A stretch of DNA of 41,447 nt from Clostridiaceae bacterium (GTDB taxonomy: Bacteria > Bacillota > Clostridia > Saccharofermentanales > DTU023). Numbering within the stretch: the stretch's first letter is position 1; each line of letters begins with the position of its first letter. Both the position numbers and the translations under genes were made by a program. The stretch is taken from the NCBI GenBank assembly GCA_012838355.1, contig DUPJ01000036.1:1-41447 (forward strand), written 5' to 3'. The notes under the pieces were generated by a model that saw only the letters and a list, made by a program, of their open reading frames with translations, was not told the DNA's origin and ran no database searches. Below are positions 1 to 41,447 of this stretch, in pieces.

Positions 1-1323
1 CCAGGTGAAAACGCCCGCCTGCAGACGAATCTGCTGCGAAGCCATGCCTGTGCCGTCGGCGAGCCGCTTCTCGAGGAACAGGTCCGCGGCATGATGCTGC
101 TTCGCCTGAACACGATCCTGATCGGGTGTTCGGGAGCCAATCCGTCAATCTGCGAGCTTTTGGCTGAACTGTTGAACCGCAACATTGTGCCGGTTGTGCC
201 GTCACAGGGATCACTCGGTGCAAGCGGCGATCTCGCGAATCTTGCCCACATGGCGCTGGTCCTGATCGGGGAGGGCGAAGCCGTGACAGCCGGGAAGCGC
301 CTGCCCGGCGGCGAAGCCTTGCGTGATGCCGGCCTTGAACCTGTCCGCCTTTCCGGCAAGGACGGCCTTGCCCTGATCAACGGGACCCAGCTGATGACGT
401 CGGTCGGTGCACTGGCCGTGGCTGATGCGCTGGCGCTCGTGAAAACGGCGGCAGCGTCACTCAGCCTGTCGATGGAAGCCCTCTGCGGCATCACAGGCGC
501 GTTCCTGCCTGAAATACATGCCCTGAGGCCGCACCCCGGGCAGGCCGAAACGGCCGCAATGGTGCTTTTGCTTGTCCATGGCAGCGAGCGAACCGACAGC
601 CGGCCGGACGATGTGCAGGATGCTTACACGCTGCGCTGTGCTCCGCAGGTGCACGGTGCCGCGCATGATGCGCTTCTGGTCAGCGTGCGCGCGCTCGAGA
701 TTGAAATGAATGCGGTCAATGACAATCCGCTCGTGCTGCCTGACGGACGCGTAATCTCGGGCGGCCACTTTCACGGCGAACCGATCGCGCTGCCGCTCGA
801 TTACGCAGCGATTGCGACGGCCGAGCTGGCCAACATCTCGGAACGCCGGTCGGAACGCATGGTGAATCCGCAGCTGTCCGGTTTGCCGGCTTTCCTGACC
901 GAACAGTCGGGGCTCTGCTCCGGCTACATGATCCCGCAATACGCGGCGGCTGCACTCGTGTCTGAGAACAAGGTGCTGGCACACCCGGCGAGTGTCGATT
1001 CGATACCGTCGTCAGCGAACAAGGAAGACCACGTGAGCATGGGTGCACATGCGGCACGCAAACTGGCTAGAATTGTGACCAACACGGCGCGCGTTCTGGC
1101 CATTGAATTAATGGTGGCGGCACAAGCTCTTGATCTCGCGGTCAGGGACGGCAAAGCCCCGGCTGCCGCGACCCGCGCCATTCACGCACTCGTACGCAGT
1201 GAAGTGCCGCATTTGACGGATGACCGGGTTTTGTCTCACGACATGGAGCGATTGTATGCACTGGTGAAATCACATCGCGTGGCCGAACTGGTAGATGAAC
1301 TGATCGAGGCAAGGGGGTTATGA
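1..1323 (+). CDS. hutH: Histidine ammonia-lyase (5' partial)
   Basis: Deaminates L-histidine to urocanate and ammonia, the first step of histidine degradation, in the cytosol. The reading frame is open from base 1, and the first 30 codons (with LLRSHACAVGEPL) already match the family, so the gene begins upstream of the window; 440 residues are visible of a usual 500 or so. The self-cyclising triad that forms the MIO cofactor is visible as ASG in GSLGASGDLANLAH (bases 220-252). Other family motifs are NGTQLMTS, NDNPLV, SGGHFHGEP and a late SSANKEDHVSMG. The next gene, hutU, starts one base after the stop, so they are co-transcribed. The promoter lies outside the window. The assignment is near certain; only the missing N-terminus is unknown. 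Confidence 0.97.
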   Translation, partial: PGENARLQTNLLRSHACAVGEPLLEEQVRGMMLLRLNTILIGCSGANPSICELLAELLNRNIVPVVPSQGSLGASGDLANLAHMALVLIGEGEAVTAGKRLPGGEALRDAGLEPVRLSGKDGLALINGTQLMTSVGALAVADALALVKTAAASLSLSMEALCGITGAFLPEIHALRPHPGQAETAAMVLLLVHGSERTDSRPDDVQDAYTLRCAPQVHGAAHDALLVSVRALEIEMNAVNDNPLVLPDGRVISGGHFHGEPIALPLDYAAIATAELANISERRSERMVNPQLSGLPAFLTEQSGLCSGYMIPQYAAAALVSENKVLAHPASVDSIPSSANKEDHVSMGAHAARKLARIVTNTARVLAIELMVAAQALDLAVRDGKAPAAATRAIHALVRSEVPHLTDDRVLSHDMERLYALVKSHRVAELVDELIEARGL

Positions 1324-1324
1324 C

Positions 1325-3325
1325 ATGTCCGAATATACGTCTGTTCACGATCTGATGCTGGATGATGCGCTGCCTGAACTGATGCCGTTTCAGGCGGGAA
1401 TCCGGCGCGCACCGTCACGAGGATATCGGCTGAACAAGGCCGATACGAAAACGGCACTGCAGAACGCTTTGCGTTACGTGCCCGCGGCGCTGCACGAGAC
1501 GCTGGCACCTGAATTTCTGGCTGAACTCCGAACTTACGGACGCATCTACGCCTACCGATACCGGCCGAATCGCATCATCGAAGCGCGTCCCATTGAGGAG
1601 TACAAGGGGGCCTGTCTCGCCGGCAAAGCGTTCCAGCTGATGATTGACAACAATCTGAGTTTTGAAGTGGCGCTCTATCCATACGAGCTGGTCACATACG
1701 GCGAAACGGGATCAGTGTGCCAAAACTGGCTGCAATATCGCCTGATCCGAAGATATCTCGAGATCCTCGATGAGCAGCATACGCTTGTCATCGCCTCCGG
1801 TCACCCGCTCGGTCTGTTTCCCTCACCGAAACAGGCACCGCGCGTGATCATCACGAATGCCCTGATGGTCGGACTCTTCGATAATCCGACGGACTGGGAA
1901 CGTGCAGAACAGCTGGGCGTAGCCAATTATGGCCAGATGACAGCCGGCGGATGGATGTATATCGGTCCGCAGGGCATCGTGCACGGAACGTACAACACGA
2001 TTCTGACGGCGGGCCGCATGCAGCTTCATCTGAAGACGGACGACGACCTTGCCGGCGTTCTCTTTGTGTCGTCCGGTTTGGGCGGTATGAGCGGCGCTCA
2101 GCCGAAAGCGGCCACCATTGCCGGTGCGGTCGGCGTTTTTGCCGAAGTCGACCGGTCACGCATTCAGACGCGGCTCGATCAGGGGTGGCTTGATATGGTC
2201 AGCAGCAGTCTGGCTGAAGTATTTGGCGCCGCCGCTGCAAAGCAGGCGGCCGGTGAGGCCTGTTCCATTGCCTATCACGGCAATATTGTCGATCTGCTTC
2301 AGTATGCTGTTGAACACAACATTGAGATTGACCTGCTTTCCGACCAGACGTCTTGTCACAACGTCTACGACGGCGGCTACACGCCGCAGGGCATGACATT
2401 CGAGGAACGCACACGGCTGCTCGCGACGGATCGTGAGCAGTTTAAAACAATGGTGGACCGGTCGCTCCTCACCCATATCGGGCTGATTGACCGGCTGCAT
2501 GCGCGCGGCACCTATTTTTTTGATTACGGCAACAGTTTTTTGAAGGCGGTATACGATGCAGGGGCTGTCCACATTGCCAAAAACGGCGAGGACGACAAGG
2601 ACGGTTTCATTTATCCGAGCTACGTCGAAGACGTCATGGGCCCGATGTTTTTCGATTACGGATACGGCCCTTTCCGCTGGGTCTGCCTGTCCGGACGCGA
2701 CGAGGATCTGGCGAAAACGGACAAGGCCGCCATGGATCTGATTGATCCCGCCAGATGCGGGCAGGACCGGGACAACTATAAGTGGATCCGGGATGCCGCA
2801 AAGAACAGGCTGGTCGTCGGCAGCAAGGCACGCATTTTGTATCAGGATGCATGGGGACGCCGCGATATCGCGCTGAAATTCAATCAGATGGTGCGGGACG
2901 GCGAGATCGGCCCCGTCATGCTGGGCCGGGACCACCACGATGTGAGCGGAACCGATTCGCCCTTTCGCGAGACGGCCAATATCAAGGATGGCAGCAATAT
3001 CATGGCCGATATGGCCGTTCAGTGCTTTGCCGGCAACGCAGCCCGCGGCATGACGCTCGTCGCGCTGCACAACGGCGGCGGTGTGGGCATCGGAAAGGCT
3101 GTCAACGGAGGATTCGGTCTTGTTCTCGACGGATCACCCGAGACCGATCGCATCATTGAGGATGCGGTGATGTGGGATGTCAACTGCGGCATCGCCAGGC
3201 GCGCCTGGGCGCGAAATCCGCACGCGCTTGAGACGGCTGCCGCCTACAATCAAAGGGAGAACGGTGTGATCACGCTGCCGCACCTGGCGGACGACGGGCT
3301 GCTGAACCGACTGATTTCAGACTGA
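1325..3325 (+). CDS. hutU: Urocanate hydratase (long form)
   Basis: Converts urocanate to imidazolonepropionate using tightly bound NAD, the second step of histidine breakdown. At 666 residues it belongs to the longer urocanase variety; the familiar proteobacterial enzyme is about 555. The N-terminal dinucleotide-binding core contains SSGLGGMSGAQPKAA (near residue 240), followed by DQTSCHNVYDGGYTPQG. The C-terminal third contains GRDHHDVSGTDSP and ALHNGGGVGIGK, which correspond to the conserved GRDH and LHHGGGVG blocks. The ATG follows an AAGGGGG ribosome site at about 1311-1317 with normal spacing. It lies between hutH and ftcD in one operon, which agrees with its role. Confidence 0.97.
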   Translation: MSEYTSVHDLMLDDALPELMPFQAGIRRAPSRGYRLNKADTKTALQNALRYVPAALHETLAPEFLAELRTYGRIYAYRYRPNRIIEARPIEEYKGACLAGKAFQLMIDNNLSFEVALYPYELVTYGETGSVCQNWLQYRLIRRYLEILDEQHTLVIASGHPLGLFPSPKQAPRVIITNALMVGLFDNPTDWERAEQLGVANYGQMTAGGWMYIGPQGIVHGTYNTILTAGRMQLHLKTDDDLAGVLFVSSGLGGMSGAQPKAATIAGAVGVFAEVDRSRIQTRLDQGWLDMVSSSLAEVFGAAAAKQAAGEACSIAYHGNIVDLLQYAVEHNIEIDLLSDQTSCHNVYDGGYTPQGMTFEERTRLLATDREQFKTMVDRSLLTHIGLIDRLHARGTYFFDYGNSFLKAVYDAGAVHIAKNGEDDKDGFIYPSYVEDVMGPMFFDYGYGPFRWVCLSGRDEDLAKTDKAAMDLIDPARCGQDRDNYKWIRDAAKNRLVVGSKARILYQDAWGRRDIALKFNQMVRDGEIGPVMLGRDHHDVSGTDSPFRETANIKDGSNIMADMAVQCFAGNAARGMTLVALHNGGGVGIGKAVNGGFGLVLDGSPETDRIIEDAVMWDVNCGIARRAWARNPHALETAAAYNQRENGVITLPHLADDGLLNRLISD

Positions 3326-3351
3326 TGCAATAAACGAGGGAGGTATTTTGC

Positions 3352-4257
3352 ATGGCGTTGATTGAATCCGTACCGAATTTCAGCTGTACGGGAGAAACAC
3401 TCGAGGCGATCGTCGCCTTATTTCAAAAACATGAGGGCATTACGGTGCTGGACTTCAGCAGCGATGAGGACCACAACCGCTCGGTTGTCACGGTAATCGG
3501 TGCTCCGGATCCGCTTTCTGACGCTGTTTTCGAGGCAATAAAGCTGGCGGCGGACACAATTGATTTGCGCGAGCACAAGGGCGCACATCCGCGCATGGGA
3601 GCGACCGATGTGGTGCCTTTTATCCCGATTGCGGGGGCGACGATGGACGATTGCATTGAACTCTCCCGCCGACTCGGAGAACGGGTCGGCCGAGAACTCG
3701 GCATCCCGGTTTTTCTCTACGAGAAAAGCGCCTCGTCGCCGGAACGGAGCAATCTGGCAGTGATCCGAAAAGGCCAGTTCGAGGGGATGGCCGAAAAGAT
3801 GAGAGGCGGGTTTGCGGCCGATTTCGGACCGGACACACCGCACGTGTCGGCCGGGGTGACCGCGATCGGGGCTCGAAAACCGCTGCTTGCATTCAATGTC
3901 AACCTCGGCACCGCCGATCTCTCCGTCGCGGACCGCATTGCAAAGAAGATTCGCTTTTTGGGCGGCGGCCTGCGCTACGTCAAGGCGATGGGGGTGCTGC
4001 TGGAAAACCGCGGGATTACGCAGGTTTCCATGAATCTGACCGATTACGAACAGTCATCCCTCTATCAGGTTGTTGAGACCATCAGGTTCGAGGCGGCCCG
4101 CTACGGCGTGTCCGTGATCGGAAGCGAACTGATCGGCCTGGCGCCGATGCAGGCGATACTCGATGCGGCGGCATACTATCTGCAGCTTGAGACGTTCAGT
4201 GCCGGGCAGATTATTGAAAGCCATCTGCTGCCGGGAAAAGGCGGTGATGCGATATGA
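3352..4257 (+). CDS. ftcD: Glutamate formimidoyltransferase
   Basis: Transfers the formimino group of N-formimino-L-glutamate to tetrahydrofolate, releasing glutamate. The protein has 301 residues and carries only the formiminotransferase half of the bifunctional mammalian enzyme; the cyclodeaminase half is the separate fchA two genes downstream. The start SVPNFSCTGETLEAI and the segments HKGAHPRMGATDVVPF and FNVNLGT are typical of the family. A strong GGGAGGT ribosome site at about 3338-3344 fixes the ATG. The stop overlaps the hutI start by four bases (ATGA), so translation is probably coupled. Its place between urocanase and imidazolonepropionase leaves little doubt about its role. Confidence 0.96.
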   Translation: MALIESVPNFSCTGETLEAIVALFQKHEGITVLDFSSDEDHNRSVVTVIGAPDPLSDAVFEAIKLAADTIDLREHKGAHPRMGATDVVPFIPIAGATMDDCIELSRRLGERVGRELGIPVFLYEKSASSPERSNLAVIRKGQFEGMAEKMRGGFAADFGPDTPHVSAGVTAIGARKPLLAFNVNLGTADLSVADRIAKKIRFLGGGLRYVKAMGVLLENRGITQVSMNLTDYEQSSLYQVVETIRFEAARYGVSVIGSELIGLAPMQAILDAAAYYLQLETFSAGQIIESHLLPGKGGDAI

Positions 4258-5474
4258 CGCCGTGGTTTATTCGCTCCGATCGGCTGTTTACGGCCGATCC
4301 GGCGCAGCCGGTGCTTTTGGACGGTTACCTCGAAATTGACGGTGAAACCATTGCCGGCGTCTGGCCGAAAGACGATGTCGCTATCCCGGCTGACGCGCGT
4401 GTCCACGACTATACGGGACATCTCGTTACGCCCGGCCTGATTGATCCCCACACGCACCTCGTGCACGCCGGTTCGAGACACCACGAATTGGGTGCGAAAC
4501 TGAGCGGCCTGGGGTATCTCGATCTGCATGAAAAGAGCGGAATTCTTTACACCGTGCAGAGAACGCGGGAAGCGACGTACGAAGCACTGTACGAGCGGGC
4601 CAAGGCGACACTTGCGCGCATGCTGTCCTATGGCGTGACAACAGTTGAAGCAAAAAGCGGCTACGGGCTTGACAAAAAGACGGAGCTGACGTGTCTCGCC
4701 GTGGCCAAAGAACTGGATTTGCATCAGCCGATTGACATCGAGTCAACCTTTATGGGGGCGCATGCTATCCCGCCCGAGTTTGCCGGAGATGCTGACGGGT
4801 ATCTCGACTTTCTCCTGGACGATGTCCTGCCGGAGGTCAAGGCCAAGCGGCTTGCCCGCTTTGTCGACATTTTCTGCGAAGACACCATATTCTCCGTTGA
4901 GCAGAGCCGGCGGTATCTGCAGGCAGCCAAAGCGATGGGCTTTCTGCTGAAAATGCATGCCGACGAGATCGTGCCGCTCGGCGGGGCTGAGCTGGCAGCT
5001 GAAGTCGGCTGCGTATCGGCTGAGCATCTGATGGCCATTTCAGATCAGGGAATCGCGGATCTGGCCGCAGCCGACGTGGTGGCATGCCTGCTGCCGGCGA
5101 CGACCTACTTTCTCATGAGCAGCCGCTACGCGCCGATGCAGCGGATGCTGGATTGCGGCGTTAAGGTCGCTGTCGCCACGGATTACAATCCGGGTTCCAG
5201 TCCAACCGAGAATTTGCCCTTTGCGCTGGGACTCGCGGTATTCAACATGAAAATCGCTCCGGTCGATGCCCTCCTTGGCGTGACCAGGCATGCGGCGGCG
5301 GCGCTGGCCAGAGATGACATCGGCCAGCTGAAAGCCGGCTGTCTGGCCGACATCCATGTCTCGTTTGCGGAAGATCCGGACCAGTACTTCTACCGGCCGG
5401 GCAGCAATCAGACGAAGCGTGTTTACAAGCGCGGCCGTCTCGCGTACAAAGGGCAGGCCGTGCCGGTCATTTGA
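4254..5474 (+). CDS. hutI: Imidazolonepropionase
   Basis: Hydrolyses 4-imidazolone-5-propionate to N-formimino-L-glutamate, the third step of the pathway. It is a 406-residue metal-dependent hydrolase of the amidohydrolase superfamily. Visible metal-site motifs are the HxH pair in DPHTHLVHAGSRHHE (near residue 65), a later KMHADEIVPLGG, SAEHLM, and the aspartate in ATDYNPGSSPTEN (near residue 310). The length is normal for the family. The start codon overlaps the ftcD stop by four bases. The order ftcD-hutI rather than hutI-ftcD makes no functional difference. Confidence 0.96.
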   Translation: MTPWFIRSDRLFTADPAQPVLLDGYLEIDGETIAGVWPKDDVAIPADARVHDYTGHLVTPGLIDPHTHLVHAGSRHHELGAKLSGLGYLDLHEKSGILYTVQRTREATYEALYERAKATLARMLSYGVTTVEAKSGYGLDKKTELTCLAVAKELDLHQPIDIESTFMGAHAIPPEFAGDADGYLDFLLDDVLPEVKAKRLARFVDIFCEDTIFSVEQSRRYLQAAKAMGFLLKMHADEIVPLGGAELAAEVGCVSAEHLMAISDQGIADLAAADVVACLLPATTYFLMSSRYAPMQRMLDCGVKVAVATDYNPGSSPTENLPFALGLAVFNMKIAPVDALLGVTRHAAAALARDDIGQLKAGCLADIHVSFAEDPDQYFYRPGSNQTKRVYKRGRLAYKGQAVPVI

Positions 5475-5512
5475 CCGGCAAAACAATACAAAGCAAGAAA
5501 ACAGAGGTGATT

Positions 5513-6154
5513 ATGAATATTGCAGACCAGACGATCAAAGCGTATACGGATGATGTGTTCTCGGCGAAACCGGTACCGGGAGGGGGCAGTGCGGCTGCCC
5601 TCATCGGCAGTCAGGGGGCCGCACTTGCCGGCATGCTGACGAAGCTGACGACAGCAAAGAAAATTTTTCAATCGTTTGAACCGGACGTACAAGAGGAATT
5701 CATGCGTCTGGAGAAGTTTTTTGGCGAGCAGAAGGATCGTCTGCTCGCACTGTCCAGCGATGACGTCAAGGCGTTCGCCGATGTGCTGGCGGCCATACGC
5801 CTGCCCAGGGACAGTGAAGCGGAAGCGACTGAGCGCAGGGTGCGGATGCAGGCGGCGCAGACGCATGCGACGCTCGTGCCCCTGGAAACAGCCCGCACCG
5901 CACTGGAGACGCTTCGGAAGATGAAACCGGTGATCGCGCGCGGCAATGTAAACGCAATTTCCGACGGAGCGATCGGTGCGTTGTGCCTCGATCTGGCCGT
6001 GCAGGGCGGCGTTTACAATGTTCGCATCAACCTGCCCGGATTGTCGGATGCTGATCTCGTGGAGGAACTGAGGGCGGAGTGCGGCACGCTGATTGCGGAG
6101 TCAGACGCCCTCAAGTCCGAGCTGATCGCCAACGTCGATACACGTCTCGGATAA
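5513..6154 (+). CDS. fchA: Formimidoyltetrahydrofolate cyclodeaminase / methenyl-THF cyclohydrolase family
   Basis: In this context it should deaminate 5-formimino-tetrahydrofolate to 5,10-methenyl-tetrahydrofolate, so that the last carbon of histidine enters the one-carbon pool. The 213-residue protein opens with the family signature KPVPGGGSAAALIGSQGAAL and ends with a helical domain. An in-frame TTG lies upstream at 5471, but the GAGGTGA ribosome site at about 5504-5510 supports the ATG at 5513. It is the last hut gene. Its 3' end overlaps the opposing pseudouridine synthase gene by 54 bases, and no terminator separates them. The same family includes methenyl-THF cyclohydrolases, so the two activities cannot be told apart from sequence alone. 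Confidence 0.92.
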   Translation: MNIADQTIKAYTDDVFSAKPVPGGGSAAALIGSQGAALAGMLTKLTTAKKIFQSFEPDVQEEFMRLEKFFGEQKDRLLALSSDDVKAFADVLAAIRLPRDSEAEATERRVRMQAAQTHATLVPLETARTALETLRKMKPVIARGNVNAISDGAIGALCLDLAVQGGVYNVRINLPGLSDADLVEELRAECGTLIAESDALKSELIANVDTRLG

Positions 6155-7099
6155 TCCGGTTTCGAACGACGAAATAATAAACCGGCGAAAATCGTCAGGC
6201 GGCGGGGCTGTGATCCGGACCCGCCGTCCGTCTGCCGGATGGATAAACGACAGCGTCAGTGCGTGCAGCGCCTGGCGCTGCATGCGATCGTCCAGCCGCA
6301 ATTGCGCGGCGCTGTAAAGCAGAGCAGCCTCAGCGGCTCTGGACGCCGTGACAAGGCCTTTCCCCGGATAGATATCTTCCAGCTCATTTAAACCGTACAG
6401 CCAGTCGCCGAGCAGCGGATTGCCGTTATACAAGGCATGCACACGAATCTGGTGCGTGCGTCCGCTGTCAAGGCGGAATGCCGCCAGCGACACGTTTGCG
6501 GTTTTGTCTTCGGCCAGACGGAGGATGCGGGTCCGTGCCGCCTTGCCGTCCGGGTGGACGACGCGCCGGAGATACTGTTGGTTCGAGCGGCGGATCGGGC
6601 CCTCGACTGTCACGCGCTTCGTCTGGAAAAGGCCGTGACATAGGCCGATATACAGTTTTCTCAGCGGGTGCGAGACGGCAGCGTGATGGGCGTGAGCGTG
6701 CTTGGCGAGCAAGATGACGCCGCTTGTGTCTTTATCCAGACGGCCAACGGCACGCAGCGCGCGCCCCGTTTCATCCAGTACGCTGGGCAGATGATCATGC
6801 ACAGTCGGATGCGTGACCATCCCGGGCGGTTTGTTCACGGCGAGATACCAGTCGTCTTCGAACAGAACCTGCAGACTGTGGGATGCTGCGGCGACAACAG
6901 TCGGCTCGCCGTCATCAATCTCGATTACCTGCCCGGTGCTGACGCGATCGATCAGGCGAAGCAAAAGCCCGTCCGCAGTGGCGCGTCCGTGCAGCCGGAT
7001 CTGCTTTCTCAAGCTGGCCGACATGGACTCCTGGCGGGCCAGCACATCGGTCAGCCGCTGTCCGTTGAATGCGGCTTTTACTGTAAATGTCTGCAACAT
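6101..7099 (-). CDS. RluA-family RNA pseudouridine synthase
   Basis: Isomerises specific uridines to pseudouridine in structured RNA, most often 23S rRNA for this family. The 332-residue protein has an S4-like N-terminal region, then VNKPPGMVTHP and the catalytic motif GRLDKDTSGVILLAKH with the nucleophilic aspartate near residue 118, followed by LDSGRTHQIRVH. I chose the ATG at 7099, where homology begins; the frame stays open upstream but resembles no family member there. No ribosome site precedes this ATG; instead a TGC-TATGCT sequence lies six bases before it (see promoter at 7106-7114). It is a second RluA-family gene besides the one at 11937. The target site cannot be assigned. Confidence 0.9.
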   Translation of the reverse strand: MLQTFTVKAAFNGQRLTDVLARQESMSASLRKQIRLHGRATADGLLLRLIDRVSTGQVIEIDDGEPTVVAAASHSLQVLFEDDWYLAVNKPPGMVTHPTVHDHLPSVLDETGRALRAVGRLDKDTSGVILLAKHAHAHHAAVSHPLRKLYIGLCHGLFQTKRVTVEGPIRRSNQQYLRRVVHPDGKAARTRILRLAEDKTANVSLAAFRLDSGRTHQIRVHALYNGNPLLGDWLYGLNELEDIYPGKGLVTASRAAEAALLYSAAQLRLDDRMQRQALHALTLSFIHPADGRRVRITAPPPDDFRRFIISSFETGLSETCIDVGDQLGLEGV

Positions 7100-7105
7100 G
7101 GTGAG

Positions 7106-7114
7106 AGCATAGCA
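7106..7114 (-). promoter_or_regulatory. Extended -10 promoter of the pseudouridine synthase, possibly leaderless
   Basis: On the minus strand TGC is followed by TATGCT and then six bases before the ATG at 7099. The usual distance from -10 to transcription start would place +1 on the A of ATG. No clear -35 is seen. Confidence 0.45.
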
Positions 7115-7167
7115 AAATTTCTGGAAAACCACAGCCGAATTCCATGCAGCAATACGCCCGTCATCGA

Positions 7168-7197
7168 TTGACAAGGGAAGGCGCGGATGGATATCAT
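7168..7197 (+). promoter_or_regulatory. Promoter of rny (sigma-A type)
   Basis: A perfect TTGACA (7168-7173), an 18-base spacer and TATCAT (7192-7197). Transcription would start near 7204, giving a leader of about 50 bases before RNase Y. This is one of the best promoter matches in the window. Confidence 0.75.
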
Positions 7198-7255
7198 GAG
7201 CAGAGCTTCGAAATTTGTCAGCGAAATGGAATCGCTTGCAACTTGAAAACTGAAT

Positions 7256-8833
7256 ATGGAGGTGATTGGCATAGAATTTCTTTACATTGCCATTGGCTTA
7301 ATTGTCGGCGCCGCAATTTCCGTGTGGTTGACCGTTAACTATTACCGCAAAGGATTAAGCAAGGAAAGTATTCGACTAGCCGAACAAAAGAAGCAAACCG
7401 AGGCACAGGCCGAGCGCCTGATCGGGGACGCGAGAAAAGAAGGCGAAGAGAAGAAACGTGAGTTTTTGCTCGAGGCAAGGCAGGAAGTACTGAATGTTCG
7501 ATCTGAGATTGAACGTGAAGTCAAAGCGCGCCGTCAGGAGCTTCAGCGCGACCGAAACCGCCTTGAACAAAAGGAAACGAGTCTGGACAAGAAGCTGAAC
7601 CAGATCGAAGAAAAAGAACAGCGTGCGGAACAAAAGGCAAGAGAACTTGAAATGACCGAACAAAGCCTGCTGGCGCTTGAACAGGAAAAGATTCAGACGC
7701 TGGAACGTGTATCGGGATTATCGGTGCACGACGCTCAGCAGCAGGTGCTGGAAGAAGCAAGAGTTGCCTATCACCATGACCTGGCGGTCATGTACCGCCA
7801 AATGGAAGAGGAAACGAAGGCAAGGGCGGAAGATCGCTCGAAAGAAATCGTGGTGTCCGCAATTCAGCGCTACGCTTCGGATTATGTGTCGGATGCAACC
7901 GTGACGGTTGTCGCACTGCCGAACGAAGAGATGAAGGGGCGGATTATCGGCCGTGAAGGCCGCAACATCCGGACGATCGAGACACTGACGGGCGTCGATC
8001 TGATAATCGACGACACACCGGAAGCCGTGATTTTGTCGTCATTCGATCCGATTCGCCGCGAGATTGCGCGCCTGACCATCGAAAAACTGGTCCAGGATGG
8101 CCGCATCCACCCGGCCCGGATCGAGGAAATGGTTGGCAAGGCGACGCGTGAAATTGAGAATTCGATTCGCGAAGCCGGTGAACAGGCCATTTTCGAAACC
8201 GGTGTCATCGGGGTCCATCCTGAAGCCGTGAGGCTGCTCGGCCGACTGAAGTACCGTACGAGTTACGGTCAGAACGTCCTGCAGCATGCGATTGAAGTAT
8301 CCTGGCTGACCGGCATTATGGCGGCAGATCTTGATCTGGACGTCATGACGGCAAAACGAGCAGGACTGCTGCACGATATCGGCAAAGCGATTGATTTTGA
8401 AGTCGAGGGAACACACATCTCGCTCGGCTCGGAATTGGCCCGCAAATACAAGTTTGACGAGGCCACGATCAATGCGATCGAATCGCATCACGGCGATGTT
8501 GAGCCGACCGGTTACATTTCCTTCCTCGTTGCAGCGGCCGATGCCATATCGGCTGCACGTCCGGGTGCCAGACGCGAGAACATCGAGACGTACATTAAGC
8601 GGATCGAGAAACTTGAGGAGATTGCAAACAGCACCGCAGGTGTTGAAAAATCGTTTGCGATTCAGGCCGGCCGCGAAATCAGGGTCATGGTGCTGCCCGA
8701 TCAGATCAGCGATGAAGAGTTGCCGCTCAAGGCAAGGGAGATCGCCAAACAGATCGAGAGCGAAGTCAACTTCCCGGGACAGATTAAGATCAGCATGATC
8801 CGGGAATCACGTTTTGTAGACTACGCAAAGTAA
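7256..8833 (+). CDS. rny: Ribonuclease Y
   Basis: Membrane-anchored endoribonuclease that starts bulk mRNA decay in Bacillota. Domains over 525 residues: one N-terminal membrane helix (about 5-25), a long charged coiled coil (about 30-210), a KH RNA-binding domain with [15 protein letters not shown] (about 225-240), and an HD phosphohydrolase domain with [10 protein letters not shown] and [10 protein letters not shown] (about 343-378). Length is normal. The start is uncertain. An in-frame stop at 7244 limits the N-terminus, and the Shine-Dalgarno sequence GGAGGTGAT (7258-7266) overlaps the only ATG (7256). GTG at 7262 lies inside that site, while an in-frame ATA at 7271 has ideal spacing. Its own promoter and terminator make it monocistronic. 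Confidence 0.97.
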
Positions 8834-8854
8834 ATGAACAAGAACTGAGCTGCA

Positions 8855-8884
8855 GGGGGGGTCCGATCGGACCCCCCTTCTTCA
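8855..8884 (+). terminator. Rho-independent terminator of rny
   Basis: A 22-base perfect palindrome with a G/C-only base (8856-8877) is followed by TTCTTC. It begins 22 bases after the rny stop. Confidence 0.85.
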
Positions 8885-8893
8885 TGCTACAAT
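8885..8893 (+). promoter_or_regulatory. Extended -10 promoter of the ymdB gene run
   Basis: TGC-TACAAT lies directly after the rny terminator. A TTGACA at 8900-8905 is downstream of it and has no matching -10, so the extended -10 is the better candidate. It would give a leader of about 40 bases. Confidence 0.45.
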
Positions 8894-8939
8894 ATTCACT
8901 TGACAAGCGATCGGGCAGAAGACCCTGAAGAGGATATAC

Positions 8940-9725
8940 ATGAACGTTTTGGCCATCGGCGATATTGTCGGACAGCCGGGCAGGCGGGCCGTTGCAGCGT
9001 GGCTTCCGCAACTGAAAGAAGAATATGAGATCGAGTTCTGTTTTGCCAATGCGGAAAACGCAAGCGGCGGACTGGGTCTGGACGAAAAGGGCGCCAATGA
9101 ACTGCTCGATGCCGGTCTTGACGCTTTGACGCTCGGCAATCATGCATTTGCGAAAAAACAGATGCTGACGCTGCTCGCCGACGAATGGCCGGTGCTGCGT
9201 CCCGTAAACGGACCCGTGTCCTGGCCGGGAGCACCGTATCTGATCTTAAACAAGCGTGTACCGATCGCGCTGATCAATCTTTGCGGTCGTGTGTTTATGG
9301 ATGCTCTTGACGATCCCTTCCAAGCGATTGAACCGGTGGTTGAGGCGATCCGGGCCCGTGGGGTCAAATGCATTCTGCTTGATTTTCACGCCGAGGCCAG
9401 TGCCGAGAAAGTGGCCATGGGCCATTTCCTGAAGGATCGTGTCACAGCGGTGCTGGGCACGCATACACATGTGCAGACTGCCGATGAGCGTATTCTCGGC
9501 ATGGGAACGGCTTATCTTACGGATCTCGGCATGACCGGACCGTACGAATCGGTGATCGGCATGAACATAGAGTCATCGCTGGTTCGCTTTGCGAAACGAC
9601 TGCCGAGCCGCTATGAGACGGCCGCCGGCCCGTTCATGCTGCAGGGCGCGGTGATATCGGTTGATCCGCTGAGCGGACAGGCGACGTCCATTTGCCGCGT
9701 ATCCCTTAAGGAGGAGCCGGCGTGA
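8940..9725 (+). CDS. ymdB: YmdB-type metallophosphoesterase
   Basis: Cytosolic dinuclear-metal phosphoesterase. In Bacillus subtilis the homologue is a cyclic-nucleotide phosphodiesterase that affects the choice between motility and biofilm. The 261-residue protein shows the metal-ligand blocks in order: GDIVGQPGRRAV at the N-terminus, NAENASGG, LTLGNHAFAKK, DFHAEASAEK, and LGTHTHVQTADE near residue 180. Length is typical. A GAGGA ribosome site precedes the ATG. In many Bacillota rny and ymdB are neighbours, as here, although a terminator separates them in this genome. It heads a long run of touching genes, and its stop overlaps the next start by four bases. Confidence 0.93.
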   Translation: MNVLAIGDIVGQPGRRAVAAWLPQLKEEYEIEFCFANAENASGGLGLDEKGANELLDAGLDALTLGNHAFAKKQMLTLLADEWPVLRPVNGPVSWPGAPYLILNKRVPIALINLCGRVFMDALDDPFQAIEPVVEAIRARGVKCILLDFHAEASAEKVAMGHFLKDRVTAVLGTHTHVQTADERILGMGTAYLTDLGMTGPYESVIGMNIESSLVRFAKRLPSRYETAAGPFMLQGAVISVDPLSGQATSICRVSLKEEPA

Positions 9726-11383
9726 AGCGTCTGACCTGTTTTTTGCTCGCCTGTCTTTTGGCCGCAACGATCGGCTGCCGGTCAGGGACGGTCGACGAAG
9801 TCAGTGAGACGAGTGAACGGCCGGTGCGGACGCTGCCGCCGGCAGCCCCCGCCATGTCTTCCGAGCCGCTTCGCGTCTGGGCGCCGTCGCGTGCCGAACA
9901 CCATCCGCTTCGGGGCGGAGATTATCAAAACCGCGCGATCGACCGGCTCCTGTACGAGCCTTTGTTTGATTACAGGACGGACGGGCAGTTCTATGGTGTC
10001 CTGGCCGACGAGATGATCTGGAGTGATGACGGACTGCAGCTGACATACCGTCTGCGCGACGATGCCGTCTTTTCGAACGAACTTCCCGTGACGGCGCGCG
10101 ATGCGGCTGTTTCGCTGCAGACGTGGATTTTTCACGACACTGGCGAAACGATTCCGGTTGATGCGGGGGAACTGATCACCGTCGACATGAGCGACGCCGG
10201 TACGGATGATCTGACGGCTGAAAACGCTCCGGAAACGGAACAAACTGAGCCGACGGTTGAGCCCGGACGACCATATCGTTTTGGTACGAAAGCCGAGGTG
10301 TTTGCCGCCGTGACGAGTGTCGAGACACGTGATAACACAGTGACTGTGATCTTCAGCGGGCATTATGATAACGCGCCCGGCTATCTCATATTTCCCGTGC
10401 TGCCGGCGGAATTTGCCGGAGCACTTTTTGCACCGGCTGCCCCCGGCTCGGGACCATACCGCATCCAGCTCAGCGGGGACCAGGGATATCTTGCTGAACC
10501 GGTATCCGAATCGGGTCTGTCTGTCAGCATTGAAGTGCTTGCAGGAATCGGTGAAGCGATGAAGCGCTTTCAGGACGGAAAACTCGATTTGCTGCTCATG
10601 GACCCGAATCAGTATGCGCTTTACAGCGGGCGGCAAAACGTGCGCTTCCAGGGGATACCGACGACGGCGTATTCATACTTGCGTCTAAACGTTCAATCGG
10701 GATTTCTCGCGGTCGAAGAGAACCGGGAACTATTCTTGCGCATTCTGACCTGGCAGCAAAAACTTGTGGAGAATGCAACATTCCCGCACACATTCAGCCC
10801 GTGGCCGGCCGGACGTGACGATCGTCGTCTGCCGTTCAGGATCGACGAACCGGCGGCGGATAATATCCCGCGCATACCGGTCGACCGGTCAACGCTGCGC
10901 CTGGTGCGCGGCAATTCCACGTATGATGCGGAGCTGGGAGAGAATTTGCGCTTGCTCCTGGAACGCTTCGGCTATCACGTGGAAACGGTGACGACAACCG
11001 AACAAAACCCGAATCCGCTCTTTGATCTGCGGCTCTTTACTTTCGAGTTTGAGGCCTACCCTGATCCGTATGCCTTTATCGCTCAGACTGAAGGCGGTGC
11101 GTTCCGAGGGATTTTGACGGCGTTTCCCGAAGCCGCCGGGACGCTGCTTTACATGCGGCGTTATCTTGATCAGCCGGACGAAGGTGACGAAGCCTTGTCG
11201 CAAATGGAACGAACAGCATTCGGCGAAGCGCTGTCGATCGTATCGGCCGAGCTTCCGATCGTCGGCCTCACCGTGCCGTCGGCCGGCATTGCCTACGGGA
11301 ACCGCGTTGAAGGACAGTTGAAAACAGCATATCAGTCACCATATGCCGGCTTGGAGGATTTAATCGTATGGCCTATACCGTAG
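9722..11383 (+). CDS. Extracellular solute-binding lipoprotein, family 5 (orphan)
   Basis: A 553-residue secreted lipoprotein related to the peptide/nickel-binding proteins of ABC importers. It has a short Lys/Arg N-terminus, a hydrophobic stretch and a cysteine at residue 19 (LAATIGC), a slightly atypical lipobox. The mature part shows the family pattern YEPLFDYRTDGQFYGVLADE, then LTYRLRDDAVFSN, the usual entry to SBP_bac_5. It starts with GTG and overlaps ymdB by four bases. No permease or ATPase gene is near, so it may serve a distant transporter or a non-transport role. Its 3' end overlaps lspA by 16 bases, so a lipoprotein is directly followed by the peptidase that matures lipoproteins. 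The ligand cannot be predicted. Confidence 0.85.
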   Translation: MKRLTCFLLACLLAATIGCRSGTVDEVSETSERPVRTLPPAAPAMSSEPLRVWAPSRAEHHPLRGGDYQNRAIDRLLYEPLFDYRTDGQFYGVLADEMIWSDDGLQLTYRLRDDAVFSNELPVTARDAAVSLQTWIFHDTGETIPVDAGELITVDMSDAGTDDLTAENAPETEQTEPTVEPGRPYRFGTKAEVFAAVTSVETRDNTVTVIFSGHYDNAPGYLIFPVLPAEFAGALFAPAAPGSGPYRIQLSGDQGYLAEPVSESGLSVSIEVLAGIGEAMKRFQDGKLDLLLMDPNQYALYSGRQNVRFQGIPTTAYSYLRLNVQSGFLAVEENRELFLRILTWQQKLVENATFPHTFSPWPAGRDDRRLPFRIDEPAADNIPRIPVDRSTLRLVRGNSTYDAELGENLRLLLERFGYHVETVTTTEQNPNPLFDLRLFTFEFEAYPDPYAFIAQTEGGAFRGILTAFPEAAGTLLYMRRYLDQPDEGDEALSQMERTAFGEALSIVSAELPIVGLTVPSAGIAYGNRVEGQLKTAYQSPYAGLEDLIVWPIP

Positions 11384-11940
11384 CGGCCCTGATCGTCTTG
11401 TTCGACCAGATAACGAAAGCACTGGTCGAAGCCAATATCGCGCTTGGTTCTCAGCGTCCCCTCATCGATGGTTTCGCTTATCTCGTGCATGCACAGAATA
11501 CGGGGGCGGCCTGGAGCCTGTTTGCCGGTCTGACCTGGAGCCGCTTCCTTTTGGCGGCGATTTCGCTTGCCGCAGCCTGGCTTATCGCCGCTGCCATGAG
11601 CCGAAGCAGGCACCGGACCGGTACCGTGCTGCTCGGGCTGATACTTGGCGGCAGCGTGGGAAACCTGATTGATCGTATCCGGTTCGGCTATGTCACGGAT
11701 TATCTGCAGCTCATTTTCGGCAATTACCGTTTTCCGGCGTTCAACGTCGCCGATGCGGCGATCACGTGCGGTGCGATTCTGATCGTCGTTTATTCGCTTG
11801 CCGACAAGAAGTTTCTCGACCGGCTGCTGCCGTGGCTTGAAACAAAAGCTCCGCCGGCAGACGATGCAGGCCTGAATCGACGGATACGCAAGCAGCTGGA
11901 GGACGCCGACCTGCCGGCAGACGGCGAAAACAGGTCATGA
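11368..11940 (+). CDS. lspA: Lipoprotein signal peptidase (signal peptidase II)
   Basis: Membrane aspartic protease that cuts the signal peptide from prolipoproteins. Four hydrophobic segments are visible. Family motifs in order are FDQITK (near residue 12), NTGAAWSLF (near 44), GNLIDRIRFGYVTDYL and FNVADAAI; the aspartates in VTDY and NVAD are the expected catalytic pair. At 190 residues it is longer than the usual 150-170, because of a charged C-terminal tail of about 35 residues after the last helix. GGAGG at about 11353-11357 fixes the ATG inside the end of the preceding lipoprotein gene. The stop overlaps the next gene by four bases. Confidence 0.96.
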   Translation: MAYTVAALIVLFDQITKALVEANIALGSQRPLIDGFAYLVHAQNTGAAWSLFAGLTWSRFLLAAISLAAAWLIAAAMSRSRHRTGTVLLGLILGGSVGNLIDRIRFGYVTDYLQLIFGNYRFPAFNVADAAITCGAILIVVYSLADKKFLDRLLPWLETKAPPADDAGLNRRIRKQLEDADLPADGENRS

Positions 11941-12839
11941 TCACAATCGTCGTACCGGCCGGAGCCAATGCACGCCTCGATCGTTTTCTGGCGGCAGCCA
12001 TGCCTGATGTGTCGCGTGCCGCCTGGCAGCGTGCCATTGCAAATGGCCAGGTGCAGGTCGACGGACGTGCCGCCAAGCCGTCAACGGCACTGGCAGGCGG
12101 CGAGACCGTGGTCTGCACGCTGCCGGAACCGGCTCTGCGCACGACTGTTGCGGAGGCGATTGAGCTGGACGTTGTGTTTGAGGATGAATGGCTCCTCGTG
12201 ATCAACAAGCCCCGCGGGATGGTTGTCCATCCGGCCCCGGGCCACCCCGGCGGCACCGTCGTCAATGCACTGCTAGCCCGTTATCCGCGCGGACTGTCCT
12301 CGCTTGGCGGCGCTGACCGACCCGGTATTGTCCACCGCATCGACAAGGACACATCGGGGCTGCTCCTTGCCGTCAAGAACGATCAGGTCCATGCAAAAAT
12401 GTCCCGGCAGCTGAAAAAACACGCTGTTGTCAGAGCGTATCATGCACTCGTATACGGTCGTCCGGATGTGCGTGAGGGATCGATTGATGCCCCGATCGGG
12501 CGGGATCCGAAAAATCGGCAAAAAATGGCGGTGGTGGCCGGCGGCAAGGCGGCCGTGACGCACTTCAGCGTTCTGGAATCCCTCAGCAAAGGCAGTCATC
12601 TTCGCCTGATTCTGGAAACAGGCCGCACGCATCAGATTCGCGTGCACCTCGCCTATATTGGCTTGCCGGTCGTCGGCGATCCTCTTTACGCGCGCGGCCG
12701 TCCGGCGTTCGGTATGGTCGGCCAGGCCCTGCATGCCGGGCGCCTGACCTTCGTACATCCCGTCACCGGCGAGGTTGTCGATGTGACATGCCCGCTGCCG
12801 GCTGATTTTCGCGCGTGCCTGGCGGAGATGAATCAATGA
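11937..12839 (+). CDS. rluD: 23S rRNA pseudouridine synthase, RluD-like
   Basis: A 300-residue RluA-family pseudouridine synthase. An S4 RNA-binding domain occupies about residues 12-75. The catalytic domain has INKPRGMVVHPAPGH, then HRIDKDTSGLLLAVKN with the catalytic aspartate near 135, and LETGRTHQIRVHLAYIGLPV. Lying directly after lspA is a very common Bacillota arrangement for the rluD-like member (ylyB in B. subtilis), which supports the symbol, but the exact uridines modified are inferred. Both ends overlap neighbours by four bases, so it is part of a coupled operon. Confidence 0.92.
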   Translation: MITIVVPAGANARLDRFLAAAMPDVSRAAWQRAIANGQVQVDGRAAKPSTALAGGETVVCTLPEPALRTTVAEAIELDVVFEDEWLLVINKPRGMVVHPAPGHPGGTVVNALLARYPRGLSSLGGADRPGIVHRIDKDTSGLLLAVKNDQVHAKMSRQLKKHAVVRAYHALVYGRPDVREGSIDAPIGRDPKNRQKMAVVAGGKAAVTHFSVLESLSKGSHLRLILETGRTHQIRVHLAYIGLPVVGDPLYARGRPAFGMVGQALHAGRLTFVHPVTGEVVDVTCPLPADFRACLAEMNQ

Positions 12840-13573
12840 TTCGCCTGAAACGGCGCACGCTCGTTCTCGATATCGCCGCGGCACTTTTGATTTTTGTCGC
12901 GGCATTCGGCTTTACGAATGCACTGCGCGAAGGCAGAGTCCCGCACGAAGATGGTGCACTGCTGTCCGAATATGAAGAGGCTCGTCTCAGTCTGGACGCG
13001 CTGGAAGAACGGCACGCGGCACTGACGGCAGCAAACCTTGATCTGGTGGCAAAGCGTGACGAGCTGTTCCGGCTGCTCGGCGAACCGGGCAATAATCCTG
13101 AACTGGTCAGCGAGTGGCAGGATGCCGCGCTTCTGGCAGGGATGACATCCGTCAGCGGCGAAGGCCTCAGGCTGAGTCTGAATGACAAGCCGAATTATGA
13201 TCCGCTTTTAGATCCGGTGGAATCGCTCGTGCACGACAAGACACTGCTGCATATCCTGACACTTCTGACCGATAGCGGCGCCGCCGCCATGTCGGTTAAC
13301 GGCATTCGGCTGACGGCGCTTTCGCAAATTTACTGTATCGGACCGACCATTCTCTGCAACGTGCATCGCCTGGCTCCGCCTTATGAGATTACAGTCCTCG
13401 GGCCGGCCGATCGCTTGACGGAGGTGCTGCGAGCCGATCCCTGGCTTTTGCGCCTGACCGACGACTCGATCGGCGTGCGGCTCTCGATCGTTTCTGATCC
13501 GGCTGTCGTCGTGCCGTCATTTGCCGACCGCGGCGATTACTTGAATCACATCAGTCTTCTGGAGGTCCCATGA
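12836..13573 (+). CDS. DUF881 family protein, first copy
   Basis: A 245-residue protein with one N-terminal membrane helix (about 8-27) followed by a coiled-coil stretch (about 38-80) and a C-terminal extracellular domain. That domain has the DUF881 pattern: SGEGLRLSLNDKP, a central LLTDSGAAAMSVNGIRLTA, then a conserved IGPTILCN segment. DUF881 proteins in Bacillota usually sit near division or envelope genes and have no established biochemical activity. The ATG at 12836 overlaps the rluD stop by four bases; an in-frame ATG exists upstream at 12815 but lies inside rluD. It is paired with a second copy directly downstream. Confidence 0.85.
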   Translation: MIRLKRRTLVLDIAAALLIFVAAFGFTNALREGRVPHEDGALLSEYEEARLSLDALEERHAALTAANLDLVAKRDELFRLLGEPGNNPELVSEWQDAALLAGMTSVSGEGLRLSLNDKPNYDPLLDPVESLVHDKTLLHILTLLTDSGAAAMSVNGIRLTALSQIYCIGPTILCNVHRLAPPYEITVLGPADRLTEVLRADPWLLRLTDDSIGVRLSIVSDPAVVVPSFADRGDYLNHISLLEVP

Positions 13574-14283
13574 AACATAATGCTGTGCGAACAACGCTCA
13601 TGCTCCTGGCCACTGTCCTGCTCGGTCTGGCGGTTGCGCTAAGCCTCAAGGGTGTCAACCAGGGATCGATCACGACCAGAAACGTGCAGGAATTGCAGAA
13701 TCAGGTGATCGATTATCAGAAAAAGAACGAGGAACTGAATGCCAGAAACTTTCAGCTCTATGAGTACATTGCGTATCTCGAGTCGGCGCTTGAAGGTGAC
13801 AGCGATGCCCAAATGAAGCATTTGCAGGAAGAACGCGAACGATTCGCCATTTTTGCGGGTTTGCGGGATGTGCATAACGTCGGCGTCGTGATCACGCTGC
13901 AGGAGACGAAGCTCGGCAGGATGCGTGACAGCGTGCTGAGACAGTTTGTGAATGAATTGTCGGCGCTTGGCGCACAGGCAGTTTCGATCAACGGCGAGCG
14001 CAAGGTGGCCACGACCGAAATCCGTGCAAACGGCGATGAAATCATCATCAACGGTGTCGTGTTTGACCGCGCGTCCGCGTTTGACATTAAAGCCATACTT
14101 GAACCGTCCCGGCTTGAATCCTACACCCTGCCGTATCTTGAATCGATCCGAAAACAGATTGCGAACGACCTGTCGGAAGAACAGTATGTTATTGAGATTC
14201 GCGTTGAGCAGGATGTCCTTATTCCAGCGCTCAGCGAAGAGCGCATCGCATACAGTCTCGATTTGCTGAAGCCGGTTGAGTGA
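13570..14283 (+). CDS. DUF881 family protein, second copy
   Basis: A 237-residue relative of the preceding gene: an N-terminal membrane helix (about 8-26), a coiled coil (about 38-75), and a C-terminal DUF881 domain with VGVVITLQET, FVNELSALGAQAVSINGER and NGVVFDRASAFDIKAI. The two copies are clearly paralogous in architecture but strongly diverged in sequence. Adjacent DUF881 pairs are known in other Bacillota, so this pair may act as a complex in the envelope; that is inference. Start and stop are fixed by the four-base overlap with the first copy and by the phoH region 16 bases downstream. Confidence 0.82.
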   Translation: MKHNAVRTTLMLLATVLLGLAVALSLKGVNQGSITTRNVQELQNQVIDYQKKNEELNARNFQLYEYIAYLESALEGDSDAQMKHLQEERERFAIFAGLRDVHNVGVVITLQETKLGRMRDSVLRQFVNELSALGAQAVSINGERKVATTEIRANGDEIIINGVVFDRASAFDIKAILEPSRLESYTLPYLESIRKQIANDLSEEQYVIEIRVEQDVLIPALSEERIAYSLDLLKPVE

Positions 14284-14286
14284 CGG

Positions 14287-14292
14287 TATAAT
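14287..14292 (+). promoter_or_regulatory. -10 element upstream of phoH, possibly leaderless
   Basis: A consensus TATAAT lies seven bases before the ATG at 14300; a weak TTGCTG (14263-14268) stands 18 bases upstream. Transcription would start at or beside the ATG. Confidence 0.45.
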
Positions 14293-14299
14293 GAGCGCC

Positions 14300-15280
14300 A
14301 TGGAAATACGCATGGAGTTGAACGATACGTCCGAAGGCATGGCGCTTTTCGGCGCGTTCGGAGCCAATCTGAAGATCATCGAAGCACGCCTGAATGTGAC
14401 GATTGAACTGACGTCCGACGGACTCGTTTTGTCCGGTGAAGATCCGGTGCTTCTGGAAAAAGCGCATCGCATCATGCAGCGACTGATCGACTTGACGGAA
14501 ACCGGCCAGGCCGTGCCGGAGCAGCTGGTGCGCTACCTTGTGGACGCAGCGATGGATCAATCGTTTCAGGACGCCATGGCATTTGCGCCCGACCTGATCA
14601 CAGTTTCGGCCAAGGGCCGGCCGATTCAGAGCAAGACAAGCGGCCAGAAGAAATACGTGGATGCGATTGCCGCGCACGACTTGACCATTGCCATCGGGCC
14701 GGCCGGAACCGGCAAGACGTATCTGGCGGTCGCCATGGCGGTAAAGGCGTTTCGCGCGCACGAAGTCAGCCGCATCATTTTGACCAGGCCGGCTGTTGAA
14801 GCCGGTGAAAAGCTTGGTTTTCTGCCGGGCGATCTGCAAAACAAAGTCGACCCCTACATGCGTCCGCTGTATGATGCTCTGCAGGACCTGATGGGTGCAG
14901 AAACATACATGCGGCATATGGAACGCGGCATCATCGAGGTATCGCCGCTCGCCTACATGCGCGGCCGAACACTGGATGATGCATTCATCATTCTGGACGA
15001 AGCGCAGAACACGACACGGGAGCAGATGAAGATGTTCCTGACGCGCATCGGTTTCGGTGCCAAGGCCGTTGTGACCGGCGACGTTACACAGATAGACCTG
15101 CCGCCTGAAAAACGCTCCGGACTGGTTGATGCCGCGCGGCTTTTGCAGCACGTCGAAGGCGTTGTGTCGGTGCGTCTGACCGATCGGGATGTGGTCAGAA
15201 ATCCGCTGGTGCAGCGTATTATTCGCGCTTACGAGTCTCAGTCAGGATCGAGGCAGCGACGGGGGAGGTCCGATGCGTAA
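14300..15280 (+). CDS. phoH: PhoH-family ATPase
   Basis: A 326-residue P-loop NTPase of the PhoH/YbeZ family, thought to be an RNA-linked ATPase working with YbeY in rRNA processing. An N-terminal KH-like part is followed by Walker A GPAGTGKT (about 133-140), the family block EKLGFLPGDLQNKVDPYMRP, Walker B AFIILDEAQNTT (about 228) and TGDVTQIDLP. The start is ambiguous: TTG 14276, ATG 14291, ATG 14300 and ATG 14312 are in frame and none has a good ribosome site. I chose 14300, where alignment to the usual N-terminus begins. The stop overlaps pgpH by eight bases. The usual yqfC and yqfD genes are absent upstream. Confidence 0.95.
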   Translation: MEIRMELNDTSEGMALFGAFGANLKIIEARLNVTIELTSDGLVLSGEDPVLLEKAHRIMQRLIDLTETGQAVPEQLVRYLVDAAMDQSFQDAMAFAPDLITVSAKGRPIQSKTSGQKKYVDAIAAHDLTIAIGPAGTGKTYLAVAMAVKAFRAHEVSRIILTRPAVEAGEKLGFLPGDLQNKVDPYMRPLYDALQDLMGAETYMRHMERGIIEVSPLAYMRGRTLDDAFIILDEAQNTTREQMKMFLTRIGFGAKAVVTGDVTQIDLPPEKRSGLVDAARLLQHVEGVVSVRLTDRDVVRNPLVQRIIRAYESQSGSRQRRGRSDA

Positions 15281-17396
15281 TATTGGACGCTATGCAATTC
15301 TCGTGCTCTTGTTCGCGATCGTGTGCACGGTGCTTTATATTGGCTCGCGACCGCTGACTTACAGTCTCAACGTCGGCGATACGAGCCCTTACGACATTGT
15401 CGCGCCGCGCACAGCCGTCGATACGGTGCAGACGGAGCAGCGCGCACTTGATGCCTATGCCCAGGTGGCCACCACCTGGATGCGATCGGAGCCTTACAGC
15501 AACAATATTCTGGCGCGGATGCGAAATGTTCTGCAGGCGGCGGATGAGAAGCGCACCGAGCTTTACGGTCAGATGTCGGCTGCGGTGACATCCGAGACGG
15601 CCGCCGAAACGACGGTGACCGAAGCGCCCGGCAGAGTGCCGAGTGAAGCGGAGATTCAGCTCGGCGTATCCTCGCTGATTTCGAGTATTGATCAGAATCA
15701 TCAGCTGACATTTGCGGCGGAAGACATACGGCTTCTGCTCGACATGGCGCCGTCCCGCTACGACAGCTTCAGGCAGGTGGTGGAATCGAACAGCCAAAGC
15801 CTGATGAATCGTTCGCTCGATCAGGTGGCACTGGAGAGCGCGATACGGGAAGTTGAAGAACAGACTGCCGGACAGCAGGCATTTTATACGGAAGACGCCG
15901 CGCTGCTCGGTCGCGTCCTTCGCGTTCTGCTTCGTCCCAACGTGGTATCGAACCGGGAGGCGACGGAAAACGCTCGTCAGGCGGCTTATGACCGCGTCAT
16001 CAACAATCCGGTTCTGATCAACCGCGGAACGCGGATCGTCAGCCAGGGCGAGGTGATCACGGAAGAAACGATGCAGCTGCTCGATACGCTTGACCTGACG
16101 AATGTGGCCGGCTTTGACTGGAAGGGAGCCGCCGGCATTGTGCTCCTGATTCTCGTTCTCTTCGCACTGTCCTTTTTCTACTTCAGAATCTATCAGTCCG
16201 ATTTTGTGCAGTCGACCAGAAATCTGGTCGCACTCGGTGTGGCGGTGCTGGTGCCGCTTGCGGTCACCATGTTCATCGCCAAGACGATGCCTCTGGCCGC
16301 TCCGGTTTATTTTGCAGCCGTTGTCATCTGCGCCTACTTCGGATTCCGCACCGCGTTTTTCATGACGGTCATGCTGACACTCGCCATGCTCCCGATCATC
16401 GGCTTCGAGCCTGCCTTTGCGCTGATTGGCACAGGCGGGGCATCCATGGCGGCACTGTACACCAAAGGTATCGGCAAACATGACAATTACGCCAAGATTA
16501 TCCTGATGACGGCACTGGCGACATTGGCCATGACAGCCGGCTACGGCCTGATGACGAAGAGCACCTGGATGCAGATTGCCAATACATCGATCCAGACAGG
16601 GCTGTCGGCGATCGTCAGCGTCATTGCGGCAATCGGCATCATGCCGCTGTTCGAGTTGATCTTCAACACGGTTTCGCCGCTCAGACTGATTGAATTGTCC
16701 CAGCCGGGACACGCACTTCTCAAACGGCTGTTTGTGGAAGCACCGGGCACGAGCCAGCACTCCATGATGGTAGCGAACCTGGCCGATGCCGCTGCCGAAG
16801 CCATCGGTGCCAACGCCATGATTGCCAGAGTCGGCGCCTACTATCACGACATCGGAAAACTTGAAAATCCGCTGCTTTTCGTGGAAAACCAGGCGGGAAC
16901 GAATCCGCACGACACCATGACGCCGGAAGCGTCAATCGAGATCATCCGGAAGCATGCCGAAGACGGCTTGAAACTTGCCAGACGACACCGCTTGCCCCAG
17001 CCGGTGCTGCAGATCATTCAGGAGCATCACGGTTCCAGCGTGATGCAGTACTTCTATGCCAAGGCACAGACGCTGGCCGAGCAAAACAACACGAAGCCTC
17101 CGAATCCCGATGATTATCGCTACGCAACGCCGGTGCCGAGCAGCCGCGAAGCGGCAATCGTGATGCTCGCGGACGCGACCGAAGCGGCACTCAAAGCACA
17201 GCAGATTGACGATGTGGCCGCCGCAGAGACAATCATCCGCAGCGTCATTCGCCTCAAGCTGGAACAGGACCAGCTGGTGAATTCACAGCTCTCATTCCGC
17301 GATGTGGAGCTGATTACGCAATCATTCCTGCAGGTGTACGCCGGTCATTATCACGAACGCGTACAGTATCCGGCCGATGAACGCCCGTCTGCTTAA
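15273..17396 (+). CDS. pgpH: Cyclic-di-AMP phosphodiesterase, PgpH type (7TM-HD)
   Basis: A 707-residue membrane enzyme that degrades the second messenger cyclic-di-AMP. Order of parts: a first membrane helix (about 7-25), a large extracytoplasmic 7TMR-HDED domain (about 30-280), a block of seven hydrophobic helices (about 285-480), and a cytoplasmic HD domain (about 490-670). In the HD domain SQHSMMVANLADAA, ARVGAYYHDIGKLE and EHHGSSVMQY provide the metal ligands. GGGGGAGGT at about 15261-15269 fixes the ATG; the frame is open further upstream inside phoH, but that part is not protein-like. The length matches the family. It overlaps phoH by 8 bases and ybeY by 20. Confidence 0.95.
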   Translation: MRNIGRYAILVLLFAIVCTVLYIGSRPLTYSLNVGDTSPYDIVAPRTAVDTVQTEQRALDAYAQVATTWMRSEPYSNNILARMRNVLQAADEKRTELYGQMSAAVTSETAAETTVTEAPGRVPSEAEIQLGVSSLISSIDQNHQLTFAAEDIRLLLDMAPSRYDSFRQVVESNSQSLMNRSLDQVALESAIREVEEQTAGQQAFYTEDAALLGRVLRVLLRPNVVSNREATENARQAAYDRVINNPVLINRGTRIVSQGEVITEETMQLLDTLDLTNVAGFDWKGAAGIVLLILVLFALSFFYFRIYQSDFVQSTRNLVALGVAVLVPLAVTMFIAKTMPLAAPVYFAAVVICAYFGFRTAFFMTVMLTLAMLPIIGFEPAFALIGTGGASMAALYTKGIGKHDNYAKIILMTALATLAMTAGYGLMTKSTWMQIANTSIQTGLSAIVSVIAAIGIMPLFELIFNTVSPLRLIELSQPGHALLKRLFVEAPGTSQHSMMVANLADAAAEAIGANAMIARVGAYYHDIGKLENPLLFVENQAGTNPHDTMTPEASIEIIRKHAEDGLKLARRHRLPQPVLQIIQEHHGSSVMQYFYAKAQTLAEQNNTKPPNPDDYRYATPVPSSREAAIVMLADATEAALKAQQIDDVAAAETIIRSVIRLKLEQDQLVNSQLSFRDVELITQSFLQVYAGHYHERVQYPADERPSA

Positions 17397-17895
17397 CTGG
17401 CAGCACGTATATAAGGTCGGGCCGTATCGGGTCTTGCTGAATGATGTCGTCTCCCGCGCCGTGCTGACGTCTGAGGACGTTGCGGCCGTTGAGGCGGCCG
17501 GCGACAAATGCCAGATCAACGTCATTTTCGCGGGGCCTTTGCAAATTCGCCGGCTGAATGCGGAGCAGCGCGGCATCGACGCCACGACGGATGTGCTGTC
17601 ATTTCCCATGCTGCTATTCAAAAACGGCCGGCTGAAAACACGGCTCAAAGACTTTGATTTCGAAACGCGGCCGAGCGGAGTCCGTGTCCTTCATTTGGGC
17701 GATATTGTGATCTGCCCGAAGCGCGCCGAAGAACAGGCCGTGACGATCGGCCAGAGTCTTTCGCGCGAACTTGCATATCTGGCCCTGCACGGTGCGCTCC
17801 ACCTGATCGGCTATGATCACATTGATGTGGCTGATGCACGCCTGATGCGGGCGATGGAGAAACGTATGATTGAACCGAGTGACCAAAATGAGTGA
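17377..17895 (+). CDS. ybeY: Endoribonuclease YbeY
   Basis: Zinc-dependent single-strand endoribonuclease needed for 16S rRNA 3'-end maturation and ribosome quality control. The 172-residue protein has the substrate-side block DATTDVLSFPM and the zinc-binding signature HGALHLIGYDHID (H-x3-H-x5-H) near residue 140. It overlaps pgpH by 20 bases and era by eight, and no strong ribosome site is seen, so translation probably relies on coupling. The phoH-pgpH-ybeY-era order is conserved across Bacillota and supports the call. Confidence 0.95.
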   Translation: MNARLLNWQHVYKVGPYRVLLNDVVSRAVLTSEDVAAVEAAGDKCQINVIFAGPLQIRRLNAEQRGIDATTDVLSFPMLLFKNGRLKTRLKDFDFETRPSGVRVLHLGDIVICPKRAEEQAVTIGQSLSRELAYLALHGALHLIGYDHIDVADARLMRAMEKRMIEPSDQNE

Positions 17896-18790
17896 GCGGC
17901 GAGCCGGATACATTGCGCTGACCGGCCGTCCGAATGTCGGCAAGAGTACGCTCTTGAACTATCTGGTGGAGGCAACCGTCGCAATTACATCGCCGAAGCC
18001 GCAGACGACAAGGCATGTCATCCGCGGTGTCGCGACGAGGGGAGATAATCAGTTCGTTTTTCTCGATACCCCGGGTCTGCACCGGCCGAATGATCTTTTG
18101 GGCGGTGTTATGATGAGGAATCTGAACAACGTCATCGCCGATGCCGACGTCATCATTCTGATGATTGATGCCGGTTCAGAACCGGTTGCAGCCGATGTCG
18201 AAAGGCTTCTGATCAAGAAAATTGCAGCCGAAAATACGCCGGCCGTGCTGGTGCTGAATAAAATAGACCGGCGGAGCAAAGCCGGCATGCTTCCCCTGAT
18301 CGAACATTACCGGCAGTTTGACTGCTTTTGCGCGTTTGTACCGCTGTCGGCAGCGACAGGGGAAGGCGTCGACCTTCTGCTGGATGAATTGGCGCGGCTT
18401 TTGCCTGAGCAGCCGTGGATATTCGACGAGGATAATTTTACCGATCAGACGGAACGCGATCTGGCGGCCGAGCTGATCCGCCGTGAACTGGTCTATCAGC
18501 TTCGGGAAGAACTGCCTTACGGCATGGCCGTTCAGGTGGTGTCGTTTGCCGAACGCGAGTCCGAGGGGCGTCGCAAAATCACGATCGAAGCGGACATTGT
18601 GTGCGACCGCCAAAACCATAAGGGCATGGTGGTCGGCCGGAAAGGCGAACGCGTGAAAGCGGTCGGTACAGCAGCCAGAACGAGTCTTGAGACCTTGTTT
18701 GATGCGGATGTCACGCTGTTTCTGCAGGTGCGCGTACAGTCAGGCTGGCGCGATTCTGAGGCGAAACTCAAGGATCTGGGGTTTTCCTGA
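17888..18790 (+). CDS. era: GTPase Era
   Basis: Ras-like GTPase that binds the 3' end of 16S rRNA and acts in 30S subunit assembly. The 300-residue protein shows G1 GRPNVGKS (about 12), G2 TTRH, G3 DTPG, G4 NKID and G5 SAATG, then a C-terminal KH domain with GMVVGRKGERVKAVG. In-frame TTG 17870 is possible but ATG 17888 gives the usual N-terminus. The length is typical. It overlaps ybeY by eight bases, and recO begins one base after its stop. The dgkA and cdd genes that often stand between ybeY and era are absent here. Confidence 0.97.
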   Translation: MSERRAGYIALTGRPNVGKSTLLNYLVEATVAITSPKPQTTRHVIRGVATRGDNQFVFLDTPGLHRPNDLLGGVMMRNLNNVIADADVIILMIDAGSEPVAADVERLLIKKIAAENTPAVLVLNKIDRRSKAGMLPLIEHYRQFDCFCAFVPLSAATGEGVDLLLDELARLLPEQPWIFDEDNFTDQTERDLAAELIRRELVYQLREELPYGMAVQVVSFAERESEGRRKITIEADIVCDRQNHKGMVVGRKGERVKAVGTAARTSLETLFDADVTLFLQVRVQSGWRDSEAKLKDLGFS

Positions 18791-18791
18791 C

Positions 18792-19571
18792 ATGTCCGAA
18801 CACCACCTGACCGTGAAGGCTTTTACCCTGAGCGCGTTCAGCATCCGTGAGGCAGACCGTTTGCTTCAGCTTCTCACGCGGGAACACGGGCTCATCAGTG
18901 CCTACGCAGGTGGTGCGGCGCGGCCGAAAAGCCGATTTGTGTCGTGTTCCATGCCGTTTACGCTGTCGGAATTTGTTCTCTACGTGAAGTCCGGGCGTTA
19001 TTCGGTCAAAAATGCGGATGTCCTGTACGCGTTTCACGGCATTCATGGTGATTACGAGCGGCTGGCCGAGGCCAGCCGGCTGGCATCGCTATTCGCGGAT
19101 GCCGCCAGATTTGACAGCGGCCATACCGAGATGTATGAACTGTTCGGATACGCGCTGTATGCATTGGCCGACCGCGACGATCCGGCTTTTTCGGCTGCAC
19201 TCGCCGCCATGCGTCTGATGGCAGGCATCGGGTTTGCACCGCATCTGGCGAACTGCGTGGTCTGCCACGCTGAAGCAAAAGCCCCCTTTGCGTTCAGCCG
19301 CAGTGCCGCCGGCACGCTGTGCACGCTGCACCGTGCGGGCGTGGATGATGTGACGTTTATGCCGGAATATCTTTTGCGCGTATTGCTTCATGCCGAACGT
19401 GCACCGCTCGAACGTCTGCTGACCGTTCAGAGCGGCGAGCAGGAACGTCAGCTGGTGCTTCAATGGATCTGGCATTACATTGAGTACACGATGGAAAAAG
19501 CATATCCCGGCCTTCAGCCGCCGGAGATAATCAGGTGGAAGCAAAAGGAGGATGCACGACGTGAAGTATAA
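18792..19571 (+). CDS. recO: DNA repair protein RecO
   Basis: Recombination mediator that works with RecF and RecR to load RecA on gapped DNA and to anneal strands. The 259-residue protein has an N-terminal OB fold beginning with VKAFTLSAFSIREADRLLQ, and a C-terminal helical domain with a zinc-site remnant: C-V-V-C near residue 155 and a later C with nearby histidine (TLCTLH). Start ATG 18792 is one base after era; the frame upstream lies inside era and is not part of this protein. The last 11 bases overlap sdaAB. The era-recO pairing is conserved in Bacillota. Confidence 0.93.
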   Translation: MSEHHLTVKAFTLSAFSIREADRLLQLLTREHGLISAYAGGAARPKSRFVSCSMPFTLSEFVLYVKSGRYSVKNADVLYAFHGIHGDYERLAEASRLASLFADAARFDSGHTEMYELFGYALYALADRDDPAFSAALAAMRLMAGIGFAPHLANCVVCHAEAKAPFAFSRSAAGTLCTLHRAGVDDVTFMPEYLLRVLLHAERAPLERLLTVQSGEQERQLVLQWIWHYIEYTMEKAYPGLQPPEIIRWKQKEDARREV

Positions 19572-20220
19572 AAGCATCTTTGACATCATCGGCCCCGTTA
19601 TGGTCGGACCTTCGAGTTCGCATACGGCGGGCGCCGTCCGGCTCGGGCATTTGGCCCGCAAGATATTTGGCCGTGAACCGAAACGGGTCGGCATTACCTT
19701 TTACGGCTCGTTTGCCGAAACGTACAAAGGTCACGGCACCGATGTCGCCGTTATTTCGGGACTTCTCGACATGTCGCCCGACAATCCGGACATTCCGGAC
19801 GGCATTGACATCGCCCGTTCTCACGGCATCGACATGACGATCGGCACGTCTGACGATGCGGTTGATTTCCCGAACACCGTTCGTCTGAGTCTTGAAGACG
19901 ACGAAGGCAAACTTGACTTTACCGGAATTTCGATCGGCGGCGGGATGGTTGAGGCGACGGAAATCAACGGTTTTGAAGTCAAGATCGATGATGAGAATCC
20001 GGCGCTCCTGATCGAATACATCGACAAGGCCGGTATTATTGCCCGCATTACGGCAAGACTGGCCGTGGAGAACATAAATATAAGCACGATGACCGTATCG
20101 AGGCGGTCTCGCGGGGCGGACGCGCTGATGGTCATTTCAACCGACCAGAAGGTGCCGGACGAAACGGTTGAAAGCATGATGAAGGTGCCCGGCATTGCGA
20201 TGGTCACCCCGATGGAGTAA
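19561..20220 (+). CDS. sdaAB: L-serine dehydratase, beta subunit
   Basis: Regulatory and assembly partner of the iron-sulfur L-serine dehydratase, which converts serine to pyruvate and ammonia. The 219-residue protein begins SIFDIIGPVMVGPSSSHTAGA, with the conserved SSSHT serine-binding loop, and ends with an ACT domain (about residues 145-215, starting DKAGIIARITARLA). Start choice: ATG 19552 abuts the ribosome site AAAAGGAGG (19543-19551), while GTG 19561 is nine bases after it, so GTG is preferred. It overlaps recO by 11 bases, an unusual link between a repair gene and a catabolic gene. sdaAA follows after three bases. Confidence 0.94.
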   Translation: MKYKSIFDIIGPVMVGPSSSHTAGAVRLGHLARKIFGREPKRVGITFYGSFAETYKGHGTDVAVISGLLDMSPDNPDIPDGIDIARSHGIDMTIGTSDDAVDFPNTVRLSLEDDEGKLDFTGISIGGGMVEATEINGFEVKIDDENPALLIEYIDKAGIIARITARLAVENINISTMTVSRRSRGADALMVISTDQKVPDETVESMMKVPGIAMVTPME

Positions 20221-20223
20221 GCG

Positions 20224-21120
20224 ATGAAACTACTGACAACAATGCACATGTGGATCGAGGAGGCCAGTGAACGTGAGTGCAGTCTGGGTGAAACCATGCT
20301 GCAGCATGAAATGTGGCACAGCGAAACAGAGGAGACGGTTATTCTGGAGCGCATGGAACAGCAGCTCCAGGTTATGGAAAAAGCATGTGAACGCGGCCTG
20401 GCCGGCGTCACTTCGCGAGCCGGATTGTCCGGTATGGACGGCAAGCGGCTGAATGAATACCGCCTCCGGAACACCACGCTGCTGGGGCCGATTGTGTCAC
20501 AGGCTGTTGCTTACGGCGTGGCCATCAATGAAGTAAATGCGTCCATGGGCGTCATCTGTGCGACTCCGACAGCCGGGTCATCCGGTGTGGTTCCGGCCGT
20601 GCTGTTTGCCGTGCGGGACGCCTTGACGCTTGACCGCAGAGCGCAGCTCCAATTCCTGGTGACGGCCGGCGGAGTTGGGCTTATGCTGGCCAATAATGCC
20701 AGCATCTCAGGAGCCGGCGGCGGTTGTCAGGCCGAGATTGGTTCGGCCACGGCGATGGCTGCCTGTGCGCTGACCGAAGCCTTGGGAGGAACGCCGGAAC
20801 AATGCGGCCATGCCGTCGCACTCGCTCTGAAAGCGCTCCTCGGACTGACTTGTGATCCGGTGGCCGGACTCGTGGAAGTGCCATGCATCAAGCGCAACGG
20901 GACGGCGGCAGCGACAGCGATTACGTGCGCAGAGATGGTGATGGCCGGTGTTGAGAGCAAAATACCAGTGGATGAAGTTGTACTCGCGATGGGATCGATT
21001 GGGCGGATGATGCCCGTCGCGCTCAAAGAGACGGCACTTGGCGGGCTCGCTCAGACGGAAACGGCCAGGCGCATGACGCAGCAGCTGCGCGAAACCGGCA
21101 GAATTGACACCAAAAATTAA
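20224..21120 (+). CDS. sdaAA: L-serine dehydratase, iron-sulfur alpha subunit
   Basis: Catalytic subunit of the oxygen-sensitive [4Fe-4S] L-serine dehydratase. The 298-residue protein contains CATPTAGSSGVVPA, GAGGGCQAEIGSATAMA and LTCDPVAGLVEVPCIKRN, which supply the cluster cysteines and the serine-binding loops. Length is normal. With the beta subunit it forms the two-gene version found in Bacillota. The enzyme type fits an anaerobe that ferments amino acids. The stop codon interlocks with the stop of the convergent helicase gene: the four bases at 21117-21120 serve both strands. No terminator hairpin is seen between them. Confidence 0.96.
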   Translation: MKLLTTMHMWIEEASERECSLGETMLQHEMWHSETEETVILERMEQQLQVMEKACERGLAGVTSRAGLSGMDGKRLNEYRLRNTTLLGPIVSQAVAYGVAINEVNASMGVICATPTAGSSGVVPAVLFAVRDALTLDRRAQLQFLVTAGGVGLMLANNASISGAGGGCQAEIGSATAMAACALTEALGGTPEQCGHAVALALKALLGLTCDPVAGLVEVPCIKRNGTAAATAITCAEMVMAGVESKIPVDEVVLAMGSIGRMMPVALKETALGGLAQTETARRMTQQLRETGRIDTKN

Positions 21121-23615
21121 TCTGCCCAGAACTCATCGATGTGCGCGGCAATGTCGGCGGCACCGCCGACATGCCGCGTTTGCCATTCTTCGGGAAGCAG
21201 CTGCCGATAGTCATCCCGCTTGTAGCGGTCATCGATCAGGAGGATGAACCCCCGGTCGGTTTCGCTCCGGATCAGACGTCCGGCAGCCTGCAGAACGCGG
21301 TTAAAACCGGGATAAACGTAGGCGAAGCGAAAGCCGTCGCCCAGGCGGTGCTGATAGTATTCACCCATCAGCGTGCGCTCAGGCGAAATGCCGGGCAGAC
21401 CGGTTCCGACAACGACGACCCCGATCAGGCGGCTGCCCGTCAGATCAACACCTTCGTTGAACAGGCTGCCGATCACGGCAAAGGCAACCAGCGTTTTTGC
21501 ACCATATGTGTTGAAGCGGTTTAAAAATCCTGCCCGCGCCGGATTCGACATGCCCGGCGTCTGGAACATCAAGTCCCAGTCTGCCGGCCAGCTGGACGAT
21601 TCGATCCTGGCCCGAAGCATCTTCAGATAGGCAAAGGATGGAGCGAAAACGAGGTAATTGCCTGTGCGGCGCGACACGGCGGTACGGATCAGTTCCGTCA
21701 CGAGCGGAAGTGATTCCTGACGATCCTTGTAGCGTATGGAGCAAACATCGGAGGCCAGCACCAGACGGTTTTTCCCGGCGAACGGCGAAGGCAGCATGAG
21801 CGTTTCGACATCGTCTTGAGGCAGACTGAGCTGCGGCAGAAAGAATGTGAGCGGCGACAAGGTGGCGGAAAAATAGACCCGTGCGATGCCGTCGGCAACG
21901 CTGCGGCACATCGGTTCGCTCGCATCGAGGCACTGGAGGCTCAGCAGCCAGTCTCCGCCGTTTTCCCTGTTCAGTGTGAGCAGATACGTATCATTGAACT
22001 GGGTCAGGCCGATGCGCAGGAAGAACGCCAGATCAAACCAGAGGTGCAGGAGCGGCATCTTATGTTCCCAGTCGGGGAACGATTCGACGACAAGCCCGAG
22101 CGCACGGTAAACGCGTGAAAGCACATGCAGCAGATGGTCCGGAAGACGCCTTGTCGCGACGAACGTCTCCGTGCCTGCCATATCGGAAGCCGTAATCTGC
22201 GGATCGAGCAGAGTGAAGCCGCGCGGTCCGCTTTCAGCCGGCTCCGCGAGCGATGCGGCCACGGCTGCCAGTCGGTTGTGCCAGGCAATCAGCTGTTCGG
22301 CAGCGATGTCGACGATGGCCTGAAGTGACGGCTGCCCCTCGCACGGCGGTGCCTGTTCGTTCGACTTCAGAAGTGTGTACACGTTCGTCAGATCGCTGAA
22401 GCGGATCCTCGCCGAATACATTTCTCTGGCTCTGGCCGGCAGATTATGCGCCTCATCGACCAGCAGCGCCATGACCTCGTGCTCATCGCCAAAATGGCGC
22501 TGCAGCCGCACGCGCGGATCGAAACAGTAGTTGTAGTCGGCAATGATGATATCGCACCACATGCTGACATCCAGTGACAGCTCAAACGGGCAGACACGGT
22601 GTTTTTTTGCGACGGGGAGCAGGTTGTCGGGATTGATCGCCTGCAGCCGATACAGCGCGCTCAGCGCCTCCGGCACCCGGTCATAATACTCCACTGCATA
22701 GGGGCAGCGCTTCAGGTCACAAAACAGATCCGGCTCAAGACACAGCGATTCTTTTGCATAAAGCGTGATCGCCCGGACGAGAAAACCCGCTGCGCGCAGG
22801 TCGGCCAGTGCATCAGCCGCGACAAGACGAGTCGAGGTCGTATGCGTCAGATAGAAGATGCGGTCAATTTTGCCGTTGGCCTGTGCTTTCAGCGCCGGGT
22901 AAAGCGTGGCGATCGTCTTGCCGATTCCGGTTGGTGCATTGGCGAGCAGGATGCCGGTCGACAGCATTGAATCCATGACGCGGCGCATCAGTGCCTTTTG
23001 TCCCTTCCGTAGTGAATCGTAGGCGAACGCAGCTGCTTTATTGGCGTCGTTTCTCGCGGCCAGATAGCGACGCAGGCTGCGTGTCGATTCGACGAAAGAG
23101 CGGCAGGTGGTGTGAAAAAAAGATTCGAGCGAAGCGAAGTCGGCGTCCTTTTTCAGGATGATCGTCTCATCCGTTTCGGCCGACACGTATGTCAGCTCAA
23201 TGACAAGCTTTTCATTGCCCGTCAGGATGAGCAGCATATACGCATACAGTTTTGCCTGATCCCAGTGGACCGCCTCGCCGCCGCGCGGCAGGCGTGCGGC
23301 ATCGCCTCGGAAACTTTTTACCTCGGCGAGCACCAGATCATCGCCGGAGTAAAACCAGGCGTCCGCGCGCCCCTTGACGAGGAGCCGGGTATCTTCGGAA
23401 ATATATGATTCGGACAGCGATTGTTCGGTTGCCAGTTGCGAAACGCGTTCATCAGCGGCGAGCATTTCGAAATAGCGCTGGTGGGTTCGTATGCCGGCCA
23501 GACCGTCAACGCCGCCGTAATACGTGCCCGCGAGCCCGCCCGAACGGCTCTGTGCTTCGGCCAGTCCGCGCACGGAAATATTCAGTTGTACGGTGCTTTC
23601 GGATGTGCATGCCAT
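21117..23615 (-). CDS. PD-(D/E)XK nuclease fused to XPD/DinG-type iron-sulfur helicase
   Basis: An 832-residue predicted DNA repair enzyme. The N-terminal 130 residues look like a RecB-type nuclease: D85 in KGRADAW, E98-x-K100 in LAEVKS, and Q120-x3-Y124. The helicase part has Walker A NAPTGIGKT (about 226-234), four cysteines at 292, 299, 304 and 342 that could hold a [4Fe-4S] cluster as in XPD and DinG, a DEAH box at 387-390, and a C-terminal motor domain with a late QAAGRLIRSETDRG (motif VI type). This architecture is known in Bacillota but its role is poorly defined. The ATG at 23615 lacks a ribosome site and follows a TACAAT by six bases. Confidence 0.88.
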   Translation of the reverse strand: MACTSESTVQLNISVRGLAEAQSRSGGLAGTYYGGVDGLAGIRTHQRYFEMLAADERVSQLATEQSLSESYISEDTRLLVKGRADAWFYSGDDLVLAEVKSFRGDAARLPRGGEAVHWDQAKLYAYMLLILTGNEKLVIELTYVSAETDETIILKKDADFASLESFFHTTCRSFVESTRSLRRYLAARNDANKAAAFAYDSLRKGQKALMRRVMDSMLSTGILLANAPTGIGKTIATLYPALKAQANGKIDRIFYLTHTTSTRLVAADALADLRAAGFLVRAITLYAKESLCLEPDLFCDLKRCPYAVEYYDRVPEALSALYRLQAINPDNLLPVAKKHRVCPFELSLDVSMWCDIIIADYNYCFDPRVRLQRHFGDEHEVMALLVDEAHNLPARAREMYSARIRFSDLTNVYTLLKSNEQAPPCEGQPSLQAIVDIAAEQLIAWHNRLAAVAASLAEPAESGPRGFTLLDPQITASDMAGTETFVATRRLPDHLLHVLSRVYRALGLVVESFPDWEHKMPLLHLWFDLAFFLRIGLTQFNDTYLLTLNRENGGDWLLSLQCLDASEPMCRSVADGIARVYFSATLSPLTFFLPQLSLPQDDVETLMLPSPFAGKNRLVLASDVCSIRYKDRQESLPLVTELIRTAVSRRTGNYLVFAPSFAYLKMLRARIESSSWPADWDLMFQTPGMSNPARAGFLNRFNTYGAKTLVAFAVIGSLFNEGVDLTGSRLIGVVVVGTGLPGISPERTLMGEYYQHRLGDGFRFAYVYPGFNRVLQAAGRLIRSETDRGFILLIDDRYKRDDYRQLLPEEWQTRHVGGAADIAAHIDEFWAD

Positions 23616-23621
23616 ACGGTT

Positions 23622-23627
23622 ATTGTA
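23622..23627 (-). promoter_or_regulatory. -10 element of the helicase gene, possibly leaderless
   Basis: TACAAT on the minus strand ends six bases before the ATG at 23615, with no Shine-Dalgarno sequence between. No convincing -35 is seen at the right distance. Confidence 0.4.
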
Positions 23628-23695
23628 GCCGACAAAGCAAAAATGCGATCATTTCAACGCATAATCGGCCAGGAATCCCGGTCGTTCAGGGCTGG

Positions 23696-23767
23696 GCCCG
23701 ACTTAGAAAATCCATAAAACAGATGGAAGAGACAGGAGGCACGATCCACGAGATCGACTTTGATTAA
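23696..23767 (+). pseudogene. Remnant of a YefM/Phd-family antitoxin gene (3' end only)
   Basis: About 23 codons read ARLRKSIKQMEETGG followed by an acidic tail and stop, which resembles the C-terminal toxin-binding end of YefM antitoxins. Nothing upstream in any frame looks like the DNA-binding part; the flanking 80 bases lead directly to the helicase promoter. The frame runs into the following toxin-like fragment with the overlap typical of yefM-yoeB pairs. I read it as the surviving end of a deleted antitoxin gene. Confidence 0.6.
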
Positions 23768-23960
23768 GGTGTGGTCGGACGACGCGAGGGACGATTACTT
23801 GCACTGGCAGTCGCAAGACAAGAAAACGCTCAGGAAAATCAACGACCTATTGAAAGACATCGACCGTAATGGACAGCAGCCAGTTTCTGCACGCGTCGTC
23901 TTCAATATCGCAGCAGGCGACTTGCCCCACAATGGCCTCCCATGTCGTCCATCAGGATGA
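23760..23960 (+). pseudogene. Truncated YoeB-family toxin
   Basis: The frame starts at TTG 23760. About 38 residues (IKVWSDDARDDYLHWQSQDK and the next 18, to about 23873) match the N-terminus of YoeB, a ribosome-dependent mRNA endonuclease of about 85 residues. After that the reading frame continues to 23960 with sequence that no longer resembles the family. The catalytic C-terminal half (conserved glutamate, arginine and histidine) is missing, so no active toxin is expected. The break point lies at an opposing gene fragment, which suggests a deletion or rearrangement. Confidence 0.65.
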
Positions 23961-24018
23961 TTAGCGGAAGATCCGGGTGTCCGTCGACTGCCTCCGCAAT
24001 CTGTTCGCGCCAGTCCAT
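23902..24018 (-). pseudogene. Possible fragment of a small unrecognised protein
   Basis: A 38-codon minus-strand frame contains WREQIAEAVDGHPDLPLIIL, a phrase with protein-like composition and a helix-strand pattern. I do not recognise a named family. It stops where a different frame carries on with DIEDDACRNWLL, and another frame immediately upstream reads VYLAWVLGEIKDEW, so a frameshifted older gene is plausible. No ribosome site is visible. Weak evidence; it may be noise. Confidence 0.3.
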
Positions 24019-24294
24019 TCGTCTTTTATTTCACCGAGCACCCAGGCCAGATAAACGTCTTGTCATGGCAGGGAGTCTTACGCGCCCATTCCCTCTCTGA
24101 CACGCAACGCTGCTGCTTCGTTGGTGTCGACACCTTCGTGTGCCCGCAGGCCGCCGCAGCATAGGCGCACATGCATGTTGGCGCGGTCAAATAGTCGATT
24201 GGGCGTGCGTCGTGCATACCCCTTCAAGAAAGGGCATGCCATGTCCGAGTCACAGGGAGCAGGATTTCACGACAACATTGTGCCGTCAACGCGG
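24019..24294. other. Non-coding or decayed stretch
   Basis: Together with the fragments before it, this fills the 774-base gap between the helicase and the LuxR-type gene. Only short frames without recognisable families are present, including a 24-codon frame at 24241-24315 (start MSESQGAGFHDNIV) that overlaps a TATAAT. I see no RNA gene or repeat. Confidence 0.4.
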
Positions 24295-24300
24295 TATAAT
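24295..24300 (+). promoter_or_regulatory. -10 element upstream of the LuxR-type gene
   Basis: A consensus TATAAT 90 bases before the GTG start. The -35 region is poor, so an activator may be needed. It would give a leader of about 80 bases that holds a short reading frame. Confidence 0.35.
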
Positions 24301-24319
24301 GCATCCGGGGAGTAAGTTC

Positions 24320-24385
24320 ATGATCAAATGTTCATTTCGGTTCGGCCGTTTTCCAGCGGTTCGCGCGCCTCGCAGAAGAGGATGA
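24320..24385 (+). CDS. Possible 21-residue arginine-rich leader peptide
   Basis: The ATG at 24320 follows a GGGGAG (24307-24312) at seven bases. The frame ends with APRRRG and a stop five bases before the GTG of the LuxR-type gene. Six of 21 codons are arginine. It could couple translation to the regulator or act as a leader peptide, but the length is too small for coding statistics. Confidence 0.25.
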   Translation: MIKCSFRFGRFPAVRAPRRRG

Positions 24386-24389
24386 TGTC

Positions 24390-25787
24390 GTGACGGAACA
24401 AACAAGCGTCCGCCTCCTTTCTGTCGCCGCCTTTTCCTTTCTGTCGGCATACCTGCTTTCCTTTCTGTTCGAAGGGCAGGTGCTTTACGCTCTCCTGGAT
24501 GCGAATGGACTCGATGTGCAGTCATACGTCCTGTCGGTCATCATCGCCCATTTTTTCGGCCTGCTGTCCGGCGGTTTTCTTGTGACATCGCTGCGGCAGG
24601 CCAAACGGGTTTTGCTGATCGGATCCGTCTTTTGTCTGCTGACCGGCATACCGTTTTTCTTTCCGGCATCGCCACTGTGGCAGCCGGCTTTGCTGGCTGC
24701 GGGATTTGCGCTCGGCATGGCCATTTCGGCCTGGGGTTTTTATCTGCATGCCTGCACTCCGTCCGGAAGACGCGTTCGAACATGTGCCGATGTGCTGATT
24801 CTTTCGAATCTGCTCATGATCTCGATCAATCTGGTTTCGCTGCATATATCCAGCCGTGCTGCGCTTCTGTTTGCGATGCTGTGCCTTGCAGCCGGCGTCG
24901 GTTTTGCCTGGCTGCTGCCGCATGCGGACAAAGCGGAAGAGACGAGGCAAAAGTCTGTGGGTCATGTAAAAAGGCCGCTCCTGATGCTCGTTCTCTTCAT
25001 TGTCGTCATCACCATCAATTCGGGTCTGATGTATCAGGTGATCAATCCGGCGTTCAGTCACCTGACCGGTCTGATCAGCTGGTACTGGGCGCTGCCGTAT
25101 GTCACCGCCATTGCAGTCATGAGAGGCGTTCTTGTCAAGTTTCAATGTCGTCGCGCAACGTTCTTGTACATCGCCATGGCCATGATGATCGCGGCATTTC
25201 TTATGTTCATGCTGCTCGGGCGCAGCGCACTCGATTATCTGGTGGTCAATACGCTCATGCTGGGTTCCATGGGTATTTTTGACCTTTTCTGGTGGAGCAT
25301 GATTGGCGAGATGCTCGGACTTGGCCTCAATCCGGCGAATGTATTCGGCATCGGGCTGTCGGCGAATGTGCTGGGGGTCTGGCTCGGGGGCATCCTGGGC
25401 GTCGGCATGACGTCAGCCGCGCTTGCCGATGCGGAGGTGACCGCCATCGCACTGACTGTGGTTTGTATCACGCTGGCGATTCTGCCGCCGCTTGAAAAGC
25501 AGCTCAATCTGATTATGAAGAGCCATGCACACCGCGATGCATATGAGCGAATGGATCTGGAAAGTCAGCACAACGTGCTCAGTCGGTCAGCGGTTGTCGA
25601 TCTGCTCACGGACCGCGAACAGGACGTTCTGCAGCAACTGCTTGAAGGCAAGTCGAATCGGGAAATCGCCGCCGCGCTTTTTATTACGGAAAGCACAGTT
25701 AAGACGCATGTGCGCAATATCTTCTCAAAATGCGATGTCAGCAGCCGCGCTGAACTGATCAGCTCGTTTCTGAAACATCAGGCATAA
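24390..25787 (+). CDS. Twelve-helix membrane protein with C-terminal LuxR DNA-binding domain
   Basis: A 465-residue membrane-bound regulator. The first 375 residues hold about twelve hydrophobic helices in an MFS-like layout. The cytoplasmic C-terminus (about 404-462) is a LuxR-type helix-turn-helix, LTDREQDVLQQLLEGKSNRE followed by IAAALFITESTVKTHVRNIF, with the usual TxREx-V-L start and the TVKTH recognition helix. Proteins of this design are known in Eggerthella-like actinobacteria and some Clostridia as one-component sensors; the ligand is unknown. It starts with GTG after GAAGAGG. An imperfect dyad 39 bases downstream (25826-25843) is a candidate binding site. Next to it lie small membrane and zinc-ribbon genes that it may control. 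Confidence 0.85.
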   Translation: MTEQTSVRLLSVAAFSFLSAYLLSFLFEGQVLYALLDANGLDVQSYVLSVIIAHFFGLLSGGFLVTSLRQAKRVLLIGSVFCLLTGIPFFFPASPLWQPALLAAGFALGMAISAWGFYLHACTPSGRRVRTCADVLILSNLLMISINLVSLHISSRAALLFAMLCLAAGVGFAWLLPHADKAEETRQKSVGHVKRPLLMLVLFIVVITINSGLMYQVINPAFSHLTGLISWYWALPYVTAIAVMRGVLVKFQCRRATFLYIAMAMMIAAFLMFMLLGRSALDYLVVNTLMLGSMGIFDLFWWSMIGEMLGLGLNPANVFGIGLSANVLGVWLGGILGVGMTSAALADAEVTAIALTVVCITLAILPPLEKQLNLIMKSHAHRDAYERMDLESQHNVLSRSAVVDLLTDREQDVLQQLLEGKSNREIAAALFITESTVKTHVRNIFSKCDVSSRAELISSFLKHQA

Positions 25788-25825
25788 ACCAGCCGTTAAG
25801 CCTTTTTCAGCTGTTTAAGAGAGAT

Positions 25826-25843
25826 CTCATACTAAAGTGTGAG
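25826..25843. promoter_or_regulatory. 18-base dyad, candidate operator
   Basis: CTCATACTAAAGTGTGAG: eight-base arms with one mismatch around AA. It lies between the LuxR-type gene and the small membrane protein gene and has no T tract, so it is not a terminator. LuxR-family sites often have this size. Confidence 0.35.
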
Positions 25844-25929
25844 GCACAGGTTGCTGTCAATCGCGCTTTTGCATGAGGACAGCCGCTGTCTTTTGCCGCA
25901 GAATTGTCCGATAAAGCAGGAGGCAGAGT

Positions 25930-26397
25930 GTGAGTTCCTTGCAGGCAAAACAAAGTCACCTGGCCTGGCTGACTGTGGCGGCCATGGTTCCGGCTGTGCT
26001 GCTCGCAATCCTGCAGATGCCTCAGGCGGCGCGGATATGCTGTGCCCTTTCAATCTTGCCGCTTGGCATGTTCTGCCGGCACGCATGGCTGCTCCGTGCG
26101 GCCGCGTTGATCGAAGACAACTGCATTTTGGCGGTGCCGGATCAGGATGTTGTCATTTCCACGTTCGGACTCCGCCGGGGCGCCCGTGTTTATCGCTGGG
26201 GATGCAATGGAGTGCAGGGCATTCGACTGCTCCATGTTGCCATCGACCGCGAGCATATTTGGCTCGTTTTCGGTGATGACATCTGCAGCGAATCGGTACA
26301 GCTGCCGCACGGTCTCACCGATGAAAAATCGGTTGGGCTGACTGCCGGAAAATTCCGTCAGGAAACGGGGGTGCGCGCGGAAGTCAGCGGCTGGTGA
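25930..26397 (+). CDS. Small membrane protein, unknown function
   Basis: A 155-residue protein that I do not recognise. Two hydrophobic segments near the N-terminus (about 10-28 and 33-52) form a likely hairpin in the membrane. The remaining 100 residues look like a compact beta-rich cytoplasmic domain (ILAVPDQDVVISTFGLRRG, then IWLVFGDDICSESVQL), similar in outline to PH-like YdbT/YcxB-type domains, but that is only a shape comparison. GTG start with AGGAGG six bases upstream. It follows the LuxR-type regulator by 142 bases and precedes the zinc-ribbon genes, which suggests a shared role. Confidence 0.7.
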   Translation: MSSLQAKQSHLAWLTVAAMVPAVLLAILQMPQAARICCALSILPLGMFCRHAWLLRAAALIEDNCILAVPDQDVVISTFGLRRGARVYRWGCNGVQGIRLLHVAIDREHIWLVFGDDICSESVQLPHGLTDEKSVGLTAGKFRQETGVRAEVSGW

Positions 26398-26420
26398 AAA
26401 GAAGGCACAGGGGAGACAGA

Positions 26421-27806
26421 ATGGCAAAAAAAAATAGCAAACGGATCAACCCGTTTATCCGCATACTGGTCAGCGCCGTGCTGCTGTTTGCGGTGTATCA
26501 AAGCATCAGCACGATTTCATTGGCCTTGTGGGGCAATATCGCGAGAGGCACTGTCGACACGTACAGCAGCCGTTATGATTCGCGCGGTGCCGACGCAAAC
26601 CGCTCGCGCACAATTTTCAAGAGCTATACGTTTTCGAGCGCCGGCAGGACGTATCGCGGCTACGTCACCTATCTCAGCGACGAAGCCTGGCCGCGCCTTG
26701 AAGAGGGTGAAACGCGTTCGGAACTGATCCGATACTTCGCTTTTCTTCCGTATATCAATAAGCCGGCTGAACTCACCGACTTTGACCAGATGGGGGCTTT
26801 TGGCCTTATTTACCATATCTCGGCGCCTGTATTGGCATTTATGCTTCTGCTTGTTGTGAACGGCTGGCTCACGATCGGCAAACAAAAGCGGCAAAAGAAA
26901 GCTGAAACAGTACCGAAAAGTGACAGCAACTGGTCCAGGCGCGATACGTATTTCGCAGAGACGGGCGAAGACCGGGATTTAAGCACAAGGAGTGACAATA
27001 CCATGTACTGTCGACAATGCGGACAAAAGATTGGAAACGATTCTGCCTTCTGCACAGCATGCGGTTTCAGAATTGAACAAGACGACATCAGCGGCTGCCC
27101 GTCCTGCGGCGCTGAAATACCGGATGGTGCGGACTTCTGCATTCGATGCGGTGCTGACCTCGGTACGATGCCGACGGTCGCAAAACAGGAAAAAAGGCCT
27201 GAACCGGCTGTGCCGCATCGGCAGGACAATACCGCAAATCTGGTCGGTTTTTCGCAGCGGTACCGGTCACCTGAAATTCTGGCGGCCGGAGAGAAGAACC
27301 GCAAATCGTCGATCGGCTGCATGTGGGTTCTGGTCTTTGTACCGCTGCTCGGATTTCCGCTGGCCGGTCTTTTGATGGACGATTTCCCGTTCGGCGAGTC
27401 ACTCGTAATCGGGGTCGGTATTTCGCTCATCATGCTGGTGGTCAGCCTGTTGCGTCTGAAAGCGGCGAAAAAACCGCTTTGGGAAGGCACTGTGCTGGAT
27501 AAATACTCGAAAGAACGGTCGGAGCAGCGGGGCCATTCGGAGAGCAACGGCAGAACGTATACCGAGTACACCACTGTCATCAGAACTGATTCGGGCAAGA
27601 AAAAGACGATTGTTGAAAGGGACAGCATGCGCCATATGCACGATTATCTGAAAGTCGGTGACCGCGTGCGGTTTCATCCCATGTTCGGCACGTACGAGAA
27701 ATACGATAAGTCGAAAGACCGGATTATCTACTGCAATGTCTGCAGCATGCTGAATAAAATTTCGAATGATCGCTGCGATCGCTGCGATAATCCTTTGTTC
27801 AAATAG
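26421..27806 (+). CDS. Zinc-ribbon membrane protein, DUF3592-like, possibly a fusion
   Basis: A 461-residue protein in two similar halves. Half one (1-193): a membrane helix (about 12-32), an extracytoplasmic DUF3592-like beta domain, and a second helix (about 135-155). Half two: two zinc ribbons, CRQCGQKIGNDSAFCTACG and CPSCGAEIPDGADFCIRCG (about 196-248), two membrane helices (about 295-345), another DUF3592-like beta domain (GTVLDKYSKER onward) and a final C-x2-C...C-x2-C ribbon (about 436-457). An AAGGAG (26987-26992) lies ten bases before the in-frame ATG at 27003, exactly where half two begins. Start ATG 26421 follows AGGGGAG. The function is unknown; the ribbons suggest a protein or nucleic-acid contact. 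Confidence 0.75.
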   Translation: MAKKNSKRINPFIRILVSAVLLFAVYQSISTISLALWGNIARGTVDTYSSRYDSRGADANRSRTIFKSYTFSSAGRTYRGYVTYLSDEAWPRLEEGETRSELIRYFAFLPYINKPAELTDFDQMGAFGLIYHISAPVLAFMLLLVVNGWLTIGKQKRQKKAETVPKSDSNWSRRDTYFAETGEDRDLSTRSDNTMYCRQCGQKIGNDSAFCTACGFRIEQDDISGCPSCGAEIPDGADFCIRCGADLGTMPTVAKQEKRPEPAVPHRQDNTANLVGFSQRYRSPEILAAGEKNRKSSIGCMWVLVFVPLLGFPLAGLLMDDFPFGESLVIGVGISLIMLVVSLLRLKAAKKPLWEGTVLDKYSKERSEQRGHSESNGRTYTEYTTVIRTDSGKKKTIVERDSMRHMHDYLKVGDRVRFHPMFGTYEKYDKSKDRIIYCNVCSMLNKISNDRCDRCDNPLFK

Positions 27807-27821
27807 GGGGAGATGATAACC

Positions 27822-28178
27822 ATGGATCGATTTGATACGTTGAGTCAGGCGGCCATATGTGCCGCCAGCCGAAGCAGCAGGTGGACGTTTGCGTATGCAA
27901 ATGATGAGCATTATGACCGGGAACGGTTGTTTAGCGATGCCCACATGCACGATGAAGAGAATCCTGCAGGCGAAGACAGTTATTATGTCGTATCGCTGCG
28001 GGGTGCGATCGGTTATGCGGAAGACGGTGAGACGATCGACTGGCTGTTCCTGTCGCCGTACGATGAAGTGCTGCCGGACGCGTACAGTGCGCCGAGCCGG
28101 GCAAATTTCTGTCCGAAATGCGGAACGGCGGTTGTACCAGGAGCCGCTTACTGCGGCGCTTGCGGCGCCACGCTCTGA
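27822..28178 (+). CDS. Small zinc-ribbon protein, unknown function
   Basis: A 118-residue soluble protein I do not recognise. The first 90 residues are acidic and rich in aromatic residues. The C-terminus is a zinc ribbon, FCPKCGTAVVPGAAYCGACG (about 95-114), like the ribbons of the preceding gene. Two in-frame ATGs exist; AGGGGGAG (about 27805-27812) abuts the one at 27813 and stands nine bases before 27822, so 27822 is preferred. The gene follows its neighbour by 15 bases and is probably in the same transcript, ending at the hairpin at 28199-28236. Confidence 0.7.
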   Translation: MDRFDTLSQAAICAASRSSRWTFAYANDEHYDRERLFSDAHMHDEENPAGEDSYYVVSLRGAIGYAEDGETIDWLFLSPYDEVLPDAYSAPSRANFCPKCGTAVVPGAAYCGACGATL

Positions 28179-28198
28179 AGTCACCGCCGACGGACATG

Positions 28199-28236
28199 AA
28201 AAAACCGCAGAAAGGATCGGCTTTTCTGCGGTTTCC
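28199..28236. terminator. Bidirectional terminator between the zinc-ribbon gene and tRNA-Leu
   Basis: Stem CCGCAGAAA / TTTCTGCGG with an eight- to nine-base loop. On the minus strand it is followed by a run of six T, a strong terminator for tRNA-Leu. On the plus strand TTTCCT follows, a weaker stop for the zinc-ribbon genes. Confidence 0.8.
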
Positions 28237-28239
28237 TGC

Positions 28240-28326
28240 TGGTGCGGAAAACAGGACTTGAACCTGCATGATCGGTTGATCACTAGTACCTGAAACTAGC
28301 GCGTCTGCCAATTCCGCCATTTCCGC
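28240..28326 (-). tRNA. tRNA-Leu (anticodon CAG), CCA encoded
   Basis: Folds as a class II tRNA: acceptor GCGGAAA pairs with TTTCCGC, D arm with the TTGGCAGA segment, anticodon stem CTAGT/ACTAG around loop TTCAGGT, a long variable arm (TGATC/GATCA type), and T loop TTCAAGT. The discriminator is A and CCA is encoded. Reads CUG codons. A promoter lies directly upstream and a T-run terminator directly downstream. Confidence 0.95.
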
Positions 28327-28337
28327 AAGGCTTTTGC

Positions 28338-28366
28338 ATAATACACTGTGATTTCATTTATTGCAA
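28338..28366 (-). promoter_or_regulatory. Promoter of tRNA-Leu
   Basis: Minus strand TTGCAA (28361-28366), 17-base spacer, TATTAT (28338-28343), 11 bases before the tRNA 5' end. It overlaps the region of the divergent murD promoter. Confidence 0.7.
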
Positions 28367-28370
28367 GCAT

Positions 28371-28379
28371 TGCTATACT
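28371..28379 (+). promoter_or_regulatory. Extended -10 promoter of murD, possibly leaderless
   Basis: TGC-TATACT ends six bases before the murD ATG at 28386, with no room for a ribosome binding site. Divergent from the tRNA-Leu promoter, with a 4-base gap between the two elements. Confidence 0.5.
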
Positions 28380-28385
28380 GGAAAT

Positions 28386-29792
28386 ATGACGGAATCGATT
28401 GAATCTTTTCGGGCATATGCCCAGCCCAAACGTGTCGCTGTACTCGGTGTCGGCATTTCGAACCGCCCCCTGCTGGTATGGCTCGGCCGCCTCGGCGTTC
28501 AGGTTGAAGCGTTCGATCGCCTGCCTGCCGACGATCCCTATCTCCTGCGCTCAAAAGCCTGGCTGGAAGAACGTGGCGTCACGCCTGTCTGGCATGTCGG
28601 CGAGCACTACTTGGATGCGCTGCACGGCTTTGATCTTATCTTTCGCACGCCGCGCATGCAGCCGGATGAGCCGGCGCTGGTTCGGGCCAGACTGGAAGGG
28701 GCCGTCGTCACATCTGAAATGGAGCTGTTTCTTACGCTGTGTCCGGCGCCTGTGATTGGTGTGACCGGCTCGGACGGCAAAACCACCACCACCACCCTGA
28801 TAGCGCGCATGCTCGAAGCTGAGGGATGGCATACGCATGTGGGCGGCAATATCGGTACCCCGCTTCTTGATCGCGTGGCCGTGATGACGCCTGATGACCG
28901 CGTCGTTGTTGAACTGTCAAGCTTTCAGCTGGTCACGATGCGGCAGCGCATTGAAACGGCTGTCATTACCAATCTCACACCGAATCATCTCGATGTGCAT
29001 CCGACTTTTGACGCCTATGTCGAAGCAAAGAAAAATATCTATCGCCATCAGACGCTGTTCGACCGGCTCATTCTGAATGCCGGGGATCCTGTTTCGCTTG
29101 ATCTCGTATCCGATGCCTCCGGTGCCGTCGACCTGGTCAACGGCCCGCAGGGCTGGCCGGGACGCCGGATCTGGCAGGAAGACGGACGTATTTTTATGTC
29201 GGACCGCCGGTCGGTTTCGGAGCTGATGGCCATCCGCGACATTTTGCTGCCGGGGGATTTCAACGTGCAAAACGTGATGACGGCCGCCTTGGCGGTCAGT
29301 CCGGACGTCGGATCCAACGCCATCCGGCAGACTGCTTCTCGTTTCGCCGGAGTTGCGCATCGCATGGAGCTTGTGCGCGAGCAGAACGCCGTATCCTGGT
29401 ACAACAGTTCGATTGACAGCACGCCTCACCGGTCCATCGTCACGCTTGACGTATTCCAAAAGGCCGGCCGGCCGCTTATCCTGATTACCGGCGGAGCAGA
29501 CAAAAAAAGTGACTACACGGGACTCGGCGATGCGATTCTCAGTGCAACAAGGCGGATTATTCTCTGCGGTGCCAACGCCGGCGACATTCGAAAGGTGCTT
29601 GAACTGGAGGCGAACGGGCGGCCGTATGCCATATCGGAGGTGTTATCCTACGACGATGCCGTCCGCACAGCCGCCGAGATGGCTGAACCGGGTGACAGTG
29701 TCCTGCTTTCTCCGGCCGGCACATCTTTTGACCGATTCCGCCATTTCGAGGAACGCGGCGACCACTTCCGGTCGCTAGTGGCTGCCCTGTGA
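28386..29792 (+). CDS. murD: UDP-N-acetylmuramoyl-L-alanine--D-glutamate ligase
   Basis: Cytosolic Mur ligase that adds D-glutamate to UDP-MurNAc-L-alanine in peptidoglycan synthesis. The 468-residue protein has an N-terminal UDP-binding Rossmann fold beginning VAVLGVGISNRPL, the central ATPase loop GVTGSDGKTTTTTL (about 124-137), VVELSSFQL, NLTPNHLDVHPTFDAYVEAK, and the C-terminal domain with NSSIDSTPHRS and LITGGADKKSDY. Length is normal. It is isolated from the usual mur/fts cluster and instead forms a pair with cca, overlapping it by four bases. The ATG lies at the predicted transcription start; no Shine-Dalgarno sequence is present. Confidence 0.95.
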   Translation: MTESIESFRAYAQPKRVAVLGVGISNRPLLVWLGRLGVQVEAFDRLPADDPYLLRSKAWLEERGVTPVWHVGEHYLDALHGFDLIFRTPRMQPDEPALVRARLEGAVVTSEMELFLTLCPAPVIGVTGSDGKTTTTTLIARMLEAEGWHTHVGGNIGTPLLDRVAVMTPDDRVVVELSSFQLVTMRQRIETAVITNLTPNHLDVHPTFDAYVEAKKNIYRHQTLFDRLILNAGDPVSLDLVSDASGAVDLVNGPQGWPGRRIWQEDGRIFMSDRRSVSELMAIRDILLPGDFNVQNVMTAALAVSPDVGSNAIRQTASRFAGVAHRMELVREQNAVSWYNSSIDSTPHRSIVTLDVFQKAGRPLILITGGADKKSDYTGLGDAILSATRRIILCGANAGDIRKVLELEANGRPYAISEVLSYDDAVRTAAEMAEPGDSVLLSPAGTSFDRFRHFEERGDHFRSLVAAL

Positions 29793-31099
29793 TCACACCG
29801 GATCGCGTGCCGGAGCAGATTCTGGCCTGCATTGAGCGCCTCGAAGCATCAGGTTATGAATCCTGGCTTGTCGGCGGCGCCGTGCGCGACCTTCTGCTGA
29901 ACCAAACGTCATCAGATTGGGATGTCGCGACTGCCGCACAGCCGGCCGAAACAGAAGCCGTGTTTGAAGCTTACCGCGTCATTTCAATCGGGCGAGCACA
30001 CGGCACGGTGCGCGTCATTGCAGACGATCTTGCGGTTGATGTGACAACCTGCCGTGTCGATGGCGATTATCTTGACAGCCGGCACCCGGAGCACGTTACG
30101 TATACGTCATCAATCAGGGAAGACCTGTCCCGGCGAGACTTTACGATCAATGCGATGGCCTGGCATCCGATTCGCGGCCTGTACGATCCCTTTGGCGGAC
30201 AAGATGATCTGATCCGGCAGACGATAAAGGCTGTCGGCAATGCCTCTGCGCGTCTGCAGGAAGATGCGCTGCGCATCATGCGCGCCCTGCGTTTTTCTGC
30301 CGTTCTCGGCTTTTCGCTGGACGAGCCGCTCAGGGCAGCAATTTTCAAGTACGGACACTTATTGCAAAAACTGCCTGCGGAACGGCTTGGCATGGAGTGG
30401 AGTCAGCTGCTCTTCGGATCGTGCGCAGCCGTCATCGTGTCCAGATTCATGCCGGTCCTGCAGCTGGCATTGCCCGAAACACCGAATGCCAGGCCGTTTG
30501 CCGCCTGGCGCGCCCTGTCAAAGCTGCAGAACGCGGATGTGCTTCGTCATGTTGCGTTTGCCGCGGCGATGGCTCTCGATCGATCCTGGCTGAATACCCT
30601 GCCGCTCAATCAGCCGGACCGGCAAAGAGCTATGGCTCTATACGCGCTTCTCACCAGTCGGGATCTGCCGCCGGTATCGGCGGACACCATGGAGTGGCGC
30701 TGGCTCGCAGCCCGGGTTGGTGTGGAGGTCGTATCCGACTTCCTGAAGCTGCAGAAGTCGCTGACCGATGCTGAAGAACCTTGGCTTTTTCTTGAAGAAG
30801 CGGTGGAGGCATGGAAGAAAAGCGGCTTTCTTACGCTGCGTGACCTGGCTGTCAACGGTCATAAGCTCAGGAATGCCGGGGTTCGTCCTCGTCATATTGG
30901 TCAGATGCAAAAACGGTTGTTTCTTGCCGTCGCTGACGGGTCAACGGCAAATAACGAGGCGGCACTGCTTGAAACCGTGAAATTGTGGTACAATTTGAAA
31001 GATTTTCCCGCGACCGGGTATGCGGACAGTCCTGCCCATACGCAGTTGACGGGTGACGGAGGAAAGAATGGACAAAGAAACGAAAAAACAGATTATTGA
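29789..31099 (+). CDS. cca: CCA tRNA nucleotidyltransferase
   Basis: Adds or repairs the 3'-terminal CCA of tRNAs. The 436-residue protein shows the class II nucleotidyltransferase motifs: [11 protein letters not shown] (about 27-37), the DxD carboxylates in [18 protein letters not shown], and [14 protein letters not shown]. The C-terminal half is poorly conserved, as usual. It starts with GTG, overlapping murD by four bases. All three tRNA genes in this window already encode CCA, so repair is the likely main job. The last 32 bases overlap rpsO, and the rpsO promoter lies inside the coding sequence. Confidence 0.92.
30986..30994 (+). promoter_or_regulatory. Extended -10 promoter of rpsO inside cca
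   Basis: TGG-TACAAT, with TTGAAA (30969-30974) 14 bases upstream, too close for a standard -35. It gives a leader of roughly 65 bases before rpsO, where ribosomal protein S15 autoregulation would be expected. Confidence 0.5.
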
Positions 31100-31331
31100 G
31101 ACGTACGCCACGCATGCTGGCGACACGGGATCACCTGAAGTGCAGATTGCGATTTTGTCGCATCGCATCAACCATCTGACCGAACACTTGAAGGATCATG
31201 GCAACGATCACCATTCGCGCCGCGGTCTGCTCATGCTGGTCGGCCGGCGCCGTGGTCTGCTCGATTATCTGGCGAGCAAGGATATTGAGCGCTACCGTAC
31301 GATTATCGGAAAGCTGAATATCAGAAAGTAA
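31068..31331 (+). CDS. rpsO: 30S ribosomal protein S15
   Basis: An 87-residue primary 16S rRNA-binding protein of the small subunit platform. It has the typical sequence through [39 protein letters not shown] and the C-terminal [17 protein letters not shown] at about 31058-31062 fixes ATG 31068. The start lies inside the end of cca by 32 bases. The hairpin after the stop and the following pnp gene reproduce the conserved rpsO-pnp pair. Confidence 0.98.
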
Positions 31332-31332
31332 A

Positions 31333-31360
31333 AAAATCCGGCGCATGCCGGATTTTAATT
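31333..31360 (+). terminator. Terminator or attenuator between rpsO and pnp
   Basis: Perfect ten-base arms AAAATCCGGC / GCCGGATTTT with loop GCAT, followed by TTTTAATT. Because no clear pnp promoter is visible downstream, partial read-through into pnp is likely. Confidence 0.8.
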
Positions 31361-31389
31361 GACCGCGCCGAATCCGCAGACTGTGGATC

Positions 31390-31430
31390 GTAGACTGCGC
31401 ACCCGTCCCGGATACGGTGGCGGACTCTAC
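31390..31430 (+). promoter_or_regulatory. Structured pnp leader
   Basis: Bases GTAGA (31390-31394) can pair with TCTAC (31426-31430), with inner CCGT/ACGG pairing, forming an irregular hairpin about 50 bases before pnp. Leader hairpins cut by RNase III control pnp in other bacteria; a similar role here is inference. Confidence 0.35.
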
Positions 31431-31478
31431 ACTCTACCGTCTGCATCGAGCCATGGTCACCCCGTAAAGGAGAAATGA

Positions 31479-33818
31479 ATGTCAAAGAAAATCTATGAAA
31501 CGACCCTCGCCGGTCGGCCTTTGAGGCTGGAAACGGGCGAGCTGGCTCAGTTTGCAAACGGTGCCGTGCTTTGCAGCTACGGCGACACAACTGTGCTGAC
31601 GACGGTCACGGCATCGGCACAGCCGCGAGATGGAATCGATTACTTCCCGCTCAGTGTTGATTATGAAGAAAAGATGTATTCGATCGGAAAAATTCCGGGC
31701 GGCTTTTTCAAACGGGAAGGAAAGCCTTCTGAAAATGCCGTTTTGACCGCCCGTTCGATTGATCGCCCGATTCGCCCGCTGTTTCCGCACGATCTGAAAA
31801 ATGACGTCATCGTCAACAACCTCGTGCTCTCAGTTGATCAGGACAATTCGCCTCAGGTTGCGGCTTTGATTGCCACGTCGGCAGCCATCGCCATCTCTGA
31901 CATCCCCTGGCGCGGACCGGTTGCCGGTGTCAAAGTTGGTCTCGTCGACGATGAAATTGTGATCAACCCGACGGAAGCACAAGCAGACGAATCGCGTCTC
32001 GATCTGTTTGTCGCCGGCACAAAAGACAAAATCTGCATGATCGAAGCCGGTGCGAATGAAGTACCGGAAGATCGGATGATGGCAGCTCTGGAGGCCGGCC
32101 AGCGTGAAATTTCCGCCCTCTGTGAACTGATTCTGAAGATGAAAGACGAAATCGGCGTTGCGCCGTTCGCTTACGAGTCTTCGTCTCCCGATCCGGCCAT
32201 TGAAAGTTTTGTCAAGGAACATTTCTGGGATGACATGCGGAGTGCTGTATTGAGTGACGACAAGTCGGTCCGCGATCTTCATGTGGGATCGGTCCGCAGC
32301 GCCATTGCGGAGCGTCTGACCGAAATGTATCCGGACGCAGGCTGGAACGCCGGTGATCTGACGGATGGCCTGCAGAAGGCAGTGGTCCGAGACTACCTGT
32401 TTAATGAACATAAGCGTGTCGACGGACGTGCGCTTGACCAGATTCGCCCGCTGTCGGCTGCGGTTGATGTGATCCCGCGCGTACACGGCTCAGGCCTGTT
32501 CCAGCGCGGTCAGACGCAGGTGCTGTCGCTTTGCACGCTCGGCACGTTATCGAATGCTCAGAAACTTGACGGTGTCGATCCGGAAGACCGCAAGCGCTAT
32601 ATGCATCACTATAACTTCCCGGCTTACAGCGTCGGTGAAGCCAGGCCGAACCGTTCCCCCGGCCGCCGTGAAATCGGTCACGGCGCACTCGCCGAACGTT
32701 CGCTGATTCCCGTGCTGCCGAGTGAAGAAGAATTCCCCTATGCGATCCGCTGTGTGTCGGAAATCCTGATGTCGAACGGATCGACGTCACAGGGATCTGT
32801 CTGCGCAAGCACGCTCGCGCTGATGGCGGCCGGTGTGCCGATCAAGCGGCCGGTAGCCGGTATTTCGAGCGGCCTGATCGTGAATGGCGACAATGAGAAC
32901 GATTACCTTGTGTTCATGGATATTCAGGGTATTGAAGATTTCTTCGGCGATATGGACTTTAAAGTCGCCGGCACGACGGAAGGCATTACCGCCATCCAGG
33001 TGGACATCAAGATTGACGGACTGAGCCTTGAAATAATCAAAGATGCGCTTGCCCTGACCAAAAAAGGCCGGCTGCAGATTCTTGAAGACGTCATGCTGCC
33101 CGTCATTGCAGAGCCGCGCAAGGATCTTTCGCCCTTCGCACCCAAGATCGAGCAGATTGATATTCCGGCCGATAAGATCCGAGAAGTCATCGGATCCGGC
33201 GGAAAGGTTATCCGCCGCATTACCGAAGAGACCGGCACAGAAATCGACATTGAAGAAGACGGTCCGGTGGGCCACATCTTCATTGCTTCACCCAATCAGG
33301 CGGCCTCCGCTGAAGCGATCAAGCGCATCAAGGCGATTGCGCTTGATCCGGAACCCGGTACCGTTTTTGATGGCGTCGTAACCCGGCTGATGCCTTTTGG
33401 CGCGTTTGTCGAGATAGCGCCGGGCAAAGAGGGGCTCGTACACATCTCCAAGATGGCCTGGGGGCATGTTGCAAAAGTTGAAGATGCTGTCGAACCGGGA
33501 CAATCGGTTCGCGTGGTTGTGAGCGAAGTTGACAGTCAGGGACGGCTGAATTTGTCCATGCGCGATCTTATCGAAAAGCCGCAGGGGTATGTGGAAGAAC
33601 AGTCTGCGCCGAGGGGGCCGCGCCGTGACGGCAATCGTCCGCGCGGCGGCGACCGCAGTGACCGCGGTGACCGTGGCGGAAGAGGCGGCGATCGCAGCCG
33701 CGAACGCAGGGACCGCCGTGATTTCAATGACCGCCGTCCAGCCGGCGAAAGACGTGAAACCAGCGAAACATTCAGCGAGGAATTTTCGAAAGATACAAAC
33801 AAACAGCGAGAGTTCTAA
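31479..33818 (+). CDS. pnp: Polyribonucleotide nucleotidyltransferase (PNPase) with Arg/Gly-rich tail
   Basis: Phosphorolytic 3'-5' exoribonuclease of the RNA decay machinery, a partner of RNase Y in Bacillota. Domains over 779 residues: first RNase PH fold (about 10-230), helical linker, second RNase PH fold (about 320-540; [27 protein letters not shown] and a later [20 protein letters not shown]), KH domain (about 555-615; [15 protein letters not shown]), and S1 domain (about 620-690; [13 protein letters not shown]). From about residue 705 a low-complexity tail rich in Arg, Gly and Asp follows (for example [16 protein letters not shown]). The core is about 700 residues, the family norm. AAAGGAG precedes the ATG. 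Confidence 0.97.
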
Positions 33819-33842
33819 TTTACTCGAACGATGTTTGTCATG

Positions 33843-33871
33843 GCCTGGAGCAGCTGCTCCAGGCTTTTTTT
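33843..33871 (+). terminator. Rho-independent terminator of pnp
   Basis: A 22-base perfect palindrome (33843-33864) is followed by seven T. Strong. Confidence 0.92.
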
Positions 33872-33882
33872 CGCGGCAAAAC

Positions 33883-33915
33883 AAAAACGCCCCGTCTCGA
33901 TGACGGGGCGTTTTT
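33883..33915. terminator. Bidirectional terminator, mainly for tRNA-Trp
   Basis: Fourteen-base arms AAAAACGCCCCGTC / GACGGGGCGTTTTT with a five-base loop. T runs follow on both strands. On the minus strand it ends the tRNA-Trp transcript; on the plus strand it backs up the pnp terminator. Confidence 0.9.
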
Positions 33916-33921
33916 TAGCTT

Positions 33922-33996
33922 TGGCAGGGGAGACGCGATTCGAACACGCAACCGACGGTTTTGGAGACCGTTGCTCTACCGTTGAGCCACTCCCCT
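33922..33996 (-). tRNA. tRNA-Trp (anticodon CCA), CCA encoded
   Basis: Acceptor AGGGGAG pairs with CTCCCCT; D arm GCTC..GAGC; anticodon stem ACGGT/ACCGT around loop CTCCAAA; T loop TTCGAAT; discriminator G; 3' CCA encoded. Reads UGG. Confidence 0.95.
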
Positions 33997-34009
33997 AAAG
34001 CCTATGCAT

Positions 34010-34036
34010 CTTATACCAGCCAAAAATGAGTGTCAA
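34010..34036 (-). promoter_or_regulatory. Promoter of tRNA-Trp
   Basis: Minus strand TTGACA (34031-34036), 15-base spacer, TATAAG (34010-34015) preceded by TGG, which makes an extended -10 and may offset the short spacer. It lies between the tRNA and the stop of the gene at 34042. Confidence 0.65.
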
Positions 34037-34041
34037 GTCGG

Positions 34042-35496
34042 CTATTCGACATCTTGAGGCATCATGGCGTCGAGGGGGATACCGAGGTTCGTCAGAACTT
34101 GCATGAGCTTGCCGGCCACGTCTTCCGTGAAGAGAGCTTCCAAATCAGCCGAAGTTTTGAGTGGAATCCGTGTCTTCGTCATGAAGTCCGACGGGATCAC
34201 GACCTCAGCTTCATCAATTTCCGCAATGTCGAGCATTACGCTCACCATATTCTCGAGACCCACCTGACCGCTCAGCCGTCCGTCCGCCGCCTGTGTCATG
34301 TCGTACATGATCGTCAGCGGCTCCTGATATTCATCGTAGTTAATGACGACGCGCATATTGCCGAGCAGCATCATGCCGGCCGGACCGAACTCAACTGGCA
34401 GCATGTTGGCAAACTCTCCCAAAATGATCTCCTGAGCAGGAATCGTCATATCGGATGGTTCATGCATTTTCAAATTGAAGCTGCCGCTGATGCTTTCGTC
34501 GATCTCGGACGGGGCTGCATTCAGGAAGAACCGGATCGTCTCGTCGGTCGGTGCAACCATGCGCAGTTCCATCTCCAGATTCGTGTCCGTCATCAGTGCG
34601 AGTGCCGAGATAACGACAGGGCCAGCGTCTTCTTCTGTTTCGCCGGCATCCGGGGTGATGGTCATAATGAAGCCATGCTCGTCGCCGAATTCGTCAGTCA
34701 GCATCTCCGCCGTGAGCGTAATCCCTTTCAGGCCTTCGGCAGCGTTTTCCTTGATTTCGGTCATCATATCTGCCCAGGACGGCACGCCTTCATCCTCACT
34801 TAGCGGAACAATGACAGTCTCAAAGATCTCCAGCGCGCTTTCGTCAGTTTCGAGGTAGGTCGCGATGTCATTGACCATGGCAATCAGCTGCTCATCCTGA
34901 AAAGCATAACTGCTGCGGGACAGTTCAGCCGACAATGTGTCAATCGTGAATAGCTCGGGTGCAGAGACCGTCGCATCCGACATGTGCTGTTCGATGATGC
35001 CGGTGACACCTTCCAGCGTCGACATGAGCCCGGTCATATCAAAATCGGTGAGCCCATCCAGCGAAGGAATCGTTAAACCGTCAGCCTCGGATGCAAGCAT
35101 TTCGTTCATCAGCGACATCACGTCAACGTCGAGTACGCCGTCAAACAGAGCAGGGATGTCAAGCAGGAGCGTACCCGCTTCAGTCAGTGCACCAACGCTG
35201 AGGGCGACACCTTCAGCACCGGCCACATCAAGCTTGAAGTAATCGACAGGCGTTTCGCCCGTTCCGTCGTGCAGCTGCACAACACTAAACGACAAACTGT
35301 TCAGCAGAGACAGAATCTCTGCCGGCAAGACTGCCTGCAAATCCTCAGAAGCATTCAGTGAAAAATTGACTTCGGTTCCATTTTTCTCTGCTAGTTCGAA
35401 TGCTGATACTGGCGTCGCGACGACACCGAAGATCATGGCAAGTGCCAGAACCAGGACTGTGAATACTGTTGTTGTTTTCATGTTTTTGCTCTTCAT
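34042..35496 (-). CDS. Large secreted protein of unknown family
   Basis: A 484-residue exported protein I do not recognise. The N-terminus has lysines, a hydrophobic core (FTVLVLALAMIFGVVAT) and an AxA-type cleavage site after PVSA (about residue 32), without a lipobox cysteine. The mature protein is very acidic, rich in Met, Leu and Asp, and contains no cysteine that I can find. It has several beta-strand-like repeats and a central SGSFNLKM segment; the overall pattern recalls LolA-like or lipoprotein-carrier folds, but this is only an impression. Start ATG 35496 is six bases after AAAGGA; GTG 35511 and ATG 35502 are less well spaced. It stands alone, upstream of tRNA-Trp. Confidence 0.75.
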   Translation of the reverse strand: MKSKNMKTTTVFTVLVLALAMIFGVVATPVSAFELAEKNGTEVNFSLNASEDLQAVLPAEILSLLNSLSFSVVQLHDGTGETPVDYFKLDVAGAEGVALSVGALTEAGTLLLDIPALFDGVLDVDVMSLMNEMLASEADGLTIPSLDGLTDFDMTGLMSTLEGVTGIIEQHMSDATVSAPELFTIDTLSAELSRSSYAFQDEQLIAMVNDIATYLETDESALEIFETVIVPLSEDEGVPSWADMMTEIKENAAEGLKGITLTAEMLTDEFGDEHGFIMTITPDAGETEEDAGPVVISALALMTDTNLEMELRMVAPTDETIRFFLNAAPSEIDESISGSFNLKMHEPSDMTIPAQEIILGEFANMLPVEFGPAGMMLLGNMRVVINYDEYQEPLTIMYDMTQAADGRLSGQVGLENMVSVMLDIAEIDEAEVVIPSDFMTKTRIPLKTSADLEALFTEDVAGKLMQVLTNLGIPLDAMMPQDVE

Positions 35497-35576
35497 GTTC
35501 ATTCCTTTCACTTGTCACATTGGAGAGGGATACCGCATGACTGATACGGTGGTCAGCCAATCAGATCTACCAAATG

Positions 35577-35582
35577 ATTATA
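35577..35582 (-). promoter_or_regulatory. -10 element for the secreted protein gene
   Basis: Consensus TATAAT on the minus strand, about 80 bases before the start codon; no good -35. The long leader could hold further control. Confidence 0.4.
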
Positions 35583-35678
35583 CACCTGAATGGACGATTA
35601 AAAGTAACGAGTGGCTCTGGTGCCATCGCACATGAGCGTTTTATTGCCGTGCCCATGGAGGAGAACGCCGCCGATTCC

Positions 35679-35707
35679 TTGACATGCCGGCGCGACACAG
35701 ATATCAT
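35679..35707 (+). promoter_or_regulatory. Promoter of tRNA-Pro
   Basis: TTGACA (35679-35684), 17-base spacer, TATCAT (35702-35707), 12 bases before the tRNA 5' end. Near consensus. Confidence 0.8.
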
Positions 35708-35719
35708 TTCCAAAGGTTT

Positions 35720-35796
35720 CGGGGTGTAGCTCAGGTGGCTAGAGTGCTTGCTTGGGGTGCAAGAGGTCGCAAGTTCAAGTCTTGTCACTCCGACCA
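35720..35796 (+). tRNA. tRNA-Pro (anticodon GGG), CCA encoded
   Basis: Acceptor CGGGGTG pairs with CACTCCG; anticodon stem CTTGC/GCAAG around loop TTGGGGT, anticodon GGG; T loop TTCAAGT; discriminator A; CCA encoded. Reads CCC and CCU. Confidence 0.95.
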
Positions 35797-35799
35797 TTT

Positions 35800-35832
35800 A
35801 GCCTCAGGACCGTCAGGTTTTGAGGCTTTTTT
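35800..35832 (+). terminator. Terminator of tRNA-Pro
   Basis: Seven-base stem AGCCTCA / TGAGGCT with a 14-base loop, followed by TTTTT. Confidence 0.8.
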
Positions 35833-35879
35833 GTCTGGATTCGCAGTTTCCAAAAAACATTTATGGTTTTGAACGACGC

Positions 35880-35897
35880 GCATATCAGTAGATATGC
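35880..35897. promoter_or_regulatory. Inverted repeat 1 in the citrate synthase operon leader
   Basis: GCATATCAGTAGATATGC: perfect seven-base arms around AGTA. It lies upstream of the possible promoter and has no T tract, so it looks like a protein-binding site. Confidence 0.5.
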
Positions 35898-35903
35898 CTG
35901 AAT

Positions 35904-35933
35904 TTGTATAAAATAACGAACTGTGGCCATAAT
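35904..35933 (+). promoter_or_regulatory. Possible promoter of the citrate synthase operon
   Basis: TTGTAT (35904-35909), 18-base spacer, CATAAT (35928-35933). Each hexamer is a partial match. Its -10 overlaps inverted repeat 2, which would fit repression. Confidence 0.35.
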
Positions 35934-35944
35934 GCTTGCATTAT
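35929..35944. promoter_or_regulatory. Inverted repeat 2 in the citrate synthase operon leader
   Basis: ATAATGCTTGCATTAT: perfect seven-base arms around TT. A partial copy of the same half-site (AATGCATAAT) recurs at 35964-35973. Confidence 0.45.
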
Positions 35945-35972
35945 TTCCAGAAACAGTCATCCTAATGCATAA

Positions 35973-35990
35973 TTGTATACATGAATACAA
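35973..35990. promoter_or_regulatory. Candidate GntR/FCD operator
   Basis: TTGTATACATGAATACAA: perfect six-base outer arms TTGTAT/ATACAA around a CATG centre. GntR proteins of the FCD group bind short dyads of this kind, and an FCD regulator is encoded in the operon. The site directly precedes the ribosome binding site. Confidence 0.55.
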
Positions 35991-36004
35991 AGGAGACTGT
36001 TAAT

Positions 36005-37387
36005 ATGCTGGAGTTGTCCAAACACACCAATCTGCTGGAACAAAAAACGTACAATTACTCTCTGCAGGATATACGGGAACCAATGCTGTACCGAGATGTA
36101 TTTCCGTATTCTGAGGTGCCGAAGATTGCCTTTAACCATCGCCATGTGCCGATGAACATGCCTGATGAAATCTGGATCACCGACACGTCGTTCCGGGATG
36201 GACAGCAGTCGGTCGAACCGTATTCTGTTGAACAGATCGTGACGTTGTTCAAGCTTCTGTCAAAACTCGGCGGGCCGAACGGGCTGATCCGGCAGACGGA
36301 ATTTTTCATCTATAGCGAGAAAGATCGGGAAGCGCTGCGACGGTGTCAGGACCTTGGGCTGAGGTTTCCGGAGATCACAACCTGGATTCGTGCCACGGCT
36401 GAAGATTTTAAGCTGGTTCGCGATGCCGGCATAAGGGAAACAGGCATTCTCGTCAGTGCATCGGATTACCACATATTCAAGAAGATGGGGCTGACCAGAC
36501 GTCAGGCGGTTGACAAATATCTCGCGACGGTGTCGGCGGCATTTGAGCTCGGCATTGTCCCGCGCTGCCATCTTGAGGATATTACGCGCGCAGATTTCTA
36601 CGGATTTGTCGTCCCGTTCGTGCACGAATTGTCGGAGTTGTCCCGTCAGGCGAAAATTCCGGTAAAAATACGCGCCTGTGACACGTTGGGCTATGGCATA
36701 TCGTATCCGGGCTCAGCGCTGCCGCGCTCGGTTCAGGGGATCATATACGGCTTGAATCACTATTCGGAAATCCCCTCGGATATGCTCGAATGGCATGGCC
36801 ACAACGATTTTTACAAGTCGGTGACGAATGCGACGACTGCCTGGTTTTACGGAGCATCCGCAGTCAACTGCTCGATGCTTGGCATCGGCGAGCGCACGGG
36901 AAATGTGCCGCTCGAAGCCATGGTTATGGAATACGCAGCGCTCAAAGGTAATTTCGGCGGCATGGATCCTACTGTGATTACGGATATTGCCCGCTTTTTT
37001 AAACACGAGATCGGCTATCACATCCCGGCCAATACACCGTTTATCGGACGTGATTTCAATAAAACGCGCGCCGGCATTCATGCGGATGGCCTGCTTAAGG
37101 ATGAAGAGATCTACAATATATTTGACACGCGAGAGATTCTGGGACTCGCGCCCGGCGTGATGGTGGGCAAGGCATCCGGGCAGGCCGGCATTGCTTACTG
37201 GCTGAACGATTATTTCGAGCTTGATGCTGACTGCAGTGTGCAGAAACAGGATCCGCTGGTCCTTGGGTTGAAAACATGGATCGACCATGAGTACGAAGAC
37301 GGCCGGCAGACGTCCATTACGGCCGATGAGCTTCTGGAGCAGGTTCAAAGACTGGCCCCGGGACGCTTCGAGACGGGAGCATGCTAA
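36005..37387 (+). CDS. Probable Re-citrate synthase (isopropylmalate/homocitrate synthase family)
   Basis: A 460-residue DRE-TIM acyltransferase that probably condenses acetyl-CoA with oxaloacetate to citrate. The catalytic opening WITDTSFRDGQQSVEPY (about residues 56-72) is the family's metal- and base-bearing motif, and later HGHND supplies metal ligands (WHGHNDFYKS, near 262). LGGPNGLIRQTEFF is characteristic of the group related to the Clostridium kluyveri enzyme. It lacks a C-terminal LeuA regulatory domain, and no leu genes are near; instead aconitase and isocitrate dehydrogenase follow, which favours citrate over isopropylmalate or homocitrate. ATG 36005 is chosen because AAAGGAG stands nine bases upstream; ATG 35981 lies within the operator dyad. 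Substrate assignment is inference. Confidence 0.8.
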   Translation: MLELSKHTNLLEQKTYNYSLQDIREPMLYRDVFPYSEVPKIAFNHRHVPMNMPDEIWITDTSFRDGQQSVEPYSVEQIVTLFKLLSKLGGPNGLIRQTEFFIYSEKDREALRRCQDLGLRFPEITTWIRATAEDFKLVRDAGIRETGILVSASDYHIFKKMGLTRRQAVDKYLATVSAAFELGIVPRCHLEDITRADFYGFVVPFVHELSELSRQAKIPVKIRACDTLGYGISYPGSALPRSVQGIIYGLNHYSEIPSDMLEWHGHNDFYKSVTNATTAWFYGASAVNCSMLGIGERTGNVPLEAMVMEYAALKGNFGGMDPTVITDIARFFKHEIGYHIPANTPFIGRDFNKTRAGIHADGLLKDEEIYNIFDTREILGLAPGVMVGKASGQAGIAYWLNDYFELDADCSVQKQDPLVLGLKTWIDHEYEDGRQTSITADELLEQVQRLAPGRFETGAC

Positions 37388-38037
37388 TGAAAGACCGGAG
37401 GGTATCACTGGCCGATTTTGTTTACGAGCGCATTGAAGCGGACATTCTTGCCGAGTCTTACAAACCGGGGCAGGTGCTGACTGAACTTGCGGTGAGTGAC
37501 ACGCTGGAGGTGAGCCGGACGCCTGTCCGGGAAGCATTCCGGCGGTTGCAGCAGCAAGGTTATTTGAGCGAAACCGGCAAGGGGAGCGTCGTCGTTGGCA
37601 CAACACCGCGGGACATGATGGATATTTACGAAATTCGGCTTCGCACCGAGGGGCTGGCCACACGCTGGGCGGCCAAACGAATCACTGAGGACGGTTTGAG
37701 ACAACTCCGCGAGGCACTTGAACTGCAGGAGTTTTATACAGCCAAGGCCGATGCAGGTCATATACAGGAGCAGGATGCATCGTTTCACCGCCTGATCTTC
37801 CTGCAGTGCGGAAGTCCTGTTCTGGGCGATATGCTGACCGTGCTGCACCGCCGTATTCAGCGTTTCCGTCAGCAGAGCGTCAAGGACCATGCGCGTGCGG
37901 ATCTGGTGGTGGCTGAACACCGGGCCATTTTCAACGCGCTGGCTGCCGGCGATGCCGACGCGGCTGAACAACTGGCTCTGGCGCATGTGAAAAATGCAAG
38001 AGAACATATTGGTGCGGAGGAATGCGTATGGGCCTGA
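37387..38037 (+). CDS. GntR-family transcriptional regulator, FCD type
   Basis: A 216-residue regulator with an N-terminal winged helix (about 5-70; [20 protein letters not shown] then [13 protein letters not shown]) and a C-terminal all-helical FCD ligand-binding domain (about 80-205), with candidate metal ligands in DASFHRLIF and [14 protein letters not shown] regulators commonly sense organic acids, so citrate or a related acid is a reasonable guess. The start ATG 37387 overlaps the preceding stop by one base and follows GGGAG at seven bases; ATG 37381 is too close to that site. Being inside the operon, it probably regulates its own transcript through the dyads at 35880-35990. Confidence 0.88.
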
Positions 38038-39971
38038 CACTGGCGGAGAAAATTATCAAGGATCATCTCGTTTCGGGGGAGATAACGCGCGGACATGAAA
38101 TTGCGCTGAAAATCGATCAGACACTGACGCAGGATGCGACCGGCACCATGGCTTTCCTGGAATTTGAGGCCATGGGCATACCCCGTGTCAGAACGGAACT
38201 GAGCGTGGCCTATGTCGACCACAACATGCTGCAGGAAGGGTTTGAAAATGCAGACGACCACCGCTATCTGCAAAGTGCGGCAAAAAAGCATGGCATCTAT
38301 TTTTCGCGGCCTGGAAACGGCATCTGTCACCAGGTGCATCTGGAGCGCTTTGGACGACCCGGCAAGACGCTGCTCGGCTCCGACAGCCATACACCGACGG
38401 CCGGCGGTCTCGGCATGCTGGCCATCGGTGCCGGCGGCCTCGATGTCGCCGTTGCGATGGCGGGCGGCCCCTATTATCTGACGATGCCGCGCATCGTCAG
38501 GGTCAATCTGACAGGGACTCTGCAGCCGTTCGTTTCGGCGAAAGACATCGCCCTCGAAATGCTGCGCATCCTGACGGTCAAGGGCGGAGTCGGTGCCATC
38601 ATTGAATGGGGCGGAGACGGCGCCAGAGCGCTCACGGTGCCTGAGCGCGCCACCATCACCAACATGGGGGCCGAACTCGGCGCGACCTGTTCACTGTTTC
38701 CGTCTGATGCACGCACTTTGGAGTATCTGGCGGCTCAGGGGAGAGCCGGCGACTATGTGCCGCTTGAACCGGACAGCGATGCGGCATATGACGAGACGAT
38801 CGAAATAGATCTGACGCAGCTGCCGTCACTGATCGCCTGCCCGCACAGTCCCGACCATGTAGTTGACGTTCTGACGCTGACCGGCACGAAAGTCGATCAG
38901 GTCTGCATCGGTTCCTGCACCAATTCCTCGCTGGCTGATCTGGAGAAAACGGCTGCCCTGCTGAAGGGAAAACAGGTGCATCCGGACGTCAGTCTGGCCA
39001 TCTCACCGGGATCAAGGCAGGTGCTGACCATGCTGGCAGAATCCGGCGCGCTGGCGGATCTGCTGGCGGCCGGAGCCCGTATCCTGGAATGTGCCTGCGG
39101 GCCGTGCATCGGCATGGGATTTGCCCCAAATTCGGACGCAGTCAGCCTGCGCACGTTCAACCGGAATTTCCGCGGCCGGTGCGGTACGGAGAACGCGGGC
39201 GTATATCTGGTGTCACCTGAAGTTGCGGTGGCGGCGGCCATCTTTGGCACGATCCGTCACCCGCGCGATCTGGGTGCCATGCCGGCCATTGAACTGCCGC
39301 GCGTCTTTTGTGTCGACGACAGTCAGGTACTGGAACCCGCTGATCCTGCTGCGGCCGAATTCGTCCAAATTATGCGGGGGCCGAATATCGGACCGGTGCC
39401 GACTGCTTCGCCGCTCGCTGACTTGCTTGCAGCTCCCGTGCTCCTGAAAACAGGCGACAACGTGACGACCGACCAGATTATGCCGGCCGGTGCGAAAGTG
39501 CTGCCCTTCCGTTCGAATATTCCGAAACTGGCTCATTTCTGCTTTGAATCGACGGACAGGACATTTGCGGACCGTGCCCGGGCTGCCGGCAGCGGCATTA
39601 TTGTGGGCGGCGACAACTACGGGCAGGGATCCTCCCGCGAGCATGCCGCACTCGTGCCGCTCTATCTTGGCATCCGCGCCGTGATCGCCCGCAGTTTCGC
39701 CCGTATCCATGCGGCCAATCTTGTAAATGCGGGGATCCTGCCGCTCACATTCACAGACGGAAACGACTACGATGCAGTCGCCCGGGATGACAGCGTCACC
39801 TTGTCGTCGATTCATGACGGTCTGGCCGGCGGCCGGGTGATGGCGACGATCCAAAAGCCAGGCGGCGACAGCACGATTATACCCCTGACCTGTTCATTGA
39901 CACAGCGTCAGCAGGCCATTCTTCTGGCCGGCGGTCTGCTCGCATTCACGAAACAGGAGGCCGCCAAATGA
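38028..39971 (+). CDS. acnA: Aconitate hydratase
   Basis: Iron-sulfur enzyme that interconverts citrate and isocitrate. The 647-residue protein belongs to the shorter aconitases of about 640-650 residues found in Clostridia, not the 900-residue AcnA of Escherichia coli. Cluster cysteines appear in CIGSCTNSS (about residue 293) and [11 protein letters not shown] (about 355). The N-terminal [18 protein letters not shown] and the C-terminal swivel domain (about 470-640; [14 protein letters not shown]) are typical. Start ATG 38028 is seven bases after GGAGG; ATG 38022 is too close. Homoaconitase is a related alternative, but the neighbours favour aconitase. It overlaps gntR by ten bases and the next gene by four. 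Confidence 0.92.
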
Positions 39972-41122
39972 CGGAATCGATTCGGCTTGCCACACTTCAT
40001 TTTCAAGTGCTCCTGGAGGAGCAGCTGGCGCGTGCCGCAGCCATTGAGCAGCGCAGCGAGCGCGTCGACTATGCCAGTCTGCGACCGCTTGTGATCGGTG
40101 TTATCGGCGGAGACGGCATCGGCCCGATCATCGTCAAAGAGGCGCGGCGCCTGCTTGATGTTCTCTTGAAAAACGAACTTGCCTCCGGCGATATCGAGAT
40201 CAGAGACATCGTGGGACTGACACTGGAGCGGCGGAAGGCACTCGGTCAGTCGATTCCGGAGGATATACTGGCGGCTGTAAAGCGCTGTCACGTTTTGCTG
40301 AAGGGGCCAACCGAGACGCCGAAGGGCGGTACGATGGAAAGTGCGAACGTGACGCTGAGGCGTGAACTCGATCTGTACGCAAATGTCCGTCCGGTCAGGG
40401 TGCCTGAGGAAGGCATCGACTGGACCTTTTTCCGCGAAAACACGGAGGGTGAATATGTGCTGGGAAGTGCCGGCATTGCCATTCCCGGCAAACTGGCCGT
40501 CGACTTCAAAGTGACGACGGATGCCGGCACAGCGCGCATAGCGCGTGCGGCGCTGGAATATGCCCGGGCGAACGGCAGGACACAGGTGGCCGTTGTGACC
40601 AAAGCCAACATCATGAAGAAGACGGACGGTCAATTTTCGCGCATCGTGCACGAGACGGCAGCCGACTATCCTGAGATCGAAGTGACGGACTGGTATGTCG
40701 ACATCATGGCGGCCAACCTGATCAACCGGGATATTCGCAGCCGTTTTCAGGTATTCGTCATGCCGAATCTTTACGGCGACATTCTGACTGACGAAGCCGC
40801 CCAGATTCAGGGCGGTGTCGGTACAGCCGGCAGCGCCAATCTGGGCGATGGCTACGCCATGTTTGAAGCGATTCACGGGTCGGCTCCGCGCCTGATCGCT
40901 GACGGTCTGGCAGCGTACTGCAATCCGGCGAGCCTTTTTCGCGCCGTCGAAATGATGCTCCGGCATATCGGCAGGACTAAGGCGGCTCTGCGACTGGCGC
41001 AGGCCCTTGACGTCTGCCTCGAGAGCGAAAGGCGTCTCGTGGTCAGCGGCGACAGGAACGGTGCGACGTGCGCCGAGTTTTCGGACTATGTGCTCCGCAC
41101 ACTCTCGAACGAACCCGGTTAG
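39968..41122 (+). CDS. Isocitrate dehydrogenase, probably NAD-dependent
   Basis: Oxidatively decarboxylates isocitrate to 2-oxoglutarate. The 384-residue protein of the isocitrate/isopropylmalate dehydrogenase family has [12 protein letters not shown] near residue 48, the substrate loop [11 protein letters not shown] with [10 protein letters not shown] (about 119-142), [13 protein letters not shown], and [19 protein letters not shown]. The cofactor loop [20 protein letters not shown] lacks the basic residues usual for NADP, so NAD is more likely. An extra 35-residue N-terminal helix precedes the Rossmann core. It starts four bases inside acnA and closes the operon, giving a direct route from acetyl-CoA to 2-oxoglutarate and glutamate. 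Confidence 0.88.
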
Positions 41123-41137
41123 CATTCTGATGTGAAA

Positions 41138-41179
41138 AGGGATGTCTCGCTCACGCACGCGTGATCGTGAGACATCCCT
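41138..41179. terminator. Long hairpin between convergent genes
   Basis: Arms AGGGATGTCTC / GAGACATCCCT enclose a second stem TCACGC/GCGTGA. No T run follows on the plus strand; it probably separates the two converging transcripts. Confidence 0.6.
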
Positions 41180-41211
41180 CATCCGGCTTGACGGCAGGCC
41201 GTCAGAGCCGC

Positions 41212-41447
41212 TTATTGGAAATCGGCACCGGTCAGATAATTGTGAAATGCTTCATTGCAGAAGCGTTCGACGGTTTCGATCGGCGCATCCGGCGCGATCG
41301 CCTGGAGTGCTTCCAGTGTCTCCGTTATGGTTTCATCCAGGACAAACGTATGCAGACGGTAATCGCCGTTTCGAACAATGCAGTCGTGAATCTTGTAGTA
41401 CTCGTCACTTGGCATGTCGTCTCGCAGGGCAGTATAAAGCGGCTGCC
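41212..41447 (-). CDS. Hypothetical protein (5' partial)
   Basis: A minus-strand frame stays open from the window edge to a TAA at 41212, about 77 codons. An internal ATG at 41415 is unlikely to be the start because the residues before it (LYTALRDD) read smoothly into EYYKIHDCIVRNGDYRLHTF. The visible part is acidic and helical and shows no family I recognise. It converges on the isocitrate dehydrogenase gene, with a hairpin between. Confidence 0.6.
   Translation of the reverse strand, partial: QPLYTALRDDMPSDEYYKIHDCIVRNGDYRLHTFVLDETITETLEALQAIAPDAPIETVERFCNEAFHNYLTGADFQ

Follow-up and report, generated by a model that had tools for sequence, protein, structure and literature searches.

A conserved palindrome over the promoter of a clostridial operon with a candidate Re-type citrate synthase, a predicted operator of the operon's own GntR regulator

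The window analysed here, a stretch of 41,447 nucleotides from a Clostridiaceae bacterium (contig DUPJ01000036.1 of assembly GCA_012838355.1), contains near its end an operon for a candidate Re-type citrate synthase, a GntR-family regulator, an aconitase and an isocitrate dehydrogenase, preceded by a leader in which a first-pass annotation had marked three inverted repeats ('dyads'). The features of the operon and its leader are as follows:

35720-35796: tRNA-Pro, upstream of the leader
35800-35833, plus strand: terminator after tRNA-Pro, marking the upstream limit of the leader
35880-35897, no strand: first dyad, GCATATCAGTAGATATGC, for which a function is unsupported
35924-35949, no strand: second dyad in its extended form (core 35929-35944, ATAATGCTTGCATTAT), a candidate activator site that overlaps the -35 candidate
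35944-35949, plus strand: -35 candidate TTTCCA, weak, 18 bases before the -10 box
35966-35989, plus strand: predicted GntR operator of 24 bp, TGCATAATTGTATACATGAATACA, with its axis at 35977.5 and 20 of 24 positions matching the consensus, from footprinting
35968-35973, plus strand: putative -10 box CATAAT, lying within the operator and of register B (below), aligned with TATAAT/TATTAT of loci L058, L059 and L061
35973-35990, plus strand: third dyad as first drawn, TTGTATACATGAATACAA, an off-axis reading of the operator
35990-35995, plus strand: Shine-Dalgarno sequence AAGGAG, serving the ATG at 36005
36005-37387, plus strand: candidate Re-type citrate synthase (HMGL-like), from Pfam and NCBIfam matches
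37381-38037, plus strand: GntR/FCD regulator, second gene of the operon
38022-39971, plus strand: aconitase
39968-41122, plus strand: isocitrate dehydrogenase

Because a tRNA gene and its terminator lie upstream, the operon seems to possess a promoter of its own, in the leader from about position 35834 onward. Its first product is an HMGL-like protein that hit 18 NCBIfam synthase models, each time with a score under the model's cut-off. The Si-type citrate synthase family (PF00285), matched in 13 of 14 control genomes, has no match in the window's genome (94% complete), and the candidate Re-citrate synthase shares its operon with aconitase and isocitrate dehydrogenase. Farther upstream, on the minus strand, lies an ORF of 489 amino acids (34042-35511) that begins, by eye, like a signal peptide and gave no Pfam or NCBIfam match.

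The second gene encodes a protein with both domains of a GntR/FCD regulator (PF00392, 56.8 bits against a cut-off of 27; PF07729, 101 bits against 24.3). In an alignment of 22 rows, its presumed DNA-contacting residues (E35, R46, T47 and R50) and presumed metal ligands (D132, H136, H180 and H202, assigned by motif) are invariant or at least 90% conserved. A structural model, built from a two-sequence alignment and weak in the DNA-binding domain, places six helices after residue 75 with a mean pLDDT of 61.5. Regulators of the FCD type recognize short palindromes whose arms carry GT and AC, a description that the operon's site fits. Searches of the PDB returned relatives of the protein, none of which supplied a ligand; the best match among solved structures was to 7xp0/7xp1, which we take to be PmiR, a protein that (by the title of the paper describing it) reportedly senses 2-methylisocitrate and that is presumably identical to PA0797 (PrpR). 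In a tree of GntR proteins, for which 59 distinct rows were kept of 79 (with the true GntR of L194, at 42.5% identity, used in place of the wrong reading frame, at 22%, that had entered alignment A1), the window's protein groups with those of L061, G559, G368 (family f67), G466 (f53) and G276 (f57) with support of 98/98; in all members of this group the promoter is of register B and the GntR gene directly follows citrate synthase.

The three dyads had been described as crowding 111 bases of the leader, and all three sequences are indeed present there. By criteria that were chosen after the dyads had been seen (arms of 7 paired perfectly, 8 of 9 or 10 of 12), three dyad axes were observed in the 111 bases against 0.35 expected from dinucleotide shuffles, at least three were reached in 0.5% of 2000 such shuffles, and when the window was covered by 1118 tiles of 111 nt at a step of 37, no tile held more than two. 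The dyads are, however, unequal: the third alone marks a conserved site, most probably the operator at which the operon's own GntR binds. Such an eye-catching cluster can comprise one real site and two doubtful ones.

Phylogenetic footprinting upstream of homologous operons, a check that the first-pass annotation had proposed, was performed on 98 citrate synthase upstream regions, the window's included, drawn from its order and class (the class provided 84 citrate synthase matches besides the window, of which the 29 best and a further 40 were examined, 69 in all), and it located a conserved site at the third dyad. Across the class, a 24-bp palindrome, TGTATAATTGTATACAATTATACA, is found in front of Re-type citrate synthase genes, alongside homologues of the operon's GntR/FCD protein; its consensus was read by eye from relatives before scoring, start codons were picked by script, and ORFs in relatives' loci and around genome matches were called mechanically. 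A score of at least 18 of 24, reached by 0.26% of 1960 shuffles, was found in 39 of 42 class loci with GntR in the genome versus 3 of 27 without. When linkage was assigned by hand from match coordinates at E 1e-30 (for G341 from a separate look-up), these scores proved to come from 30 of 31 loci with a linked GntR and 9 of 11 with GntR elsewhere in the genome. The exceptions are thus two of the 11 genomes with an unlinked GntR, where the site is missing before citrate synthase, and one of the 31 linked loci, which scores 16. Within the order, a score of at least 18 was found in three of four linked loci (all four, the window included, score at least 17) and in none of 25 loci without GntR. The association of site and GntR corresponds to a Fisher value of 3e-12 with genomes treated as independent although they are related, and because of that relatedness the value makes the evidence look stronger than it is. 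A count by family is fairer: 20 of the 33 families sampled have the site, and one conserved site tied to one regulator on that scale amounts to a directly testable switch.

The window's own copy of the site was located with a profile built from 39 other sites, in which the core TGTATACA stands at 0.96 to 0.98 per position. The best position is 35966, with a score of 24.8 (the 39 sites themselves score between 19.2 and 43.6), and the next non-overlapping position in the 41 kb scores -3.3. The nearest relative with the operon is L061 (MAG Clostridiaceae bacterium isolate AS10tlH2TH_388; 80% for citrate synthase and 68% for GntR), in which the first three genes stand in the window's order on a contig that ends in aconitase and on which no tRNA was found. 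Because the window's copy departs from the 24-bp consensus at four positions, and that of L061 at seven, the operators of the window's family have evidently drifted, and binding of GntR may be weaker there.

Genome-wide searches return the same site. The pattern TRTAATTGTATACAWTWATACA, loosened with the window's copy in view, has at up to three mismatches a single match in the window's genome, at 35966-35989. Across the window's family a looser pattern matches somewhere in 18 of 38 genomes at up to three mismatches, the window's match being the best, with one mismatch; the site before citrate synthase in G059 falls outside this set. A stricter 20-bp core, TATAATTGTATACAATTATA, occurs with at most two mismatches once in 14 of 18 genomes and twice in two more, and in these 16 genomes every match precedes citrate synthase or aconitase (the aconitase of G222 being assigned by position); the core has no such match in G000 or G059 and misses the sites of the window and L061. 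The same-genus genome G001 gave neither a citrate synthase hit (threshold E 1e-100) nor a GntR hit (E 0.001), and a site of this kind is likewise missing from it.

Other targets of the site were sought at 28 chosen loci where GntR lies away from Re-citrate synthase. The site is present in 18 of them, before aconitase (8), gntR (9) or the isocitrate dehydrogenase gene (1). Seven of the ten loci without it are cut inside aconitase or isocitrate dehydrogenase, with the operon start outside the stretch (in one of the seven, L197 of G222, the site lies just beyond), and the remaining three (L206, L207 and L208) lack it although the operon start is within the stretch. When neighbours of GntR were scanned, seven of eight were Si-type citrate synthases (L208, L210, L211, L212, L213, L215 and L216), and the site is carried by all of these loci except L208 (6 of 7). 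Judged from these gene neighbourhoods, the regulator seems to track the pathway rather than one type of citrate synthase. The conservation of one site with one regulator points to Re- or Si-type citrate synthase, aconitase and isocitrate dehydrogenase being controlled together.

The position of the palindrome relative to promoter boxes was read in 47 sites scoring at least 17, taking the better promoter reading for each. In 31 of these (register A), the right half of the palindrome holds TACAAT-like bases with a -35 element 17 or 18 bases ahead of them, although one of them, L124, has no credible -35; in the other 16 (register B), including the window, the -10 box lies in the left half. The two registers are 10 bp apart, about one helical turn. 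In the window, the predicted operator overlies the putative -10 box and borders directly on the Shine-Dalgarno sequence, transcription would begin near 35980 with a leader of about 25 nt, and the predicted promoter is weak. The second dyad, which had been thought to overlap a possible -10 box, overlaps instead (in its extended form) the -35 candidate, and not the conserved -10 box. At the level of sequence, the third site stands on the promoter of the regulator's own operon, as autoregulation would have it.

With a probability of roughly 0.8, we regard 35966-35989 as the operator of the FCD-type GntR encoded second in the operon, which would repress the oxidative branch to 2-oxoglutarate together with its own gene. 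A GntR dimer (or a pair of dimers) bound at this position would cover both the -10 box and the transcription start, and would repress citrate synthase, gntR, aconitase and isocitrate dehydrogenase together. An acid of the pathway, lodged beside the presumed metal in the FCD pocket, would raise or lower the affinity for DNA, and this acid-tuned binding would set the flow into 2-oxoglutarate and glutamate. Binding, repression, autoregulation and an effector are what we infer for GntR from the sequences compared, and the choice of repression over activation is suggested by the position of the site alone. The operon's own GntR had already been named as the likely regulator, a prediction that the footprinting favours.

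The alternative that survives best, although we consider it unlikely, is that a second regulator, acting as an activator to offset the weak -35 element, binds at the second dyad, so that the promoter integrates two signals. This dyad has perfect 7-bp arms around a 2-bp spacer (10 of 12 paired when extended), is centred about 43 bases before the inferred start at a promoter with a weak -35, and has more near matches in the genome than a reversed-pattern control (9 vs 2). A single counterpart with one mismatch, TTAATGCAGGCATTAT, was found among 97 upstream regions, about 136 bases before the citrate synthase start in L154 (G206, another family), where none was expected in 60 rounds of shuffles, and L058 and L059 possess, farther upstream than the GntR site, a second repeat of another kind. 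However, the dyad is absent (best 3 mismatches) in L061, the one near relative with the operon at hand; it has no second exact copy in the genome; and of five other near sites that were read (out of eight), four lie inside ORFs and one just past a stop codon. In form (ATAA-N8-TTAT) it loosely resembles the ATAA-N7-TTAT box of CcpC, the LysR-type protein that regulates citrate synthase and aconitase in Bacillus; the joint control of these two enzymes is a likeness between CcpC and the system predicted here, from which CcpC differs in protein family and operator.

The first dyad has no counterpart under three mismatches in the 97 other citrate synthase upstream regions. One other exact copy exists in the genome, inside an ORF that resembles (by eye) phosphoglucosamine mutase, and near matches with at most two mismatches number 13 against none for a reversed-pattern control. 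Despite that excess, the dyad was rejected as a genome-wide regulatory motif: all four of the sites that were read, out of 12 others, lie within ORFs. On present evidence, the first and second dyads stand outside the GntR mechanism, and with one lacking counterparts in relatives and the other missing in L061, the original suggestion that the leader integrates three separate signals is not supported.

A nitrogen-type second regulator had been suggested as well, and a candidate site for one does exist before citrate synthase in other families, but not in the window. The half-sites TGCAAG and CTTGCA (at most one mismatch in all) are spaced by exactly 14 bases in 29 of the 98 upstream regions; any other spacing from 0 to 40 occurs in at most one locus each, and a reversed control gave none at 14. 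The 29 loci represent four families, 22 of them being species of one genus (f2 g26) and the others belonging to f3, f4 and f12; they include L050, L054, L058, L059, L076, L084, L086 and L033 together with 21 other f2 g26 loci. Exact copies of the repeat stand before a glutamate synthase gene (L167:1501, GATase_2) and before a substrate-binding protein (L176:1501, by eye), and another lies inside an ORF (L162). Genome-wide, the repeat is enriched in G047, G058, G175, G176 and G195, and is not enriched in g26 (7 to 9 sites vs 7 to 13 for the control). It is a candidate operator of a glutamate or nitrogen regulator, and in f4 g14, where it stands beside the GntR site, a two-signal promoter may exist. 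The window was considered as a further member of this group and rejected: no matching half-site lies 14 bases upstream of its CTTGCA at 35935-35940, and its genome contains four near matches to the repeat versus ten for the control.

A more elaborate model, to which we attach distinctly low odds, would treat the 24-bp operator as a double site (TGTA-N4-TGTA-TACA-N4-TACA) for two GntR dimers, with a -10 box in each half; the promoter could then move in evolution by one helical turn, from one register to the other, without any displacement of the operator, and the lineage-specific dyad at 35924-35949 would add an activator in the window. We think it improbable that GntR binds the site but activates, or that the site is kept for another FCD regulator: three of the 27 class loci without a close GntR do carry the site (G413, G479 and G456, from families in which other members have GntR), but the site overlaps the -10 box in both registers, and site and GntR co-occur.

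An action of the dyads as RNA, in which hairpins of a long leader would control translation or termination, is less probable again. A stretch of 197 nt that takes in the leader and the gene start folds better than shuffled sequences (z -2.56; 3 of 200 as good), with the Shine-Dalgarno sequence paired, but with a -10 box at 35968 most of that leader would go untranscribed from the corresponding promoter, and other promoters conserve the third site as a palindrome in DNA that lies over the -10 box. A known RNA family in the leader was sought in Rfam and rejected, tRNAs being the only matches. A further inverted repeat (AACAGTC at 35952-35958 and GACTGTT at 35995-36001, within complementary arms spanning 35952-35963 and 35991-36001) would hide the Shine-Dalgarno sequence in read-through transcripts, and not in an mRNA that starts near 35980.

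The initial description of the third dyad as a GntR/FCD-type site holds in that relatives conserve a palindrome there, and fails in its axis, which was drawn at 35981.5 where the conserved one is 35977.5. As drawn, the dyad sets TTGTAT, from the inner left arm, against ATACAA, from the outer right one, an off-axis pairing that is possible because TGTA and TACA units repeat every 8 bases. That it functions in this form is very improbable: it is 8/9 paired and the conserved bases of the operator include its outer half, ATACA, but the profile that gives 24.8 at the conserved axis gives -39.6 at the drawn one, and the relatives are symmetric about the former.

Two FCD regulators offer parallels to the predicted GntR switch. 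According to the available part of PMC7797058, Atu1419 of Agrobacterium fabrum, which belongs to the VanR group (defined by an effector domain without the extra helix of FadR), is an autoregulated local repressor of hydroxycinnamate degradation; it shares with the clostridial system the core TGTATACA, a palindrome that overlaps the -10 box and, by motif, the same kinds of DNA-contact residues and a three-histidine metal site. Its crystals held citrate in the pocket, citrate did not release it from DNA, and its operator is one of 10 bp, ATGTATACAT, whereas the clostridial site is conserved over 24 bp (same part of PMC7797058). PA0797 (PrpR) of Pseudomonas aeruginosa, in the portion of PMC9765439 at hand, is the GntR/FCD repressor of the methylcitrate operon; it is likewise an FCD-type repressor in an operon with an enzyme of the citrate synthase type, and differs in serving another pathway.

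In the open-licence literature, we found no report of clostridial GntR control of a glutamate-feeding oxidative half-cycle, nor of TTGTATACAA in connection with GntR. The core TGTATACA together with GntR led to PMC7797058 alone, and 'Re-citrate synthase' together with GntR to PMC6469976 alone, which in its available part concerns Atribacteria and an allantoinase operon; the available part of PMC12016533 makes no mention of GntR. The site could also aid the recognition of misannotated Re-citrate synthases. Two smaller features of the sites in relatives may be recorded: in 11 of 44 sites another TACA falls exactly at +17 to +20, and in family f25 (L068, L069, L071 and L072) extra TGTAT/ATACA half-sites are visible by eye downstream of the GntR operator.
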